Shown here: positions 1 through 64,000 of the stretch, in pieces
How positions within the stretch are numbered: position 1 is the first letter of the stretch
Layout: each line of letters begins with the position of its first letter
Assembly (NCBI RefSeq): GCF_030644205.1
Contig: NZ_CP128647.1
Coordinates: 1,178,001 to 1,242,000, forward strand
Source of the DNA: Mogibacterium neglectum
GTDB lineage: Bacteria > Bacillota > Clostridia > Peptostreptococcales > Anaerovoracaceae
DNA length: 64,000 bases
Reading direction: 5' to 3'
Made by a program: the position numbers and the translations under genes
Notes under the pieces: model-generated
The model's database searches: none
What the model was told of the DNA's origin: nothing
Seen by the model: the letters and a program-made list of their open reading frames with translations, nothing else

Positions 1-399
1 GGTTTTCCCTGGGCTGAGATTATGACAAACATAAAACTCAAGTATCTCTTCAGAATATCCAACGCATGGGGCCATTCGAAAGAGCTTAACCATTTGTCCC
101 GCAGAATATCCCGTCTCTTCTCTGAGTTCTCGCTTTGCTGCGTCCTCGAACGTCTCTCCAGAATCGACTTTCCCCGCCGGAAGTTCAACAACCTGTCTTT
201 TGAGAGCCTGTCGCCATTGTTTTACAAATACTATTTTCCCATCCTCTGTAATCGGTATAAGTACTGCAGCTCCCCCATGTACAACAATGTCTCTGTATGC
301 GATCTTGTCATTAACTGCTAAAATCTTATCCCTTCTTATGTCAAAAATCTTCCCTTTGTATACAATATCCGACTCTAATGTTTTTTCCTCATAAGCCAT
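1..399 (-). CDS. ADP-ribose pyrophosphatase, NUDIX family (C-terminus cut by window edge)
   Basis: Reading leftwards from the ATG at 399 the frame stays open for 133 codons to the window edge, so the C-terminus is missing. The start is preceded by a GGAGGG ribosome binding site. The product begins MAYEEKTLESDIVYKGKIFDIRR, the usual N-terminus of NudF-type ADP-ribose pyrophosphatases, and contains a complete NUDIX box (G-x5-E-x7-REL-x-EE-x-G; GKVDSGE...RELREETG) around residues 87-109. Family knowledge: a Mg-dependent cytosolic enzyme hydrolysing ADP-ribose to AMP and ribose-5-phosphate. It is separated from the next gene by about 380 bp, so it is probably an independent unit. Substrate specificity within NUDIX is inferred from the N-terminal resemblance only. 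Confidence 0.85.
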   Translation of the reverse strand, partial: MAYEEKTLESDIVYKGKIFDIRRDKILAVNDKIAYRDIVVHGGAAVLIPITEDGKIVFVKQWRQALKRQVVELPAGKVDSGETFEDAAKRELREETGYSAGQMVKLFRMAPCVGYSEEILEFYVCHNLSPGKT

Positions 400-781
400 A
401 AATATTCCTATATACCCTCCATTTACTAATATAACTTTATCACAATTTACCTGAATAACTCGCTATTATACTTAAAAAATACAAAAAAAGCACGAAATTT
501 CACTTGAAATTTGCGCATTTTATAGAAATATAAAAAATCCCTCGTAATTGTACTTAAAACCAAGGGATTTTGCAAATTAAAAATTATGTGTTGCTCTCAT
601 ATTCACACACGCACATGCGCAAGAAATAAGATACGCATTAATGATATCACTAAAGGGCTCCCCCTTCAGCACATCTTTAGCCAAGCGAAATCAGAAACAC
701 TAAGCGATAAACTTTTCTACAAAAACGCATCTACAATTTAGTTATAGAATACACATTCACCTTCATGTCACATTTACTTTG
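400..781. other. gene-free stretch with two inverted repeats
   Basis: No convincing gene is seen on either strand. It holds a near-palindrome at 495-512 (AAATTTCA-CT-TGAAATTT, 8-bp arms, 2-nt centre), which has the geometry of a repressor site, and a second inverted repeat at 534-571 (AAAATCCCT ... AGGGATTTT, about 20-nt loop), which could be a weak terminator for the minus-strand gene ending at 782. The stretch is AT-rich and probably carries the promoter of the NUDIX gene, but no clear -35/-10 pair was assigned. Confidence 0.35.
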
Positions 782-1120
782 CTAGCAAAGCCCAAGATTG
801 GTGGCAAACGCATACATAAATCTCATCTTCCACTTCTTCCATGTATTGATGTGAGCGAAATCGTCAAAGCCACCACCTCTAACCTTGACACTGCTGATAA
901 CTCCCTGCCTATAATAATCAGGTATTTCTTCAAGTGCTCTCCTAAGACAATCAAGTTTGACAATTGCATCATCTATCCTATGATCCTGCCCAGATTCATG
1001 AGCGGAACTCATAGCGATTTTCTCTAGTCGCTCCATGTCACGAATCATCCACACACATTGGTAATAAACTTCTCTCGGGAGACAGCTCTCGCCCTCAATT
1101 CGATATTGATACTCTTTCAT
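782..1120 (-). CDS. small hypothetical protein, resembling phage/ICE-type sigma-like proteins
   Basis: A 112-residue protein with an AGGAGG ribosome binding site 7 nt before its ATG, so it is very likely expressed. The N-terminal half is charged and helical; the C-terminal part (IPDYYRQGVISSV ... WKKWKMRFMYAFATNLGL) resembles the C-terminal signature (IPExYRxGVW ... YxxxKxxFIYxVAxxLGL) I associate with small sigma-factor-like proteins of clostridial integrative elements and phages. No integrase or other element gene lies nearby, so it is either an orphan remnant or a domesticated gene. The function is not known; the family resemblance is from memory and only moderate. Confidence 0.55.
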   Translation of the reverse strand: MKEYQYRIEGESCLPREVYYQCVWMIRDMERLEKIAMSSAHESGQDHRIDDAIVKLDCLRRALEEIPDYYRQGVISSVKVRGGGFDDFAHINTWKKWKMRFMYAFATNLGLC

Positions 1121-1164
1121 ACATATTTCCTCCTTTACACATCAAGTCTAAGAAAAAAACAAGA

Positions 1165-1197
1165 AAAAATAAATGGACCTGCATAAATAGGTCCAAA
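1165..1197 (-). terminator. rho-independent terminator after hpt
   Basis: Read on the minus strand, TGGACCT and AGGTCCA pair across an 8-nt loop (1174-1195) and are followed by a T-rich tract. It lies about 40 bp beyond the hpt stop and ends the tig-to-hpt gene run. Confidence 0.7.
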
Positions 1198-1236
1198 TTA
1201 TTCTATAATAATTATTTTTTAGGAAGTTTTCATAAG

Positions 1237-1788
1237 TTATTCTTCCGGCTGAAGATAACTGATATATGGAAGGCTTCTGTACTTCTGGTCAAAATCAAGT
1301 CCATAACCAATTATAAATAAATCGTCTACTGTAAAGCCGATGTAGTCAGCTACAAAACCTGTTGTGCGACGCGACGGCTTGTCTAGCATTGTGCAAACTT
1401 TGACAGTCTTTGGATTCCTCTCCTTCAGCTTCTCAAGTAGAAATGTTAGAGTCGTACCTGTGTCGACTATATCCTCGATGATAAGCACATTCTTCTGGTA
1501 TAAGTTCATGTCTGTATCCATCTTAATCTTAACTACTCCAGAGCTTGTAGTACTTGAGCCATAACTGCTAGCTTTGATAAAGTCAATGCTGGTATCTATC
1601 GTCATTTCCTTTAAAAGATCACACATCCAAAGCACAGAACCTTTAAGGGTACCTATTACTATTAGTTCCTCTCCTTCAAAGTCCTTTGAAATCTGCTCAG
1701 CAAGTTCCTTTGCACGCTCTCTAATTTGCTCTTCCGTATATAGAATTTTTCCAAAAACTCCACTTTCCGAAACCTTAATATTAGTCAT
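1237..1788 (-). CDS. hpt: hypoxanthine phosphoribosyltransferase
   Basis: Purine salvage enzyme that joins hypoxanthine or guanine to PRPP, giving IMP or GMP, in the cytosol. The PRPP-binding signature VLIIEDIVDTGTTL is intact and the downstream LDKPSRRT and FVVDD-like segments match the family. The start is placed at MTNIKVSESG because GGAGGG lies 5-7 nt before this ATG; a longer reading would add seven residues without a better site. At 183 residues it has the normal family length. It follows engB by 43 bp and is the last gene of the run before a terminator. Confidence 0.95.
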   Translation of the reverse strand: MTNIKVSESGVFGKILYTEEQIRERAKELAEQISKDFEGEELIVIGTLKGSVLWMCDLLKEMTIDTSIDFIKASSYGSSTTSSGVVKIKMDTDMNLYQKNVLIIEDIVDTGTTLTFLLEKLKERNPKTVKVCTMLDKPSRRTTGFVADYIGFTVDDLFIIGYGLDFDQKYRSLPYISYLQPEE

Positions 1789-1831
1789 TTGTTCCCTCCA
1801 CTCTAACAATAATCATGTTATGCACGTCTTA

Positions 1832-2446
1832 TTAAACATCAAATTCTTCTGTTCTTTCGTAGCTTTCCAGGAGTTTCTTTATTTCATCTAAAAGGTCCTC
1901 ATGTCCTGACTTTTTGAGCGCACTTACTGGAATAATCTTATCGGACTTGTTCATCCCCAAAGTTTTTCGAATTTCAGAGATATTCTTGCTACGCTGATTA
2001 GATGATACTTTATCAGCTTTAGTTGCCACAACGATACCATCTAAATTGAAGTACCTGAGATAATCATACATCTGAACATCTTGTGCAGAAGGCTTATGTC
2101 TGATATCTACAAGCTGAATTACCTTGAGCAGACCTTCTCTATTCTCGAGATAGCCTTCCATCATCGCTCCCCACTTCTCAGACTCAGATTTTGATACTCT
2201 TGCATAACCATATCCCGGTAGATCGACGATTCTGAACTCATCATTTATCCTATAGAAGTTAATGGTTCTAGTCTTGCCAGGGCTGCCGCTAACTCTTGCT
2301 AGATTTTTTCTTCTCGTCAGCAAGTTAAGAAGCGATGACTTCCCCACATTCGATCTACCTGCAAAAGCAATCTCTGGCACACCAGGTTCAGGGTATTGCA
2401 CAGATTTAACTGCAACCGCTTCGAGTTCGGATTTATTTATCTGCAT
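1832..2446 (-). CDS. engB: ribosome biogenesis GTP-binding protein YsxC/EngB
   Basis: Essential GTPase needed for late assembly of the 50S ribosomal subunit. All G motifs are visible: G1 GRSNVGKSS (about residues 30-38), the G2 threonine region in GKTRTINFY, G3 DLPGYG, G4 TKAD and a G5-like VSALK. Its 204 residues match the family. It starts 12 bp after the lon stop codon, the conserved lon-engB arrangement of many Firmicutes, so it is read from the same transcript. Confidence 0.96.
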   Translation of the reverse strand: MQINKSELEAVAVKSVQYPEPGVPEIAFAGRSNVGKSSLLNLLTRRKNLARVSGSPGKTRTINFYRINDEFRIVDLPGYGYARVSKSESEKWGAMMEGYLENREGLLKVIQLVDIRHKPSAQDVQMYDYLRYFNLDGIVVATKADKVSSNQRSKNISEIRKTLGMNKSDKIIPVSALKKSGHEDLLDEIKKLLESYERTEEFDV

Positions 2447-2458
2447 CTCTCAACCTCT

Positions 2459-4807
2459 TTACCTACTTGCTATATCCAGTTTTTTACTCGCCTCATCCTC
2501 TAGGATGATCTCTTTAAATGCATCTTCAACTGTCTCAAGGAATACGAAATCAAGCTTCTTGCGAACTGATGCCGGTATCTCCTCAATATCTCGCTTGTTG
2601 TCAGCTGGCAGAAGTATTTTACTAATGCCTTGTCTATATGCAGCGAGCACTTTTTCCTTGATTCCACCTACAGGCAGTATTCTACCCCTAAGTGTAATCT
2701 CTCCGGTCATAGCGACGTCTCTTCTAACCTTTTTGGCAGACAATGTAGAGAACAGTGCTGAGCACATCGTCACACCTGCGGATGGTCCGTCTTTCGGTGT
2801 TGCACCTTCAGGAATATGAACCTGAATATCGTTCTCCTTAAATGTGCTATCAGAGATATCATATTTTGAAGCTACAGATCTTATATATCCTAGAGCAGCC
2901 TGGGCAGACTCTTTCATCACATCACCCATCTGACCAGTCAATATGAGTTTCCCGCTTCCTGGCATCTTGATTGTCTCAATCTCAAGAGTTACTCCGCCAA
3001 CAGCTGTCCATGCCATACCAGTTGTAACACCAACCTGAGGACTGAGATCATCGAGATCCTCTCTAAATATCTTTTTACCCAGATACTTCTCGAGATTTCT
3101 AGATGTAATTAGGTACTTATGCTTCTTTTCGGTTACGATATTTTTTGCCACTTTGCGGCAAATAGATCCGATTGCACGCTCCAGATTACGAACTCCAGCC
3201 TCTCGCGTGTAATAGTTGATTATATCGCGAATTGATGATTCGGAGAACGAAAGCTGACTCTTTCTTATGGCATGCTCTTTAAGCTGCTTTGGAATCAGAT
3301 AATTCTCTGCAATACGAACCTTCTCCTCCTCGATATAGCTCGAGAGTTCAATGACTTCCATTCTATCGAGCAGAGCTCTTGGAATTGTCTGAGTAGTATT
3401 TGCAGTGGTTATAAACATCGCTCTCGACAGATCAAACGGCACTTCAAGATAGTGATCCGTGAAAGTCTTGTTCTGTTCTGGATCTAGCACTTCCAGCAGT
3501 GCCGATGCAGGATCTCCCCTGAAATCGCTTCCAATCTTATCAATTTCATCTAGTAAGAACAACGGATTGTTTGTCCCTGCTTCTATAAAGTTATTGATAA
3601 CTCTACCCGGGATTGCTCCAACGTAGGTGCGTCTATGGCCTCTGATCTCAGCTTCATCACGAACGCCACCAAGTGACATCCTAACGAACTCTCTATTAGT
3701 AGCATGAGCAATTGAACGAGCTATCGACGTCTTTCCGACGCCCGGAGGCCCAACGAGGCATATGATAGGTCCTTTTGCACCCTTGGTAAGATGCATAACG
3801 GCGAGCTGCTCGATAATCCTCTCCTTGACCCTAGTTAGGCCATAATGCTCATTGTTAAGCGTTTTTTCAGCCTTTCTTATGTTAGTATTAACCTTCGACT
3901 CTTTATCCCAAGGAAGCTCTAATATCGTCTCGATGTATGTCCTGATCACGTTTGCATCGGGACTCATCATGTTCATCTTACGGAACTTGTTTATCTCCTT
4001 GCGGATTTTTTCTTCCACCTTCTCATCGAGCTTGAGCTCATCTAGCTTCTTTAGCCATTCATTAGCCTCATCCTCAGTGTCATCATCGTTCTCTCCGAGC
4101 TCCTCCTTGATTACATTGAGCTGCTCACGAAGATAATACTCGCGTTGGCCTTTATTCATATTTTGCATAACACGATTGTTTATGCGCTTTGTTAGTGTTA
4201 AAACTTGGTTTTCTCTAGAAATAGTCTCAACTAGCTGCTCTATCAACTCATTTACTGAATCGACCTCCAGCAGTCCTTGAAGAACATCAAACGGTACATC
4301 AAGTTCTCCCGCAATAGTGTACGCGAGTTCAACTGGATCATCTACTCCATCTATAAGAGCCCGTGCAGCGGCCTCTCCCGAGTTACTCATCTCGACATAA
4401 CTAAAGTAAGTCTCCTTAAGCACTCTTACAAGAGCGATAACATTTAGCGCATCTTTTTCTTCAGAAATCGCATCAAGTACTTCGTAATCGCAATATAGCG
4501 TATCATCTTCGTCATATACAGCAGAAAGCTTAATACGATTTCCACACTCCGCGAGTACTCTTACGTACTCTTCATGACGCTTTATAACTTGCTTTACACG
4601 AATTTCTACACCAGTCGTGAAGATATCTTCTTCTTTTGGTGCATTAACAGAAATATCCCTCTGAGTTGCTACAACTAGATGTTTATCTTCGCTCATAGCA
4701 GCATCAAGTGATTTCAGAGACTTGTCTCTTCCAATATCAAATCCAACTATTGTATTTGGAAAGAAGGTCTGTCCCCGAAGTGGTATGAACGGTACTCTAA
4801 CTTTCAT
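2459..4807 (-). CDS. lon: ATP-dependent protease La (Lon)
   Basis: Cytosolic AAA+ serine protease that degrades misfolded and selected regulatory proteins as a hexamer. In order it has the N-terminal LON substrate-binding domain, a coiled-coil linker, the AAA+ module with Walker A GPPGVGKTS and Walker B FLLDEIDK, and the C-terminal Ser-Lys protease domain with PKDGPSAGVTM (catalytic Ser) and the downstream GGIKEK region (Lys). The start is placed at MKVRVPFIPLRG, preceded by AAAGGAGG; upstream in-frame ATGs have no comparable site. The resulting 782 residues are normal for LonA. It follows clpX by 74 bp. Confidence 0.97.
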   Translation of the reverse strand: MKVRVPFIPLRGQTFFPNTIVGFDIGRDKSLKSLDAAMSEDKHLVVATQRDISVNAPKEEDIFTTGVEIRVKQVIKRHEEYVRVLAECGNRIKLSAVYDEDDTLYCDYEVLDAISEEKDALNVIALVRVLKETYFSYVEMSNSGEAAARALIDGVDDPVELAYTIAGELDVPFDVLQGLLEVDSVNELIEQLVETISRENQVLTLTKRINNRVMQNMNKGQREYYLREQLNVIKEELGENDDDTEDEANEWLKKLDELKLDEKVEEKIRKEINKFRKMNMMSPDANVIRTYIETILELPWDKESKVNTNIRKAEKTLNNEHYGLTRVKERIIEQLAVMHLTKGAKGPIICLVGPPGVGKTSIARSIAHATNREFVRMSLGGVRDEAEIRGHRRTYVGAIPGRVINNFIEAGTNNPLFLLDEIDKIGSDFRGDPASALLEVLDPEQNKTFTDHYLEVPFDLSRAMFITTANTTQTIPRALLDRMEVIELSSYIEEEKVRIAENYLIPKQLKEHAIRKSQLSFSESSIRDIINYYTREAGVRNLERAIGSICRKVAKNIVTEKKHKYLITSRNLEKYLGKKIFREDLDDLSPQVGVTTGMAWTAVGGVTLEIETIKMPGSGKLILTGQMGDVMKESAQAALGYIRSVASKYDISDSTFKENDIQVHIPEGATPKDGPSAGVTMCSALFSTLSAKKVRRDVAMTGEITLRGRILPVGGIKEKVLAAYRQGISKILLPADNKRDIEEIPASVRKKLDFVFLETVEDAFKEIILEDEASKKLDIASR

Positions 4808-4881
4808 ACTTCCTCCTTTAGTCCCTATACCACAAGACGGCATCAAAACATTAATGCCGCCCTGAGATATCATTTAAAATT

Positions 4882-6153
4882 TTATGCGTCTTTTTCCTTA
4901 CTATCAGAATCTGTCACGAGAATAGGCATAGCACCCTTTTCGACAGTTTCCTTAGTGACAATGCACTTATGCACATCATTTCTTGACGGCAATTCATACA
5001 TGACATCTGTCATCATGCTCTCAAATATCCCTCGCAGGCCTCTAGCACCTGTTTTAAGTTCAATTGCCTTATTAGCAATAGCAGAAATTGCATCCTCCTC
5101 GACTTCAAGCTCAATGTCATCCATAGCAAGCATGGTCGTATACTGCTTTATTAGCGAATTGCGAGGCTCCTTCATGATTTTGACAAGAGCTTCTTCACTC
5201 AGTTCGTCAAGTGAAACGATTACAGGCAGTCTTCCTATCAGTTCTGGGATAATTCCGAACTTCAGCAAGTCCTCTGGCTCTACCATAGACAAAACCACCT
5301 TCTCATCGATGTCGTGAACAGAATCGTTTGTCCCATTAAAACCGATAACTTTATTTCCTAGCCTGCGCTTGATTATTGTAGAAAGCCCAGCAAAAGCGCC
5401 CCCACAGATAAATAGCACATCCTTAGTATCAAAATGGATGAATTCCTGCATTGGATGCTTTCGTCCACCCTGAGGTGGTACATTTGCTACTGTCCCTTCT
5501 ATGATTTTGAGCAGCGCTTGCTGTACTCCTTCACCGCTAACATCTCTAGTAATAGATGTGTTTTCAGACTTGCGGGCAATTTTATCGATTTCATCGATAT
5601 ATATTATTCCCTTTTGCGCTCTATCCAAATCACCATCTGCAGCTTGATATAGTCTGAGAAGAATGTTCTCGACATCTTCACCAACATATCCAGCCTCAGT
5701 TAATGACGTAGCGTCAACTATTGCAAATGGAACATTGAGAATACGCGCCATCGTCTGCGCTAGTAACGTCTTACCGCTACCAGTAGGACCTAACATCAGT
5801 ACATTGCTCTTCTGAAGCTCAACCGCATCGTTATCAGTCTTACTTCCATTTTGCTCTAAATATTTAATTCGCTTATAGTGATTGTAAACAGCTACAGCAA
5901 GGCTCTTTTTTGCAGCCTCCTGCTCTATTACATATTCTCCTAGCTCTCTGGCAATCTCCTTTGGAGTTGGTAACGTAGTCAGCGTCTCATGCATTTCCCC
6001 ATTTAACCCGTCTTCCTTGAGAAGCTCCGAGCAAAGTTCAATGCATTCGTTACAGATATTTACATCTTGACCTACGATTATACGTCTAACTTGGGAGCTC
6101 GTCTTGCCACAGAAGGAGCAAACTAATTCATTTGGATTGTGATTGTTATCCAA
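4882..6153 (-). CDS. clpX: ClpXP protease ATPase subunit ClpX
   Basis: AAA+ unfoldase that feeds substrates to ClpP. The N-terminal zinc-binding domain is complete (CSFCGK ... CNECIELC), followed by Walker A GPTGSGKT, Walker [10 protein letters not shown], sensor motifs and the IGF loop (KVIGFNG) that docks on ClpP. Its 423 residues match the family. It begins 13 bp after the clpP stop, so it forms an operon with tig and clpP, the classical order tig-clpP-clpX-lon. Confidence 0.97.
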
Positions 6154-6166
6154 GCTCTACCTCCAG

Positions 6167-6760
6167 TTATCTGCTCAATTCATCTCTAGATAAAACCTTA
6201 TCTACAAGACCGTATTCAACTGCCTCTGAAGCCGACATGAAGTTGTCTCTGTCAGTGTCTATTAAGATTGTTTCATAAGGTTGACCTGTAGCTTCAGAAA
6301 GTATCTTATTGAGTTTTTCCTTTGTCTTCTGCATCCACTCTGCCTGAATCTTGATATCTGATGCCTGGCCCTTAGCTCCACCAAGTGGCTGGTGAATCAT
6401 TATCTCAGCATTAGGTAGTGCAAAGCGCTTCCCCTTTGTGCCCGCCGTCATGAGAACGGCTCCCATGCTTGCAGCCATCCCAAAGCAGATAGTAGAGATA
6501 TCCGGCTTAACGTACTTCATCGTGTCATAGATACCCATGCCTGCCGTTACGGAGCCCCCTGGCGAATTGATATAAATATTAATATCCTTCTCAGGATCCT
6601 CAGCTTCTAGAAACAATAGCTGTGCAACGACAACGCTCGCAAGATGGTCATCTATCTCTTGATCAATAAAGATAATCCTATCCTTGAGTAATCTAGAATA
6701 GATGTCGTAGCTGCGCTCGCCGCCACCAGTCTGTTCAACTACGTAAGGTATTAAACTCAC
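6167..6760 (-). CDS. clpP: ATP-dependent Clp protease proteolytic subunit
   Basis: Barrel-forming serine peptidase that degrades proteins unfolded by ClpX or another Clp ATPase. The catalytic Ser lies in [10 protein letters not shown], the His in [16 protein letters not shown], and the Asp is expected in the DTDRDNFM segment. The protein has 197 residues, as usual, with a good ribosome binding site. It lies 39 bp behind tig and 13 bp before clpX. Confidence 0.97.
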
Positions 6761-6799
6761 TATGCTTCCTCCTTATGGCAGACATTTCTATCTGAGAGC

Positions 6800-8116
6800 T
6801 TACTTGCTCTCCTCTGCCTCTTCCTTTTTCTCAACTAGCTTAGCGTTATCGAACATGAAGTCGATAGCCTTGCGTGTCTTTACATCTTCAGCGAAGAATC
6901 TTAGGTTTTCTTCACCCATAACCTTTTTAACCTGCTCAATTGACTGTCCATATTGTTCAGCAAACTTCTGCAGCTCTTCCTCTAGCTCAGCATCAGTAGC
7001 CTCAATACCTTCCTTAGCAACAACTGCTCTTATAAGAATTCTCATAGTAACTCTCTTCTTAGCATCTTCTCTCGCTCCGTCTCTGACATCCTTAATTGTT
7101 TGTCCGAGAAGCTGCATATACTGGTCTAGAGATAGTCCCTGATGAGCGAGCTGCTGATTCATCTCGTTTACCATTCTATCAATCTCTTCTTCAACCATTG
7201 CTATAGGAACCTCTACTTCGTTAACTTCACAAAGCTTATCAAGAAGCTCATTTTTCATCTGAGTTTCGTCTCTATCCTTTGCATTCTTTTCAAGATTCTT
7301 CTTAACATCAGCCTTTAGTTCTGCTAATGTCTCAAACTCGCTTACATCACTAGCTAGATCATCGTCAATCTCAGGAAGAACTTCTACCTTAATCTCGTGA
7401 ATCTTTGTCTCAAATAGAGCATCTTTACCAGCGAGGTCCTTTGCATTATAGTTCTCTGGGAACGTAACTCTAACTTCTACTTCTTCACCAGCACCCTTAC
7501 CAATTAGCTGATCTTCAAAACCTGGAATAAACTGTCCAGAACCAAGCTTAAGTTCAAAGTTCTCAGCCTTTCCACCATCGAAATGCTTTCCATCGATAGA
7601 ACCATCGAAATCGATAACAACCGTATCACCATCCTGAGTCTTGCGACCTTCAACTGTCTCAAGTCTAGCCTGGCTCTTCTGGATTCTCTCTAGATCTGCA
7701 TCAACATCAGCATCAGAAACCTCAGATACAACCTTTGTTACCTCTATATTCTTGTAGTTTTTAATTTCAACCTCTGGGAAGAGCTGTACAGTTGCAGTAA
7801 CTGTCACATCCTCACCCTTCTTAACCTCTCCAACCTCAAGCTGTGGATTAGCAACAACCTCAAGATCAAGTTCTACTATTGCTTCTGGATAAGCTTTGTT
7901 AAGCAGACCATTTAACGCCTCATCATAGAAAATATCCTCACCGTAGTTATTCTCGATAATTTTTCTTGGCGCTTTGCCCTTGCGGAATCCGTCGATAGAG
8001 AACTTATCCTTGTTCTTCTTGTATGCGTCAACAACAGCTTCCTCAAACTCGTCATCTGTGAATACGAGGGTAAATTTTGCGATGTTGTTTTCCTTTGAAA
8101 TCAGATTAGTGTTCAT
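6800..8116 (-). CDS. tig: trigger factor, ribosome-associated chaperone/prolyl isomerase
   Basis: Binds the ribosome near the exit tunnel and holds nascent chains. The N-terminal ribosome-binding domain carries the GFRKGKAP signature loop, residues about 150-240 form the FKBP-type isomerase domain (DGDTVVIDFDGSIDGKHF), and the C-terminal half is the helical chaperone cradle. Its 438 residues match the family. AGGAGG precedes the ATG. First gene of the tig-clpP-clpX-lon-engB(-hpt) run; about 70 bp separate it from the CYTH gene, leaving room for its own promoter. Confidence 0.96.
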   Translation of the reverse strand: MNTNLISKENNIAKFTLVFTDDEFEEAVVDAYKKNKDKFSIDGFRKGKAPRKIIENNYGEDIFYDEALNGLLNKAYPEAIVELDLEVVANPQLEVGEVKKGEDVTVTATVQLFPEVEIKNYKNIEVTKVVSEVSDADVDADLERIQKSQARLETVEGRKTQDGDTVVIDFDGSIDGKHFDGGKAENFELKLGSGQFIPGFEDQLIGKGAGEEVEVRVTFPENYNAKDLAGKDALFETKIHEIKVEVLPEIDDDLASDVSEFETLAELKADVKKNLEKNAKDRDETQMKNELLDKLCEVNEVEVPIAMVEEEIDRMVNEMNQQLAHQGLSLDQYMQLLGQTIKDVRDGAREDAKKRVTMRILIRAVVAKEGIEATDAELEEELQKFAEQYGQSIEQVKKVMGEENLRFFAEDVKTRKAIDFMFDNAKLVEKKEEAEESK

Positions 8117-8188
8117 TACATATCCTCCTAATTTTTTCTTAAATAATTAATGTTGATATTATGTTATACATGTGGGACTTGACAGAAT

Positions 8189-8803
8189 CTACTCTTCAAA
8201 ACCCTTCTGAAGCTTGGAGATATTCTCCGACTTAAGATTGTACTTCTCAGCCAGTTTACTAGCTATATATTTAAAATCCTCTTCGCTTCCGTGATACCAC
8301 TCAAGTTCCATCTCAGAAATAGGAACGTCTCCAGATTCTCCATGAACGGTACCAATGTCAAAGGAAAGTGCACTTATAGAATCACCTGTATCAATTTTGA
8401 GCAGTTCACGAGTGAAATCCATTTTCATAACTTCTTTCAACTTCTTATTTCCTGCAGCCTTGATGAGCACATCATATGCTTCACTTGACTCAAAGGCTTC
8501 AATATCAGGCTCCATTGCAAACCTTTCATCGTTGATTACTAAATTAAATTCTTCTCTAGAGTGAAGTCCATCTTCAACCTTGTTATCCCACTTCACGGTA
8601 GCAGTAATACGATCATTCTCATATCTAACCCTATAGGCAATCCCTGCTTTTCGAAGATCGAGATCGTCCGTATCAAAATAAACCGCCTTCATGTCGATTA
8701 TTTCTAATGCATTGCGATCAACATAATCATCAAGCATTGAATCATTTAAAATTTTATCTACAAGAGACGTATCATCAATACAAAATTTAAACTCTGTTTC
8801 CAT
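8189..8803 (-). CDS. CYTH-domain (triphosphate tunnel metalloenzyme) protein
   Basis: The protein begins METEFKFCIDD, an ExExK-like opening typical of CYTH/TTM proteins, and continues with alternating Arg/Lys/Glu beta strands (YRVRYENDRITATVKWD, EMELEWYHG) that line the tunnel in this fold. Family knowledge: TTM enzymes hydrolyse inorganic or organic triphosphates in a metal-dependent way; some make cAMP or thiamine phosphates. The start is placed at the ATG at 8803, preceded by GGGAG; an in-frame TTG four codons upstream is less likely. It has 204 residues and its own promoter at 8852-8880. The substrate is not predictable from sequence. Confidence 0.8.
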   Translation of the reverse strand: METEFKFCIDDTSLVDKILNDSMLDDYVDRNALEIIDMKAVYFDTDDLDLRKAGIAYRVRYENDRITATVKWDNKVEDGLHSREEFNLVINDERFAMEPDIEAFESSEAYDVLIKAAGNKKLKEVMKMDFTRELLKIDTGDSISALSFDIGTVHGESGDVPISEMELEWYHGSEEDFKYIASKLAEKYNLKSENISKLQKGFEE

Positions 8804-8851
8804 ATAAACTCCCAATAGCCGCTAGTACGGCATTTTTCGTAATATCAATTG

Positions 8852-8880
8852 ATTTTACATAAAACCATTGATTTTGTCAA
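8852..8880 (-). promoter_or_regulatory. promoter of the CYTH gene
   Basis: On the minus strand a perfect TTGACA (8875-8880) is separated by 17 bp from TAAAAT (8852-8857). The predicted start is about 40 nt before the CYTH ATG. This is one of the best consensus promoters in the window. Confidence 0.8.
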
Positions 8881-8931
8881 TGCGAGAGCCATTTTGATAG
8901 CCACTTTTGAGCATATCTACACACTTTTAAC

Positions 8932-8957
8932 ATAAAAAATACCGCTTTCGCGGTATT
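8932..8957 (-). terminator. terminator overlapping the murI stop codon
   Basis: On the minus strand AATACCGC-GAAA-GCGGTATT is followed by a run of T. The hairpin begins inside the murI stop codon, leaving no 3' untranslated region. Confidence 0.85.
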
Positions 8958-9756
8958 ATTCGTCCAATTTCTTCAATTTAATTTTTGTATCATACCCTTC
9001 AAACAACGTATCTGTCATTCTTATGAAGTTTTCTGAAAGATCGCTGGCATAGAATCTATCTGGAAATTCATTTTCTAATGCCAACATCCCTTTCTCGGTC
9101 AGTATATCCACCACATCGCTGATAACCTCTGCAGAAGAATTATACAGCCTTAGCTTAGGATAAAGCCTGTTGATATTAGGTGCGATAAGCGGGTAATGAG
9201 TGCATCCTAGAATCAGACTATCAATACGATTCTCCTTTACAAAACCATCCATGTAATACTTTATGGTAAGATCCATTATCTCATTATCAATAATTCCTTC
9301 TTCAATCAGCGGGACAAATGCCGGACACGCTAGACTAAAAGTGTTGATACTCGGATTAAGCTCATGAATTCTATCTGCATAAACTCCACTCTCTATTGTT
9401 ACCTTTGTGCCGATAATCCCTACATTGAGAGCATCATCTGCGGCTACACGTCTAGCTGTCGGATCAATCACTCCTACAATTGGCACGTCAGGATGCCTCT
9501 CTTTCAGCATATCGAGTGCCATTGCTGTAACCGTATTGCAGGCAATTACAATAAGTTTAACGTTCTTGCTAACCAAATAATCAACTATCTGAGCAGAAAA
9601 CTTGCAAACAGTCTCTGGAGATTTTGAACCATAAGGAGTCCTCGCAGTATCACCAAAATAGAGAACCTTTTCATTTGGAAGAACGTGCTTAAGAACCGGT
9701 ACGCTAGTTAGTCCACCAAGTCCAGAATCAAAAAATCCTATTGCTCTATTATCCAT
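8956..9756 (-). CDS. murI: glutamate racemase
   Basis: Interconverts L- and D-glutamate to supply D-Glu for peptidoglycan. The two catalytic cysteines are in VIACNTVTA and LGCTHYPL, and the N-terminus MDNRAIGFFDSGLGGLT is the family signature. The start is set at this Met because the site AAGGAGAGGGAG precedes it directly; a longer reading would run through the upstream terminator. It has 266 residues. The ATG lies only about 15 nt behind the T-run of the tRNA-Leu terminator, so murI has no room for its own promoter there and is probably expressed by read-through. Confidence 0.95.
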   Translation of the reverse strand: MDNRAIGFFDSGLGGLTSVPVLKHVLPNEKVLYFGDTARTPYGSKSPETVCKFSAQIVDYLVSKNVKLIVIACNTVTAMALDMLKERHPDVPIVGVIDPTARRVAADDALNVGIIGTKVTIESGVYADRIHELNPSINTFSLACPAFVPLIEEGIIDNEIMDLTIKYYMDGFVKENRIDSLILGCTHYPLIAPNINRLYPKLRLYNSSAEVISDVVDILTEKGMLALENEFPDRFYASDLSENFIRMTDTLFEGYDTKIKLKKLDE

Positions 9757-9771
9757 CTCCCTCTCCTTAAT

Positions 9772-9801
9772 AAAAAAGCGAGGTTCCGTATAAACCTCGC
9801 T
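9772..9801 (-). terminator. terminator between tRNA-Leu and murI
   Basis: On the minus strand AGCGAGGTT and AACCTCGCT form a 9-bp stem with a 7-nt loop followed by six T. It starts 5 bp after the tRNA CCA end and ends just before the murI ribosome binding site. Confidence 0.9.
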
Positions 9802-9805
9802 CACG

Positions 9806-9891
9806 TGGTGCGGATGGAGGGACTCGAACCCTCATGACTGTTCGTCACACGGACCTGAACCGTGCGCGTCTGCCAATTCCGCCACATCCGC
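9806..9891 (-). tRNA. tRNA-Leu (anticodon CAG)
   Basis: On the minus strand the gene starts GCGGATGTGGCGGAATTGG and ends with the CATCCGC acceptor strand, discriminator A and an encoded CCA. The acceptor stem GCGGATG/CATCCGC is perfect, the anticodon stem CACGG/CCGTG encloses TTCAGGT (anticodon CAG, reading CUG), the long variable arm is that of a class II tRNA, and the T arm contains GGTTCGAGTCC. It has a strong promoter and its own terminator. Confidence 0.97.
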
Positions 9892-9924
9892 TCATGCAGT
9901 TTCAAACTGAAATAGACAAGCGAT

Positions 9925-9953
9925 ATTATACAATAATTACCAAAAATTGTAAA
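9925..9953 (-). promoter_or_regulatory. promoter of tRNA-Leu (and probably murI)
   Basis: On the minus strand TTTACA (9948-9953) is spaced 17 bp from a perfect TATAAT (9925-9930), about 30 nt before the tRNA 5' end. Confidence 0.85.
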
Positions 9954-9969
9954 TATAAAATACTCACAG

Positions 9970-9998
9970 CAAAACCGCGCTGACAAAATCAGCGCGGT
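9970..9998 (-). terminator. terminator of the DUF1292 gene
   Basis: A 10-bp perfect stem ACCGCGCTGA/TCAGCGCGGT with a 5-nt loop, followed by TTTT on the minus strand, 21 bp after the stop codon of the gene ending at 10019. Confidence 0.88.
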
Positions 9999-10018
9999 GA
10001 TATAATCTATCAGTTATA

Positions 10019-10300
10019 TTATTCGTCTTCCTCTGCCATTGCTGCCTCAAAAGCCTTTACAGCAGTATTAAACTCTTCCTCATCATCAATATCTACGATA
10101 TCAAATGTATCATCATCGATATCCTTATATCCATAGATGTATACATCGTCAGTTCCATCTATTGGGGCAAGAGCAATATACTCCTTGGAGTCAGCTTCGA
10201 ATGTTCCTAGAACATCGCAATCAACTGCAGTTCCATCGTCAAATTCTAGAGTGATTATATCCTCTTCTTCTTCAATCATGTTACGTTCTTCCTGAGACAT
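10019..10300 (-). CDS. DUF1292 family protein (YrzB-like)
   Basis: A 93-residue, strongly acidic protein. The core DIITLEFDDGTAVDCDVLGTFEADSKEYIALAPIDG ... VYIYGY is the DUF1292 signature; in Firmicutes such proteins are usually linked to yrrK/yqgF. The role is unknown. Here it lies 72 bp downstream of uvrC and ends in a strong terminator, so it is the last gene of the serC-to-DUF1292 run. A second Met at residue 8 is possible, but the first has the better spacing. Confidence 0.85.
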   Translation of the reverse strand: MSQEERNMIEEEEDIITLEFDDGTAVDCDVLGTFEADSKEYIALAPIDGTDDVYIYGYKDIDDDTFDIVDIDDEEEFNTAVKAFEAAMAEEDE

Positions 10301-10372
10301 AGTTACTCTCCTTTTCTCTATCTGTGTTAGGTTAATATAACATTAATATGTTCATTTATCAATGCATTTCCG

Positions 10373-12286
10373 TTATTTCTTGTTAAAGTATTCGATTATA
10401 CTCTCGGCAGCCTTGCTGTTAATGCTATCGCAAGCTAGAAGTTCTTCATAGCTAGCACGCTTTACCGATTCGATATCTCTGAAATGCTTTAGTAGCTCCT
10501 TGCGCCTAGAAGGTCCGATTCCAGGAATTTCCTCTAATGCTGACTTTGTCATCGCAGAAGTTCTACGCCCTCGCTGGAAAGTTATCGCAAATCTGTGAAC
10601 TTCTTCTTGTATGCGACCGCAGTAACTGTACAGTAGTGGCTCGCCTTCGAGCTTAATCTCTGAACCGTCTCCAAAAACTATAGCCCTCGTCCTGTGAACA
10701 TCATTCTTTGCAAGACCCACTACAGGAATAGACATGCGTAATGCGGAGACAACTTTCTGTACTGCATGCACCTGCCCGAGACCGCCATCTATAAAGAGTA
10801 TATCAGGATATGTGTTAAATCCTAAATCTCCATTTTTTGCGCGTTTTAGTCGTCTATATATAACCTCTTGCAGCGACGCATAATCGTCTCCCTCGGCATC
10901 TTCACTTTTTATTTTGAATTTTCGATAATCATTTCTAATCGGCTTTGCACCTTCATATACAACCATCGCCCCGACAGTGTCTAGACCATTCATATTAGAT
11001 ATATCATAGGCTTCGACTCTATATTCGCGATCATCTCCATCTTCGATGACGTATGGAATTGAACCTTCAACTAGTGCAGCCTTTTTAATTAGCCTCGTAA
11101 TTTCATCTCTAAGTCTATCTTTCTTCTCAGCATCGCGCTCTGCTCTTTCATCGAGACTCTTTACAACCTGTAGTGAATCATTTATCGCAAGATCAAGAAT
11201 CGCCTTCTTCTCACCGCGTTCTGGCACTATTATCTTAGTCCGATGCACGGTGTCACTCTTCGCCTTGGCATTTTCTTCGTTGGTGTTGTCAAGCAACTCA
11301 ATAATCAGCTCTTCTTCTTCGATGTGTTCCGTTAGCAAAATCTCCTTTGGCAGTTTCGCGCTTCCCGTATAGTACTGCTTTATAAACGCAGACATCATTT
11401 CACTTCTTGCACTGCTTAAGTCCGAATCATATTCATCCATATAGTGAATCTCACGCCCTATAAGTTTGCCCTCTCGCACTTTGTATTGGGCGATAATCTC
11501 ACTATTCTGAGCAATTAACGGCAGCAGAACATCTATATCTCTATCCGTAATCATAGTTGCCCGCTGAGTTTCTCCAAGCGCTTTAAAGGCATTGATATAG
11601 TCCCTATACTTAGCTGCCTCCTCATACTCCATTTTATCCGAAGCTGTCATCATCTTCTCTTTTAGTTCCTTGATTAGTTTAGCATCCTTACCGTTTAGTA
11701 TCTTGAGAATACTATCTATCATCTCATCATACTCGGCTTTATCTGCAGCATTTATACAGATACCTTTACATTTCCCAATGTAATAGTTTAAACACGGACG
11801 AAAGTTTGCCGGAAACTCCTTAGTCTTACATTTCTTAATAGGATAAATCTCATCAATCAGCTTTAAAATCTTTGTAACAGCTCCGCTATCCGAATAAGGT
11901 CCGAAATACTTATTCCCATCTCGCTTTACTTCCCTTGTTCTAATAGCGCGCGGAAACTCTTCACTGGTAGTTACTTCTATGTAGGGATATGTCTTTCCAT
12001 CCTTGAGCAGGATGTTGTACTTCGGCATGTATTTCTTGATAAGATTGCATTCTAAAATCAGTGCCTCCATCTCCGTAGCACATGTAATATAGTCGAATTC
12101 CGCAATATTATCTACCATCGCACGCACCTTGGGTGATTGCTGGGAAGATTTATGGAAATATTGCGAAACACGATTTCTTAACTTAATAGCCTTGCCAACG
12201 TAAATAACGTTACCAAGGCTATCCTTATGCATATATACTCCTGGTGAAAGGGGTAATTTTTTAAGTTCTTCTTCGATGTTAAACAT
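10373..12286 (-). CDS. uvrC: UvrABC system protein C, excinuclease subunit
   Basis: Makes both incisions around bulky DNA lesions in nucleotide excision repair, together with UvrB. The N-terminal GIY-YIG nuclease domain (SPGVYMHKD ... VIYVGKAIKL), the central Cys-containing region, the UVR motif around residue 205-240 (DKMEYEEAAKYRD), the RNase H-like C-terminal nuclease domain (DISNMNG; FIDGGLGQ) and the terminal helix-hairpin-helix (LEEIPGIGPSRRKELLKHF) are all present. Its 637 residues are slightly above the usual ~600. AGGGAT precedes the ATG by about 10 nt. It follows the PBP-like gene by 36 bp. Confidence 0.97.
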   Translation of the reverse strand: MFNIEEELKKLPLSPGVYMHKDSLGNVIYVGKAIKLRNRVSQYFHKSSQQSPKVRAMVDNIAEFDYITCATEMEALILECNLIKKYMPKYNILLKDGKTYPYIEVTTSEEFPRAIRTREVKRDGNKYFGPYSDSGAVTKILKLIDEIYPIKKCKTKEFPANFRPCLNYYIGKCKGICINAADKAEYDEMIDSILKILNGKDAKLIKELKEKMMTASDKMEYEEAAKYRDYINAFKALGETQRATMITDRDIDVLLPLIAQNSEIIAQYKVREGKLIGREIHYMDEYDSDLSSARSEMMSAFIKQYYTGSAKLPKEILLTEHIEEEELIIELLDNTNEENAKAKSDTVHRTKIIVPERGEKKAILDLAINDSLQVVKSLDERAERDAEKKDRLRDEITRLIKKAALVEGSIPYVIEDGDDREYRVEAYDISNMNGLDTVGAMVVYEGAKPIRNDYRKFKIKSEDAEGDDYASLQEVIYRRLKRAKNGDLGFNTYPDILFIDGGLGQVHAVQKVVSALRMSIPVVGLAKNDVHRTRAIVFGDGSEIKLEGEPLLYSYCGRIQEEVHRFAITFQRGRRTSAMTKSALEEIPGIGPSRRKELLKHFRDIESVKRASYEELLACDSINSKAAESIIEYFNKK

Positions 12287-12322
12287 TGAATGTTATCCCT
12301 ATTTTAATCCGTATCTCTTTTA

Positions 12323-13738
12323 TCATTTGTAAGTCCAATTACGCCTTCTTCTATCCTCTTCTATTTCGAGCCGCTGCCTCGCAATCTCACGAATTTTCTC
12401 CTTGTGCTTACGCGCCTTCAATTTCTTCCTACGTCTTCTGATGTTTCTGGCACGCACGAAAAGCAGTATGATTACAAGCAAAATCACGCATATCGTCACC
12501 GTCATCATGTTGGAAATATAGATATAAGATGGCAGCCAGCCCACTTTATCATCTTCCTTGACCACAAGGTCTACCGTTCCAGTGAGCTCGTTTGCTACAT
12601 AGATACGATATTCTCCAACCTTATCTCCTGCTTTTAACGGAGCTTCTACGTTATTAAAAATAACTGCTTCCGTTTTTACGAGCGAATCGCTACCTTCAGG
12701 TGGAATATAAACATATCCCTTTCCAGATGTATAAACCTTGAGTCTGGTTTTTGCTCCATGCTTAACCTTGACTCTTCCAACCTTAACACACTTCTTAATA
12801 ATGACCTTTTGTGTAGCTTTTTTAAACCCATAATTGAACAGTTTGGTCGCATCCTCTGATGACTTACCTTCCGCTTCATTAAATAGCACAACTACAAGGC
12901 TCATATCGTTATGAGTTACGTATGCTAAGAATACCTCTTTACCTTCAGGTTCAGTCAGTTTTGAGCAAATACCGCCATTAAAGCCTTTGTATGAATCGTT
13001 TCCTGTCATAAATGGATGCGTATTGGTTATTTTTTTATCGCCGTTACCAGTTGTTCCCTTGACCGTATGGTTGCTTTCTCCAGACATTCTCTTGATAGCA
13101 CCGTACTGGTATGCGGCTTTGGCAATTTTTGCTGTATCTTCAACTGTTGAGTACTGATCAGTATCATACTCTCCAGTCGTATTTGTATATCTAGTATTGA
13201 CAAGTCCTAGCTGCTGAGCCTTTGAATTCATCTGATCGACGAAGTTAGCCTCCGAACCTGCTGAATAAATCGCCAAAGCTTTGGCTGACTCTGCATCTCC
13301 TGACATCAGCATAGTGTACATAAGATCTTCAACCTTGACGTTTGTCCCTGAGGGAAACGTGGTACCCGCACTATATACATCATCTGAAATCTGAACATTG
13401 TTCTTATATTCTTTATCATCATGCATGTTGTCAATGACAACCATCGCTACCATGAGCTGCACTGTGCTCCCAGGTTGGAGCTTTCTATCCTTGCGAGATG
13501 AATAAACTACCTCACTCGTGGACGCTGAAAGGACGACCGCCGATTCCGCCTCAATCTCCGGGGCTGAAGGGGTGCTCGTCTTAGCTTTTGCCTTTTTCTT
13601 CGAAGCGGCAAAGCTTGCACTAATATTGATGGTGACCATCAACGATGACACCAGAAGTATCACCATGACGGCCACCAAAATTCTCACAAGACTTTTATTA
13701 ATATTTTTTGAATCAATAATCTTGTTATTTGTTCTCAT
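12323..13738 (-). CDS. D-alanyl-D-alanine carboxypeptidase-fold protein lacking all catalytic motifs
   Basis: The protein looks like a peptidase S11 (DacA-type PBP): signal/anchor segment at residues 17-45, S11-like domain to about 310, a C-terminal beta domain, then a second membrane segment near residue 420 and a very basic tail, so the architecture is DacA-like with a cytoplasmic tail. Every active-site motif is altered. SxxK reads STVQ (residues 91-94), SGN reads SGD (146-148), and the KTG position reads ICS (257-259). Surrounding conservation (SGDAESAKALAIYSAGS, MNSKAQQLGLVNTRYTNTTG) is good, which argues against random decay. The start is set at MRTNNKII, overlapping the end of serC by 14 bp (translational coupling); a longer reading lies within serC. 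Probably a non-catalytic cell-wall binding protein. Confidence 0.85.
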   Translation of the reverse strand: MRTNNKIIDSKNINKSLVRILVAVMVILLVSSLMVTINISASFAASKKKAKAKTSTPSAPEIEAESAVVLSASTSEVVYSSRKDRKLQPGSTVQLMVAMVVIDNMHDDKEYKNNVQISDDVYSAGTTFPSGTNVKVEDLMYTMLMSGDAESAKALAIYSAGSEANFVDQMNSKAQQLGLVNTRYTNTTGEYDTDQYSTVEDTAKIAKAAYQYGAIKRMSGESNHTVKGTTGNGDKKITNTHPFMTGNDSYKGFNGGICSKLTEPEGKEVFLAYVTHNDMSLVVVLFNEAEGKSSEDATKLFNYGFKKATQKVIIKKCVKVGRVKVKHGAKTRLKVYTSGKGYVYIPPEGSDSLVKTEAVIFNNVEAPLKAGDKVGEYRIYVANELTGTVDLVVKEDDKVGWLPSYIYISNMMTVTICVILLVIILLFVRARNIRRRRKKLKARKHKEKIREIARQRLEIEEDRRRRNWTYK

Positions 13739-14816
13739 TCTCAAACTTTTCCATATAAGCGACGAGAGCCTTAACACCTTCCAAAGGCATTGCATTGTAT
13801 GTGCTTGCTCTCATTCCGCCAACAGTTCTATAACCAGCAAGGTTAATCATACCCTGTTCCTTAGCTCCAGCGATAAATTTCTTATCGAGCTCTGGATCTC
13901 CAGTTACAAAAGTAATGTTCATTAACGATCTGTCTTCCTTAGCAACTGAAGGCTTGAACATCTCGCTCTTATCAAGGTAGCCATATAGAAGGTTAGCCTT
14001 CTCAACATCCCTCTCGTGAGTAGCCTTTACACCACCATTTTTTAGAAGATACTTGAACACTTCACCAGCAATGTAAATTGGGTAGCATGGAGGTGTATTG
14101 TACATCGATCCCTTCTTAGCGTGAGTTGCATAATCTAGGTAAATTGGAGTGTTAGCAGGTGCTTTTCCAACAAGATCTTTTCTAACGATTACGATTGTAA
14201 CACCAGCAGGTGCAACGTTCTTCTGCGCACCAGCATAGATCAAACCGAACTTAGTAACATCAACTTCCTCTGAAAGAATGCAGGATGACATATCTGCAAC
14301 TAATAGGTGATCACCTACATCAGGAACTTCGTTGCAATGTGTCCCGAAGATTGTGTTGTTGTAGCATATGTGAACGTAGTCTACATCAGGTCTGATATCC
14401 TCTGGCTTAAACTTAGGAATGTATGAATAATTATCTTCCTCAGAGCTTGCAAGAATCTTAACATCACCGAACTTAGTTGCCTCTTCATAAGCCTTCTTAG
14501 CCCAGTTACCTGTGATGAGGTAATCAGCCTTCTTGCTGCCAGTTAATAGGTTAATTGGAACCATGGAGAACTGAAGAGTTCCACCCCCCTGAAGGAATAG
14601 AACATAATAATCATCAGGAATGTTCATCAGAGTTCTTAGATTCTTCTCAGCATCCTCAATAATCTGCTTGTACTCTGCTGATCTGTGGCTCATCTCCATT
14701 ACAGACTCACCTGTGCCATCGTAGTTGAGCATCTCTGCTGCAGCTTTCTCTAGTACCTCTACGGGTAGAGTTGAGGGACCTGCAGAGAAATTAAATACAC
14801 GTTCATTTGTAGCCAT
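13725..14816 (-). CDS. serC: phosphoserine aminotransferase
   Basis: PLP enzyme converting 3-phosphohydroxypyruvate plus glutamate to phosphoserine in serine biosynthesis. The N-terminus FNFSAGPSTLP and HRSAEY region are typical; the PLP lysine lies in LIYAGAQKNVAPAG, and the C-terminal GGMRASTYNAMP segment binds the substrate phosphate. It has 363 residues. It is divergent from serA, with overlapping promoters, and its last codons contain the start of the next gene. Confidence 0.97.
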   Translation of the reverse strand: MATNERVFNFSAGPSTLPVEVLEKAAAEMLNYDGTGESVMEMSHRSAEYKQIIEDAEKNLRTLMNIPDDYYVLFLQGGGTLQFSMVPINLLTGSKKADYLITGNWAKKAYEEATKFGDVKILASSEEDNYSYIPKFKPEDIRPDVDYVHICYNNTIFGTHCNEVPDVGDHLLVADMSSCILSEEVDVTKFGLIYAGAQKNVAPAGVTIVIVRKDLVGKAPANTPIYLDYATHAKKGSMYNTPPCYPIYIAGEVFKYLLKNGGVKATHERDVEKANLLYGYLDKSEMFKPSVAKEDRSLMNITFVTGDPELDKKFIAGAKEQGMINLAGYRTVGGMRASTYNAMPLEGVKALVAYMEKFENENK

Positions 14817-14853
14817 TTAAATACCTCCAAATTTGTTTCAAACTTACACGAAA

Positions 14854-14882
14854 ATTGTAGCACTTTCAACATTGAATGTAAA
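14854..14882 (-). promoter_or_regulatory. serC promoter
   Basis: Minus strand TTTACA (14877-14882), 17-bp spacer, TACAAT (14854-14859). Its -35 hexamer shares one base (14877) with the -35 of the divergent serA promoter. Confidence 0.7.
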
Positions 14883-14900
14883 GAATAATAATGCTATACT
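14872..14900 (+). promoter_or_regulatory. serA promoter
   Basis: Plus strand TTGAAT (14872-14877), 17-bp spacer, TATACT (14895-14900). It is back-to-back with the serC promoter, so one polymerase or one regulator could affect both genes. It leaves a leader of about 140 nt before the serA start. Confidence 0.7.
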
Positions 14901-15043
14901 TAATATCGTAAATAGTGCATTTTTCAACACTTATGGCAGTGTATAAGCCGCCTAGCACGTGATTAATGGGCTGTTCAATGAATTATATTTTCAACACTTT
15001 GACCACGCCCCCTAATTTGGGAGGCAATAGGAGGTACTTAAGA

Positions 15044-16168
15044 ATGGATAAGTTTAATATCGGTACACTCAACAACATTTCACAGGTAGGTCTTGGCAGA
15101 CTTACAGAAAAGTATGAGTTGACAGAAGATATAGACACAGCACACGGAGTTGTGGTTCGTAGCTTCAAGATGCACGATATGGATTTTTCTGACAATCTAC
15201 TAGCTATCGGCAGAGCTGGTGCTGGAGTTAACAACATTCCTCTAGGCAGGTGTGCTGATGAGGGAATCGTAGTGTTCAATGCACCTGGAGCAAACTCCAA
15301 TGCCGTAAAGGAACTTGTAATCTCAGCAATGATCGTAGGCGCCAGAAACATCTGTGAGGGAGTTGCTTGGACTAATACTCTCGAAGGCGATGTTGCTGGA
15401 CAGGTAGAAAAGGGCAAGAAGCAGTTTGCTGGAACTGAGATTTCTGGCAAGACTCTCGGAGTTATCGGACTAGGTGCTATCGGAGCAAAGGTTGCAAACG
15501 CTGCTCACGCTCTAGGAATGAACATCGTTGGAAACTCCGTAGTAATCCACCCTATACTCACTGCTCCATGCGAGATGTATGATGATATCGCTGAGATGGT
15601 TAAGGTGTGTGACTATATAACTATCCACGTTCCATCGCTTCCTGAGACTAAGGGCATGATCAATAAGGCACTTATCGATAACATGAAGGAAGGTGCAATC
15701 ATCCTTAACTTCGCTAGACCTGATTTAGTTGTGAACGAGGATATCCTAGCAGGACTAGAATCTGGCAAGCTCAGAAAGTATCTGACAGACCTTCCAAGCG
15801 AAGATTTAATCGGCAAGGCTGGCGTAATCGCTACTCCACACCTCGGAGCTTCCACAGCAGAGGCTGAGGAGAACTGTGCGGCTATGGCTGTTGATGAACT
15901 CATGGATTACCTAGAGAAGGGTACTATCAGAAACTCTGTTAACTTCCCTGCTGTTGAACTTCCAGCTAAGGAAGGATTTAAGAAGATTAGCATTCTATTC
16001 AAGGGTGAACTCGATGTTGAAGCTGCTGTAAAGGCTGCTTACGGAAGTGTTGATGACGTATGCGTTGGCAAGAGCCGTTCAGAGTACGGTGCTGCAATTG
16101 CCCTCGTACCCGCAGATGCATCCGGCGAGTTATCTGGAGAAGGAATCCTCAGAGTTCGCGAGCTGTAA
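15044..16168 (+). CDS. serA: D-3-phosphoglycerate dehydrogenase, with shortened ACT-like tail
   Basis: First step of serine biosynthesis: NAD-dependent oxidation of 3-phosphoglycerate. The start is placed at MDKFNIGTLNNIS, with AGGAGG ahead of it; upstream Met codons lack a site. The Rossmann motif GLGAIGAKVA, the substrate Arg in NFARPDLV and the catalytic His in TPHLGAST are present. The protein has 374 residues. The C-terminal part (SILFKGELD ... VGKSRSEYGAAIALV ... GILRVREL) looks like an ACT domain with a shortened first half, so serine feedback may be altered. Normally serA and serC share a transcript; here they diverge. Confidence 0.95.
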   Translation: MDKFNIGTLNNISQVGLGRLTEKYELTEDIDTAHGVVVRSFKMHDMDFSDNLLAIGRAGAGVNNIPLGRCADEGIVVFNAPGANSNAVKELVISAMIVGARNICEGVAWTNTLEGDVAGQVEKGKKQFAGTEISGKTLGVIGLGAIGAKVANAAHALGMNIVGNSVVIHPILTAPCEMYDDIAEMVKVCDYITIHVPSLPETKGMINKALIDNMKEGAIILNFARPDLVVNEDILAGLESGKLRKYLTDLPSEDLIGKAGVIATPHLGASTAEAEENCAAMAVDELMDYLEKGTIRNSVNFPAVELPAKEGFKKISILFKGELDVEAAVKAAYGSVDDVCVGKSRSEYGAAIALVPADASGELSGEGILRVREL

Positions 16169-16246
16169 GAAATACAGTGCTCAGGCTGTCAATTCGCTAT
16201 GAATATGAAATGTGGCCTGTAATCTAGCGAACTTACTTAATAACAC

Positions 16247-16285
16247 AAACTGCTGGCAGATGCGTAACGCATCTGCCAGCAGTTT
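16247..16285 (+). terminator. long hairpin after serA, probably bidirectional terminator
   Basis: AAACTGCTGGCAGATGCG pairs perfectly with its complement (18 bp) around a TAA loop. The stem ends in AAA/TTT on both sides but no long T tract follows. It lies between the convergent serA and HEAT-repeat genes. Confidence 0.7.
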
Positions 16286-16314
16286 CAAATTCTTAATCAG
16301 ATTAGTAATTTTGA

Positions 16315-17106
16315 TTACTTCCGTAAAAAACGCACAGCTGATTTTCTCGCTTTCTCGATTGCTGTAGATTCTTCACTTTCTACAGCGGATGAAGATATCC
16401 ATCTTTTTCCAAATATGGTTTGCGCCGCTTCTATCATAATTCCAGAGGCATATAAATCCATTTCACTAGAAATTCCTTCGAAAAATGATAATTTAGTTCT
16501 TTCCTGTAATTCTTCTATTTTAACACGATTAAACATCATCTGCATAAGGCTAGATGCAGACCATGCTCGGCAAATCGCTTCTTCATCACAGAGCAACTGA
16601 TGCATAAGCAATTCAATTTCATTCGATGCTCCTATCCAACCAATGGCAATGATGACTTTACAACGAAGATTATCATCATTTATATCTAAAAGTGAAACAA
16701 GAATATCACAGGCTTTATTACAAAACGGTAGATAAAATTCTCTATGCTTTAATTGCGATAATACTTTTGCTAATAGATAAGCTGTGTGCACTTTTACTTT
16801 TTCATCTATATTTTCATTCAGTTTCCCAAATAAAAGTACTATTCCTTCTCTGTCATGTTTATAAAAACCATTTTCAAGATATAGATTTAAATTCTGTTCC
16901 CAATCTTTGATAATAAGTTCATAGTGATATGTAATTTCATTACTTTCTGCTAATTCGGCTGCGAATTTTATCCTCATGCCGGAATCAAAATTATTATTTT
17001 CCAACTCAAGATAGGCTTTTTCTAAATCTGCCCTTGTAAGGTTGCTACGACGAGTTCTTTCGTTATTTATATCCTTCTTTATTTTATCAACCGCTTCTGC
17101 TGCCAT
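16315..17106 (-). CDS. HEAT-repeat-like hypothetical protein
   Basis: A 263-residue protein made of paired helices. The central part (VKVHTAYLLAKVLSQL, DNLRCKVIIAIGWIGASNEIELLMHQLLCDEEAICRAWSASSLMQM) has the spacing of HEAT/PBS-lyase-type repeats, which usually act as protein-protein scaffolds. No enzyme motif is visible. The start is set at the second Met (17106), 9 nt after GAGGAA; the first ATG (17115) directly abuts that site. The gene is more AT-rich than its neighbours serA and the lipid kinase, and is flanked by terminators on both sides, suggesting a separately acquired cassette. Function unknown. Confidence 0.7.
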   Translation of the reverse strand: MAAEAVDKIKKDINNERTRRSNLTRADLEKAYLELENNNFDSGMRIKFAAELAESNEITYHYELIIKDWEQNLNLYLENGFYKHDREGIVLLFGKLNENIDEKVKVHTAYLLAKVLSQLKHREFYLPFCNKACDILVSLLDINDDNLRCKVIIAIGWIGASNEIELLMHQLLCDEEAICRAWSASSLMQMMFNRVKIEELQERTKLSFFEGISSEMDLYASGIMIEAAQTIFGKRWISSSAVESEESTAIEKARKSAVRFLRK

Positions 17107-17185
17107 TACTTCCATTTCCTCTTGACTTTAAGTGCGCCTAACAACCGTCTCTGTGTATTCTATCACCTATCAAGTCTAATTACAC

Positions 17186-17217
17186 AAAAAAGAGGTTCCA
17201 AAAATTAAGAACCTCTT
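17186..17217 (-). terminator. terminator of the lipid-kinase gene
   Basis: Minus strand AAGAGGTTC, 10-nt loop, GAACCTCTT, then TTTT; 15 bp after the stop codon at 17232. Confidence 0.85.
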
Positions 17218-17231
17218 CTAGAAATCAATCT

Positions 17232-18161
17232 CTAAACCAAAATATTTACCGCATCACGAACTGTCTCAATCTTAATATCGCTCTCGCCTTCCTTGTACTC
17301 TCCATCGAGAGTCCATGGAACGTCAGCGCTCATCTCAAACCGAATGGTCTTTGCACTATAGAATGCAATATCCTTAGTGTCTAGATCATTTGCCAGCAGT
17401 GATCTTGCAATCGAATTCACATCTAGCAGGTTCTTAGGTGACTTGATTAAAAGCACCTCCATGAGACCGTCGTTCATATCTACTCTAAATGAATCAAGCT
17501 TAAGCACTCCACCTACGGATGTCGCGTTGCATACTGCACCAAACACTAGGTTCTCTTCAATAACGCGCTCTGTCGGAAGTCCTTCGTCGGTGATAACCTT
17601 TACATATTGGGATTTAATGCTGACTATATCCTTAATTCCTTGTAACACGTATGCGGTGTGACCAAGTATATTCTTTAGGTTCTGTGGCACTGAGTACGAT
17701 GTGCTTGTGAAAGCTCCAAACGAAGCTACATACGAAAAATAGCGCCCATTAAACGAACCAACATCAAGCGTAATCGTCTCACCATTTGCAATAGCTTTTG
17801 CTGCTTCTATGATATTCTTCGATAAACCGATGCTGGATCCAAAGTCATTAGTGCTACCAGCAGGAATATATCCGACCTTGCACTTAGCTCCCGAAGATAT
17901 AACGCCATCAATCATCTCGTTGTACGTACCATCTCCACCTGCACAGGCAACCACATCGTACTCATTAGCATATCGATGTGCAAATTCTCTTGCGTCACCT
18001 GATTTTGTCGTCACCAGCACACTAGTTAAACAGCCTGCATCTGAAAATATCTGCAGGATATCACTTAAATTCTTACTCGCCTGCATAATGCCAGCACGAG
18101 GATTTAGAATAAATAGCATTTTTTTCCTATCAATAGTTTCAATAATATTTAATTCTTCCAT
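17232..18161 (-). CDS. diacylglycerol/lipid kinase family protein (YegS/DagK-like)
   Basis: The DAG-kinase catalytic signature is clear: FILNPRAG near residue 18, then VACAGGDGTYNEMIDG and GYIPAGSTNDF, the ATP-binding core of the family, followed by the beta-rich C-terminal domain with the conserved DG near the end (DVPWTLDGEYKEG). Family knowledge: cytosolic/peripheral membrane enzymes that phosphorylate diacylglycerol or related lipids, recycling lipid from lipoteichoic acid synthesis. It has 309 residues. GAGG lies before the ATG. It follows YihY by 73 bp and could share its transcript. Confidence 0.9.
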   Translation of the reverse strand: MEELNIIETIDRKKMLFILNPRAGIMQASKNLSDILQIFSDAGCLTSVLVTTKSGDAREFAHRYANEYDVVACAGGDGTYNEMIDGVISSGAKCKVGYIPAGSTNDFGSSIGLSKNIIEAAKAIANGETITLDVGSFNGRYFSYVASFGAFTSTSYSVPQNLKNILGHTAYVLQGIKDIVSIKSQYVKVITDEGLPTERVIEENLVFGAVCNATSVGGVLKLDSFRVDMNDGLMEVLLIKSPKNLLDVNSIARSLLANDLDTKDIAFYSAKTIRFEMSADVPWTLDGEYKEGESDIKIETVRDAVNILV

Positions 18162-18234
18162 ATCATCTACCTCAAGTTAACCTGAGACTTTAGCCCCATC
18201 AATTTATAGGAATTATATCACGAATACTAACAAG

Positions 18235-19317
18235 CTATAGCTTGCGATGCGCCTTTCTCTGCTTTTCTTTACGAAGCTCTTCTTCGTAGCCTTTGACAAA
18301 TTTACGGCTTAACTTAACTGCAATTGTTTCTAGTTCGGCACTGTAATTATCATCACCCGATATAATGTATCGCTTTGATTTTTCTTCGCCGAGTAGCATC
18401 GACTTCTTTTCAATATACTCAATCATCTTTTCATGACTCAGCCTATTACGCTCCATGATTTCATCCCATGCCTTGTTGAACATCATCCCGACACAAAGTA
18501 TCCACGAAATAATATAGAACCACAGCATAAGAGCTACGATAGATGCGAATGCACCGTACAGGATATCGTAATTTACCGAGTAACTGATATAATTCGCATA
18601 TATCGTGGTCGCAATCAAAAGTCCAAATGACGAGAACACCGCCCCCGGAAGTATAGCTCTAATCGGAACTCTCACAAGTGGTAATATGTAGTAATTTAAC
18701 GTAATCATGGCGAAAAACGATACTGCTACAATTGGCAGCTTTAATGCGATAAGAGCCCTTGCGAGGATACCACCATTAAATAGCTTATAGAATATTTCTT
18801 CTCCATATACGAATACGACAAGTGTAAATGCAACTGCAAAAATTGTAATAGCAGCCGTAGGAACAGCTTTCAGTCTCTCTGCAAAGAAATTAAATTTGTA
18901 AGCACCTTCGGTCAGTGTATAACTCGTCAACCTGGAGAGAGAGAACTCCAAGGCAGATGATGCCCAAAGTGCTAAGAAAATCATGATGAAATTGCCCAAC
19001 CTCACAGATGATGCGGAAAATAACCCCATAACGAAGTTACTAAGCTGCGAATCAATATTATGACTGAGCCAATTCTTTATAATATCTAATGATAGGTCAA
19101 AAACTCCTAGCACCTGCGAAAGCACTATGAGTGTTGGAACACTAGCCATGAAGAAGTAATATGCAACCTGTGCAGCAAATCCTGCATAATACTGGTCATC
19201 GAATTGCCTGAATATATGAAAGACGATCTTTATAAAATTGTCCTTATTCAGACGAACTTTCTTTTTCTTCATCTTCTCAATATTAATGCCTGAATTATTT
19301 TCTGTCTCTTTGTTCAT
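18235..19317 (-). CDS. YihY/BrkB family inner-membrane protein
   Basis: A 360-residue protein with about six membrane segments. Signature stretches are YYAGFAAQVAYYFFMASVPTLIVLSQVLG near the N-terminus and LYGAFASIVALMLWFYIISWILCVGMMFNKAW near the C-terminal end of the membrane part, both typical of YihY/BrkB. The family was once labelled ribonuclease BN in error; its real function is unresolved. The ATG overlaps the rdgB stop by 23 bp, with AGAGGAAC as ribosome binding site, so translation is coupled to rdgB. The C-terminus is a charged cytosolic tail. Confidence 0.9.
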   Translation of the reverse strand: MNKETENNSGINIEKMKKKKVRLNKDNFIKIVFHIFRQFDDQYYAGFAAQVAYYFFMASVPTLIVLSQVLGVFDLSLDIIKNWLSHNIDSQLSNFVMGLFSASSVRLGNFIMIFLALWASSALEFSLSRLTSYTLTEGAYKFNFFAERLKAVPTAAITIFAVAFTLVVFVYGEEIFYKLFNGGILARALIALKLPIVAVSFFAMITLNYYILPLVRVPIRAILPGAVFSSFGLLIATTIYANYISYSVNYDILYGAFASIVALMLWFYIISWILCVGMMFNKAWDEIMERNRLSHEKMIEYIEKKSMLLGEEKSKRYIISGDDNYSAELETIAVKLSRKFVKGYEEELRKEKQRKAHRKL

Positions 19318-19900
19318 TGATAAGTTCCTCTAGCTTCAGAAGCGACTTAGCTCTATGGCTAATTCTGTTCTTGAGCTCTGCAGGTAGCTCACCAAAAGTC
19401 TGATCATATCCTTTTGGAATAAATATCGGATCATACCCGAAGCCATTCTCGCCACGCATCTCCTCGGAAATGGAACCCTCACACTCTCCGCGAGCTATAA
19501 GCTTAGTTCCATCAGGGTATATAAGCGTTATCACCGACACAAAGCGAGCCCCTCTTTCTTCGGTCGGGATACCCTCCATTAATTGAAGTAGTTTTACGTT
19601 GTTATCACGTGGAGTACATCCTTCACCAGCAAATCGCGCTGAATATACACCCGGTTTTCCCCCGATGCAGTCAACAGCGATACCGCTGTCATCTGCAACC
19701 ACTATCCCCTCACACTGTTTTGCAATTGTAGAAGCTTTAATGTAAGAATTTTCTTCAAACGTTGTGCCAGTTTCTTCTATCTCGTCCTTTGGCAAGCCCA
19801 TCTCATCACGCGAAATCACATCCATGCCAAACTTAGAGAATATATCGCGCATCTCACGAATTTTCCCCTCGTTCTGCGTCGCCAAAATCACTTTATCCAT
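19295..19900 (-). CDS. rdgB: non-canonical purine NTP pyrophosphatase RdgB/HAM1
   Basis: House-cleaning enzyme hydrolysing ITP, dITP and XTP to monophosphates so that deaminated purines do not enter nucleic acids. Signatures: ILATQNEGKIREM at the N-terminus, ETGTTFEENSYIKA, VVADDSGIAVD, GVYSARFAG and GFGYDPIFIP. The start is set at MDKVILATQNEGK, 5-6 nt after AAGGAG; earlier in-frame Met codons add an unlikely N-terminus. It has 201 residues. It overlaps the downstream yihY gene. Confidence 0.95.
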   Translation of the reverse strand: MDKVILATQNEGKIREMRDIFSKFGMDVISRDEMGLPKDEIEETGTTFEENSYIKASTIAKQCEGIVVADDSGIAVDCIGGKPGVYSARFAGEGCTPRDNNVKLLQLMEGIPTEERGARFVSVITLIYPDGTKLIARGECEGSISEEMRGENGFGYDPIFIPKGYDQTFGELPAELKNRISHRAKSLLKLEELINEQRDRK

Positions 19901-20114
19901 CAATATCTCCTTAACAATACCCATTTTTTTGAAAATAAAAGTCCGATTCACCTAAGACAACCTCGGTCACTTATTCTCAAAAATCATAGTAATTATACCA
20001 TAACGAAATGCTTATTTATGTATTTTATCTTGGTTTACAAATAAAACACAGTGTATTTTGTTAATGACGAAATTTTGGTATTATATTACTTGTAAAAGAA
20101 AGGAAAATAGCGCT

Positions 20115-21077
20115 ATGCAATTAATAGCTTCAAAAGTTTTTGTTATATTTTTATATATAGCTATAGGTTTTGCTGCGAATAAGCTTCGCCTTCTAGGAAC
20201 TGACTCCTTAGATCACTTAATTTCACTCGTTCTGAATATCACAACCCCCTGCCTTCTGATTTACTCAATTTGCGGTAAATCTTCTATACGTGCAGATACT
20301 TTTTCAAACACAATTATAATAATAGTTCTTTCAATAGTGATGTTCATTGTATTCGGTGCAATATCGGTTAAAATTTCTAGATTATTTAGCAAGAAAAACA
20401 ACGATCAGCAAAATGTCTTATCGGTAGCTATGGTTACCTGCAATTCAGGTTTTATGGGATTCCCCATCGCTCGCTCCGTATTTGGTCAAGTGGTGCTTTA
20501 TTATTCAGTAATTCAGAATATCGCCTGTAACCTATATCTTTTTATAGGTTGTATGATTCAGCTGAGTCTAGGTGAAAGCAAGGATAGCTCTGGCAAAAGT
20601 AAAACTATAAGTAGAGAGACAATTGTCAAGCCTTTCAAAAACGTAGTGACAATTGTATATATATGTTCGTTTTTAGCTCTCTTTTCTGGTATAAAAATTC
20701 CAACTCCAGTTATGGATTCCATATCAACTATCGGTGATACGACTATTCCAATATCGATGATTATCATCGGTATCCAGCTTGGAGATTGCAATCTCAGAGC
20801 ACTTATAACGGATAAAGATCTTATCTTATCAAGCCTGGTGTGTCTAGTCCTGGAACCAACGCTTGCAGTCATTACAGTTTGGTTTTTGCCACTAAACAAC
20901 ATCTTAAAGCTCACTATAGCTCTATCATTTACCTACCCTAGCGCTGTGCTCGGCGTAGCTTTAGCGGCTGCTGAACACAAGGACACTAAACTCATGTCAG
21001 AAGCCGTGACCATGTCCACGATGATGTCGATGATTACACTTCCAATATGGATTATGGTTATCGGTCACCTATTCTGA
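20115..21077 (+). CDS. AEC family transporter (auxin-efflux-carrier type)
   Basis: A 320-residue integral membrane protein with about ten hydrophobic segments in the AEC arrangement: FVIFLYIAIGFAANKLRLL at the N-terminus, a charged loop in the middle (residues about 160-180), and the second half with PVMDSISTIGDTTIPISMIIIGIQLG and SFTYPSAVLGVALAAAEH, typical of the family. Bacterial AEC proteins export or import small organic acids such as malate or malonate; the substrate cannot be told. The start is set at MQLIASKVF, after AAAGGA. It converges with the SCIFF maturase gene, overlapping its 3' end by 9 bp. Confidence 0.85.
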   Translation: MQLIASKVFVIFLYIAIGFAANKLRLLGTDSLDHLISLVLNITTPCLLIYSICGKSSIRADTFSNTIIIIVLSIVMFIVFGAISVKISRLFSKKNNDQQNVLSVAMVTCNSGFMGFPIARSVFGQVVLYYSVIQNIACNLYLFIGCMIQLSLGESKDSSGKSKTISRETIVKPFKNVVTIVYICSFLALFSGIKIPTPVMDSISTIGDTTIPISMIIIGIQLGDCNLRALITDKDLILSSLVCLVLEPTLAVITVWFLPLNNILKLTIALSFTYPSAVLGVALAAAEHKDTKLMSEAVTMSTMMSMITLPIWIMVIGHLF

Positions 21078-22460
21078 TATTCTATCGATTCCGAGTTCTT
21101 CTTCGGCAACCTTTAGCATGAGCGCACATTCAATTCTCTTTTTGTGAAGCTCACACCCAAAGTCGTAAACCTTGTTGATATCACCATTAGTGTGAAGATT
21201 ATTAGCTGCACATCCGCCAGAGCAATATAGCTTTGCAAAACAGTCACGACACTTATCCCTGGTATACAGATTATTATTATATTTAAAACCGTCTATTATA
21301 TCCTGCCTTTGAATTCCATCATAGACATTTCCAACCTTATAATCATCATCTCCCACGAACTGATGACATGGGTAAAGGTCTCCAGATGGTGTAACTGCAA
21401 GGTATTCCGTACCTACACCGCATCCGCTAATGCGCTTATAGATGCAAGGTCCTCCTGTCAAATCTACTGTATAATGATAGAAATTGAATCCCTCGCCTCT
21501 CTTCTCTCGCTCTAGCATCTCAATAGCCAGTTTTTCATACTGCTCCTTCAAGATATCGAGATCTTCATCATGAAGAGCGTAATCGGTGCTGGGATCGCTG
21601 ACAACAGGCTCTATACTAGTCTCCTTAAACCCTAGATCCGCCATAGCTAACACGTCTTCAGCAAAATCCTTATTATGCGCAGTATACGTTCCGCGCATAT
21701 AATACTGTTTCTGTCCCCTATCCTCAGCCAGGCTCTTAAATTTCTCTATGATCTTGTCATATGTGCCTTTGCCATCTTTGCTCGTACGCATTAAGTCATG
21801 AGTTCTTCTGCGTCCATCCATGCTCAACACTACATTGCTACATTCTCTGTCCGCAAATTCTATTACATCATCATCTATCAACACACCATTTGTGGTAAGC
21901 GTAAAATTAAAGTGTTTGTTATGCGTCTTTTCGAGCTCCCTTCCATACGCAACGAGCTCTTTGCATACATCCCAGTTCAAAAGAGGCTCGCCTCCAAAAA
22001 AATCAACCTCAAGATTCTTTCGGCTTCCAGAATTCTCTACTAAGAACTCTAGCGCCCTTTTACCAACTTCGAGGGACATTATTCCAGCTTTGCCACTGTA
22101 CTCGCCTTTACCTGCAAAGCAATATTTGCAGTCCATATTACATCCATGTGCAATGTGGAGGCAAATTGCTTTTAGTACAGACTGCTTAGCTTTTAAATCT
22201 CCAGCAATCTCTTCAAATGGGTCATCTGAAAAAAGAAGCTTCTCTGACTTTAACTTCTCGATATCAGCCAGCGTTTCGTCGATATCGTTATCTGTAACTT
22301 CGCTGTACTTAGCTGTTATCTCAGAGGCGATTTCATCTCTAGACAGCCCTTTATCATATAAGGCGATTATATGATAAGCTACCTCATCCACAGAGTGAAC
22401 CGCTCCACTATTAACATCCATAACGATGTTATATCCGTTTAGTTTATACTGATGTATCAT
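21069..22460 (-). CDS. scfB: SCIFF radical SAM peptide maturase (thioether-forming, SPASM)
   Basis: Radical SAM enzyme that installs thioether links in the SCIFF peptide encoded just upstream. The N-terminus MIHQYKLNGYNIVMDVNSGAVH is the peptide-recognition (PqqD-like) region typical of this maturase. The radical SAM cluster motif is C107-x3-C111-x2-C114, and the C-terminal SPASM-type region is cysteine-rich (GPCIYKRISGCG, YPCHQF, CRDCFAKLYCSGGC, DFGC), consistent with two auxiliary clusters. It has 463 residues, the normal family length. A terminator separates it from scfA, so it is expected at a lower level than the peptide. All cluster ligands appear intact although the substrate peptide is altered. 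Confidence 0.95.
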   Translation of the reverse strand: MIHQYKLNGYNIVMDVNSGAVHSVDEVAYHIIALYDKGLSRDEIASEITAKYSEVTDNDIDETLADIEKLKSEKLLFSDDPFEEIAGDLKAKQSVLKAICLHIAHGCNMDCKYCFAGKGEYSGKAGIMSLEVGKRALEFLVENSGSRKNLEVDFFGGEPLLNWDVCKELVAYGRELEKTHNKHFNFTLTTNGVLIDDDVIEFADRECSNVVLSMDGRRRTHDLMRTSKDGKGTYDKIIEKFKSLAEDRGQKQYYMRGTYTAHNKDFAEDVLAMADLGFKETSIEPVVSDPSTDYALHDEDLDILKEQYEKLAIEMLEREKRGEGFNFYHYTVDLTGGPCIYKRISGCGVGTEYLAVTPSGDLYPCHQFVGDDDYKVGNVYDGIQRQDIIDGFKYNNNLYTRDKCRDCFAKLYCSGGCAANNLHTNGDINKVYDFGCELHKKRIECALMLKVAEEELGIDRISE

Positions 22461-22521
22461 TTACTCTTGTACCATACCTTATAAAAATCATTTCAATAAT
22501 TAGGAATTTAGCTCAAACAAT

Positions 22522-22548
22522 AAAAAAGCGCTGCAGTAAGCAGCGCCT
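22522..22548 (-). terminator. partial terminator between scfA and scfB
   Basis: Minus strand GCGCTGC/GCAGCGC stem with a short loop and six T, 8 bp after the scfA stop. It probably lets only part of the transcripts continue into the maturase gene. Confidence 0.85.
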
Positions 22549-22555
22549 TCAGTTA

Positions 22556-22705
22556 CTATTTGTTCTTAGCCTGCTCGCAATGCTGATTAGCAACACTGCA
22601 CGAAGTCTTGCTTGCGGACTGGCAAGATGTCTGGCACTCGCCGCATCCACCGGAAAGAGTTGACTTTGCCATATTTCTTGTTGAAATTGTCTTGATTCTG
22701 CTCAT
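22556..22705 (-). CDS. scfA: SCIFF-family ranthipeptide precursor, five-cysteine variant
   Basis: A 49-residue peptide starting MSRIKTISTRNMAKSTL and ending EQAKNK; AGGAGG lies before the ATG. The cysteine-rich core has the SCIFF pattern (GECQTSCQSA-x-KTSC-x-VANQ-x-C) but only five cysteines: Cys21, 24, 28, 36 and 43. The family name stands for six cysteines in forty-five residues; here the cysteine expected after QSA is Ser32, and the residue after KTSC is Ser37. Family knowledge, from memory: the characterised SCIFF peptide CteA carries a Cys32-Thr37 thioether, so both cross-link partners would be Ser here. The maturase gene follows, the standard arrangement. Role in the cell is unknown. 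Confidence 0.93.
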   Translation of the reverse strand: MSRIKTISTRNMAKSTLSGGCGECQTSCQSASKTSCSVANQHCEQAKNK

Positions 22706-22732
22706 TACATTATCCTCCTAACTACTCGTTAT

Positions 22733-22761
22733 AGAATATCAAATACGTTTAAAACTGTCAA
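22733..22761 (-). promoter_or_regulatory. promoter of scfA
   Basis: Minus strand TTGACA (22756-22761), 17-bp spacer, TATTCT (22733-22738), about 28 bp before the scfA start. Confidence 0.75.
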
Positions 22762-22841
22762 TCCTGACATGATTATTTGTATTTCATGATTACACTTATC
22801 AATATGCAGTGCCCCTAAAATTATATATTAAGCTTTCTGTC

Positions 22842-24272
22842 TTAATCCTCAGATTCTCCAGACTTTGATTCAAGTTCATCAAGTGCTTTAATGAGTTCAA
22901 CTGCATCAATGGCCCCTGTAGCACAGAGCTTCTCAATAGCTGCGATCGTATCCTTTGAACCTTTAGGTGTAGATTCAAGCTCTTTCTCTAGATCACTCAA
23001 GTCTAAAGCTTCTGTACTTTTTTCACCCTCCTCAATGTCTTCACTATCTGCTTCTATATTATATGGTCTGTCTTCAGATTCGGTTGTCTCGGTCACTCCA
23101 TCTGAACCCTCTATTTCAGTTGCTTCTGATTCAGCTTGCTCCGATGCACCAACCTCCGGTTCAGCTACTTCTAGCTCAGTTGACGCTGTTTCAGCTGCTT
23201 CTGATTCATCACCCTCTGGTTCTGCAGCTTCAGATTCAACTACCTCTTCATACTCAGCTTCTACGGATTTATCTAAATCTTTAGGGCAAGGTGTTTCTAC
23301 TGATTTCTCTAATCCTTTGCTAGTATTATTCGATAATTCTGCATCGGTCTCTTTTTCAACTGCCGGTTCTTCAGCAAGTACTTCGTCAGTAGGTATAGAG
23401 GCTCCTTTTGCCTCAAAAGAGATTTCATCTTCCGTTCTATCGTCATCCGCTCTATCCTGAGTTTCGCTTGATTCAGATACTGAATATGAGTTCAGAGCTC
23501 TCTTGTCAGCAGTAATCTCATAGTCGAACACGGCTTCAGTCTTCATGCTACGATTTAGTATTCTGATTCGATCAGCCATCTTGCCATCCCCAGTAGCATT
23601 AACCGGAATCTGAATCGACACACCCGCCTCAATCTCATATACCTCTTGCTGACCATTAGTTGGTGGTAAATCCCATTCTTTGGTCACAGCATTAAACGAC
23701 CTGTGCAGGAACCTAACTCTTCCTCTCTTAACATCGATGTGATATATAACATCACCCTTTACACTTGGAATTAAGCATTCGCTCTGCTTGAGGCTGAGCT
23801 GCCCACGAAGAGCAACAGTTCCCTTTGCCCTCTTATATATAGCACCTCTATATTCTTGTATTCTTTTTGTCTCCGTCTCTTTGACTACCATCACATCGCA
23901 CTGAGCATGTCGCATAATGTATGACGCCGTAAGCCCTATAGTACTACTTGCGCCCGGCTTCGTCGATTTCGTCATGACAATCATCTCCACGCCAAATTCC
24001 TTTGCCGCTTCGATAATTCTCGCTCCAGCACGACCTACTGCAGACCTTGTGATAACACTGTACTTATCTATTGTCTTGGCAATAGAATTGAGTTTCTTGT
24101 CAAGCTCCTCTCTAATCTCTGCTTCCTCACCGAGAGAGAGTGCATATCCTGTATTCTCACGCACCATAACGAGCACAACCTCGAAAGCCTTCGGCGAAAA
24201 CGTGGTTTTAAGTTGCTCAAGCGCTATTAAACTCCTAGGTGAACCATCAACTGGCACAAGAATTCTCTTCAT
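22842..24272 (-). CDS. universal stress protein domain fused to a long acidic tail
   Basis: Residues 1 to about 140 form a universal stress protein domain (MKRILVPVDGSPRSLIALEQL ... YIMRHAQCDVMVVKE); the usual nucleotide-binding G-x2-G-x9-GS motif is degenerate (PGASSTIGLTA). Residues about 145-270 form a beta-rich region of unknown type. From about 280 to 430 the chain is a low-complexity stretch rich in Glu, Ala, Ser, Val and Pro, with repeats of the type SEAAEPE/SEATEIE. The last 50 residues are helical (DLSDLEKELEST ... ELIKALDELESK). The start is MKRILVPVDG, with AAGGGTG ahead. The 476 residues contrast with about 140 for ordinary USPs. The fusion is unusual and its function unknown. Confidence 0.75.
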   Translation of the reverse strand: MKRILVPVDGSPRSLIALEQLKTTFSPKAFEVVLVMVRENTGYALSLGEEAEIREELDKKLNSIAKTIDKYSVITRSAVGRAGARIIEAAKEFGVEMIVMTKSTKPGASSTIGLTASYIMRHAQCDVMVVKETETKRIQEYRGAIYKRAKGTVALRGQLSLKQSECLIPSVKGDVIYHIDVKRGRVRFLHRSFNAVTKEWDLPPTNGQQEVYEIEAGVSIQIPVNATGDGKMADRIRILNRSMKTEAVFDYEITADKRALNSYSVSESSETQDRADDDRTEDEISFEAKGASIPTDEVLAEEPAVEKETDAELSNNTSKGLEKSVETPCPKDLDKSVEAEYEEVVESEAAEPEGDESEAAETASTELEVAEPEVGASEQAESEATEIEGSDGVTETTESEDRPYNIEADSEDIEEGEKSTEALDLSDLEKELESTPKGSKDTIAAIEKLCATGAIDAVELIKALDELESKSGESED

Positions 24273-24378
24273 CAAATCACCCTTACTACTTTCTAATAAG
24301 TGCACTAATATCCCATCTAAATATACAAATTGATTATACATTTTAGCGATATCAAAATCAAATTAAAGGGTGGCTAAA

Positions 24379-25473
24379 CTATTTCAACCACTTGTTTTTG
24401 GTCATTATCAGCTCCTGTATAGCCATATATAACAGTAGATAATCGTCATCTAGACTGCAGATTAGACTGTTTTCAGTGAGCACATCCTCTTCGAAAGCAA
24501 TTCTCGCATTTCCTGCAATCACAGCCTTCCTCGTCCCATCTATTGTGATGATGTAATTGCAGCTAAGATTTGCCTTTCGCACGGCTCTAAATCCCTTTAT
24601 ATAAACGTGCCCATCACTCGTCTCAACGAAGTATGAATCACTATCACTTTCAGTGTCCCTATATAAAGTTCCGTATTCTTCACCAGACATATAGAACTTA
24701 AACCCGTTCTTTTCAGCCTTTGCAGAACCAATCACCTGTGCGAGCACCTCTCCAGCTTCCTCGATTGCTTCATCACCATCGGGTACGTTGTAGATTTTCA
24801 CATCGAGAGGCTCATTTATTGTTCTCACATATACATATTCGTTATCATCAGCATCCCTATACAGGCAGTCTGTACTATTTGCATAGAAGAACTTAAATTT
24901 ATCCAGCAACTTGATTTCCGAATTATCACCAGCTTTAATCCTTTTAATGGTTTCCGTTAAATCATCCACCAAAACGGTGCTCATGAGCTTCCAGCTGGCA
25001 AAACGCGAGTATGACTTAGGATTTACCGCCATGCTTTTTGTATCCAAAACATCTATAAAATGAGCTTCATTATCCGCATTTTTCACGATATGATTGAGTT
25101 CCGTACCGCTCTTAACAACTATATTACTTTTTTTATCTTTATAAATCGTAATATAGTCTTTGAATGGACTTGGTCCAAAGATAATAGCATCCTCACTCGT
25201 AAATGTGTTGTTACCCATCCATGGATGCCCTAAACATGTATTAACTGCACTTAGACGTTCATAGATATCCTCGATAGTGATATCCTCGCAGCCCTCAACA
25301 ATTTTGTCATACAGGTTGCGATCATTGTAGTGCTTTCCGCCAGTTGTCAGCCATATCGCTACTGCAAGCCCGATGAAAATGCCACCTAATATAAATTTCC
25401 CGACAGTGATTCCCATAATACCCATCGCAAGGCACAGAACCATAAGAAGTCTGAAAAGCTTGTCTCCGTTCAT
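24379..25473 (-). CDS. hypothetical membrane-anchored protein
   Basis: A 364-residue protein with two hydrophobic segments near the N-terminus (residues about 6-42) and a large soluble remainder rich in beta strands, with motifs such as DAIIFGPSPFKDYITIY and GFKFYMSGEEYGTLYRDTESDSDSYFVETSDGHVYIKGFRA. I recognise no family. The start is set at the ATG at 25473 (MNGDKLF) because AAGGA lies 6 nt upstream; the ATG two codons earlier abuts the site. It lies upstream of the USP fusion gene on the same strand, 106 bp away, so the two may be co-expressed. Confidence 0.65.
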   Translation of the reverse strand: MNGDKLFRLLMVLCLAMGIMGITVGKFILGGIFIGLAVAIWLTTGGKHYNDRNLYDKIVEGCEDITIEDIYERLSAVNTCLGHPWMGNNTFTSEDAIIFGPSPFKDYITIYKDKKSNIVVKSGTELNHIVKNADNEAHFIDVLDTKSMAVNPKSYSRFASWKLMSTVLVDDLTETIKRIKAGDNSEIKLLDKFKFFYANSTDCLYRDADDNEYVYVRTINEPLDVKIYNVPDGDEAIEEAGEVLAQVIGSAKAEKNGFKFYMSGEEYGTLYRDTESDSDSYFVETSDGHVYIKGFRAVRKANLSCNYIITIDGTRKAVIAGNARIAFEEDVLTENSLICSLDDDYLLLYMAIQELIMTKNKWLK

Positions 25474-25488
25474 ATTCATTCCTTATAA

Positions 25489-25516
25489 GAGTGATGCAGG
25501 AATACCTGCATCACTC
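25489..25516 (-). terminator. hairpin after the CoA-ligase gene
   Basis: A perfect 12-bp stem GAGTGATGCAGG/CCTGCATCACTC with a 4-nt loop, about 48 bp beyond the stop at 25564. The T tract is weak (TCTTAT). Confidence 0.7.
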
Positions 25517-25563
25517 AAACACAACGCATTATCTCACTTTTTAAATTAGACTGAATGTAGTCA

Positions 25564-26994
25564 TTAAATATTCTTGATTAACTTCTCTTTCTTGTTCATG
25601 ATATGGCTATATCTTCTTAGTGCAACCATAGCATTTACAGCCTGTTCAGGTGTAGAGAAAGCAGGAATGCCCTTATCTCTGAGCTTCATGATAGCTTCTC
25701 GGCACTCATTTCCACCCTGGCACTCCATAATAAAGGGCTTGCCGAGATTCTTATACTGCCTGTGAATATTAATTACAGTCTCAGTAATAGCCTCAACATC
25801 GGTTACTGCAGTTGGGCAAACGGAAATAAGTATTCCATCAACATGCTCATCTCTATATGCTGTTTTAAGTGCACCACCATACATGTCAGAAGTTGCCGTT
25901 CCACTGATATCAACAGGGTTGAGTGGTGATCCGAATGCAGGCATATAATTTCTGATATTCTCTCTAAGATCTGGGGAGATGTCCTTTAGCTCCTTTAGAG
26001 GCATGCCCAATCTTTCGAAATGATCAGCCGCTAGAAGTCCAGCTCCACCTCCATTTGTAATGATAACTACATTGTCACCTCTTAATGGAGGGCAGTTACC
26101 TAAAGCGAGAGAAGTATCCAAGAACTCCTGCCATGTCTTCTCACGAAGAACACCTGATTCTTCGAATAATTTATCATACTCAGCATTTGAATGGCCCTTA
26201 TTCTCAGAGGCAGTGTGAGCAAATGCAGCCTTAACACCTATTTCAGAAGAACCAACCTTTATTGCAGTAATTGGTTTCTCGCACTCAAGGCAAGCTTTTT
26301 TAAACGCCTCAGGACTATCAAGAGCTTCGATATAAACTGCAATGCATTTAGTATTAGGCTCTTTGTCTGCATACTTTATCATCTCGCAGAAATCAACGTC
26401 CGCCTTGTTACCAAGTCCTACGAACATGCTGATTCCAAAGTGATCAATCTGAGATGAACCTAATGCAGCTAGAAGGTTAGAACCTGACTGTGAGATGAGT
26501 GCAACTGGTCCCTTGTTAGGTAGATATGGTATGAATCCACAGTTAAAATCATGGTAAGGTGTTCCGATACCCACTAGGTTTGGACCGATTAGCGGAAGCT
26601 CATGCTGACGGCAGAACTCAGTGATCTCATTTTGCAAGTCCCCATTTCCAACTTCCTTGAATCCAGATGATGAAACTACAGCTATCTTAACCTTTTTCTC
26701 AACGCAGTCTTTGAGAGCATCGAAAACACCAGTTGCTGGTAGCGATACGAATGCTAAATCAACATCACCAGGAACATCCTTTATATTCTGATATGCAGGA
26801 ATTCCTGCAACTTCAGTAGCTTTGACGTTGATAGGATACAACTCTCCCTCATATCCGCACTTTCTCAGCCCCTGGATTACCTTAAATCCAACCTTTGTCT
26901 CATTGCGGCTAGCTCCTATTACAGCGATTGAGTTAGGCTTAAATGCGTACTCTAGTTTGTCAACGACGTATTGTCTTGCTTCTTTTACTTCCAT
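25564..26994 (-). CDS. acyl/acetate-CoA ligase (ADP-forming), alpha-subunit type
   Basis: A 476-residue protein with the CoA-binding Rossmann domain (SIAVIGASRNETKVGFKVIQGL), the succinyl-CoA-synthetase-like domain (LIGPNLVGIGTP, GPVALISQSG) and the phospho-histidine loop: His260 in AFAHTASENKG. The family converts acyl-CoA, ADP and phosphate to acid, ATP and CoA, conserving energy during fermentation. The ATP-grasp beta part is absent here and not next door, so either it is encoded elsewhere or the protein has another role. It lies 31 bp downstream of gap, within the Ldh-gap-ligase run. Confidence 0.87.
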   Translation of the reverse strand: MEVKEARQYVVDKLEYAFKPNSIAVIGASRNETKVGFKVIQGLRKCGYEGELYPINVKATEVAGIPAYQNIKDVPGDVDLAFVSLPATGVFDALKDCVEKKVKIAVVSSSGFKEVGNGDLQNEITEFCRQHELPLIGPNLVGIGTPYHDFNCGFIPYLPNKGPVALISQSGSNLLAALGSSQIDHFGISMFVGLGNKADVDFCEMIKYADKEPNTKCIAVYIEALDSPEAFKKACLECEKPITAIKVGSSEIGVKAAFAHTASENKGHSNAEYDKLFEESGVLREKTWQEFLDTSLALGNCPPLRGDNVVIITNGGGAGLLAADHFERLGMPLKELKDISPDLRENIRNYMPAFGSPLNPVDISGTATSDMYGGALKTAYRDEHVDGILISVCPTAVTDVEAITETVINIHRQYKNLGKPFIMECQGGNECREAIMKLRDKGIPAFSTPEQAVNAMVALRRYSHIMNKKEKLIKNI

Positions 26995-27025
26995 TTTAAT
27001 TATCCCCTCCTACTTCGAAATAACT

Positions 27026-28039
27026 TTATAGCTTTGCCATGTAGCTTAGAGTTCTAATCAGCTGACTTACATAGCTCATCTCATTGTCATACCATGCAAC
27101 TACTCTGACTTCATAGATGTGCGTTCCACACTTCTGAGCTAGCGTCTGAGTTGCATCAAACATTGAGCCGTAGCTCATCCCTATAACGTCTGTCGATACT
27201 ATTTCATCCTCGTTGTAACCGAAAGATGCATCCTGCGCAGCTTTCATTGCTGCATTGATTCCCTCTACTGACACCGAATCAGTCTCATCCTTGAGAGTAG
27301 CATCTAGGATAGTAATGGATCCAGTAGCTACCGGAACTCTTTGCGCAGATCCAATGAGCTTTCCTGCAAGCTCTGGAATTACATTTCCAATCGCTTGCGC
27401 CGCACCTGTAGTAGTAGGAACAATATTGATTGCCGCTGCTCTCGATCTCCTGAATTTAGACCCCTTATCCGGTGCATCGAGTATCTTCTGATTGCCAGTA
27501 TAAGCATGTATGGTCGTCATAAATCCTGTACGCAGCTCTCTGTAATCAGCGAGTGCCTTTGCCATTGGAGCGAGGCAGTTCGTCGTACAAGACGCCCCTG
27601 ACACTATTCTGTCTTCAGAATTCAGAGTCTCGTGGTTAACGCCATATACGATGGTCTTGAGATCATTTCCAGCAGGTGCTGAAATTAGAACTTTTCTAGC
27701 ACCTGCATCCAGATGCGCCTTCGACTTCTCCTTAGATGTGTAGAACCCCGTGCATTCAAGCACAACATCTATTTCTAATTCTCCCCAAGGTAGCTTACTA
27801 GCATCTGCTTCCTTGTAAATAGTGATTTTCTTACCGTCGACTGTGATCGACTCATCGTCATTTTCCACAATATGTCCCAGATAAGTTCCCTGTACACTAT
27901 CGTATTTTAACAGGTATGCCAGCATATCGGGAGATGTTAAATCGTTGATTGCAACAACTTCGAATTCTTCCATCTCCATGACACGTCTGAATGCTAATCT
28001 ACCTATACGACCAAATCCATTGATAGCTAATCTAATCAT
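27026..28039 (-). CDS. gap: glyceraldehyde-3-phosphate dehydrogenase, type I
   Basis: Glycolytic enzyme oxidising glyceraldehyde-3-phosphate to 1,3-bisphosphoglycerate. The NAD-binding start [19 protein letters not shown], Asp33 for NAD preference, the catalytic [12 protein letters not shown] with Cys151, HAYTGNQ, and the C-terminal [12 protein letters not shown] are present. It has 337 residues. Usually gap is followed by pgk and tpiA; here it sits between an Ldh_2-type dehydrogenase and a CoA ligase, with 30-40 bp gaps, so it may be a second, special-purpose copy. That cannot be judged from this window. Confidence 0.96.
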
Positions 28040-28077
28040 GTATAGTCTCCCTTAACTTGTATTAAGTTGTAATTTAT

Positions 28078-29190
28078 CTATTCAAATGGGAATTTGAAAT
28101 CCATGCCAAGCGAGTCACGCACCTCGATAAACTCGCGCTGCACATCCTCTCCCATCGGAACGCCTTTGTCTTTGCGGAATTCTTTTATATCCCACTCCTT
28201 CTCGCCAGCGGTGTATATTCTGTTATGACCAGGTGCCTTATGAGATGTCCTAAGAGCTCTAAGTATATCGCCCGCAGTCTTCTCACACACCTCTCTACCA
28301 ATCATAGCCTCTGGATCGATTACTATGAAGAAATGTCCGAGGTGATAAGGTCTTAATTCTCCATTTTCACCTATGCACGTCAAATTCTTAAGGAACATTC
28401 CGCCAGAAAGAGCTGCTGATAGTAGTTCAACAGCCGTCGCATAACTGTAGCCTTTATATCCGCCAAGCTCCTCACCAATTCCACCGAGTGGAGCTAGTGC
28501 AGCTTCCCTATTGTTGAGTGCTTTCAAAATGTACGATGTATCAGTAAGCGCTGAACCGTCTCTGCCGATAACCATTCCTGCCGGAGTGTCCTTGCCGATA
28601 CGCTCATAAAACTCGAGCTTTCCCCTCTGTGTGATGGATGTCGCACAATCAATTAAAAATGGATGCCCTTCATCCGTAGGAATTCCGATTGTCAGTGGAT
28701 TAGTACCGAGCATATTTTCAACACCGAATGTTGGCGCGATTGATGGCCTTGCATTAGTACCTGTAATCCCTATCATTCCTTCATCTGTCGCCATGGATGT
28801 CCAATACCCAGCAATACCGTAATGCGAGGAGTTGCGAACTGCAACGCAAGCAGTGCCGTATTTTTTTGCTTTCTCGATAGCCATGTCCATAGCCATCTTG
28901 CTCGCGACCATACCCATACCATCGTTAGCATCGAGTACTGCCGTCGTAGGGGATTCTCTGATAACATCCACCTCTGTAACAGGATTTAGGATACCTTTGT
29001 TGATGCGGTCAACGTAAATAGGCTTGAACCTATTTACACCATGACTCTCGATACCTCTTCTATCGCTCTCCATCAGGACTTCCGCACAGATCTCAGCATC
29101 AGCCTCAGGAACTCCGAGTTCTGTAAAAGCCTTTACCATAAAATCCTGTACCACATCCCAAGCTATATACGGACGAGTTTCTTTATCCAT
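28078..29190 (-). CDS. malate/lactate/ureidoglycolate dehydrogenase family (Ldh_2) oxidoreductase
   Basis: The Ldh_2/YiaK-type fold is shown by SDRRGIESHGVNRF, AVRNSSHYGIAGYW, NARPSIAPTFG, LGTNPLTIGIP and FLIDCATS. Members are NAD(P)H-dependent reductases of 2-oxoacids (malate, lactate, diketogulonate, sulfolactate); the substrate is open. The start is set at MDKETRPYIAWD, preceded by GGAGG; upstream Met codons lack a site. It has 370 residues. It is the first gene of the run Ldh-gap-ligase. Confidence 0.9.
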   Translation of the reverse strand: MDKETRPYIAWDVVQDFMVKAFTELGVPEADAEICAEVLMESDRRGIESHGVNRFKPIYVDRINKGILNPVTEVDVIRESPTTAVLDANDGMGMVASKMAMDMAIEKAKKYGTACVAVRNSSHYGIAGYWTSMATDEGMIGITGTNARPSIAPTFGVENMLGTNPLTIGIPTDEGHPFLIDCATSITQRGKLEFYERIGKDTPAGMVIGRDGSALTDTSYILKALNNREAALAPLGGIGEELGGYKGYSYATAVELLSAALSGGMFLKNLTCIGENGELRPYHLGHFFIVIDPEAMIGREVCEKTAGDILRALRTSHKAPGHNRIYTAGEKEWDIKEFRKDKGVPMGEDVQREFIEVRDSLGMDFKFPFE

Positions 29191-29301
29191 TAAGCACCTC
29201 CACAATGAATAAAACATACTGCAATATATTGTGAATCAGTCGATAATCGTGTGATAACGTCTGAGTTCATTATTCATAAATCAACCAAGGTTGACTTGGA
29301 A

Positions 29302-30360
29302 TTACATCCTATCCCAATCCTTGTAGTCTCCGCGCGCAGTCACTGTCCTATACCCAATCTCTGCCAATCTCTCATCGAGTAATTGTCGACCTTCTGCCGC
29401 CTTATCTTTGACACCAACCTTTCCCTCATACAAAAGGTATTTGCTTCTGGCATTATCCGGTGAAAGACTGGGCATTATTACATTTGCTCCTGCCAGTACC
29501 CCCTTCTCGCGCCCCCTTTTATCGATGGTCCCTAGCGCTGTTGTAGCTGGAAGCAACGCTTTGGGAAACATTATCCTCAATATGCTAAGACAATAAAGTG
29601 TGAGTTCAAGCGTACCGTCAGTCTCATTTCTAAACGGTGTATCTTTATGGTGTATAAATGGTCCAATTCCTATCATATGAGGTTTTAGCTTCTTTAAATA
29701 CTCAAAGTCGCTAGCCATCGTATCATAGGTCTGTCCTGGCGAACCAACCATGAATCCAGCTCCAATCTGAAATCCAACGTCTTTTAACACGTCAAGACAT
29801 CGCATACGATTCTCTAAAGATTGTGATTCTGGATGAAGTCGTCTGTAGTGTTCAGCATCAGCTGTTTCATGTCTCAGCAAGTATCTATCCGCACCAGCCT
29901 CAAAATATCGTTTGTAGCTCTCGCGCTCTTTTTCTCCAATCGAAAGAGTTAGCGCACAGTCAGGATAGTGTGATTTAATCGAAGAGATAATCTCACACAT
30001 CATATCATCCGTAAAATATGGATCTTCTCCACCTTGTAGCACGAACGTCCTAAGCCCGATTTGATAGCCTATATCACAGCAGCTTAGAATTTCTTCAAGA
30101 CTAAGCCTGTATCTCTCAACGTCGTTATTACTCTTTCTGATACCGCAATAATAGCAGTCATTTTTGCATATATTGGAATACTCTATGAGTCCTCGCAAAA
30201 ATATATCGCGACCATAGTTACCAACTGCTATTTCTTGCGCTTTGCTTCGCAGATACTCACGAACCTCGTCATCTCTATTTGAAAGAAGCTCAATATATTC
30301 GTTATGTTCCAAAAGACCTTCATCAACGAGTTTGTTTGCTAGTCGCATAACTTCAGTCAT
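29302..30360 (-). CDS. hydE: [FeFe] hydrogenase H-cluster radical SAM maturase HydE
   Basis: Radical SAM enzyme of H-cluster biosynthesis; acts with HydG and HydF. The cluster motif is C65-x3-C69-x2-C72 in the context YSNICKNDCYYCGIRKSN, and the following RYRLSLEEIL and VLQGGEDPYFT are typical of HydE. The C-terminal barrel contains GFMVGSPGQT and LPATTALGTID. The start is set at MTEVMRLANK, after GGGGGATTAG; a longer reading adds 29 residues with no site. It has 352 residues, as usual. hydG, hydF and the hydrogenase are not in the window. It diverges from the MarR gene. Confidence 0.92.
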   Translation of the reverse strand: MTEVMRLANKLVDEGLLEHNEYIELLSNRDDEVREYLRSKAQEIAVGNYGRDIFLRGLIEYSNICKNDCYYCGIRKSNNDVERYRLSLEEILSCCDIGYQIGLRTFVLQGGEDPYFTDDMMCEIISSIKSHYPDCALTLSIGEKERESYKRYFEAGADRYLLRHETADAEHYRRLHPESQSLENRMRCLDVLKDVGFQIGAGFMVGSPGQTYDTMASDFEYLKKLKPHMIGIGPFIHHKDTPFRNETDGTLELTLYCLSILRIMFPKALLPATTALGTIDKRGREKGVLAGANVIMPSLSPDNARSKYLLYEGKVGVKDKAAEGRQLLDERLAEIGYRTVTARGDYKDWDRM

Positions 30361-30437
30361 TTTTCTAATCCCCCCATTAGATATTTTAACACAATGAAAT
30401 ATTATAACAACAAAAGATAATGCGTGATTTTTTGAAC

Positions 30438-30502
30438 GTTTGTACAAACAATAGTTGACACATATATTGTGTTAGGCTAAAATAAAATTAAATTGCATGC
30501 AA
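30438..30502 (+). promoter_or_regulatory. promoter of the OhrR-type regulator with three palindromes
   Basis: A consensus promoter TTGACA (30455-30460), 17-bp spacer, TAAAAT (30478-30483). Around it lie three dyads: GTTTGTACAAAC (30438-30449) just upstream, ACACA-TATAT-TGTGT (30458-30472) overlapping the -35 and spacer, and TTGCATGCAA (30493-30502) downstream, with another TTGCAT half about 25 bp further. The layout suggests autoregulation by the MarR protein and perhaps control of hydE, which diverges. Confidence 0.7.
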
Positions 30503-30557
30503 CAAGATATTAAATAAAGAATTGCATACAGTATCTACACAACTGGGAGGAAAACTG

Positions 30558-30992
30558 ATGGACAAGTACGATAGCCTAAAGCTAGAGAATCAACTATGCT
30601 TTCCGCTGTACGCATGCTCTAAGGAGATAACTCGCAGGTATAAGCCATTTCTGAGCAAGCTGGATCTCACATATACACAATACATCACGATGATGGTACT
30701 TTGGGAGGCACGTGAGCTGAGTGTTAAGGAACTTGGGGATAAACTATTCCTTGATTCTGGCACACTAACTCCACTGCTCAAGAAGCTTGAAGCTAAGGGT
30801 TATTTAACTAGAAATCGCTCGGTAAAGGATGAACGCAATCTGATCATCAAAATTACAGACAAAGGTATGGCTCTCCGCGAGGAAGCGCTTGCTGTACCAC
30901 AGGAGATTCGTTCATGCATAAGTCTTACTGACGACGAAACCGCAGCACTGTTCAAATTACTTCATAATTTTATGAGCACCATCGAGCAGTAA
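30558..30992 (+). CDS. MarR family regulator, OhrR-like with N-terminal reactive cysteine
   Basis: A 144-residue winged-helix regulator. The N-terminal [24 protein letters not shown] closely resembles OhrR, whose peroxide-sensing cysteine sits in the same ENxLCF context (about Cys14 here). The wing and recognition helix follow ([57 protein letters not shown]). The start is [11 protein letters not shown], after GGGAGG. Known OhrR proteins repress ohr, a peroxiredoxin-like gene; no ohr is adjacent here, so targets are uncertain. It ends before a strong terminator. Confidence 0.9.
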
Positions 30993-31034
30993 GATTGAGT
31001 TCAGGAGATTACATTGAACAACATCAAAGAAATT

Positions 31035-31064
31035 AGGCAGGAGCGAGTGCTCCTGCCTGTTTTC
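31035..31064 (+). terminator. terminator of the OhrR-like gene
   Basis: AGGCAGGAGC-GAGT-GCTCCTGCCT stem-loop followed by GTTTTC, about 43 bp after the stop. Confidence 0.88.
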
Positions 31065-31149
31065 ATAATCTGTAAATTTTCAAGTTATGTATTTATACCA
31101 GTGTTCAAATTACAGCAAGATTTAACTATAATCAAATGTCGTATAGACG

Positions 31150-31980
31150 CTATTTTATATCAGCTTTCTTTGCCGCAACAAGACCTTTTCTATACAGAGA
31201 CTTAAGCATATCTACATCTCTAGTCAGAGTCTTGAGTTTCCCAATGTTCTCAGGTGCAATGATTTTTGCGACTCCTTCTTCCTCGAGCTTTTTTATAGCA
31301 TCTAGCTGCGTATTGTAGGTTTCGGCTCTATGCTCAAGAAGCTCAGCTGCCTTAGGATACTGCCTAGCCAGTATCTGGGCCATTCTCTTATCGCTATTAT
31401 CTATGCGGTGCCCAGCCTTAGGTCTAGTCAATATAATTACGAGTTCATCGCAGCCATCATCTAATGCCTTCTTATATGGGATTGGGTCTGCTATACCCCC
31501 ATCAAAATATTCCACACCATCTATCTTATAAGGTTTATTTACAACCGGTACGCAGCTAGACGCATTTATAGGTGCATAGTTATTATAGTTTAGATCGGCT
31601 TTTGTAAAGTATTTAGTCTTGCCAGTATTTGCTTCAGCAGCAATTATTATGAATTCTGATGGATTGCTCTTAAGAACTTCGAAATTTAGTGGATATTCAC
31701 CATAACTGTTCGACAGTGTACCATATACATAATCTAAATCAACATATGAACCTGTCTTAATGAAATTATCAAGACTCATATATTCCTTTCGCATAGCATA
31801 TTCCGTATAAAATTCATAATTTCTGTGTTGTTGTCCTGCAAGGAATGATGCTATATTAGCGCAGCCAGCTGATACACCATAGCACCTGTCAAAAGTAACT
31901 CCATACTCAAGGAAGTAGTCGAATACTCCAGCTCCAAATATATCACGCGTTCCGCCACCAACATCAATAATGCCTCTCAT
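31150..31980 (-). CDS. patatin-like phospholipase family protein
   Basis: A 276-residue Ser-Asp hydrolase. The oxyanion-hole glycines are in DVGGGTRDIFGAGV, the nucleophile elbow is YGVSAGCAN (G-x-S-x-G), and the catalytic Asp is in YFDGGIADPIPY. Family knowledge: bacterial YjjU/RssA-type patatins act as cytosolic lipid acyl hydrolases, with natural substrates mostly unknown. Gly replaced by Thr in the usual GGGxRG loop (GGGTRD) is a small departure. The start is supported by a GGAGG site. It follows the phosphatase gene by 29 bp and may be co-expressed with it. Confidence 0.9.
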   Translation of the reverse strand: MRGIIDVGGGTRDIFGAGVFDYFLEYGVTFDRCYGVSAGCANIASFLAGQQHRNYEFYTEYAMRKEYMSLDNFIKTGSYVDLDYVYGTLSNSYGEYPLNFEVLKSNPSEFIIIAAEANTGKTKYFTKADLNYNNYAPINASSCVPVVNKPYKIDGVEYFDGGIADPIPYKKALDDGCDELVIILTRPKAGHRIDNSDKRMAQILARQYPKAAELLEHRAETYNTQLDAIKKLEEEGVAKIIAPENIGKLKTLTRDVDMLKSLYRKGLVAAKKADIK

Positions 31981-32009
31981 ACCTTACCTCCTTTTATATA
32001 GTAAATTAT

Positions 32010-32618
32010 CTATTTTATATATTTATCAGTTTCAATCTGCAGGTCATCCCTGACTTTAAGTTCCCAACCTTCGACATCGACAACTTTCACATTGCAGTTT
32101 CCGACGTGCTCTGTCCACAAATCACTGAATTCCATACCTCTCATATAGAGAAGCATCATGTGAATTGCCGTACCGTGAGATACTGCAAGAATGTTGCCTT
32201 CGCTGTTTTCATCTCGCACCCTCTCGAGGAATCGCTTAACCCTGAATTTAAGTGTCTCTAGTGACTCACCGCCTTCTGGTGGAATGTAATTACCTGGTGA
32301 CAAGAATATGTTGCTCTTATCTCCATGAAGCTCATCATACTTTCGTCCTTCATTTATCCCGAAGTCAATTTCTGCAAGATCATCATCTATTATAAACTTG
32401 TCTCTAGCCTCCGAAGTAACGATTTCCGCTGTTTTAATCGCTCTCTCTAGAGGGCTACAATAGATTTTGTCGAATTTGATATCCCGTTCACTTAGCAGTT
32501 CCGCAACTTTCTCTGACTGAGCAATTCCAACTTCGTTTAGTTCTGTTTGCATTTGTCCTTGAAAACGCTTCTCACTATTTAGGTCGGTCTGCCCATGTCT
32601 AAGAATATATATCCTCAT
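32010..32618 (-). CDS. histidine phosphatase family protein (phosphoglycerate-mutase fold)
   Basis: A 202-residue protein with the catalytic histidine in LRHGQTDLN, the second histidine in VSHGTAIHM, and the acidic/arginine residues in YCSPLERAIKTAEI. The family includes cofactor-dependent phosphoglycerate mutases, fructose-2,6-bisphosphatases and CobC; the short length and motif spacing suggest a broad phosphatase, not a glycolytic mutase. Substrate unknown. The patatin gene follows on the same strand. Confidence 0.88.
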   Translation of the reverse strand: MRIYILRHGQTDLNSEKRFQGQMQTELNEVGIAQSEKVAELLSERDIKFDKIYCSPLERAIKTAEIVTSEARDKFIIDDDLAEIDFGINEGRKYDELHGDKSNIFLSPGNYIPPEGGESLETLKFRVKRFLERVRDENSEGNILAVSHGTAIHMMLLYMRGMEFSDLWTEHVGNCNVKVVDVEGWELKVRDDLQIETDKYIK

Positions 32619-32720
32619 AATGAATTAACCTTTCTGTTTTAATCTACTAATAATATGCAGTCTAATAGATACTTTACGTTCATCGTCTCCACTATGCTTA
32701 ACATGATTCACAGTCCACAA

Positions 32721-35030
32721 TTATTTCTTCTTATGAAAATAATCTTTTACACCATCAACTAAGTGTTCGATTTCATCAAATCCTGGGAATAAATGCTTGT
32801 CACGAACCTTACCACGGAGTTTACCCTTGTCTTCGCCTTCACGGCGAATCTTCATGATTCTCTCCCAAATTTCAGGATAATCATTCTTCAAGATTTCTCT
32901 ATGTCTAGCTCTCTCTTCAGAAAAGGAGTTATATGCATCAGGGAATCTATTTCTAAACTGCTCTTCGCGAACAATTCTAGTCCTGATGATCTCATCTAGC
33001 TCATCGGAATTTCTATCGTTAATTTGCATGTCAAGCTTTGCGTGATATAACAGAATCTTCTCACGTACTCTCTGGAATTTTTCAAGATCTATCTTACCTA
33101 GTTCAAGAAGGTGAGCAAGTTGGAATTCGAGAAAATCTAAGAACTTCTCTTCGTCAATCTCGCTCCAATTGCTGCCCAGTGCATTTCGTTCAGCCTCGCG
33201 AATCATGTCATCATCTACTTTTTCGAGGCTTATAAGCTTATCTGCCAGTGAATTCGCAACATCTTCCATCCTGGCCTCTGCCTGATCACCATACGCCCAT
33301 TCAAACTCCGCAATCTGCGAGCTTCCAGCCGAACCATTGATGGAGATATAGCAGACATCACCTTCGCAATCACCTAGTTCATATGGCTTATTTATGCCCA
33401 CCGACTTTAGAGCCTGATAGATATGTGGGACTATAGCATAGTCTTTGAACATCTGCTCCGCTCCAAAAGCACGTAGCTGATCATTTAAATCCCCCGAGTG
33501 CTCTGTCAGAAATAGCTTTATGCCGCGCTCTTTGTATTTTGTATATAAAATCATCAAACGCTCTACGGCTGTGACATCAATGCTTGTAATACCACTGGCA
33601 TCAACAATTACAGCCTTCATATCGTCAGTTACTAAATCATCTATCTCATCCTTGATCGTATTCGCATTGGCAAAGAATAATGCCCCTCCAAATCTGTATA
33701 TGAGCACCCCTTTAATCTCACGAGTTCCCGTCGTTCTGTCAATAGGATAAAATTGATCTTTCTCAGGTATGTATCCAAGTCTACTTCTAGGAGGATTGGA
33801 CGCTCTGATGATTACGGTCACAAATGAAAGAATAATTCCGATAAGAACGCCATAGATTGTTCCAAAAATTAAGACTGTAAACATCACCACATAGAATATC
33901 TTCCACTCGGTTCTATCGACCTTGCGCAGCTTGGCAGCGAGTTCGAATTCTGTACTGCTGATGAGCGCAGAAATCACTATCGCAGTTAAAACTGGTACTG
34001 GTAGCATGTGGATAAAATCCGTTCCAAAAATAAGGATTATCATCATCGTAAATGCCGCCGATACCGACATCACCTGCGACTTAACACCAAACTGATCAGC
34101 TATGTTGCTCCTCGAGACACTTCCGTTTACAGGGCAGCAACCAACTAATCCTCCGGCGAGATTGCTCATCGCATAGGCGAAAATCTCCCTATTATTATCG
34201 ATTTTATCATCATACTTAAGAGCAAAATTATTGGTTGCGAGAAGAGTCTCAGAGATGATTACAATCGCTATGATCAGTGTCTGCAGCATCATCGTTCTGA
34301 CATTGCCATGAACCAGAGTAATATCCGGGATTACGATGGCTGGTAATCCTGACTTTACCTCAGGGAGCAGCTTCACCCCATAGCTCTCAATGTTCATAAA
34401 GTAAGTAAGTCCTGCCCCGACAAACATCATTACAGCACTCATCGGAATCGCTGGAATAACTTTCTTGGAACCTAGAATTATGATAATAGTACCGAGCCCT
34501 AGAATTAACGACGGAACGTGAATCCCAGAACATGCTGATTTGTATATGTGTTCGAGGAGCTCGTGCAGTTCTCCTCTCCCTGAATCACCGCCAAATAACT
34601 TAGGAATCTGCATCAGTATAATCGTACAGCAGATTCCCGTTATGAAGCCTCCCATTACCGGAGAAGAAATGAATTTTACCAATCTACCAAGTCCGACTAT
34701 GCGAGCTATCAGTATCCAGGCTGCTGTGAAAAGTGTTATTACAGGTATTATCTTCACTGCCTCTTGTGATTGATATGAAATGCCCATTGAATACAGCATA
34801 CCACCAACAAGTGCAGCTGGAGCAGCATCTACTCCAAAAACGAATCTCGGCGAACTAGTTATAAGCCCGTACACCAGTATAGGGAGCAACGACCCATACA
34901 ATCCGTAAATCGGCGGAAGCCCCGCTACTAGTGCATAACCGATTGAAATCGGAATAGACACGAGTGCAACGATGATTCCAGCAGGAATATCTTTTTTCAA
35001 AAAATGCAAATCATACCCTTTTAGCGACAT
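32721..35030 (-). CDS. SulP family anion transporter with STAS domain and long C-terminal extension
   Basis: Residues 1 to about 410 are the SulP membrane domain (DIPAGIIVALVSIPISIGYALVAGLPPIYGLYG; GVKSQVMSVSAAFTMM), with some 12-14 segments. Residues about 430-545 are a STAS domain (VLIYRFGGALFFANANTIKDEI, AVIVDASGITSIDVTAVERL). A further 220 cytosolic residues (about 560-769), rich in Asp/Glu and long helices (EEKFLDFLEFQLAHLLELGKIDLEKFQRVREKIL), lie beyond the usual SulP end. Family substrates are sulfate, bicarbonate or dicarboxylates; which one is not decidable. GGGGAG precedes the ATG. Diverges from the aldo/keto reductase gene. Confidence 0.88.
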   Translation of the reverse strand: MSLKGYDLHFLKKDIPAGIIVALVSIPISIGYALVAGLPPIYGLYGSLLPILVYGLITSSPRFVFGVDAAPAALVGGMLYSMGISYQSQEAVKIIPVITLFTAAWILIARIVGLGRLVKFISSPVMGGFITGICCTIILMQIPKLFGGDSGRGELHELLEHIYKSACSGIHVPSLILGLGTIIIILGSKKVIPAIPMSAVMMFVGAGLTYFMNIESYGVKLLPEVKSGLPAIVIPDITLVHGNVRTMMLQTLIIAIVIISETLLATNNFALKYDDKIDNNREIFAYAMSNLAGGLVGCCPVNGSVSRSNIADQFGVKSQVMSVSAAFTMMIILIFGTDFIHMLPVPVLTAIVISALISSTEFELAAKLRKVDRTEWKIFYVVMFTVLIFGTIYGVLIGIILSFVTVIIRASNPPRSRLGYIPEKDQFYPIDRTTGTREIKGVLIYRFGGALFFANANTIKDEIDDLVTDDMKAVIVDASGITSIDVTAVERLMILYTKYKERGIKLFLTEHSGDLNDQLRAFGAEQMFKDYAIVPHIYQALKSVGINKPYELGDCEGDVCYISINGSAGSSQIAEFEWAYGDQAEARMEDVANSLADKLISLEKVDDDMIREAERNALGSNWSEIDEEKFLDFLEFQLAHLLELGKIDLEKFQRVREKILLYHAKLDMQINDRNSDELDEIIRTRIVREEQFRNRFPDAYNSFSEERARHREILKNDYPEIWERIMKIRREGEDKGKLRGKVRDKHLFPGFDEIEHLVDGVKDYFHKKK

Positions 35031-35090
35031 CTATCTCCCCTGTTATTTGCGTCCCTTTGCGACATAACATACACTCTCATCATAAACTTA

Positions 35091-35105
35091 ATGTATATTA
35101 TACAT
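35091..35105. promoter_or_regulatory. palindrome between sulP and the aldo/keto reductase gene
   Basis: ATGTATA-T-TATACAT, a perfect 7-bp dyad in the 98-bp divergent spacer, 24 bp before the plus-strand ATG. It may be an operator or simply contain a -10 element (TATTAT). Confidence 0.4.
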
Positions 35106-35128
35106 CAGTTGCGTGTTAAAATTATGAT

Positions 35129-36100
35129 ATGAAGAGAATTAGATTAGGATTATCGGGTATAGAGGTTTCAGCGGTAGGCATGGGAACGCTCACGATGGGC
35201 TTCTCGCAAAAGAATCTATCACTAGACGAAGGTGCACGTATCATCGTACATGCGGCGAATAGCGGGATTAATTTCCTCGATACAGCTCAGTACTATGACA
35301 CTTACAGATATCTCAGACCTGCACTGGACACAATTAAATCAGATGAAAACTTATCGATGCCGGTTATCTGTAGCAAGACTCTCGAGACTGATTATGAAAG
35401 TGCATCAGCCGCAGTCGATGAATGTCTTGCAGAGCTCAATCTCGATCAGGTAGATATTTTTCTGCTCCATGAAGTTAGAGGAGTTACCGATCTGCGCGGG
35501 CGCAGCGAGGCTTGGAGGGCACTTGTAGACAAAAAAGCCTCCGGTCTAATTAAGGCGATTGGAATCTCGACACATCATGTGGACGCATGCCGCTCAGCGA
35601 CGAATTTGGAATCCTGTGATATAGTATTTCCACTAATCAATAAGACTGGTATGGGAATCAGGGATGGAGAAGGACCTGGGACACGAGAGGATATGGAGGA
35701 AGCGATAAAACTATGTTCAAGGTGCGGCATAGGTGTATTTACCATGAAGGCTTTCGGCGGAGGAAATATCATCGAGGATTATGTAGAATGCCTAGATTAC
35801 GTAACTTCACTGGATGGTGTAGATGCTGTTATGATTGGCATGGGAAGCATCGAAGAAGTCGATACTTCCATCAAATACTTTGAAGGTACTCTAGATAAGG
35901 GATATACGCCAGATATCAGCAAGAAGCGCATGATGGTAGACCAGAGTGACTGTGAAGGCTGTGGTACTTGCAAAGCTCGCTGCGTGAGTCAAGCAATATT
36001 TTGGAATGACAATGGACTTGCCGAGATAAATATTGAAAAGTGCGTGCGATGCGGTTACTGTGCACCCGTGTGCCCTGTCAGAGCTATTGTTTTTTTATAG
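35129..36100 (+). CDS. aldo/keto reductase with C-terminal 2[4Fe-4S] ferredoxin domain
   Basis: Residues 1 to about 265 form an aldo/keto reductase barrel (GIEVSAVGMGTLTMG; NFLDTAQYYDTYRYL for catalytic Asp/Tyr; VICSKT for Lys; FLLHEV for His). Residues about 275-323 carry two ferredoxin clusters: CEGCGTCKARC and CVRCGYCAPVCP. Such fusions are common in anaerobes and probably pass electrons between ferredoxin and a carbonyl substrate; none is well characterised. No strong ribosome binding site lies before the ATG, and a short leader after a TATTAT box is likely, so initiation may be weak. It has 323 residues. Confidence 0.88.
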   Translation: MKRIRLGLSGIEVSAVGMGTLTMGFSQKNLSLDEGARIIVHAANSGINFLDTAQYYDTYRYLRPALDTIKSDENLSMPVICSKTLETDYESASAAVDECLAELNLDQVDIFLLHEVRGVTDLRGRSEAWRALVDKKASGLIKAIGISTHHVDACRSATNLESCDIVFPLINKTGMGIRDGEGPGTREDMEEAIKLCSRCGIGVFTMKAFGGGNIIEDYVECLDYVTSLDGVDAVMIGMGSIEEVDTSIKYFEGTLDKGYTPDISKKRMMVDQSDCEGCGTCKARCVSQAIFWNDNGLAEINIEKCVRCGYCAPVCPVRAIVFL

Positions 36101-36189
36101 CATTTAAGAAATATATTGATTATCCGTATTGTACTAATTTTGCAAAATTGATATTATTGTCATATGTATGGACTTGAAAGGAGAACTTT

Positions 36190-37056
36190 ATGGAATATTT
36201 AAGATACTATGATGAGATTGTTTCTCGCCGCCAGTCGTGCCGCGATTTCGCAGATACAGCAGTTGATGCTGCTTCAGTTGAGGAAATAAAAGCTTATAAC
36301 GAAGTAGTTCCTAAGCTACTTCCTGAGATTTCTACCGAGCTTCATTTCTTCAAGGGCGATGTAGTGGATTTCCTCGGAAGCAGCGTAGGATATAACGGCT
36401 TTACTGTTAAGGCACCTAACTACTTGGCGCTTTACTCAGAGGAAGCCCCTCACTATCTAGAAAATGCAGGATTCATCGCACAGGGTCTAACGCTCAAGCT
36501 TACACAGCTAGGATTTGATGCTTGCTGGCTAACTGTAAATGATGCTGAAGCAGCTAAGGGTGCACTTGGCGTTGATACTGATAAGACTCTTGCGGTATTT
36601 ATCGCATTTGGACACGGCAACAAAGCTAAGAAAGACGTTCGTCTCGATATCAAGAGCCCATCCAACGTTACGATGGTATCTTACGAGAAGAAGGTTGCAC
36701 CAAAGATCAGCATGCAGGACCTTTTATCTTACAAGGTATATGGAGAGCCTGTTAACATGGAGCTTCTGTACACTGAGCTTGAGGATGCACTACTCTCAAT
36801 CGCTGTTGCACAATCATTCTTCAACCGTCAGCCATACAGAGTAATCGTTGATGACGATATCGTATCGCTAATTGGACTTGACGACGACCTTACAACAGCT
36901 GAGGATCAGCTTCTAAACTACGGAATTGCAATGTTTAATTTCTATGCAGTTCTTGACTCGACTAGAGCTGGTGTAAAGATGTGGAGTTTCGATGATGCAG
37001 GCAGGGATCTAAAGCTTCCTGAAAACGCCCACTACATTGCAAAGATTAGAATTTAA
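36190..37056 (+). CDS. nitroreductase family protein (putative TM-nitroreductase type)
   Basis: A 288-residue protein with two half-domains. The first begins YDEIVSRRQSCRDFADTAVD, the usual FMN-binding Ser-Arg entry of nitroreductases, and contains AGFIAQGLTLKLTQLGFDACWL. The second half (ALLSIAVAQSFFNRQPYRVIVDD) repeats the FMN-binding NRQP pattern, so the two-domain TM1586-like family is the best match. An FMN-dependent NAD(P)H oxidoreductase is expected; the substrate is unknown. AAAGGAG precedes the ATG. It lies 90 bp downstream of the aldo/keto reductase gene. Confidence 0.87.
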   Translation: MEYLRYYDEIVSRRQSCRDFADTAVDAASVEEIKAYNEVVPKLLPEISTELHFFKGDVVDFLGSSVGYNGFTVKAPNYLALYSEEAPHYLENAGFIAQGLTLKLTQLGFDACWLTVNDAEAAKGALGVDTDKTLAVFIAFGHGNKAKKDVRLDIKSPSNVTMVSYEKKVAPKISMQDLLSYKVYGEPVNMELLYTELEDALLSIAVAQSFFNRQPYRVIVDDDIVSLIGLDDDLTTAEDQLLNYGIAMFNFYAVLDSTRAGVKMWSFDDAGRDLKLPENAHYIAKIRI

Positions 37057-37086
37057 TCAATATCATTTGACGATGAATAGATAAAC

Positions 37087-37134
37087 AAGACCTAGAAACT
37101 GGAATCTTATCATTCCATCTTCTAGGTCTTTTGC
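37087..37134 (+). terminator. terminator between nitroreductase and NUDIX genes
   Basis: AAGACCTAGAA pairs with TTCTAGGTCTT (11 bp), with a second small stem GAAT/ATTC inside the loop, followed by TTTGC. Probably serves both converging genes. Confidence 0.85.
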
Positions 37135-37160
37135 TTTAATTTTAATTCGCCCAAATTGCC

Positions 37161-37649
37161 TTATATGGACTTTCCATCGAGCAAAGCTTCTATCAGTTCA
37201 TCGCTCTCGTTATATACGAGCTTAAGCGAGAAGAAATCATCCCTCTCTTCAAGCAGTCTGAGAAATATCTTATCACCATCCCAGAGTTCGAGTTCTAAAA
37301 GCTTATCCTTAGGAACCCACTCAAGTACGCCTTCATCGCAAGGAATCGGTTCACCTTTAAATCCCGTCGCCGTAAAGAGATGCATGTACTCGACCATCTC
37401 CCTTTCACCAGAGCCATAGATAAATGTCACTATTCCGCGAAACTTATACTCTGTAAGCTCGTACCCCGTTTCCTCACGCACTTCACGTAGTAGGCAGTCA
37501 TCAGGACTCTCTCTATCCTCAAAATGCCCCCCAACACCAATCCATTTGTTGTGGTTGATATCGTTTTCTTTGATGACGCGATGCATCATCAGGTAATGCT
37601 CGTCTTTCTCTATGTAGCACAGTGTACTAAGTCTAGCTTTGCTCATCAT
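37161..37649 (-). CDS. NUDIX hydrolase (8-oxo-dGTP diphosphatase-like)
   Basis: A 162-residue protein beginning MMSKARLSTLCYIEKDEHYLMMHR. The NUDIX box is intact (GGHFEDRESPDDCLLREVREETGYE). The N-terminus and the WVPKDKL region match the MutT/NudA-type enzymes that remove oxidised dGTP. Its start codon overlaps the stop of the ABC transporter gene (ATGATGA); GGAGG lies 4 or 7 nt before the two ATGs, the second being the better spaced. So it is translated from the exporter operon, an unusual partner. Confidence 0.9.
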   Translation of the reverse strand: MMSKARLSTLCYIEKDEHYLMMHRVIKENDINHNKWIGVGGHFEDRESPDDCLLREVREETGYELTEYKFRGIVTFIYGSGEREMVEYMHLFTATGFKGEPIPCDEGVLEWVPKDKLLELELWDGDKIFLRLLEERDDFFSLKLVYNESDELIEALLDGKSI

Positions 37650-39499
37650 GAAGCCTCCACTTCGTCAAATTGCGAGTTATACAGTTCTGCATATGCTCCG
37701 TCCTCTCTAAGAAGTTCATCATGCGTTCCTTGTTCTATTATATCTCCATGGTTCATAACGAGTATGAGATCTGCGTTTCTTATTGTCGATAATCTGTGAG
37801 CTATTACAAAGGTTGTACGCCCCTTCATCAGTTGATCCATGGCTTCCTGAATCCTAACTTCTGTTCTAGTATCTACTGAAGAGGTAGCTTCATCAAGAAT
37901 TAAGAGCTTTCGATTTGCAAGAATTGCTCTCGCAATGGTTAAAAGCTGCTTCTGTCCCTCAGATATATTGGTTGCATCTTCGTTTAAAACCATATTGTAT
38001 CCACCAGGGAGCGTCTTTATAAATCTATCCGCTCTTGCCGCCTTAGCAGCAGCTATAACCTCTTCATCGCTTGCATCCTGTTTTCCGTATCTGATATTCT
38101 CCATGATAGTATCTGAGTACAGCCATGTATCTTGAAGAACCATAGCGATATTGTCTCTCAGTCCATGACGGCTCATGGTACGAATATCCAAATCATCAAT
38201 CTTTATCGATCCTGCATTTACATCATAAAAACGCATCAGGAGCTTGACTATTGTAGTTTTGCCAGCACCAGTTGGCCCGACGATAGCGATTTTCTGTCCC
38301 GGTTTAACTCTTGCACTGAAGTCATTTATGATAACCTGATCTGGATCATAACCGAACTTCACATGTTCGAATTCTACAAACCCTTCTACATCGATATCAT
38401 TAATAGCATCATCAGGGTCTCGAGGTTCCTCTTCCTCAGCTAGGAACTCGAATACACGTTCACCAGCTGCCCCCATCGACTGCACCTGATTCATGACCTG
38501 AGCAGCCTGCGAAAGTGGCTGTGTGAGGCTACGCACATACTGTATAAACGCCTGTATATCTCCTATACCAATCACATTCTTGATAGCAAGCATCGCTCCT
38601 GAAATAGCTACTCCCACATACCCGAGATTTCCGAAGAACATCATCACAGGCTGCATAACCCCCGATATGAACTGGGACTTCCAAGCTGACTCATAGAGAA
38701 TCTCATTGGTCTCATTGAACTTCTTCTCCACGGACTCCTCTTTGTTGAACGCCTTTATCACGAGCTGCCCTGCAAAATTTTCTTCGATCTGACCATTTAT
38801 ATCACCTAGGTACTCCTGTTGGGTCTTGAAGTGCTTCTGCGACATCTTGATTATAAAGCCGAGTAACAGAATGGAAACCGGAATCGTGACAAATGAAATA
38901 AGTGTCATAAGTGGTGATATGGTCAGCATCATTACTACCACACCGATAACGGTCGCTACAGAGGTAATAATTGTGGTGACACTCTGATTTAACCCTGTTC
39001 CCAATGTGTCTACATCGTTCGTAATCCTTGACAGAATATCACCATACTGATGGCTCTCGAAATATTTCATCGGCATACGGTTAATCTTTTCCGAAATATC
39101 ACGACGCATATTATAAACGATTTTCTGGGTGATTCCCGTCATAATCCAGCCCTGTATGAAAGTCAGCACAGCACCAATTGCGTATAGAGCAACAGTGATG
39201 ACCAAGATTTTGCCAATCGTCGTAAAGTCAATAGTTCCCGTTCCTTTGATTTTATGCATCAGCCCCTCTGCGAGCACTGTTGTCGCACGCCCCATCACCT
39301 TAGGTCCAATTACCTGAAATACTGTACCAGCAATCGCAAATAATATAACAACTACAAATGCATATTTATAACTTCCGCTATATCTCAAAATCTGTTTGAG
39401 TGACTTGCTGAAATTCTTCGGCTTCTCGGATGGCTCACCTGAGCCTGGTCCATGCCCACGCTTGACTGGAGCTGGTTTCTTATTCATATTCTCTGCCAT
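37646..39499 (-). CDS. heterodimeric ABC multidrug exporter, subunit with the canonical Walker B glutamate
   Basis: A 617-residue half-transporter: six membrane segments (to about residue 350), then the ATPase domain with Walker A GPTGAGKTT, signature ISEGQ (non-canonical for LSGGQ) and Walker B LLILDEATSSVD with the catalytic Glu. It starts at the stop codon of the partner gene (39499), so the two are co-translated. Family knowledge: in heterodimers such as LmrCD or TM287/288 one ATP site is degenerate; the altered signature here fits the degenerate-site partner. Drug or lipid export is likely; the substrate is unknown. Confidence 0.92.
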   Translation of the reverse strand: MAENMNKKPAPVKRGHGPGSGEPSEKPKNFSKSLKQILRYSGSYKYAFVVVILFAIAGTVFQVIGPKVMGRATTVLAEGLMHKIKGTGTIDFTTIGKILVITVALYAIGAVLTFIQGWIMTGITQKIVYNMRRDISEKINRMPMKYFESHQYGDILSRITNDVDTLGTGLNQSVTTIITSVATVIGVVVMMLTISPLMTLISFVTIPVSILLLGFIIKMSQKHFKTQQEYLGDINGQIEENFAGQLVIKAFNKEESVEKKFNETNEILYESAWKSQFISGVMQPVMMFFGNLGYVGVAISGAMLAIKNVIGIGDIQAFIQYVRSLTQPLSQAAQVMNQVQSMGAAGERVFEFLAEEEEPRDPDDAINDIDVEGFVEFEHVKFGYDPDQVIINDFSARVKPGQKIAIVGPTGAGKTTIVKLLMRFYDVNAGSIKIDDLDIRTMSRHGLRDNIAMVLQDTWLYSDTIMENIRYGKQDASDEEVIAAAKAARADRFIKTLPGGYNMVLNEDATNISEGQKQLLTIARAILANRKLLILDEATSSVDTRTEVRIQEAMDQLMKGRTTFVIAHRLSTIRNADLILVMNHGDIIEQGTHDELLREDGAYAELYNSQFDEVEAS

Positions 39500-41802
39500 T
39501 ATTCCACCTCCAATTCGTCCTTTGATAGCTGCGATTCAGCAATTTGCCTATATGCTTCACATGTTCTGAGCAAATCTCTATGTCTGCCCTTTCCTACTAT
39601 CTCTCCTTCGTCGAGAACGATAATCTGTTCAGCATCTATAATCGTTCCAACTCGCTGCGCGACAATAATTTTAGTCGCATCCTTCTCATAATTTGCAAGC
39701 ACCCTTCTGAGCTTCGCATCCGTTTTCATGTCTAATGCCGAGAAGCTATCGTCGAACACCAGAATCTTCGGATTTTTGGCAATCGCCCTCGCAATAGAAA
39801 GCCTCTGCTTCTGTCCGCCTGACACATTAGAGCCTCCTTGTGCAATTGCACTTTCAAATTTATCTTCCTTCTCTTCAATGAAATCGAGAGCCTGAGCAAT
39901 CTCCGCGGCCTTGCGAACCTCTTCGGATGTTGCATCTTCATTTCCAAATCTAATATTTGAATCGATAGTCCCAGAGAACAGTATTCCCTTCTGAGGTACG
40001 AAGCCAATCTTCTCTCTGAGTGACTTCATGCTGATGTCACGTATATCCCTACCATCAAGCTTAATGCACCCAGCCGTTACATCGAAAAATCTCGGTATCA
40101 GATTAACTATTGTGCTCTTACCTGAACCTGTACTTCCTATTATGGCAGTGGTTTCGCCAGGATTTGCTGTGAAGCAAATACCTGATAGAGCAGGTGCATC
40201 AGCACCCTCATATCTAAAGGAAACGTTATCAAACTCCAATCTACCAGAACATTCCTCAATATCAATTGCATCGTTTCTGTCAATTACTGATGATTTAGAG
40301 CTGATCACTTCATCTATTCTATTAGCCGCAACTCCAGCTCTAGGAATCAGTATAGACATAACAGTCAATATCATAAATGACATTACGATCATCATCGAAT
40401 ATGTGAGAAATGCTGTCATTGAGCCTACCTGCATATTTCCAGTATTAATTCGGTGCGATGCTACCCATACAATCGCTACACCAAGTAAATTCATCAGCAT
40501 CATGAGCAGTGGTGGCATAAAAGTCATCACCCTATTGGCAAACAACTGCGTCTTCTTGAGATCTGCATTAGCTTTATCAAATCGTCTCTCCGCCGATTGC
40601 TCTCTCCCGAATGCACGAATTACTGGAATGCCGGTGAGTATCGAACGAGAAACGCTATTTAGAGCATCGACGAGTTCCTGCATGATGCGGAATTTTGGCA
40701 AGGCAATGACCATAAGTATTAATACTATAGCCACCACAGTCGCTACACCAACAGCAATTACGTAGCTCATATGAGCTCCGGTCTCAACTACTTTGAAGAT
40801 TCCCCAAATCGCTAAAATAGGTGCGTAAAGCACCATACGCAGTATGATTGTAGTTGTCATCTGAACCTGCTGTATGTCATTGGTAGCTCTCGTAATCAGC
40901 GAGGATGTCTGAAATCTATCCATCTCCGCACTAGAGAAGCTCATTACTTTCTCAAACACCTCTCTCCTGAGAGTCATACCTATCTTAGCTCCGACCTTCG
41001 AGGCTATATAAGAGGCTACAATAGCCGCAGAGATTATTATAACTGTGACGAGCATCATCTTAAGAGCAGTGTCCCACAGATACGTCTTTTGCACTCTATC
41101 TACATTTACCCCTGCTGCCTCAGATGCACTAGTAGCATAAGCTATCCCCATAGACTTTAACGTCCTATCGCCAACAGATGATATAGTCTTGTCCATATCG
41201 CTCTTTGATTTATTTATCGTTGATTTATCCATCTGACCATTAGCAATCTGGGTCTCAATCATCGGACGCATGTCAACGTAAGTATGAAGCTTACCACTCT
41301 GATTTTTTGATTTAAATGACTTGATATCCACCTTCATCAAATTCGCAATTTCAGAAATGGACATATCATCTATACGCGCAGCTATTGCCTTAGTTTCTGG
41401 TCTCGCACTAAGTTGTTCCTTTACGGTCTTCTTGAACTGCCTAACGGTCATATGTCCGAGCTGATAACTGAGAACTATCGGCCTAAGCAGTTTGCTATCT
41501 AGCTTGCTTAACTTCTTTTCATCCTTAGTCACGAGTGTGTAAGTACCGCCATCCTTCTTGTATGCAGAGGCCCAAAGTCTCTTCTCACCGTCATTCATGA
41601 AAATCTGTGCTTCTCTATACTCATCTTCCGTTACTTTGCTGGGAATGATATGTTCAATACCTTTATTCTGAATACCTGTGTCGATAATCTTTTGCATATA
41701 GCTCGGAATCGAGATATCTCCAAATGCTTGAACTACAAGCACTAAAAGAAGCGTCAGAACAGCTATTTTGTATGGTTTTAAATTCTTAATTAGTTTTATC
41801 AT
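39499..41802 (-). CDS. heterodimeric ABC multidrug exporter, subunit with degenerate Walker B and large extracytoplasmic insert
   Basis: A 767-residue half-transporter. Between the first and second membrane segments (about residues 38-235) lies an insert of nearly 200 residues with no hydrophobic stretch, predicted outside the membrane; ordinary half-transporters are about 580 residues. The ATPase domain has Walker A GSTGSGKST, signature VSGGQ and Walker B ILVFDDSFSALD, where the catalytic Glu is Asp. Together with the partner this yields one canonical and one degenerate ATP site. It begins 3 bp behind the MarR gene, so the regulator heads the operon. Confidence 0.92.
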   Translation of the reverse strand: MIKLIKNLKPYKIAVLTLLLVLVVQAFGDISIPSYMQKIIDTGIQNKGIEHIIPSKVTEDEYREAQIFMNDGEKRLWASAYKKDGGTYTLVTKDEKKLSKLDSKLLRPIVLSYQLGHMTVRQFKKTVKEQLSARPETKAIAARIDDMSISEIANLMKVDIKSFKSKNQSGKLHTYVDMRPMIETQIANGQMDKSTINKSKSDMDKTISSVGDRTLKSMGIAYATSASEAAGVNVDRVQKTYLWDTALKMMLVTVIIISAAIVASYIASKVGAKIGMTLRREVFEKVMSFSSAEMDRFQTSSLITRATNDIQQVQMTTTIILRMVLYAPILAIWGIFKVVETGAHMSYVIAVGVATVVAIVLILMVIALPKFRIMQELVDALNSVSRSILTGIPVIRAFGREQSAERRFDKANADLKKTQLFANRVMTFMPPLLMMLMNLLGVAIVWVASHRINTGNMQVGSMTAFLTYSMMIVMSFMILTVMSILIPRAGVAANRIDEVISSKSSVIDRNDAIDIEECSGRLEFDNVSFRYEGADAPALSGICFTANPGETTAIIGSTGSGKSTIVNLIPRFFDVTAGCIKLDGRDIRDISMKSLREKIGFVPQKGILFSGTIDSNIRFGNEDATSEEVRKAAEIAQALDFIEEKEDKFESAIAQGGSNVSGGQKQRLSIARAIAKNPKILVFDDSFSALDMKTDAKLRRVLANYEKDATKIIVAQRVGTIIDAEQIIVLDEGEIVGKGRHRDLLRTCEAYRQIAESQLSKDELEVE

Positions 41803-41805
41803 CTG

Positions 41806-42354
41806 TTACTTTTCATCTCCCTGCTCATATAAGTCAGCGCCTTTATCAAAGTTAATGGCACCATCTCCATTTAACGCATTTTGTAATTCCTCTTGAGCAA
41901 TCTCCGCAAGCTCTGCAATAAGATCAATAATTTCGGTCACCCGTTCTTCTCCAAATCTCTTGAAAACAGTTTCGAAGTATCTATCAATTCTTTTCTTATA
42001 TTCGCTTATCCTCTTATATCCATCTTCAGTTAGAAATACCAAGGTGTTTCGCCTATCACTCCTATCAACTTTCCGTTCGATAATGCCTTTTTCTTCTAGA
42101 CCCGCTAATCCCCTGGATACGCCTGGCATCGTCATACGCAATGATTTGGCTAGGCTGGAGACCTTAATATCTTTCATCGCCGATAGCTTTATATCGAGAT
42201 CATCGGTAGGCTCGTCACATTTCCCAGCTTCACATCTGCATAGTGCAAACACAATCATGTGCTCACTTGGGTTAAGCTCCGGAACTAGATTCCAAAATTT
42301 AATTTTATGGAATTTGTGCATCTGAAGTAAGAATTTAGATTGATACTCTTTCAC
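41806..42354 (-). CDS. MarR family transcriptional regulator of the ABC exporter
   Basis: A 182-residue winged-helix protein (MKEYQSKFLLQMHKFHKIKFWNLVPELNPSEHMIVFAL; helix-turn-helix ISVSSLAKSLRMTMPGVSRGLAGLEEKGIIERKVDRSDRRN). It starts with GTG, 7 nt after AAGGAG. The inserted Cys-containing loop CRCEAGKCDEP before the recognition domain is unusual and could bind metal or sense redox. It precedes the two ABC genes by 3 bp and likely represses its own operon, through dyads at 42395-42416 or 42442-42466. Confidence 0.88.
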   Translation of the reverse strand: MKEYQSKFLLQMHKFHKIKFWNLVPELNPSEHMIVFALCRCEAGKCDEPTDDLDIKLSAMKDIKVSSLAKSLRMTMPGVSRGLAGLEEKGIIERKVDRSDRRNTLVFLTEDGYKRISEYKKRIDRYFETVFKRFGEERVTEIIDLIAELAEIAQEELQNALNGDGAINFDKGADLYEQGDEK

Positions 42355-42693
42355 TTAAAACTCCTTTTCTAGAAATACCTTTATAATTGAATGCTTTACA
42401 TTTTATGAAACGTAAAACAAGGCAACCTATTCTTTTAAAGTAAATAATTAACTATGTTAATTATTTCAGATGTGAAAGATTATATTCTTATCCTGTACGT
42501 TAGTCAATATTTTTATACAAAATGCTATCGTCTTAACATCTTAATTTCAGCAATTTAAAAGGATTACATACATTTTAATGCATTGATAATCCTTATTTGA
42601 AGTAATTTCATATTGATTATTTATATACATATATTAAGACTTTAGATAAAGAAATATAATCATTAATTGTAATCCATATAAAAGGAGGCTATT
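42355..42693. promoter_or_regulatory. divergent spacer between marR and yedE with two dyads
   Basis: It holds an imperfect palindrome at 42395-42416 (TTTACATTTTA/TGAAACGTAAA, 9 of 11 pairs) and a perfect one at 42442-42466 (AAATAATTAA-CTATG-TTAATTATTT, 10-bp arms). Both lie upstream of the marR start and are candidates for MarR binding. The remainder is AT-rich; a TATAAT box near 42654 could serve yedE. No gene is seen here. Confidence 0.5.
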
Positions 42694-43764
42694 TTGCTAC
42701 TTAATATATCTGGTTTGTTTATAGGATTGCTGTTCGGCTTTCTACTCAAGCGCGGACGTTTCTGTCCTACTGGAACGATACGAGATATCTATCTTGAGAA
42801 GAAATACTATAACGCAGTTCTCATCTTGACGATAATTGTTACCGAAGGACTGCTTTATCACATACTGGTCGGCAGCACTGTGATTCCTTCACCGTACTTT
42901 GGATGCTATTCGATGGTTGCCGTTCCTATAGGTGGATTCATCTTCGGAATCGGAGCAGTCCTCACCAACGGCTGTGTTACGAGCACTATCGTTAAAGTCG
43001 GAGATGGACGAATCATCGGAATACTATCGCTCATAGTTTTTGCAACGACTGAATACTTTACGAACAAATGGATTTTTAAGCCATTTACACAGAAGATTAT
43101 GGGGCTTCAGGAAGTATACGATATCGACTTGTTCGATATGCCCTTCTCCCCGCTGCTTATATTTGCACCAGCAGCCATATTGCTATATATCCTGATGTTT
43201 CGTCATTATAGAGCACACAAGCCAAAATACAAGTTGCCACAGACATATACCGGACTCCGACACATTTTCTGCGAGAAGATTTGGAGTCGTGAGATAACTG
43301 TAGTACTCATCGGGGTGCTCATGGCTGCTGCATTCTACTTCAGCAACCTCACTGGTAGAAATGGTGGAATCTCAATTTCCGACCCAGTATTATCTTGGTT
43401 CAACATGATAACAGGCACGCATTCCGAGCCCATCGGATGAGTTGTCTATAACAGAACCGACGGTGTCGGTTGGGATAATTTGGTGATTGTAGGAATAATC
43501 TTAGGTTCCTTCTTTACAACCTTTACGAGCAAAGAATTTTCGATAGTCAAAACAGATAAGAAAATTGTAATAAAAACCGTACTTGGAAGCATGCTCATGG
43601 GAATAGGTGCCGTGTGGGCGAAAGGCTGTCTTATTGGAAACGGCCTCGTTGCAACTTCTCAGCTCGCTACAAGAGCTTGGCTTGCACTGTTATTCATTGC
43701 ACTAGGAATCTGGTTTGGCGCATGGTTTATGTATGTCCGTGGCTTGAAAAGTGCAAGAGGGTAA
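42694..43764 (+). CDS. yedE: YeeE/YedE family (putative selenium/sulfur) transporter with in-frame TGA, candidate selenoprotein
   Basis: Translation starts at a TTG, 6 nt after AGGAGG. The frame runs 356 codons but codon 249 is TGA (43438-43440). Both parts are YedE-like: first half KRGRFCPTGTIRD and LTNGCVTSTIVKVG; second half, after the TGA in the same frame, GWDNLVIVGIILGSF and GAVWAKGCLIGNG. No ribosome binding site supports a separate start after the TGA. A hairpin of SECIS form follows it (separate entry). YedE with YedF is tied by comparative genomics to selenium metabolism. The best explanation is selenocysteine insertion (Sec249, context HSEPIG-U-VVYN); a simple nonsense mutation (for example TGG to TGA) remains possible. 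Confidence 0.75.
43455..43471 (+). promoter_or_regulatory. SECIS-like hairpin downstream of the yedE TGA
   Basis: AACCGAC-GGT-GTCGGTT: a perfect 7-bp stem with loop GGT. From the TGA to the apical loop is 21 nt, within the 16-37 nt window I recall for bacterial SECIS elements, and a G occupies the first loop positions as the model requires. It lies inside coding sequence, as bacterial SECIS elements do. Confidence 0.55.
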
Positions 43765-43860
43765 AGTAAAAATTAAAATATATAGAATAGAAATATATAA
43801 ATTAATACGTTCATGTCACTGATTTGTATGACATATTTACATTGATACAAGGAGGAAAGA

Positions 43861-44085
43861 ATGGGAAATATAAAGCTTGACACCAAGGGCATGGACTGCC
43901 CGATACCACTTATAGAGCTTAAGAAGGCTTTGGGGGAAGCTGAAGAAGGTCAGATTATAGAGGTTGAATTCACTTGCCCTGACGCTGTAGTAAATCTGCC
44001 AGGTTACTGCGAAGAGCACAACCATGAAGTTCTGGACTTCGACAAGCAGGGTAACAAATCATGGAAGCTCACTGTCAAGAAGTGA
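43861..44085 (+). CDS. yedF: YedF-like sulfurtransferase (TusA/SirA family), selenium-linked
   Basis: A 74-residue TusA/SirA-fold protein, the N-terminal part only of the longer YedF. The signature DTKGMDCPIPLIELKKAL contains the conserved Cys-Pro-x-Pro active site. AGGAGG precedes the ATG. It lies about 100 bp downstream of yedE; YedE-YedF pairs are a recognised gene neighbourhood and are linked to selenium handling in genomes that use it. A persulfide or perselenide carrier role is likely. The C-terminal YedF domain is missing, which occurs in short versions. Confidence 0.88.
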   Translation: MGNIKLDTKGMDCPIPLIELKKALGEAEEGQIIEVEFTCPDAVVNLPGYCEEHNHEVLDFDKQGNKSWKLTVKK

Positions 44086-44142
44086 TAAAAATGAACAGAA
44101 TAAAACAAATGAGTCTCAATTATAGTTGATACTGCTGAGAGC

Positions 44143-44595
44143 CTAGTTGCTCTCACCTTCTTGGAGATCTTTATACTCTTCCTCTACTATAACCTTGCCC
44201 TTCCACACCTTGAGTCCGTTAAACTCATATACGTTGGTATATCCTTGCTTTACAAGGCGCTTTGCAACTCTCTTACTCAGACCACCGTAATCGCAGTAAA
44301 GTAGAATTTTCTGATTTTTATCGGGGAGTGCCTTTACTTTTCCCTTATCGAAATCTTCGTACCATACAGGAATAGACTTCGGAATATGACCCATTCCCCA
44401 AGCAACCTTGCCTCTTACGTCGATAATCTTAGCATCATCCTTCTCTGCATTCTCAACAAATTTAGCGGCCTCTTTGCCGGAAATATGTGTATATCCGTCT
44501 TTATTCTTCTTGTCATCTGCGCTCTTTTTAGTACAGCCTGCAAGCAGTGCTATACTTATGAACAGAATAATAATTGGTAATATCTTTCTCTTCAT
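44143..44595 (-). CDS. rhodanese-like lipoprotein
   Basis: A 150-residue protein with a lipoprotein signal peptide (IIILFISIALLAGC, lipid-bearing Cys about residue 21) followed by a rhodanese domain: AKIIDVRGKVAWGMGHIPKSIPV and the active-site loop LLYCDYGGLSKRVA with the catalytic Cys. Exported rhodaneses carry sulfane sulfur outside the membrane or help repair. It converges with yedF. Relation to the selenium/sulfur genes is by position only. Confidence 0.9.
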   Translation of the reverse strand: MKRKILPIIILFISIALLAGCTKKSADDKKNKDGYTHISGKEAAKFVENAEKDDAKIIDVRGKVAWGMGHIPKSIPVWYEDFDKGKVKALPDKNQKILLYCDYGGLSKRVAKRLVKQGYTNVYEFNGLKVWKGKVIVEEEYKDLQEGESN

Positions 44596-44620
44596 TTTTT
44601 CACCTATTCCCAGTGAACTT

Positions 44621-44641
44621 CTGAAACAACCACGGTTTCAG
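44621..44641. promoter_or_regulatory. inverted repeat upstream of the rhodanese gene
   Basis: CTGAAAC, 7-nt spacer, GTTTCAG: perfect 7-bp arms about 26 bp upstream of the rhodanese start, either an operator or a leader hairpin. Confidence 0.35.
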
Positions 44642-44752
44642 TCCATTTTTTGCTTACTAAGTAATTGTATATAGGTTATGTATGATTGTCAAAACAGTTT
44701 TTACCATTAATCTGCGAGTAAATATCACTATTTTAAATACTATAGGCAAGTG

Positions 44753-45289
44753 CTAATTTTCCCCTAGCTCAGCTTTAATCTCATCTAGATTGCTCGCAAA
44801 GACAACCTTGTCAAGGTCTTTAGCTGGCAGGAAGTCGGCATCTACCATCTCATTAAGTAGCTTTCTTAAAGGATCATAAAAGCCTTCAATATTATATAGA
44901 ATGCAAGGCTTATCAGTCCTATTCAGTCGCCTTAATGAGATTATCTCTGAAATCTCTTCGAGTGTGCCCGGTCCACCTGGAAGTGCGATAAATGCATCGC
45001 CAAGATTGATCATGCGGGTCTTCCTCTCTGGCATAGAATTTACAATCTCGAGTGTGTAGAGACCCTGATGTCCCTTCTCCTGATTGAGCAGGAACTCTGG
45101 TATGATGCCGTACACCTTAGCGCCACCTTCTAGAACTGTATTTGCAACGATTCCCATGAGCCCTACATTTCCGCCACCGTATACAAGGCTGTGTCCACTT
45201 TCTACAATCCAGTTTGCGAGTTCAACCGCTTTATCCTTAAATACTGACTTCTCACCGAAGCGAGAGCCGCAGTAAACTGTAATATTCAT
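44753..45289 (-). CDS. LOG family protein (nucleoside-monophosphate phosphoribohydrolase-like)
   Basis: A 178-residue protein with the Rossmann-type start MNITVYCGSRFGEK and the family motif LPGGPGTLEEISEI (PGGxGTxxE). LOG enzymes release nucleobase or cytokinin from riboside 5'-monophosphates; bacterial members are thought to clear purine or pyrimidine nucleotides. The start is placed at MNITVYCGS because the earlier Met codons lack a comparable site and lie in a Lys/Glu stretch. Stands alone between rhodanese and tlpA genes. Confidence 0.88.
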   Translation of the reverse strand: MNITVYCGSRFGEKSVFKDKAVELANWIVESGHSLVYGGGNVGLMGIVANTVLEGGAKVYGIIPEFLLNQEKGHQGLYTLEIVNSMPERKTRMINLGDAFIALPGGPGTLEEISEIISLRRLNRTDKPCILYNIEGFYDPLRKLLNEMVDADFLPAKDLDKVVFASNLDEIKAELGEN

Positions 45290-45507
45290 ATCCTTTTTCT
45301 CCTTTTTCATATCGTAATATTTTAGTATCATTGCTACAAATGGTCAATGATTTGTTATCATCAATATTTTTGATAGTGCACAATTTAAATTAAGATTTTT
45401 ATAATGATTAATTACTTCACTTAGATGTTATACTAAACCCATATCGTAAGATTATAATATATTATGTTGCGTTTACTCGCGATAAATAAGGAATATTGGG
45501 GAATATT

Positions 45508-46086
45508 ATGAAGAGAAAACTACACATTAAGAGATTTACGTTACTTGCGGCAGTCGTGCTTGTGCTCGCAATATCATTCACCGGTTGCGGCAAGGATGGT
45601 TCAAATTCAGATTCAAAAGGCAGCAACAGCACAAAGGCTAGCCTTAAGAACTTCGAAACCACTACGCTAGACGGCGAAAAATTTACACAGGATAACTTGA
45701 AGGATTACGACCTCACCGTGGTTAACGTATGGTCGACAACTTGTGGATACTGCATCGATGAGATGCCTGCTCTTGAGAAGCTCAGGAACCAGCTACCTTC
45801 CAACGTGCAGTTTGTATCAATTTGTCTCGATGGAGACTCCTCACCAGACACTGCAAAGGAGATTCTCTCCAAGCAGGGATTAACGGCAAAGACGCTCGTT
45901 CCAAGCGACTCTTTGAACGAAGGATTTCTTCAGTACGTAAGCGGTACTCCTACCACCGTGTTCTTTGATAAGAATGGAAAGCAAATCGGCGATCCAAAGG
46001 TCGGAGCTTTCTCAACACATGATACTGATGCAATTACTGAACTCTACATGAAGGAAGTAAATTCGCGTCTTAAGAAATTGTCATAG
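45508..46086 (+). CDS. TlpA-like thiol-disulfide lipoprotein
   Basis: A 192-residue secreted thioredoxin-fold protein: signal peptide with lipobox ISFTGC (Cys27), then a TlpA/redoxin domain with active site VWSTTCGYCIDEMP (Cys79-x2-Cys82) and the cis-Pro region GTPTTVFFD. It is anchored outside the membrane and would reduce disulfides of exported proteins. The start is the ATG at 45508, after GGGGA. It is followed by the CXXC peptide gene and the membrane ferredoxin, likely one operon. Confidence 0.92.
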   Translation: MKRKLHIKRFTLLAAVVLVLAISFTGCGKDGSNSDSKGSNSTKASLKNFETTTLDGEKFTQDNLKDYDLTVVNVWSTTCGYCIDEMPALEKLRNQLPSNVQFVSICLDGDSSPDTAKEILSKQGLTAKTLVPSDSLNEGFLQYVSGTPTTVFFDKNGKQIGDPKVGAFSTHDTDAITELYMKEVNSRLKKLS

Positions 46087-46109
46087 GTAGGGATTGTCAG
46101 GAATAGATT

Positions 46110-46256
46110 ATGTCTAAAAAATATAAAAGGCTGATACCGGCCGCGCTCATTGCGGCTGGTATCGTTATGTTAATAATAGGTTTCAATAGAGGCGAGATGC
46201 TGACGGTTTTCAGCAAGGCTGCCACCGTCTGTCTCGAATGCATAGGAATCGGATAG
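46110..46256 (+). CDS. CD1871A-family small membrane protein with CXXC motif
   Basis: A 48-residue protein, MSKKYKRL ... one hydrophobic helix (AALIAAGIVMLIIGF), then RGEMLTVFSKAATVCLECIGIG at the C-terminus with Cys-x2-Cys. This matches the small CXXC proteins named after C. difficile CD1871A. The start follows TCAGGAA; the downstream gene begins 8 bp after its stop. The function is unknown; the position between a TlpA-like protein and a ferredoxin membrane protein points to a thiol relay across the membrane. Confidence 0.88.
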   Translation: MSKKYKRLIPAALIAAGIVMLIIGFNRGEMLTVFSKAATVCLECIGIG

Positions 46257-46264
46257 GAGGCGCC

Positions 46265-47149
46265 ATGAAGACTAACAACCCGAGGCGTCATCTGGTGCAG
46301 CTCATAGCAACATTAATGACCAATCCTCATATCTCGAATTTCACCGATGGCACTATATACAAAGGTAAGAGTAAAAACTTCTGCTCACCTGGATTAAACT
46401 GCTATTCTTGCCCAGCTGCTGGTGCTGCATGCCCTATCGGAGCACTGCAGTCGGTCGAAAACGGCAATAAATATCATATTTCATACTACGTGCTGGGTTT
46501 TTTGCTCATAACTGGAGCATTTCTCGGTAGATTCGTATGCGGATTTCTATGTCCATTCGGATTCTTTCAGGACTTGCTGTACAAGATTAGGATGAAGAAA
46601 TGCCACTTACCTGCCAAGATTGATAAATCTCTCAGGTATCTCAAATACGTCATACTTGCAGTATTCGTATTTGCACTTCCAATCGCAATCTCCAATGAAT
46701 TTGGAATCGGTGAACCATTCTTTTGCAAATACATATGTCCAGCTGGCACTATAGAGGCTGGTATCCCACTTCTGATTAAGAACGAATCTCTCCGAGCTAT
46801 GATGGGAATTTTATTTGACTGGAAGATGATTCTTCTAGTTATCACGGTCATACTTTCGACGATGATCTACAGACCTTTCTGTAAATACATATGCCCTCTA
46901 GGTGCGATATATTCGCTTTTTAACCGCTTTAGCGTGCTACAGATGGAAGTGGATAGTAATAATTGTATAAACTGCATGAAATGTGAAATCAACTGCGATA
47001 TGCAGGTCAGGGTTCTAGACAACATCAACAGCGCCGAATGCATTCGCTGTGGTAAGTGCAGGAGCATATGTCCGACTAGCGCCATCAACTGGACAATTGG
47101 CGGAAAAGTAATTCTAAAATCAAACGAAAACAGCAAGCAAAGAGCGTAG
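46265..47149 (+). CDS. NapH-like 4Fe-4S membrane protein
   Basis: A 294-residue protein with about four membrane segments and many cysteine clusters: FCSPGLNCYSCPAAGAACPIGAL near the N-terminus, CGFLCPFG and twice CKYICP(A/L)G in the membrane part (NapH/YccM signature), and two ferredoxin clusters at the C-terminus (CINCMKCEINCDMQ, CIRCGKCRSICPTSAI). The start is the ATG 8 bp behind the CXXC peptide, after AGGAGG. It would pass electrons from cytosolic ferredoxin or quinone across the membrane to the TlpA-like protein via the CXXC peptide; that link is inference. Confidence 0.92.
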   Translation: MKTNNPRRHLVQLIATLMTNPHISNFTDGTIYKGKSKNFCSPGLNCYSCPAAGAACPIGALQSVENGNKYHISYYVLGFLLITGAFLGRFVCGFLCPFGFFQDLLYKIRMKKCHLPAKIDKSLRYLKYVILAVFVFALPIAISNEFGIGEPFFCKYICPAGTIEAGIPLLIKNESLRAMMGILFDWKMILLVITVILSTMIYRPFCKYICPLGAIYSLFNRFSVLQMEVDSNNCINCMKCEINCDMQVRVLDNINSAECIRCGKCRSICPTSAINWTIGGKVILKSNENSKQRA

Positions 47150-47188
47150 CTACGCCTACTATTTTATTGGTGATATTTTCTAGTATCC

Positions 47189-47707
47189 TCACCTAAGATT
47201 GTATTTCTCAAAATCAACCCCCTCCTGGTGAAGCAGATAAATTTTCTTATCCATGCCTCCTGCATAGCCCGTGAGTTTTCCGTCTTTCCCCACCACGCGG
47301 TGACAAGGCACTATGATTGAGAACTCATTGCTGCCAACCGCTCCACCCACAGCCTGGGCTGACATGTGGTCTTTACCGATTCTTATAGCGACTTCATTCG
47401 CAATTTCGCCATAAGTGCTAAGCTCGCCATAAGGAATCTTCAGCATTATCTCTGAGACGGTCTTTCTAAATTCTGACCCCTGCAGCTTAAGCTTAGGCGT
47501 AAAGCATGGAACAGTTCCTGCGAAGTATTCGTCAAGCCAGCGCACTGCATCGTTTATATGTTTATTAGCATGGGGATTCTCGATTGTTTCGATGCCTTCA
47601 GATGCCTCTGCTATCAACTCTTCATCAAACCAGACACCGAGAAGGCTCTCTTGATTGGCACAAAGCTTCATCACACCCATAGGTGAGTCGTAATAATACA
47701 TGTACAT
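47189..47707 (-). CDS. ogt: methylated-DNA--protein-cysteine methyltransferase
   Basis: Repairs O6-methylguanine by transferring the alkyl group to its own cysteine. The acceptor motif is in FSIIVPCHRVVGKDGKLTGYAGG (PCHRV), with the helix-turn-helix before it (GELSTYGEIANEVA). It has 172 residues, in the usual range. AAGGAGGG lies before the ATG. It is directly behind the HNH gene on the same strand, 11 bp apart. Confidence 0.95.
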   Translation of the reverse strand: MYMYYYDSPMGVMKLCANQESLLGVWFDEELIAEASEGIETIENPHANKHINDAVRWLDEYFAGTVPCFTPKLKLQGSEFRKTVSEIMLKIPYGELSTYGEIANEVAIRIGKDHMSAQAVGGAVGSNEFSIIVPCHRVVGKDGKLTGYAGGMDKKIYLLHQEGVDFEKYNLR

Positions 47708-47718
47708 AGAAACCCTCC

Positions 47719-48414
47719 TTAATTATATGGATTTATCAGCTTTGGGCTACTTCCGATATTATCCTTTATAACCTTTATATCCTCTGGCGAGAGCGGAATA
47801 TCGTAGCTCACAGCGATGACTAGCCATGTATAACAATAGTCATCAACGTTCGTTTCCGGTAGCCACTCGCTTGGTCCCTTGTCTGACTTGTCACGATTTA
47901 CTGCCCCATCCACATCTACTCCAACACGGACGTCTGTCGCGTATTGATGCTTCTTAGAATGGCTCCATTTGGCACCACCGTGCTTATTTACATAATTAAG
48001 TGGGATGATATGGTCAAAGTTACTGTCATTAAGTGAGAGGTCATCGCCTGTATATGGATCTATGTAATCGCCATCCTTATAGTGCTTACTTGTCACAAAT
48101 GCAAATTTTCTCAGCGAATACTTTCTGCCTTTATACTCGATTCGTCTGTATGGCTCTGTATAGGAGTCACGGTCATAATCAGCGTACTCATCGGGCGATG
48201 ACACCTTTACTTCATCTAGTAGCTGCTCTACACTCTTTTCCTTTAGCGGCTTTACCTTACTGCCTGAGCTCCCCAAGTCACCTATATCTATTCCCATCTG
48301 GTTAAATACGAAAACAGCTGCGGCAATTATCAATGTCGCAAGCATTTTCTCCATCTTCTTATTTCTCATACTGTACCATCTATATCCTTTGCCCGAATAC
48401 CTCTGTCTCGCCAT
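47719..48414 (-). CDS. membrane-anchored HNH (DUF1524-like) nuclease
   Basis: A 231-residue protein. Residues about 25-45 form a hydrophobic segment (MLATLIIAAAVFVFNQMG), so the remainder lies outside the cell. The nuclease core follows the DUF1524/HNH pattern: FDHIIPLNYVNKHGGAKWS (DH-x-P), YATD, then AVNRDKSDKGPSEWLPE (N-x-SKG-x-W-P). Such proteins are common as secreted or surface nucleases used for DNA scavenging or for toxin-like functions. The start at MARQRYSGKG follows a distant AAGGG; the Met at residue 16 is an alternative. Pairing with ogt is close (11 bp), suggesting one transcript. Confidence 0.75.
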   Translation of the reverse strand: MARQRYSGKGYRWYSMRNKKMEKMLATLIIAAAVFVFNQMGIDIGDLGSSGSKVKPLKEKSVEQLLDEVKVSSPDEYADYDRDSYTEPYRRIEYKGRKYSLRKFAFVTSKHYKDGDYIDPYTGDDLSLNDSNFDHIIPLNYVNKHGGAKWSHSKKHQYATDVRVGVDVDGAVNRDKSDKGPSEWLPETNVDDYCYTWLVIAVSYDIPLSPEDIKVIKDNIGSSPKLINPYN

Positions 48415-48455
48415 GTTTACTAAGCCCTTTTTATGAATCTATTTTGCTGTAAAGC

Positions 48456-48478
48456 CGTGATACCTTACTATTATCACG
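48456..48478. promoter_or_regulatory. inverted repeat upstream of the HNH gene
   Basis: CGTGATA, 9-nt spacer, TATCACG: perfect 7-bp arms 42 bp upstream of the HNH start. Candidate operator or leader hairpin. Confidence 0.35.
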
Positions 48479-48614
48479 CATTGCTATATCGATACTTTTT
48501 CAAATGAATCATTTCATTATATTAACATCTTGTTTTTCAATTCAATATGCTTATGATACCATAGACAATGAGGATTTGAACAATCCATGATTCATAAATT
48601 TGACCAATAAATAT

Positions 48615-48642
48615 TTGATTTATAACTATTATCTGATATAGA
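48615..48642 (+). promoter_or_regulatory. probable promoter of the ATP-grasp gene
   Basis: TTGATT (48615-48620), 16-bp spacer, TATAGA (48637-48642), about 50 bp before the start codon. Confidence 0.45.
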
Positions 48643-48691
48643 ATGTTAAAGATAAGTTGAAAATTTACGATTTATGAAACGAGGAATTTAT

Positions 48692-49717
48692 ATGGGCGAA
48701 AGCAAACTAAAATACGGACTAAGAGTGCTAAAGAACGCAAGCTTTAAGAAGTTCACGGACTGTGTCAATGAAGCACACAGAATTTCCGGCAAGAGCAAGC
48801 TTGCGTGTGCAATTGACATTGTACACTGCATGAGAAAATTCGATGCTGGTTACTATGATTATGTAATCTTCCAGTTCTGGGACAAGACCGACGCAGAGAA
48901 AGACACTTACCTGACTAGATTCAGAAGTAAGAAGCTTGTATCTCAGATGAATGACCCTGCTTACGCGCATTTCTTTGATAACAAGGATGAATTCAATGAG
49001 AAATTCAAGGATTATATCGGTCGTGATTTCATCGAACTCGAGACTGCTACTAAAGACGAGGTTGAGGCGTATTTCAACAGAAAAGACAAGGTGTTCTGCA
49101 AGATGAAGGACCTCGAGTGCGGCATAGGTTGTGAGAGACTTGTGACATCTGACTTTGAGAATTTCGATGCCTTCTATTCATACATCAAGGAAAAAGACTT
49201 TGGCACTCTCGAGGGCGTAATCGAGAACCATCCTGATCTCAACAAGGTATACTCCGGTAGTGCCAACACGATGCGTATGATCACGATCATCGGTGATGAC
49301 GGCAAGCCACATCTGATATACGCAGTACAGAAGTTCGGTATCAACGGCAGAGTTGTCGACAACTACGGAGTTCACGGACCAGTTGACCTAGAGACTGGCG
49401 AGTTCCTATTCCCTGCTCACTCTGGAGATACAAAGGCGGAAGGACTTTACACTGAACATCCTAATTCACACGAGAAGCTTGTAGGATTCAAGACTCCGTT
49501 GTTCAAGGAAGCTAAGGAGATGATTCTAAAGGCGGCTATGGAAGTGCCACAGATTAGATATGTAGGTTGGGATGTTGCAGTAACTCCGACTGGACCTGCT
49601 ATCATCGAGGGTAATGTATACTGCGCTCACGATTTCTGGCAGCTACCAGGACAGACTCCTAACAACATTGGAATCATGCCTACGCTGAAAGAGCTAGTTC
49701 CAAGCTACAAGTATTAA
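48692..49717 (+). CDS. sugar-transfer-associated ATP-grasp protein
   Basis: A 341-residue protein. The ATP-grasp core appears as VFCKMKDLECGIGCERL, then SGSANTMRMITIIGDDGKPHLIYAVQKFG and GWDVAVTPTGPAIIEGNVYCAHDFWQLPGQ, the latter being a metal/ATP-binding DVA-x7-IEGN signature seen in the family associated with sugar transfer and exopolysaccharide loci. The start is the ATG at 48692, after GAGGAA. No glycosyltransferase lies nearby, so the acceptor is unknown. An ATP-dependent ligation (amide bond) is the expected chemistry. Confidence 0.8.
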   Translation: MGESKLKYGLRVLKNASFKKFTDCVNEAHRISGKSKLACAIDIVHCMRKFDAGYYDYVIFQFWDKTDAEKDTYLTRFRSKKLVSQMNDPAYAHFFDNKDEFNEKFKDYIGRDFIELETATKDEVEAYFNRKDKVFCKMKDLECGIGCERLVTSDFENFDAFYSYIKEKDFGTLEGVIENHPDLNKVYSGSANTMRMITIIGDDGKPHLIYAVQKFGINGRVVDNYGVHGPVDLETGEFLFPAHSGDTKAEGLYTEHPNSHEKLVGFKTPLFKEAKEMILKAAMEVPQIRYVGWDVAVTPTGPAIIEGNVYCAHDFWQLPGQTPNNIGIMPTLKELVPSYKY

Positions 49718-49796
49718 TAGTTATAGAAATTAGATTGATTATTTTCGGATATATGTAACTCATATACAATAATTCATTAAGAATACAAAACATCAC

Positions 49797-49826
49797 AGGG
49801 GCTGGTCTCATCTGAGACCAGCCCCT
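49797..49826. terminator. bidirectional hairpin between converging genes
   Basis: AGGGGCTGGTCTCA pairs perfectly (14 bp) with its complement around a 2-nt loop. It stands between the ATP-grasp gene (plus) and the ferric-reductase-like gene (minus); T tracts are poor on both sides. Confidence 0.7.
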
Positions 49827-49870
49827 GCTTACTACCATATTTTATGTATATACTATGAAAACTGCGATAT

Positions 49871-50563
49871 TTAAGCAGTAGCAACCTTGAGCTTTCTGCT
49901 CTTTAGAACTGCCTTTCTAAGTCTCAAAACGACATAGCTTATGTATACAACGGAGTATACGATTATACCTGTTATGTGAGACTTTACATCTGCCGAATAC
50001 AGCACCATTATATGCACATAGATTCCGATAAAGAACGGATAAGCCATGCGTTGAATCTTTTTCCAAGTCTTACCACTCATCTTGCGGCGAACCAACTTAA
50101 ACGAGGTGATAAAGAGAGGAATAAGCATAGCTAGTAGGCACAGAGTGATTGTCGATGCGATTAGCTCTCTCGTAGGCATAGCCTTTGGATTTGTAAATAA
50201 CATCGGGAAGTACTTAACTCCGAACACCACGTTGTGGCTGAGAGTCAGCAAGCTTCCTATGATAGATATCTCTCCGCGCACGCTCATCAGCTTACGAGAC
50301 AGTTTGTTGTGCTTAGTGATGACACCAAGATACATTACCACCATAAAGGTAGCTGTTGTAAAGATGCCTCTACTGAACATGTTCATAAAGTATATGTTGA
50401 ACCATTCTGGGAATTTCTGGTCATATCCGAGGTTGAAGTACATAACAACTGCTCCACACCATACGTATATACCCAGATAAAAAGCCCCTGGGTGCTTCTT
50501 AATTGCATCTGCTGTCAGAATATAGAATATGACAGTCACTGCGATTCCAAATATTGTGTTCAC
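49871..50563 (-). CDS. ferric-reductase-like transmembrane protein (MsrQ/YedZ-type haem protein)
   Basis: A 230-residue membrane protein with about six helices. The segment RKMSGKTWKKIQRMAYPFFIGIYVHIMVLY resembles the R-x-W-x2-L(Q)R-x-YPF-H haem-binding helix of ferric reductase-like domains; other histidines lie in LTLSHNVVFG (helix 3) and near the C-terminus. Its ATG overlaps the stop of the giant FMN protein (4 bp), so the two are translationally coupled. The pair FMN-binding protein plus ferric-reductase-like membrane protein is known from extracytosolic flavin electron-transfer systems. Confidence 0.82.
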   Translation of the reverse strand: MNTIFGIAVTVIFYILTADAIKKHPGAFYLGIYVWCGAVVMYFNLGYDQKFPEWFNIYFMNMFSRGIFTTATFMVVMYLGVITKHNKLSRKLMSVRGEISIIGSLLTLSHNVVFGVKYFPMLFTNPKAMPTRELIASTITLCLLAMLIPLFITSFKLVRRKMSGKTWKKIQRMAYPFFIGIYVHIMVLYSADVKSHITGIIVYSVVYISYVVLRLRKAVLKSRKLKVATA

Positions 50564-53500
50564 GATACCGTCCTTTCCGTCTCAGCTACAGCAGAATTTT
50601 CTGCAGTTTTCCTGCTCTCTGCTGGCTTCTGTAAATCTTCTCTCTTGTTAGCTTTTCCGCTATCTCTGCTCTCGACACTTGAATTTCCTGAGATTTCGGC
50701 GGTTACTGCACTTCTTGTGCTTACTGTTCCGCTTGTAACGGCGGATGTTGTCGCACTAGCAACTGGAGTTTTGACATTCACCATAACTAGAGTCTTAGTC
50801 TTTTTATCGATTCCGTCGACTGAGAACTCGAGCACTGCCTTGGTCATCCCCTTCTTTGAGAGGTCAGGCTTCTGCACTAGCTTAACCTTTACAGAACCAT
50901 CCATAGGGATGTTGCTGAACTTAGCCTTATAGTCTTCAAGCGTCGGTTCAGTTCCGTTTACCTCGATTGGCTGAGAGTTTACCCTCTGTGGTGTAAATGC
51001 TGTTCCACCGTCCTCGTCATCATCCGCGATTCCATCGTGGTCTTTGTCTCTGTAAATCCAGTACTTATATTCTCTAACCAGAAGCTTGCCGTTCTTCTTA
51101 GCCTTGAACTTCATGGTTACTGTCCTAAACATCCCATCGTCACCGTCCCATTTATCATCATCTACCACTGGTGTGCCGGTGATTGTCGTTCCGTCAAATG
51201 ACAAGCCTTTAGGTAGTCCTTCGATTGAAGTGGCCATCTCTGCATCCTTATCGAGGCTTTTAACTGTAGCTGGCTTAATAGGAACACCCTGTGTCCACTT
51301 TGGTCTACCTGGCTCATCGAGTGCAGTCTCGATTACCTTGCTATCCACTTTAACCTCTGGAAGCGCCTCCTCTGCATCTGCTGCTGGAGTCTTCACATTG
51401 ACCATCACGATTGCCTTGCTCTTCTTGTCGATTCCGTCGACTGAGAACTCGAGCACTGCTTTGGTCATTCCCTTCTTTGAGAGGTCAGGCTTCTGCACTA
51501 GCTTAACCTTTACAGAACCATCTGTAGGGATGTTGCTGAACTTAGCCTTGTAGTCCTCTAGAGTTGGTGCTTTGCCATCTACTTCAATTGGCTTTGTGTT
51601 AACTCTCTGTGGTGTAAATGCTACTCCGCCGTCTTCATCGTCATCTGCTATTCCATCGTGGTCTTTGTCTCTATAAACCCAGTATTTGTACTTTCTAACT
51701 AGTAGCTTACCATTCTTCTTGGCCTTGAACTTCAAAGTTACTGTCTTGAACATTCCACCGTCACCATCCCACTTGTCGTCATCAACGACCGGTGTTCCTG
51801 TGATATTTGTGCCATCAAAGCTTAGTCCCTTAGGCAGTCCCTCGATGGTTGTCTGCATCTCTGCGTCCTTGTCTAAACTCTTAACCGTCGCAGGCTTAAT
51901 AGGCATACGCTCAGTCCACTTTGGTCTACCTGGCTCATCAAGTGATGTCTCGATTACCTTGCTGTCAACCTCTACCTCTGGAAGTGCTGGTTCTTCACCG
52001 CCACCTCCGCCACTACCATTATCATCAACAATCTCTTTATCCGCTTCTGTACCTGACAACTGAAATTCTACATGGATTATCTTAGGTGTATTAGGGTTCT
52101 CATCTTTATTAAGGGTATATTTTACCTTTTTATTTACAGGTTTTTTATCAGGTGTATACTCATAGCGATTTCCGCTCTTTGAAACAAGGCGAACCTTAAC
52201 TGTTTCGAACTCGAACGATAAAGGCGCATCAACAACCTGTTGATTGTCGATTTTACGGTCATCAGTAGGATCCTTTTTAATATTCTTCACCTTGTACCAC
52301 TTCGAACCATCCTTGCTGTATTCAAGTCCAACGATGTAATCCTTGCTGTAACGTCCAACGAGGATTCTAAATTTGTCGTACGAGAGCGACTGCTTGTGAA
52401 TAACCTTTGCCTTTATTATTTTCTTATCACCATATGATTTTAGATCGCTTCCATTTTCAATAGCTTTGCCATCCTCATCTGTGATGCTGAGTCCATTGGC
52501 TGCAAAATCTTTCCACTCTGCTTCCCTAACAGAGCCATCTTTCTTAACAATCTTAACCTTAAGTTCTGAGAAGTCAACGGAATCACCCTTATTAACTTCT
52601 ACTGTCTTAGTCTTTGGCTCAATAATTGAAATATCCTTTACATCAGAGTTAGTTTTATAATCGCTAGCCGACTTATGCGTAGCTTCCTTTGTCGCAGCCG
52701 AAATTCCACTTGCACTTATCGTAGCTCCGCTCACGCTATCGAACATCTTCTTGCCCTCATAGCGGTCGTTCATATACGCCTTTACAGTACGTGACATGAG
52801 AGCTATATCAGATACAGTGTTATTTCCTGATAGACCGCTCAGCATATCGACATACTTATCGCCAAGGAGCTCCTTGACCTTAGCCTTAGGATTACTGCTT
52901 TTCCTTATCGCTTCGAAATACTCACGATATAATCCCATCTTAGCGATGTTCCAGCGACCTTCCTTGCCCTGCAGGAACGGTATCACGTTCTCTGCCTGGC
53001 TTCTAAATGGTCCCATGTCATCGCGATAATCGTCACCTACGCCGACCCTTAGATTCGATATCTCGCCATCCTTTACCGTAATATAAGTCTTAATTCCACC
53101 TGGATTAAGGTATCCGATACCAATTCCAGTGTATTCGCCATCCTTGAGTTTATCTCCCGGGTAATGTTTACGAAGAGCTGCATCTACATATGATGGCTCC
53201 CCTGTCTCAGGGTTAACCGATGGATTTGTATCATCTGTGCTTGGCTTTTTGTCACCTGTGCTAGGCTTGCTAGTATTGGTGATGTTAGTCTTGCCAGCAC
53301 CTGCAAGTGCATTTCTCACCGCATCGATGATTCCACGGCTGGAATATGTAGCTCCAGAGACTGTGTCTACACTCTTGCCTGGACGTCCTAGCAGTCTACC
53401 GATAACAGCCTTTGCACGATTAAAGAATGGTGCATCGTCACTGTGTGAAATTATCTCGACATTGGTAATATTACCACCAGAAACAGTTACACGGACTCTA

Positions 53501-54075
53501 ATTGGTCCATTGAAGCCCTGACCTGTTCCAATATATACACCATCTTTTAGGTTAGCACTTCCGATTGAAAAAGATCCTGCTACATTACCTTTTCTTCCCT
53601 TAGCAGATCTAGCGTCTTTCTTGACTGGCGTTACCTTAGCCTGCTGCTTCGATCCAGCCTTGCGCAGAGCATCAGCAACCGCCTTCTTGATTGCATTTGA
53701 AGAAATAGTCGCTCCTGAAACAGAGTCAACGTTCACATTACCACTGCTCAGAATCTTGCCTATTACAGCTTTCGCCCTATTAAAATACTCTGGTGTTTCT
53801 GTCTGAGATATAACCTTGATATCTGTCAGCTTTCCACCCTTGACAGTGATGCGAACAGTAAGGGGACCACCGTAACCGGTTGCAGTACCTTCGTATTCTC
53901 CATCCTTAAGACCTTCTGTGGAAACCTCTGAACCAATTGCCTGAGCTTCCTTGGCAGCCTTTTCTTTAGCAGCGTTGTTCTTCTCGACGACCGTAACAGC
54001 CGAATAAGCCATAGCGGCGGTAACAGCCACGGCTACGACAAAGGACAGCACTCCCTTGAAACCAGTTGTCTTCAT
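50560..54075 (-). CDS. giant extracytosolic FMN-binding protein with three FMN domains and tandem repeats
   Basis: A 1171-residue surface protein: N-terminal anchor (residues 8-32), then three FMN-binding domains, at about 56-138, 175-257 and 309-465, each ending in the flavinylation-type motif S-G-A-T (Thr123, Thr243, Thr452) that ApbE-like transferases modify. An intermediate beta region (about 480-690) follows, then two nearly identical 207-residue units (697-903 and 904-1110), each with an Ig-like part (EGLPKGLSFDGT-x-ITGTPVVDD) and a calcium-binding DKDHDGIADDDEDGG loop. The C-terminal ~60 residues are Ser/Lys/Glu-rich without an LPxTG motif. Expected role: carries covalent FMN outside the membrane and takes electrons from the coupled haem protein. 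ApbE is not in the window. Confidence 0.88.
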   Translation of the reverse strand: MKTTGFKGVLSFVVAVAVTAAMAYSAVTVVEKNNAAKEKAAKEAQAIGSEVSTEGLKDGEYEGTATGYGGPLTVRITVKGGKLTDIKVISQTETPEYFNRAKAVIGKILSSGNVNVDSVSGATISSNAIKKAVADALRKAGSKQQAKVTPVKKDARSAKGRKGNVAGSFSIGSANLKDGVYIGTGQGFNGPIRVRVTVSGGNITNVEIISHSDDAPFFNRAKAVIGRLLGRPGKSVDTVSGATYSSRGIIDAVRNALAGAGKTNITNTSKPSTGDKKPSTDDTNPSVNPETGEPSYVDAALRKHYPGDKLKDGEYTGIGIGYLNPGGIKTYITVKDGEISNLRVGVGDDYRDDMGPFRSQAENVIPFLQGKEGRWNIAKMGLYREYFEAIRKSSNPKAKVKELLGDKYVDMLSGLSGNNTVSDIALMSRTVKAYMNDRYEGKKMFDSVSGATISASGISAATKEATHKSASDYKTNSDVKDISIIEPKTKTVEVNKGDSVDFSELKVKIVKKDGSVREAEWKDFAANGLSITDEDGKAIENGSDLKSYGDKKIIKAKVIHKQSLSYDKFRILVGRYSKDYIVGLEYSKDGSKWYKVKNIKKDPTDDRKIDNQQVVDAPLSFEFETVKVRLVSKSGNRYEYTPDKKPVNKKVKYTLNKDENPNTPKIIHVEFQLSGTEADKEIVDDNGSGGGGGEEPALPEVEVDSKVIETSLDEPGRPKWTERMPIKPATVKSLDKDAEMQTTIEGLPKGLSFDGTNITGTPVVDDDKWDGDGGMFKTVTLKFKAKKNGKLLVRKYKYWVYRDKDHDGIADDDEDGGVAFTPQRVNTKPIEVDGKAPTLEDYKAKFSNIPTDGSVKVKLVQKPDLSKKGMTKAVLEFSVDGIDKKSKAIVMVNVKTPAADAEEALPEVKVDSKVIETALDEPGRPKWTQGVPIKPATVKSLDKDAEMATSIEGLPKGLSFDGTTITGTPVVDDDKWDGDDGMFRTVTMKFKAKKNGKLLVREYKYWIYRDKDHDGIADDDEDGGTAFTPQRVNSQPIEVNGTEPTLEDYKAKFSNIPMDGSVKVKLVQKPDLSKKGMTKAVLEFSVDGIDKKTKTLVMVNVKTPVASATTSAVTSGTVSTRSAVTAEISGNSSVESRDSGKANKREDLQKPAESRKTAENSAVAETERTVS
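50746..51366 (-). repeat. second unit of the 621-bp tandem repeat
   Basis: Encodes residues 904-1110 of the FMN protein, beginning ALPEVKVDSKVIET. It is nearly the same as the unit at 51367-51987 at protein level, with scattered synonymous changes, so the duplication is old enough to have diverged at DNA level. Confidence 0.85.
51367..51987 (-). repeat. first unit of the 621-bp tandem repeat
   Basis: Encodes residues 697-903, beginning ALPEVEVDSKVIET. Contains the DKDHDGIADDDEDGG calcium-loop and the Ig-like part; the two units abut in frame. Confidence 0.85.
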
Positions 54076-54132
54076 CTTTCCTCCTATAAATGAGTGTGAA
54101 AATTTTGAATAAGTTAGATATATTTTACAAAA

Positions 54133-54152
54133 GTTAGTTATGTTGAACTAAC
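54133..54152. promoter_or_regulatory. inverted repeat upstream of the FMN-protein gene
   Basis: GTTAGTT, 6-nt spacer, AACTAAC: perfect 7-bp arms about 60 bp before the start at 54075. A -35/-10-like pair TTGCGC-17-TAAAAT on the minus strand lies just upstream of it. Possible operator. Confidence 0.4.
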
Positions 54153-54250
54153 ATATATTGTATTTTAATTCAAATAACATAAATGCGCAATATATTTTTA
54201 ACCAATAATTTTACTTGTTTCGATTATTTTTTTAGATGGATAGCACAATT

Positions 54251-54280
54251 TAAAAGAGTGAGCCATGGCTCACTCTTTTA
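54251..54280. terminator. perfect 30-bp palindromic hairpin
   Basis: TAAAAGAGTGAGCC pairs with GGCTCACTCTTTTA across the central AT; ends in A- and T-runs on both strands. It lies 52 bp after the stop of the gene at 54333 and is a good terminator for it. Confidence 0.85.
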
Positions 54281-54332
54281 AAAGTGTGCGTATAAAAAAG
54301 ATAGGAATATATCTTGATTGTAGCTAATTAAA

Positions 54333-55100
54333 TTACATATCTTTGTTGATAAAATATCCGTACTGAACTACTCTATCAAAGGCAATCTTCTGCCATTCTT
54401 CCTTGATAGAATCTCTGTCTGTAAGGAAGAAGCCTGGCTCCATAAAGCGGATAATTATAAATTCAGAGTTCTTTTGATCCCAATTGTTACCTCTGCTGAA
54501 ATCTATTCCTTTGCCTGTATTCTTAGTGACTATCGCCTCGAGGAGTGGAGCTGTGACGGAATTAATTGGAACAACCATATCCGCCTTATCGAACAATCCC
54601 TTCTTGGTCTCGCTAGTATATATGCCAAAGGTTCCTATAGCGCTGACTGCGCATACTACTCGTTTAATATCATTAATATCAACCTCATGCTTAGCACCGA
54701 TAATCTTGTTACCGCGGAGCTTTATCTGTTTCTCCTTGAGAGTCGTGCCAAGTGTGAGATCTAGCTCACCGATATTGTTTGGAAAGTCCTTAGTGAGTTT
54801 GTGAGCAGCAAATGCTGTTAGCAATGTCTTAGTCTCCTTGATATTATGATTCTCATAGCCATAATCCTCATCCAAAGTTATATCTATCATCTTCTGTTTA
54901 GGATCTACGCTAACCAGGTTAATACTGTAGCTACCATTGGAGCTGAAGTAGTTCGTCATGATAATCGTTAGTATATCGTCGAAACTAACGTTTAGTACAC
55001 CTTTCTTCTTGTGCGTATAGGTGAAGCCGTCACTACGAATCTCTAATGTGTACTTAGGCTTTTCGAAAGTCACAATATCGGTATCAAAGATGCTAATCAT
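54333..55100 (-). CDS. hypothetical protein
   Basis: A 255-residue soluble protein with no signal peptide and no family I recognise. It has a beta-rich first half (MISIFDTDIVTFEKPKYTLEIRSDGFTYTHKKKGVLNVSFDDILTI) that may be a PH-like fold, and later strands LDLTLGTTLKEKQIKLRGNKIIG and EFIIIRFMEPGFFLTDRDSIKEEWQKIAFDRVVQYGYF. The start is MISIFDTD, after GAGGAG. It has its own promoter at 55191-55219 and terminator, so it is a single-gene unit. Confidence 0.7.
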   Translation of the reverse strand: MISIFDTDIVTFEKPKYTLEIRSDGFTYTHKKKGVLNVSFDDILTIIMTNYFSSNGSYSINLVSVDPKQKMIDITLDEDYGYENHNIKETKTLLTAFAAHKLTKDFPNNIGELDLTLGTTLKEKQIKLRGNKIIGAKHEVDINDIKRVVCAVSAIGTFGIYTSETKKGLFDKADMVVPINSVTAPLLEAIVTKNTGKGIDFSRGNNWDQKNSEFIIIRFMEPGFFLTDRDSIKEEWQKIAFDRVVQYGYFINKDM

Positions 55101-55190
55101 AAGGGTCTCCTCACTTATTCTCATCTCACTACCATGCTTGCAGGTGCGAGAAGTTTACTGCGTAATAAGTTTTATAGTTCTCATGTAGGT

Positions 55191-55219
55191 AGTATAACCT
55201 TATTTTTATACTTTGTCTG
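55191..55219 (-). promoter_or_regulatory. probable promoter of the hypothetical gene ending at 54333
   Basis: Minus strand CAGACA (55214-55219), 17-bp spacer, TATACT (55191-55196), about 90 bp before the start at 55100. Confidence 0.55.
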
Positions 55220-55504
55220 CATGTTTTCGGGAATAGTGAATAATAAATCAAAAATTGTGCAAAGTTTTCCGCTTTTGGCACTTTTTTGCCTTGCACTATT
55301 CACACTCCGCTGATTTTAGAGTGTTTTTGAGCTTTTTGTGGTGATTTCAACGGAATATTGCATAGTATTTTTTCATGATTAATAGGTATTATAATATGAT
55401 TGCACATAAGTAAAATGTGAACAAATTATAGTTATTATGTACTCCTAGAATGAGACAATCCACTACAAAATCACCACTGCTCACGCGGGCAGTACCAGTC
55501 TAAT

Positions 55505-55527
55505 AAACATGAACAATATTCATGTTT
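55505..55527. terminator. inverted repeat after the small membrane protein gene
   Basis: AAACATGAA, 5-nt loop, TTCATGTTT: perfect 9-bp arms, about 40 bp beyond the stop at 55566. The T tract on the minus strand is short (TTTATT), so it is a weak terminator or a protein-binding site. Confidence 0.45.
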
Positions 55528-55565
55528 AGGTGTAAAAAAATCATTTTAAATTATCAAGAATGCGA

Positions 55566-56078
55566 TTAATCGTGATATTTTATACTATTCAATGATTTGT
55601 CTATTTCCTTTGAGATTCTACTCTTTCGCAATTTTCCCTGTAACATGAATTTAAATAAAACTAGGGGGTTAAAACTGTATGATAATTGGATCTTATAATA
55701 ATTTATCCATTCAATCACAGCAAATCCCCAAATAGCGAAAGAAATAAGATTTGAAAAAGATTTGCTGTCATTAAATATTATCATAGCTAATCCTATACAC
55801 AGCAAAATTTGATCTATTGCTTTGAAAACATTATAAATCTTGCCTGTATATTTTACGGCAAACCTCGGTTTAGACATTCTTTTTATTAAAATACACCAGA
55901 ATGCCGCTCCTTGTACAAGTATAAAACTAAGAACAAATAAAGAAAAAGAAATAGGACCTAATGAATTTGTGACAATAATCATTTTTTTGAATATGAAATA
56001 ATTAATCCAAAATACTATTACTGAAACTAACTCCCCTGCAGCGAGATTAAACAATTTTTGTTTCATTTGTTTTTTCAA
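55566..56078 (-). CDS. hypothetical four-helix membrane protein
   Basis: A 170-residue protein with four hydrophobic segments (residues about 18-32, 44-66, 88-104, 112-128) and a basic C-terminal tail. No family recognised. The first codon is TTG, 9 nt after GGAG; the ATG four codons further is the alternative start. The gene is clearly AT-richer than its neighbours, which suggests recent acquisition. Flanked by gene-free stretches on both sides. Confidence 0.55.
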   Translation of the reverse strand: MKKQMKQKLFNLAAGELVSVIVFWINYFIFKKMIIVTNSLGPISFSLFVLSFILVQGAAFWCILIKRMSKPRFAVKYTGKIYNVFKAIDQILLCIGLAMIIFNDSKSFSNLISFAIWGFAVIEWINYYKIQLSYSFNPLVLFKFMLQGKLRKSRISKEIDKSLNSIKYHD

Positions 56079-56252
56079 TACCCTATACTCCGTCCTATAT
56101 AAATTTAATCTATATCTGATATATTATCATGAAATTTCCAGGGAACTATAGACTATATATTTTACTATATATTCTTCATCATGTGACTAGACATTGTTAA
56201 GCGTCGGTTTCATATTATCTAATTCTTAATAGTAATATCACTTTGTACATTT

Positions 56253-56285
56253 GTAAAAAAAATTGGGTGCGAATATGCACCCAAT
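56253..56285 (-). terminator. terminator of the lipoprotein gene
   Basis: Minus strand ATTGGGTGC-ATATTC-GCACCCAAT followed by a long T run, 38 bp after the stop at 56323. Confidence 0.9.
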
Positions 56286-56322
56286 CATTTTATTATTAGA
56301 CCGTGTAGTGAAGCAATCGCAA

Positions 56323-57156
56323 TTACTCGCTCAGTTTAGTTATCGCCTGATCATACGAGATGCAGAGTGCCCCATCAAAGCTGAACTTCTTCCATAGCGA
56401 CACGTTATTCTCGTCCCTATAGGTGCTGAAGATAATGGCTTTGTCAAGTTGTGCGAATGAACTTGTAAACGACTTACCGCCCTGTGCATTTGGCACGGTT
56501 TTACCGTTCCTTTTATATACATCCGAAGTATTTCCCGAATCATCTTGGCTAACACGGTTAGATAGGGTTTCAACCAGCTCAAGCTTCGAATTCTTCATTG
56601 TGTACTTGTGGATATTGTACTGCATGTAATCATCGCCGCTCGAATCATACATGTATAGAGTATTTGCTTCCTTACCCTTATACACGACATACGAAGTGCC
56701 AGCCGCTGCCATCACGTCAGACAATCTGCCTCCATTAACATCATCATTAAAGCCAGCATAGCTGCGCTCTACGGCCTCCTTACCATTGAACGTATATATA
56801 TGCAGTCTTGCTATGCCTTGATTCTGCGAGGTGAAGAAGAACAGCTCTGGAATCTTGTCACCATCCACGTCGCACAGTGCTATAGGTCTATCTATACCTC
56901 TAGCATTATATGTATTCTTGCCTGGGACGGTCTGCCATGAGTAGGCTTTTATCGTCGTACTATTCTGCTCGATGACGGTCTTATATGCACTATATGCTGC
57001 TTTTCTGTTCTGCTCGTGCTTCTCAGTGACTTTTGGTTTTGATGGCTTCTTCTCCTCTTTCTTAGGCTCTTTCTTGCTGCAGCCTACAATAGATAGAATG
57101 AGCAATGCAGATATTACAATCGCAATCGCTGATTTTAGCCTCGTCTTGGTATTCAT
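56323..57156 (-). CDS. FG-GAP/VCBS-like lipoprotein
   Basis: A 277-residue lipoprotein: signal peptide with lipobox LSIVGC (about residue 26), then a Lys/Glu/Pro-rich linker and a beta-propeller-like core (IALCDVDGDKIPELFFFTS) that resembles the calcium-binding FG-GAP motif. No catalytic motif is seen. Single-gene unit with a good terminator. Function unknown; probably a surface-associated binding protein. Confidence 0.75.
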   Translation of the reverse strand: MNTKTRLKSAIAIVISALLILSIVGCSKKEPKKEEKKPSKPKVTEKHEQNRKAAYSAYKTVIEQNSTTIKAYSWQTVPGKNTYNARGIDRPIALCDVDGDKIPELFFFTSQNQGIARLHIYTFNGKEAVERSYAGFNDDVNGGRLSDVMAAAGTSYVVYKGKEANTLYMYDSSGDDYMQYNIHKYTMKNSKLELVETLSNRVSQDDSGNTSDVYKRNGKTVPNAQGGKSFTSSFAQLDKAIIFSTYRDENNVSLWKKFSFDGALCISYDQAITKLSE

Positions 57157-57255
57157 GGTATTCCTCCCTTTTGATAATCGCTCTGTATATTTAATCGTAT
57201 TATGTCTACATTACACATCCTAATTACGGAATGCTTGTGCTATAGTTCTGCATTC

Positions 57256-58041
57256 TTATTCAAATAAATAAGATGTCATTGAGATTGATCCGATGTTCCT
57301 TACGTTGTTAAAGACCTGAGCTGTGCTTCCCTCGCTTGCTCCGAGTATGTAGAGTAGCGGGTAAAAGTGATCCTTTGTCGGAACGGCGTAATTGTAATCG
57401 CTACGACGCTCTATGCCATTTATAAGAGTGCTGTAATCACCGCTTAACACGATGCTTTTTACAACATCATCGAAGTCGTCGGCAAGCTGACTGCCGCCAG
57501 CGTTGCTCCAGTCAACCAGTGTGAGATTATGTACGATGTTACCGCTACACACAATCAGGTAGCCTTCTTCTCTTAGCACAGAAAGTTTGCGTCCCATCTC
57601 AAATGCTTCTGCTTCTGTTAGATTCCTATCAACACTCAGCTGAACCACTGGGATGTCCGCAGCTGGGAACATATGGACTAGTATAGTCCAAGCGCCGTGG
57701 TCGATTCCCCATTCGTCATTTGTTGATACTTCATCGCTTAGCAGCTCTTTCACCCTATTCGTTAGTTCTGAACTACCTTGTACTCGGTATCTCACTTTAT
57801 ATAGGTCATGAGGAAATCCGTACATATCGTAGATTTGCTGAGGCTCTTCTGCGCTTTCTATTAATGTACCGCTTGTGTACCAGTGCGCGGAAATCATAAG
57901 GATTCCTTTTGGTCTACCGTATCGTTCTATTATATTGCGGCCGATGCTTCCGAATTGTTTTGTTATGTTGTTATCTTCGAGCGCAATCATTGGGCTTCCA
58001 TGTCCGACGAATATCGTTGGCATCTTCACGTTATTGTCCAC
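57256..58041 (-). CDS. 4,5-DOPA dioxygenase-type extradiol ring-cleavage enzyme (YgiD-like)
   Basis: A LigB-superfamily protein of 261 residues. The zinc ligands are His in VGHGSPMIALED, LMISAHWYTSG and GIDHGAWTILVHMFP, with a Glu/His near the C-terminus (VCSGNIVHNL). The family cleaves catecholic rings with O2 or acts as a general aldehyde/decarbonylating enzyme; in an anaerobe the true reaction may differ. The start is uncertain: the first GTG (58041) abuts its AGGGA site, while a GTG at 58029 or ATG at 58023 are possible alternatives. Confidence 0.85.
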   Translation of the reverse strand: MDNNVKMPTIFVGHGSPMIALEDNNITKQFGSIGRNIIERYGRPKGILMISAHWYTSGTLIESAEEPQQIYDMYGFPHDLYKVRYRVQGSSELTNRVKELLSDEVSTNDEWGIDHGAWTILVHMFPAADIPVVQLSVDRNLTEAEAFEMGRKLSVLREEGYLIVCSGNIVHNLTLVDWSNAGGSQLADDFDDVVKSIVLSGDYSTLINGIERRSDYNYAVPTKDHFYPLLYILGASEGSTAQVFNNVRNIGSISMTSYLFE

Positions 58042-58234
58042 TCCCTATTTTAATATCTCTATCTGTTATAGAGTATTATACTAGAATTACGGAGTAAAGG
58101 GAACTTGGCTGATTGACGGTATATGCATGCGAGGAGTTATTTACACTAGATGGTTGAAAATGAATGTTAATGAGTTTACTCTATAATCAGCAAATATTGG
58201 ATACATGCCTAGTGGTATAGGTCAGGAGGTTAAG

Positions 58235-58633
58235 ATGCTATTAATCGGAGTAAGAGCAGATGGGAATTGGCTATTGTCGCAGTGGGATCTTACGTATGCT
58301 ACCGGTTGGGAGGGACTATGCAAAGCTGCTGCAAAGATGTACGATTACTACGATAGCAAGGAGATGCCAGTTGAGATATTAACGGATAATCATCTAACAG
58401 GTGCTCATTCGAAGGATGATATCATGAATATAGAGGAAGCTGGCAATCTCACTGTTAGGGGATTTTCGACGGTGTTCAAGCTGCCGCTGATGATTACTTT
58501 TTATAATCAGTCTAAGACTGTGTATGTCAATATCGCGCAGGCTACTGAGGAATTTGCATATGCTGATTATGAGAAGTTTAATAAGTCGCTCTGTCAGTAT
58601 CTCGATAGTGTTGAGATGGCGATGTTTGAGTAG
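58235..58633 (+). CDS. hypothetical protein
   Basis: A 132-residue soluble protein (MLLIGVRADGNWLLSQWDLTYATGWEGLCKAAAKMYDYY). AGGAGG precedes the ATG at 58235; earlier in-frame Met codons lack a site. No membrane segment and no family recognised. It ends in a strong terminator and converges with the small protein at 58738. Confidence 0.7.
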   Translation: MLLIGVRADGNWLLSQWDLTYATGWEGLCKAAAKMYDYYDSKEMPVEILTDNHLTGAHSKDDIMNIEEAGNLTVRGFSTVFKLPLMITFYNQSKTVYVNIAQATEEFAYADYEKFNKSLCQYLDSVEMAMFE

Positions 58634-58669
58634 GGCTGGATAAGTACGAGATTAGATGAAGGAATGGAA

Positions 58670-58696
58670 AAAATCAGGCGTGAGCCTGATTTTTTG
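58670..58696 (+). terminator. terminator of the hypothetical gene ending at 58633
   Basis: AAAATCAGGC-GTGA-GCCTGATTTT followed by T; 36 bp after the stop. Confidence 0.88.
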
Positions 58697-58737
58697 TGGC
58701 TTTGATGAATCGTGATGGTTCTAATAATATGTGTGCC

Positions 58738-58944
58738 TTATTTCAAAAATGACCTGTTTTCTGAAATAAACTGTTTCATTAAACCAGTAAGCGCTGACGC
58801 TTGGCTTACTCCTAGCGCATCACACGTTTCTTTAAATTCTTCTACTACTTCCTTTTTTAACTTGTATGACTTATTTATTAGTCCTGCTTTCTTTTGATAT
58901 TTTTCTGTTGCTTTTGTCTGAGCATTAGGGGTTCCTTTTGGCAT
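58738..58944 (-). CDS. small putative ribbon-helix-helix-type protein
   Basis: A 68-residue protein, MPKGTPNAQTKATEKYQKKAGLINKSYKLKKEVVEEFKETCDALGVSQASALTGLMKQFI. The basic strand SYKLKK followed by two amphipathic helices has the layout of ribbon-helix-helix regulators found in plasmids and conjugative elements. AAAGGA lies before the ATG, 10 nt away. It sits directly behind the CRISPR array, about 75 bp from the last repeat. No toxin gene lies next to it. Function unconfirmed. Confidence 0.6.
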   Translation of the reverse strand: MPKGTPNAQTKATEKYQKKAGLINKSYKLKKEVVEEFKETCDALGVSQASALTGLMKQFISENRSFLK

Positions 58945-59019
58945 TGTAACAATTCCTTTTCTAATTGTTTATTTAAATATAATGTTTATAAAAATGCAAA
59001 TAGTGATGATGATATAACA

Positions 59020-59385
59020 TTGTAGTTACTTTACTGATTTACAAGGTTCTCAAACTGCTGGCTACTGCCCAGGAACTCAACATTGGCTTAGTTACCTTAC
59101 TAATTTACAAGGTTCTCAAACTGCACCATCAATCGGCGGCGGTGGTACAAAGCTTAGTTACCTTACTAATTTACAAGGTTCTCAAACCGGCTCTCTAAAT
59201 GTTTGTTGTGTCTCTTTGCTTAGTTACTTTACTAATTTACAAGGTTCTCAAACCTGTGATATAACCTGACCCCTACCATAATAGCTTAGTTACTTTACTA
59301 ATTTACAAGGTTCTCAAACACATCCCTGGATTAATTGACAAAGATATTTGCTTAGTTACTTTACTAATTTACAAGGTTCTCAAAC
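59020..59385 (-). CRISPR. type II-A CRISPR array, six repeats and five spacers
   Basis: Six 36-bp repeats start, in the minus-strand (transcribed) sense, with GTTTGAGAACC and end with AACTAAGC; they begin at 59020, 59086, 59152, 59218, 59284 and 59350. The five spacers are all exactly 30 bp. Transcription is leftwards, away from csn2. The last repeat in that direction (59020-59055) is degenerate (several changes in its final bases and one internal), as expected for the leader-distal end. The repeats at 59086 and 59152 share a C in place of T at one position, so they form an older block. The array is short, indicating little recent acquisition. Confidence 0.97.
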
Positions 59386-59450
59386 CTCAAATTTTGGTTA
59401 TCACAGAACCCAGCATACTGGCATATGTGTAAATCAGTATTCTATTATAC
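59386..59450 (-). promoter_or_regulatory. CRISPR leader with ATTTGAG anchor, overlapping the csn2 3' end
   Basis: In the minus-strand sense the leader ends AAAATTTGAG immediately before the first repeat; ATTTGAG is the leader-anchoring sequence reported for type II-A adaptation. A TATAAT box (59444-59449) lies within the last codons of csn2; no good -35 is seen. The leader is therefore short (about 50 bp outside csn2). Confidence 0.75.
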
Positions 59451-60102
59451 ATTGTGATTGGTCAATTACATGCACTCTCTCACATGTTTTTTTATTTATC
59501 TCATGTGACTCGATCATTATTATTTGCACCTTTTGGTAAAAGGCTTCTTTATATAATAACTGAATTTCATCATCATCGAGAAAGTCATGTATGTTTACAA
59601 AGATGATGCACTTTAGCTTAAGGATTTTAGATTCTAATTTTATATAATCTGTTATCTTTTCAAGTAAGCTTAGCTGCTTTTCTTCAAAAGAGATATCACA
59701 TGCCTTAATTATATCTTTTATCTCCTTAATACAATCGAAAGATACATCATATGGCAAATCCAGAATAGCTTGATCGAGGAGGTTTAAAATATCCGTGTTT
59801 ATCTCCTGAAATTTATCATAGTAATTTTCACAGATGCTTGCTTCTATATCTTTTAAAGCACTTCCCAATAATTTCTTGCTATTTAAACTAATTGTAAATG
59901 GAGAAGTTATAAATTCATACTTAGAGCTTGGAATATCTTCACCATCATTTTCTATTAATATTATTTTACTATCTAATTTTGAATTATTAATGGTATCTAA
60001 TATAACACTAGTCATTACTCGTGGATTCTCTATAACGAATATATCTATGATATTTTCTTCAAGATCCACTATCAGATTACATGATTTGATTACAAGTTTC
60101 AA
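59434..60102 (-). CDS. csn2: CRISPR-associated protein Csn2
   Basis: Ring-forming DNA-end-binding protein required for spacer acquisition in subtype II-A, and the marker of that subtype. The 222 residues match the Csn2 length (MKLVIKSCNLIVDLEENIIDIFVIENPRVM ... IIFVNIHDFLDDDEIQLLYKEAFYQKVQIIMIESHE), with the ATPase-like fold ending typical of the family. It begins with a TTG that overlaps the stop of cas2 (TTGA). Its 3' end contains the array promoter. Confidence 0.93.
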   Translation of the reverse strand: MKLVIKSCNLIVDLEENIIDIFVIENPRVMTSVILDTINNSKLDSKIILIENDGEDIPSSKYEFITSPFTISLNSKKLLGSALKDIEASICENYYDKFQEINTDILNLLDQAILDLPYDVSFDCIKEIKDIIKACDISFEEKQLSLLEKITDYIKLESKILKLKCIIFVNIHDFLDDDEIQLLYKEAFYQKVQIIMIESHEINKKTCERVHVIDQSQCIIEY

Positions 60103-60419
60103 AGTATCACCAATGTTTCATCTGAGTCGATAGTTTCAGACTCACTTTCCCCCACTACAAACTCTATCTTAGAATATTGCTTCTCTGTTATTTTTAGTAT
60201 CTGAACCAATCCTCTAGGAGGTTTGAATTTCTTAACATTTGCCACGATGCTTTCAGCCATTGTCGAATTAACTGCTAGCTTACAATATATGGATTCTTGC
60301 ATCATTAAGAATCCTGCTTTTATAAGACTCCTTCGAAATTTGCCATACTCAGACCTATCTTCTGCAGTTTCTACAGGCAAATCAAATAGCACAATAATCC
60401 GCATATATCTATATCCCAT
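60099..60419 (-). CDS. cas2: CRISPR-associated endoribonuclease Cas2
   Basis: Structural partner of Cas1 in the spacer integration complex. The 106-residue sequence begins MGYRYMRIIVLFDLPVETAEDRSEYGKFRRSL, close to the type II-A form MSYRYMRMILMFDMPT known from streptococci, which supports the first Met as start. The catalytic-type Asp is in LFDLP. It overlaps cas1 by 11 bp and csn2 by 4 bp. Confidence 0.95.
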   Translation of the reverse strand: MGYRYMRIIVLFDLPVETAEDRSEYGKFRRSLIKAGFLMMQESIYCKLAVNSTMAESIVANVKKFKPPRGLVQILKITEKQYSKIEFVVGESESETIDSDETLVIL

Positions 60420-61281
60420 ATTGGTAAAATCTCAAATCTGATATATCCCTGTTCTCAATGGCGTCAAATACGCTCTTGCAATAGATTTTTATAGCATTAG
60501 TTACTGTCTCTTGCCTGTAATTAATACTTACAACTTCATTAAGAATATCTATCATAATTCTTTTTTCTTCTTTGTCAAACACTTCAAGCTTAAGACTTTT
60601 AACTTTCCTATCTACGATAACTCTAAAAGGTTCCATTAAGTCTGATGCTAGATTAAAAGGGTTAAACATGTTGTCATGGAACAAGCCAAGCTGAGTTAGA
60701 TATCCATTTGCTGCAATATGCCTCGTAAATGAAGAGAGTATCAGGGCATAACCATAGTTTAATGCAGCATTTATCGGAATATCAGAGCCACGAGTAAAAT
60801 CGAGTCCAAATAAAGCATTAAAATAAACTTTGGCCGCATGCCCTTCTCTATTTGTCTTATCTGCAAATTCTACTTGACCAATGTATGATTCTAATAGACC
60901 AGCCTCTGGAAGTCTCAAATCTTGTAGGTGAAATTTCTGCTGACTTATTTTCTCTTTAATAATTTCAGTCCAAATCTCACCTTTGATACTATCATCCCAT
61001 TTCACTTGACTTCTAATCTTAGCACTTGAATCATGTGAACCATAGTAAGGTACTAGTTCAGATGAAGGATTTCTTTTCTCATCACAAAATATTACCTTAA
61101 CCTTTTGCTTAACTAATTCCGCAAGAAGCGAGGCGGTTATAGAAACAGCAGTTGTTTCTATAACCAATGTGTGAATTTCACTTATATAAATCTTGTGAAT
61201 CTTCTCCTGTCTCACAACCATATAACCAAGCTGATAATCAAGCTTAGAGCTTTGTGATATTACTACTGTACGCCAGCTCAT
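60409..61281 (-). CDS. cas1: CRISPR-associated integrase Cas1
   Basis: Metal-dependent integrase of spacer acquisition. The 290-residue protein opens MSWRTVVISQSSKLDYQLGYMVVRQ and carries the metal-binding residues in NREGHAAKVYF (Glu), LGLFHDNMFNPFNLASDLMEPFR (His and Glu), all intact. The start overlaps the cas9 stop by 3 bp (ATGA), so the module is translationally coupled. Confidence 0.96.
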   Translation of the reverse strand: MSWRTVVISQSSKLDYQLGYMVVRQEKIHKIYISEIHTLVIETTAVSITASLLAELVKQKVKVIFCDEKRNPSSELVPYYGSHDSSAKIRSQVKWDDSIKGEIWTEIIKEKISQQKFHLQDLRLPEAGLLESYIGQVEFADKTNREGHAAKVYFNALFGLDFTRGSDIPINAALNYGYALILSSFTRHIAANGYLTQLGLFHDNMFNPFNLASDLMEPFRVIVDRKVKSLKLEVFDKEEKRIMIDILNEVVSINYRQETVTNAIKIYCKSVFDAIENRDISDLRFYQYGI

Positions 61282-64000
61282 ATCTTTAGTAAATCAATTT
61301 GTCTTTCGAATAATCCGGTATATGATTTTGTAATTATTTTGGCTTCTTTAAACTTGTCTAGTTTCCTAGACACTTTACACTTGCCACTTTCTGCACTTCC
61401 TCCAATCGAACTTAAATCGACAGTTTGTTTAGCCCCATAGATATTATTAATGATATCTAATATCATCGATGCTTGTTTTGATAACTCAAGTGTTTCAAAC
61501 CTCAATATTCCATTTTTTATAGTGTCAGTAGTAATATTTTTTTTCGTATTAAGTGCATTACTCTCCATCTTTTCAATTATTACATTAATCATGAAAATAT
61601 TTTTCTGTTTAGTGATTATCCTATTTCCATATTTATCTATTTCAGTATAATCATTATTCTCTTTAGCCTTTTCGATTTTATGCATATATTCAGTAACTTC
61701 ATACGGCATATTTATTTGTTTAATTCCGTTTATATACATGGTATCACCAGTACTTCCGCCAATAGTATATTTATACCCATCTAACATTAGTTCTGTTTTT
61801 CTAGGCACAAATCTTATTACAACTTCAACAGTTTCAGCCGCCTGATTCATACCTTTTTCCAAGTACGATTCTTTTAGATATTCCTGAATTCTCTCAACAG
61901 TAAGCGTTCTGCTACTTCCTAGATATATCGGCAGTGTCTCGAATTTCCTAACTTCTTTGTTCTTTTCAGTGTATTTTACGAAGCAGTACCCCGATGTTCC
62001 AATAGCAGTTTTTCCGCCATATTTCGTAACATCGTTAAGCGGAGTATTCTTAGTTTTAAGCCCTGTATATACAAGTGGCTTTGCCTTTGACTTAGGATAA
62101 ATAGTTTCCTTAAAATATTCCCCTTTGCCCTCTTCAGTCTTATATGTTACTAGAGGAGAATATTTTGCCATTATTCGCTTGACGGTAGTAATAGTGTTGT
62201 TACCTTCTTCCACACTCCATGCAATCTCATTCTTATTCTGCACTGTGTTCTCAAAGAACTTACTTAAGTGATACTTATATTTCTTGTCATTTTCTTTTCC
62301 CTTGGATTCTTTTATAAATCTTGCAGGATTGCCCTCAAACTTCACATAATACGAATTTCCAACGACGATATTTAGATATGCGTCGTTAGCATGGTGATAG
62401 CAGTTTAAGACTCTGGATTTTGGCAATTTAAACTTCTGCCTAAAGTCAGAAACTAGTCTTGCTTTAGAGAATACTATCTTTGTATTGTTATCAAATGCTT
62501 GTGAGAAGATTCTTGTTATAGCTTTAGTTGCTTGACTTGTCTCGACCAACTGCCTACTTATAAATCCAGCTTTTTCATCATCTGAGAATGCATAACTATG
62601 TCTAGTAAGTCTTGCATATTTCTCGCTAGTGATGAACTTACCATCCAGTAAGGCTTTCCATTTACCATGCATTTTTGCTTGATTGCTTTAGTGATTGGCA
62701 TGTCACTCTTACGAGCATTGAACTCTTTCTTTACAAGGACTAAATTATTATGAATACTATCGTCCTTTGTAAAGTGCTGAGGATAAATGTGATCCAAGTC
62801 ATATAGGTTATCGTTCATCAAGTTATCTAAATCAATCTTCTCTCCAGAGTACATACACATTCCTTGCTGCATATAATAGAGGAAAAGTTTTCTGCTCTTG
62901 AATGCGGATTCATCTCGGTTCTCGATCTCTTTAATCCAGTCTTTAGTCTCACCTTTTATGTTCTTATATAAATCTATGAGCTTCTGCTTTCTAGATGTAG
63001 TTCTTTCTTTCTGCCCATCTCCTCGTGTAACTTCGACAGATACTCGTTTTGGAGCATAACCAATTACAGATTGTAATTCATCTACAATCTTCATAGTCTG
63101 CCATACCATTCTTTTTACAGATGGCGACAGATACATATCCTCAAGGTCTTCTATTTTCCAGCTAGAAAGAGGTTTGATTGTATCATCCATCATTCCATTC
63201 AGCTGGCTAGTAAATGTATAGTTGTCACTGAGAAGCTCCATTAGATTTTCTTGTCCATTCCACATAAAGCCGATGATACTATCTATCTCACCAGTTACTT
63301 TGGATGTTCCTTGCATCTCAAGAAATTTCTTAGATAGATTCCCCCATCCTTCGAATTTGAATCCTAATATCTTATTAAGCTGTTTCTTGTCAAATGTATT
63401 TGGGTATCTATCTTCGATTTTTTCTCGGATGATTTTTCTATCACCGCTGTATATAGTGCTCCAGTAGATGATGTCCTCTATGATGTCCTTATTGGATTGC
63501 TTAAACACAGCATCGCCAAATACAGCCCTAAACTTACCAAGCGATGCAAGTTTTGTTGTGCATGTTTCATCAGATAATCCTGTAATTTCAACATCATCGC
63601 GAGCATAATTGTGTTTAACTAAATATTCTTTTATTTTCTTCTTTGACACTTTATTCCCTAATGTGAACAAATCATTATAAATGCCTTGCTTAGCTTTAAC
63701 ACTGATTCTTTCGTTGTCTATCTTAATGTTGTTAATTTCATTTAGAACTATAAATTTTTCATACGCTAAGGAATGCTTAGGTAGTGTATACTCATCGGAC
63801 ATATACGAGCATCTTCTAAGCATACGCTTTATAAATTCTTCTGCGGATGCTGTTCTATCTATGTATTTATCAAAGTTCCAAGGCATAACTTTAACACCAG
63901 GTTTTAGTCCCTCTTCAGTTCTAACTGCCCAGTTGTTATAGCCTTTTACGCCATTAAACTCTCTACCTAGTGGTCCTACGTAGTATGGAATCTGGAATTC
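61278..64000 (-). pseudogene. cas9: cas9, frameshifted at an A tract; 5' end beyond window
   Basis: Effector nuclease of type II-A. The first part of the frame is open from the window edge (64000) to 62558 and holds, in order, EFQIPYYVGPLGRE (recognition lobe), RuvC-II (PKRVSVEVTRGDG), the HNH domain (LYDLDHIYPQ ... NNLVLVKKEFNARKSDMPITKAIKQ). A one-base loss near 62672-62676 (five A on the minus strand where six are needed) shifts to the second frame, which continues KMHGKWKALLDG ... HHANDAYLNI (RuvC-III) to the stop at 61278. The downstream frame and the following cas1-cas2-csn2 are intact. Either a recent inactivating indel, a phase-variable or slippage site, or a sequencing error in a homopolymer. 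RuvC-I lies outside the window. Confidence 0.9.

Follow-up and report, generated by a model that had tools for sequence, protein, structure and literature searches.

A probable selenocysteine codon within an insert of a TsuA-like transporter gene of Mogibacterium neglectum

Does the TGA codon that interrupts the frame of a transporter gene in Mogibacterium neglectum end the protein, or is it read as selenocysteine (Sec), and what might Sec contribute to a transporter of this kind? The gene lies in a window of 64,000 nucleotides, by which we mean the whole stretch of DNA analysed, and the following features frame the question:

42694..43764, plus strand: tsuA-like gene (PF04143) with a putative in-frame Sec codon, from profile matches and reading of the open reading frame
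43438..43440, plus strand: UGA, putative Sec codon 249, within the insert HSEPIG-U-VVYNRTDG; TGA in 9/11 and TGC (Cys) in 2/11 insert-bearing genes
43861..44085, plus strand: tsuB/yeeD-like gene of the TusA family with Cys13 in a CPxP motif and TGA as its own stop, from profile scores
41806..42354, minus strand: divergent MarR-type regulator, with a look-alike beside tsuA of M. timidum (L011 2806-3351)
44143..44595, minus strand: rhodanese (PF00581), lipoprotein-like by eye and convergent with tsuB, with a look-alike in M. timidum (L011 719-1174)

The tsuA-like gene starts with TTG, preceded by AGGAGG, and the sole internal stop of its frame is the TGA at codon 249, which is followed by 107 sense codons and a TAA, giving a product of 356 residues if TGA is Sec. 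As the first-pass annotation of this DNA had described, there is a single in-frame TGA, after which the same frame continues. The upstream part scores 138.8 bits against PF04143, the downstream part 86.5 bits and the read-through protein 224.5 bits (gathering score 27); the parts before and after the TGA each match the family alone, and the frame reads as a single family protein that is interrupted. In a read-through scan of the 64-kb window for frames of at least 150 codons that contain one internal TGA and no more, at least 40 codons on either side of it and no predominant overlap with another open reading frame of at least 150 codons, this frame was the only one passing. Comparison with the M. 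pumilum gene reveals 88 synonymous and 23 nonsynonymous differences in the 248 codons before the TGA, and 46 and 7 in the 107 codons after it; with M. timidum the numbers are 99 and 47 in 248 codons before the TGA, and 48 and 16 in 106 codons after it. The codons 3' of the TGA are thus under a constraint at least equal to that of the 5' part, which favours translation of the downstream part.

Relatives bearing the same insert are informative on the codon itself. Across 11 insert-bearing genes the site of codon 249 holds no codon other than TGA and, in two loci (L036 and L071), TGC. The nine TGA genes come from eight genomes of Mogibacterium, the Parvimonas family, a Johnsonella MAG and an Eubacteriales MAG, and identity to the window protein falls from 92% in M. 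pumilum (L010/L051) and 83% in M. timidum (L011/L052) through 52% in Parvimonas sp. oral taxon 393 (L053), 50% in the Johnsonella MAG (L056) and 48% in the Eubacteriales MAG (L055) to 38% in a paralogue of M. timidum (L035/L054); L062 and L063, from the same family as Parvimonas sp. oral taxon 393 and near L053, have TGA as well. Cys is found in L071, from one genome of the family of L055, and in the paralogue L036 of the window genome (G000:C1:23894-24880; L036 1489-2505), which lies outside the window, is 39% identical to the window protein and forms a second tsuA-tsuB pair. The window genome itself holds, on this reading, a natural pair of predicted Sec and Cys isoforms. L036 (GG-C-NIYDQ) and the Sec-type L054 of M. 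timidum (GG-U-NIYDQ) are sister rows with 100/100 support, and downstream of each come tsuB and next to it a gene of similar sequence (YTEKDxDLLYSTEKVVxKGMPV, read by eye). In a tree of 14 rows, drawn without L053, the insert-bearing clade is supported by 100/100 and the Sec label requires at least two changes; the inner branching of the clade is open and L071 is a long branch of unsure placement. The first-pass annotation had suggested inspecting homologues at the TGA for Cys or Sec as against Trp or Arg, and the insert-bearing relatives show TGA or Cys and none of them Trp or Arg. We consider this conservation of TGA in distant relatives the decisive evidence for the predicted Sec.

The subfamily is rare and patchy among the genomes sampled: insert-bearing genes were found in 3/61, 1/391 (the own genome), 3/130, 1/397 and 4/295 genomes in successive searches, between which genomes partly recur, and a further search of 398 genomes returned the own genome alone among the rows examined. 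Scanning the collection with two peptide patterns in 72 stretches confirmed six loci. The site alignment of the 398-genome search covered nine non-own loci (L074-L082), among which the four Bacillota TsuA rows aligning cleanly (L074-L077) are all without the insert, and L078-L082 have a different loop that aligns poorly, with D, L, N or a gap and no Cys at the column. The site counts were made with weaker matches (L012-L034, L037 and L038, mostly part-length) and rows without a locus set aside, and L058-L060 and L067 were translated and kept outside the alignment. The tsuA frame of L053 breaks about 120 nt after the TGA (about 3810), near a run of A, and L053 was cut there for protein alignments; L062 and L063 are open.

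The genome holds the machinery that Sec would need. A search for tRNA-Sec (selC) gave one match above the cut-off (69.9 bits, anticodon tca) and 14 weaker ones below it, and profile searches gave 586 bits for SelA, 355 bits for SelB and 366 bits for SelD, so that all four genes which the first-pass annotation had named for a check are present. selC is directly followed by selA and then selB, and selD is encoded on the opposite strand some 1.5 kb ahead of selC. The selD gene (G000:C1:419632-420552, L048) carries an in-frame TGA of its own (GG-U-GAKVGPG), at what we take to be the usual Sec place of SelD. SelB scores above the cut-off in 5/5 genomes of relatives, a set that lies apart from the genomes of L062, L063 and L071. 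TGA serves as normal stop in 2/11 genes of the window neighbourhood (tsuB and an ABC gene); since it terminates ordinary genes, TGA is not simply a sense codon here. Taken together, UGA 249 is almost certainly a Sec codon whose Sec is incorporated into the product.

Three other readings of the codon have to be weighed against this. Translation might stop at the TGA and restart, for example at TTG 43480, to yield two subunits in the manner of PmpA/PmpB or archaeal YedE, and split YeeE/YedE proteins do exist, according to the parts of PMC11582611 and PMC5322559 available; we regard this as very improbable, as the cut does not fall between the halves (248 and 107 residues), the residues from the TGA to the restart resemble each other across the Mogibacterium genes and in part across the others, two relatives have Cys in place of the stop, and the stop is always TGA. 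Still less credit can be given to a nonsense mutation with a decaying downstream part, for which the use of TGA as a plain stop in the two neighbouring genes and the additional frame break of L053 could be cited: TGA recurs at the same codon in nine genes with identity down to 38%, neither TAA, TAG nor a non-Cys sense codon occupies the site in any of the 11 insert-bearing genes, and constraint persists after the TGA. Reading of TGA as Trp or by near-cognate read-through without Sec machinery is negligible, no supporting point having been found for it and the presence of tRNA-Sec and SelA/B/D, the genes that end in TGA and the Cys, not Trp, of the relatives all speaking against it. We therefore reject pseudogene, split gene and Trp recoding on the conservation of the TGA, its exchange for Cys, the constraint and the Sec machinery.

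For Sec at UGA 249, a bacterial SECIS element would be expected directly downstream, where we find:

43455..43471, plus strand: putative bacterial SECIS upper stem-loop AACCGAC / GGT / GTCGGTT (AACCGAC 43455-43461, loop GGT 43462-43464, GTCGGTT 43465-43471), with a stem of 7 bp and the loop 21 nt after the UGA
43441..43485, plus strand: the 45 nt after the UGA, with a possible lower stem GUUGUC/GAUAAU; MFE -10.1 kcal/mol

The 7-bp stem 14 nt after the TGA and its GGT loop at 21 nt are present in the sequence as first described. The bSECIS rules given in the part of PMC13188914 available (stem of 4-16 bp, loop of 3-9 nt that carries G within its first two positions, spacing of 16-37 nt, MFE <= -7.5) accommodate the window hairpin with its 7 bp, GGT, 21 nt and -10.1 kcal/mol; the 45 nt starting with the UGA itself fold at an MFE of -12.7 (z -1.98). 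The three type-1 genes of Mogibacterium share the spacing of 21 nt, whereas in L053-L056, L062 and L063 (6/9) the loop follows at 15 nt, one short of the published 16-37. The hairpin reads ACCGAC-GGU-GUCGGU in the window and M. timidum, differs in M. pumilum by a GGC loop and a single G-U pair, and takes the form GACCAA-AGUU-UUGGUC in the M. timidum paralogue and GCCAA-GGUC-UUGGC in the other five TGA genes. Folded from the codon after the site, the nine TGA genes reach -7.8 to -17.0 kcal/mol with an apical-G hairpin, and the two Cys genes -5.1 and -7.0 kcal/mol without one.

According to our scoring script, a stem of at least 6 bp whose loop carries G within its first two positions occurs in 9/9 TGA genes and 0/2 Cys genes, and at 183/2765 other codon positions in a set of nine genes. 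The nine hairpins are far above this background in our comparison, although not independent of each other (three Mogibacterium and three Parvimonas-family genes are close kin); given the same background, absence of the hairpin from the two Cys genes is expected and proves little. Synonymous shuffles gave an equal hairpin in 46/2000 cases for the window, 96/2000 for M. pumilum, 18/2000 for M. timidum, 161/2000 for L054, 330/2000 for L062, 168/2000 for L055 and 555/2000 for L056; by this measure the hairpin is rare in the Mogibacterium type-1 genes and less exceptional in some of the other relatives. Other codon positions reached the score of the site in 0/316 cases for the window (0/316, 0/316 and 9/315 for the three Mogibacterium genes), 37/299 for L054, 34/309 for L062, 26/309 for L055 and 9/312 for L056. 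Of seven sequences folded, three had z-scores in the range from -0.9 to +0.5. The covariation signal is weak, with 1/6 pairs changing on both sides in five rows (96/500 shuffles equally high) and 0/7 pairs in three rows, the hairpin groups being counted apart as the Mogibacterium type-1 genes have two extra codons and automatic alignment put gaps into the hairpin. The hairpin would not convince alone; it is the conservation of the TGA and the exchange for Cys that carry the case for the predicted Sec.

Which transporter carries the insert? The first-pass annotation had called the gene a YedE-type transporter next to YedF, drawing on the link of YedE-YedF to selenium known from comparative genomics. 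NCBIfam scores give a different filing: the TsuA/YeeE model ranks first with 175 (175.4) bits, followed by a second TsuA model with 133 (132.9) bits, YedE/FdhT with 64 bits and seleno_YedE with 38 (38.1) bits, and the ranking is unchanged with E up to 10. The YedE/seleno_YedE models (TIGR04112, NF033796; putative selenium transporter) belong to a superfamily homologous to the window protein, which stays far under the cut-offs of 200 bits for seleno_YedE and 350 bits for YedE/FdhT; its identity with YedE (TIGR04112) was rejected on the former (38.1 vs 200 bits). Since the TsuA models are the top scorers and themselves remain below their curated cut-offs (175.4 vs 645 and 132.9 vs 400 bits), we file the protein as TsuA-like and not as TsuA proper. 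For the neighbour at 43861-44085 the scores are 53.6 bits for TsuB/YeeD, 39.9 for YedF and 34.5 for TusA, all below the cut-offs. The YedE/YedF filing is thus replaced in favour of TsuA and TsuB, and with this assignment the YedE-YedF selenium link does not transfer directly. The TsoY selenoprotein model (NF047643) gave no match at E <= 10 in three proteins of the subfamily. Judged from its sequence, the window gene very probably encodes a Sec-containing TsuA-like transporter with the Sec in this insert.

The nearest solved structures by both sequence and fold are StTsuA of Spirochaeta thermophila (PDB 6leo, 8k1r), which like E. coli YeeE shares family and fold with the window protein, and the StTsuA-TsuB fusion. 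The cysteines of the StTsuA relay have counterparts in the alignment:

42763..42765, plus strand: Cys24, corresponding to StTsuA C22, the third, cytosolic relay cysteine
42973..42975, plus strand: Cys94, corresponding to StTsuA C91, the second relay cysteine; going by the motif, this is where the published GUxSG type has its Sec
43627..43629, plus strand: Cys312, corresponding to StTsuA C293, the first, outer relay cysteine

According to the part of PMC11073785 available, sulfur in StTsuA passes C293 first, C91 second and C22 third, with relay steps reported at 8.6 and 6.7 A; a thiosulfate ion was placed next to a conserved cysteine of the outer surface, and the cytosolic TsuB-binding surface contains R28, R98, E101 and E261. 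These contact residues correspond to R30, K101, D104 and E281 in the window protein, next to whose gene tsuB lies. StTsuA lacks the insert bearing Sec/Cys 249, and the alignments place Sec249 in or beside an insertion relative to StTsuA. The helix that starts just after the insert has E281, equated with StTsuA E261 by counting on the alignment, at its other end; with E281 being cytosolic, the insert comes to lie on the outer side. By homology, Sec249 is therefore probably exposed on the outer face, close to where the cysteine relay begins. An AlphaFold model built with 7 sequences (mean pLDDT 69.5, pTM 0.73) has 6leo as best solved fold (E 1.8e-12, TM 0.72) and has residues 249-256 at pLDDT < 50; the model supports the family fold, not the geometry of the Sec loop.

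These positions suggest a model according to which SelA, SelB, SelC and SelD together with the hairpin directly downstream would insert Sec at UGA 249, and an outer-face selenolate would serve as an extra first station ahead of C312, either capturing the sulfane sulfur of thiosulfate or keeping the entry thiol reduced. From there sulfur would pass via C312, C94 and C24 to Cys13 of TsuB as cytosolic acceptor, and with Sec in place of Cys the entry site might be faster and more readily reduced. For the path from C312 to TsuB we rely on StTsuA, and the Sec step is our own proposal; we hold the relay role of Sec249 to be possible, at a little under an even chance. Thiosulfate would be the substrate by homology only. 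The first-pass annotation had imagined a selenium sensor or carrier, for which we find no specific support, and the handling of thiosulfate or sulfane sulfur would be the more conservative reading. Its main proposal, a selenoprotein gene whose Sec codon is followed by a SECIS-like hairpin, has strong support, and its gene names need correcting.

Alternatively, Sec may be real and act as a redox gate or sensor, with U249 forming a selenenylsulfide with a cysteine or thiol that opens or closes the transporter, possibly being reduced by a thioredoxin-like (Redoxin) protein encoded nearby (45496-46086, lipoprotein-like by eye) or served by the rhodanese at 44143-44595. The outer loop position of U249 in the alignments and the neighbouring Redoxin/thioredoxin-like and rhodanese genes, the latter present in M. 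timidum too, fit such a gate; the insert, however, has no other conserved Cys in the alignment, and no such neighbours are seen by eye within about 3 kb on each side in Parvimonas and Johnsonella, which renders the gate unlikely in our estimation.

For the preferred relay, the partner protein is of further interest. TsuB/YeeD and TusA are CPxP sulfurtransferases, and in 10/11 insert-bearing genes a tsuB-like gene lies downstream, starting 8-97 nt beyond the tsuA match, the exception being the Cys-type L071 with no tsuB within 700 nt. In the window neighbour, as in the Mogibacterium rows generally and in the Eubacteriales MAG, the CPxP motif holds Cys; overall its Cys codon is TGC/TGT in six and TGA (UPxP) in 4/10 genes, located as follows:

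L056 4070-4294: TsuB with TGA at the CPxP Cys
L053 4006-4230: TsuB with TGA at the CPxP Cys
L062 and L063 1269-1493, minus strand: TsuB with TGA at the CPxP Cys

In L053 and L056, the sequence behind this TGA has a folding energy of about -11 kcal/mol. The TsuB of the Parvimonas family and Johnsonella is likely to be a second selenoprotein in the same path. An apparently Sec-containing TsuB at several of these loci points to selenium having been recruited at more than one station. One can also conceive of a dedicated chalcogen importer that performs group translocation of sulfane sulfur or selenium species by a selenium-cysteine relay, its entry residue U249 of TsuA containing selenium and, for the Parvimonas family and Johnsonella, its exit residue U13 of TsuB (UPxP) doing so as well; we consider it rather improbable. 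If the cargo were selenium, the protein would be a candidate for the missing high-affinity selenium transporter, one that itself needs selenium to be made; this transporter is called unidentified in the accessible parts of a 2022 review (PMC9312934) and a 2024 study (PMC11097638). Methanococcus maripaludis deprived of a YedE-like gene had no clear selenium-uptake defect beyond a mild selenocystine effect, as far as described in the available part of PMC11097638, a result that neither supports nor excludes selenium as cargo of the window protein.

The first-pass annotation knew of no described case of a transporter of this type containing Sec. Part of this is overtaken: a selenoprotein of the YeeE/YedE thiosulfate transporter family with the motif GUxSG (WP_012471001.1) appears in Table 1 of PMC13188914, and the same accession, without the motif, in PMC9312934, in the portions of both articles available. 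Like the window protein, the published one combines PF04143 with one Sec; going by the motif, not by the record itself, its Sec would fall on the second relay cysteine (StTsuA G-C91-A-S-G). The window protein reads GCVTS (Cys94) there and has its Sec elsewhere, in IG-U-VVY, so that it is not of the GUxSG type and the published site differs. In PMC13188914, proteins that share a domain and differ in where their Sec lies are placed in subfamilies of their own, by which rule an insert-Sec TsuA-like protein would be one more. Table 1 of that inventory of 119 families lists no TusA-type family, and TusA, SirA and YedF are absent from the text available; the main texts of PMC5029168 and PMC12013277 gave no match to the terms YeeE or YedE. 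An insert-Sec TsuA was not found in the literature searched, and Haft and Tolstoy 2025 may describe it.

The locus would give a transporter of known structure and mapped cysteines one more Sec position, and would bring selenium chemistry to the entrance of a sulfur transporter. Nature's own exchange of Cys and Sec between two Mogibacterium species, together with the insert-free form, makes the benefit of selenium to a sulfur transporter directly testable. Elsewhere in the window, an open reading frame of 1171 aa (50560-54075, minus strand) seems by eye to hold repeated FMN-binding-type domains and two long near-identical repeats, and adjoins a membrane-protein open reading frame at 49871-50563.
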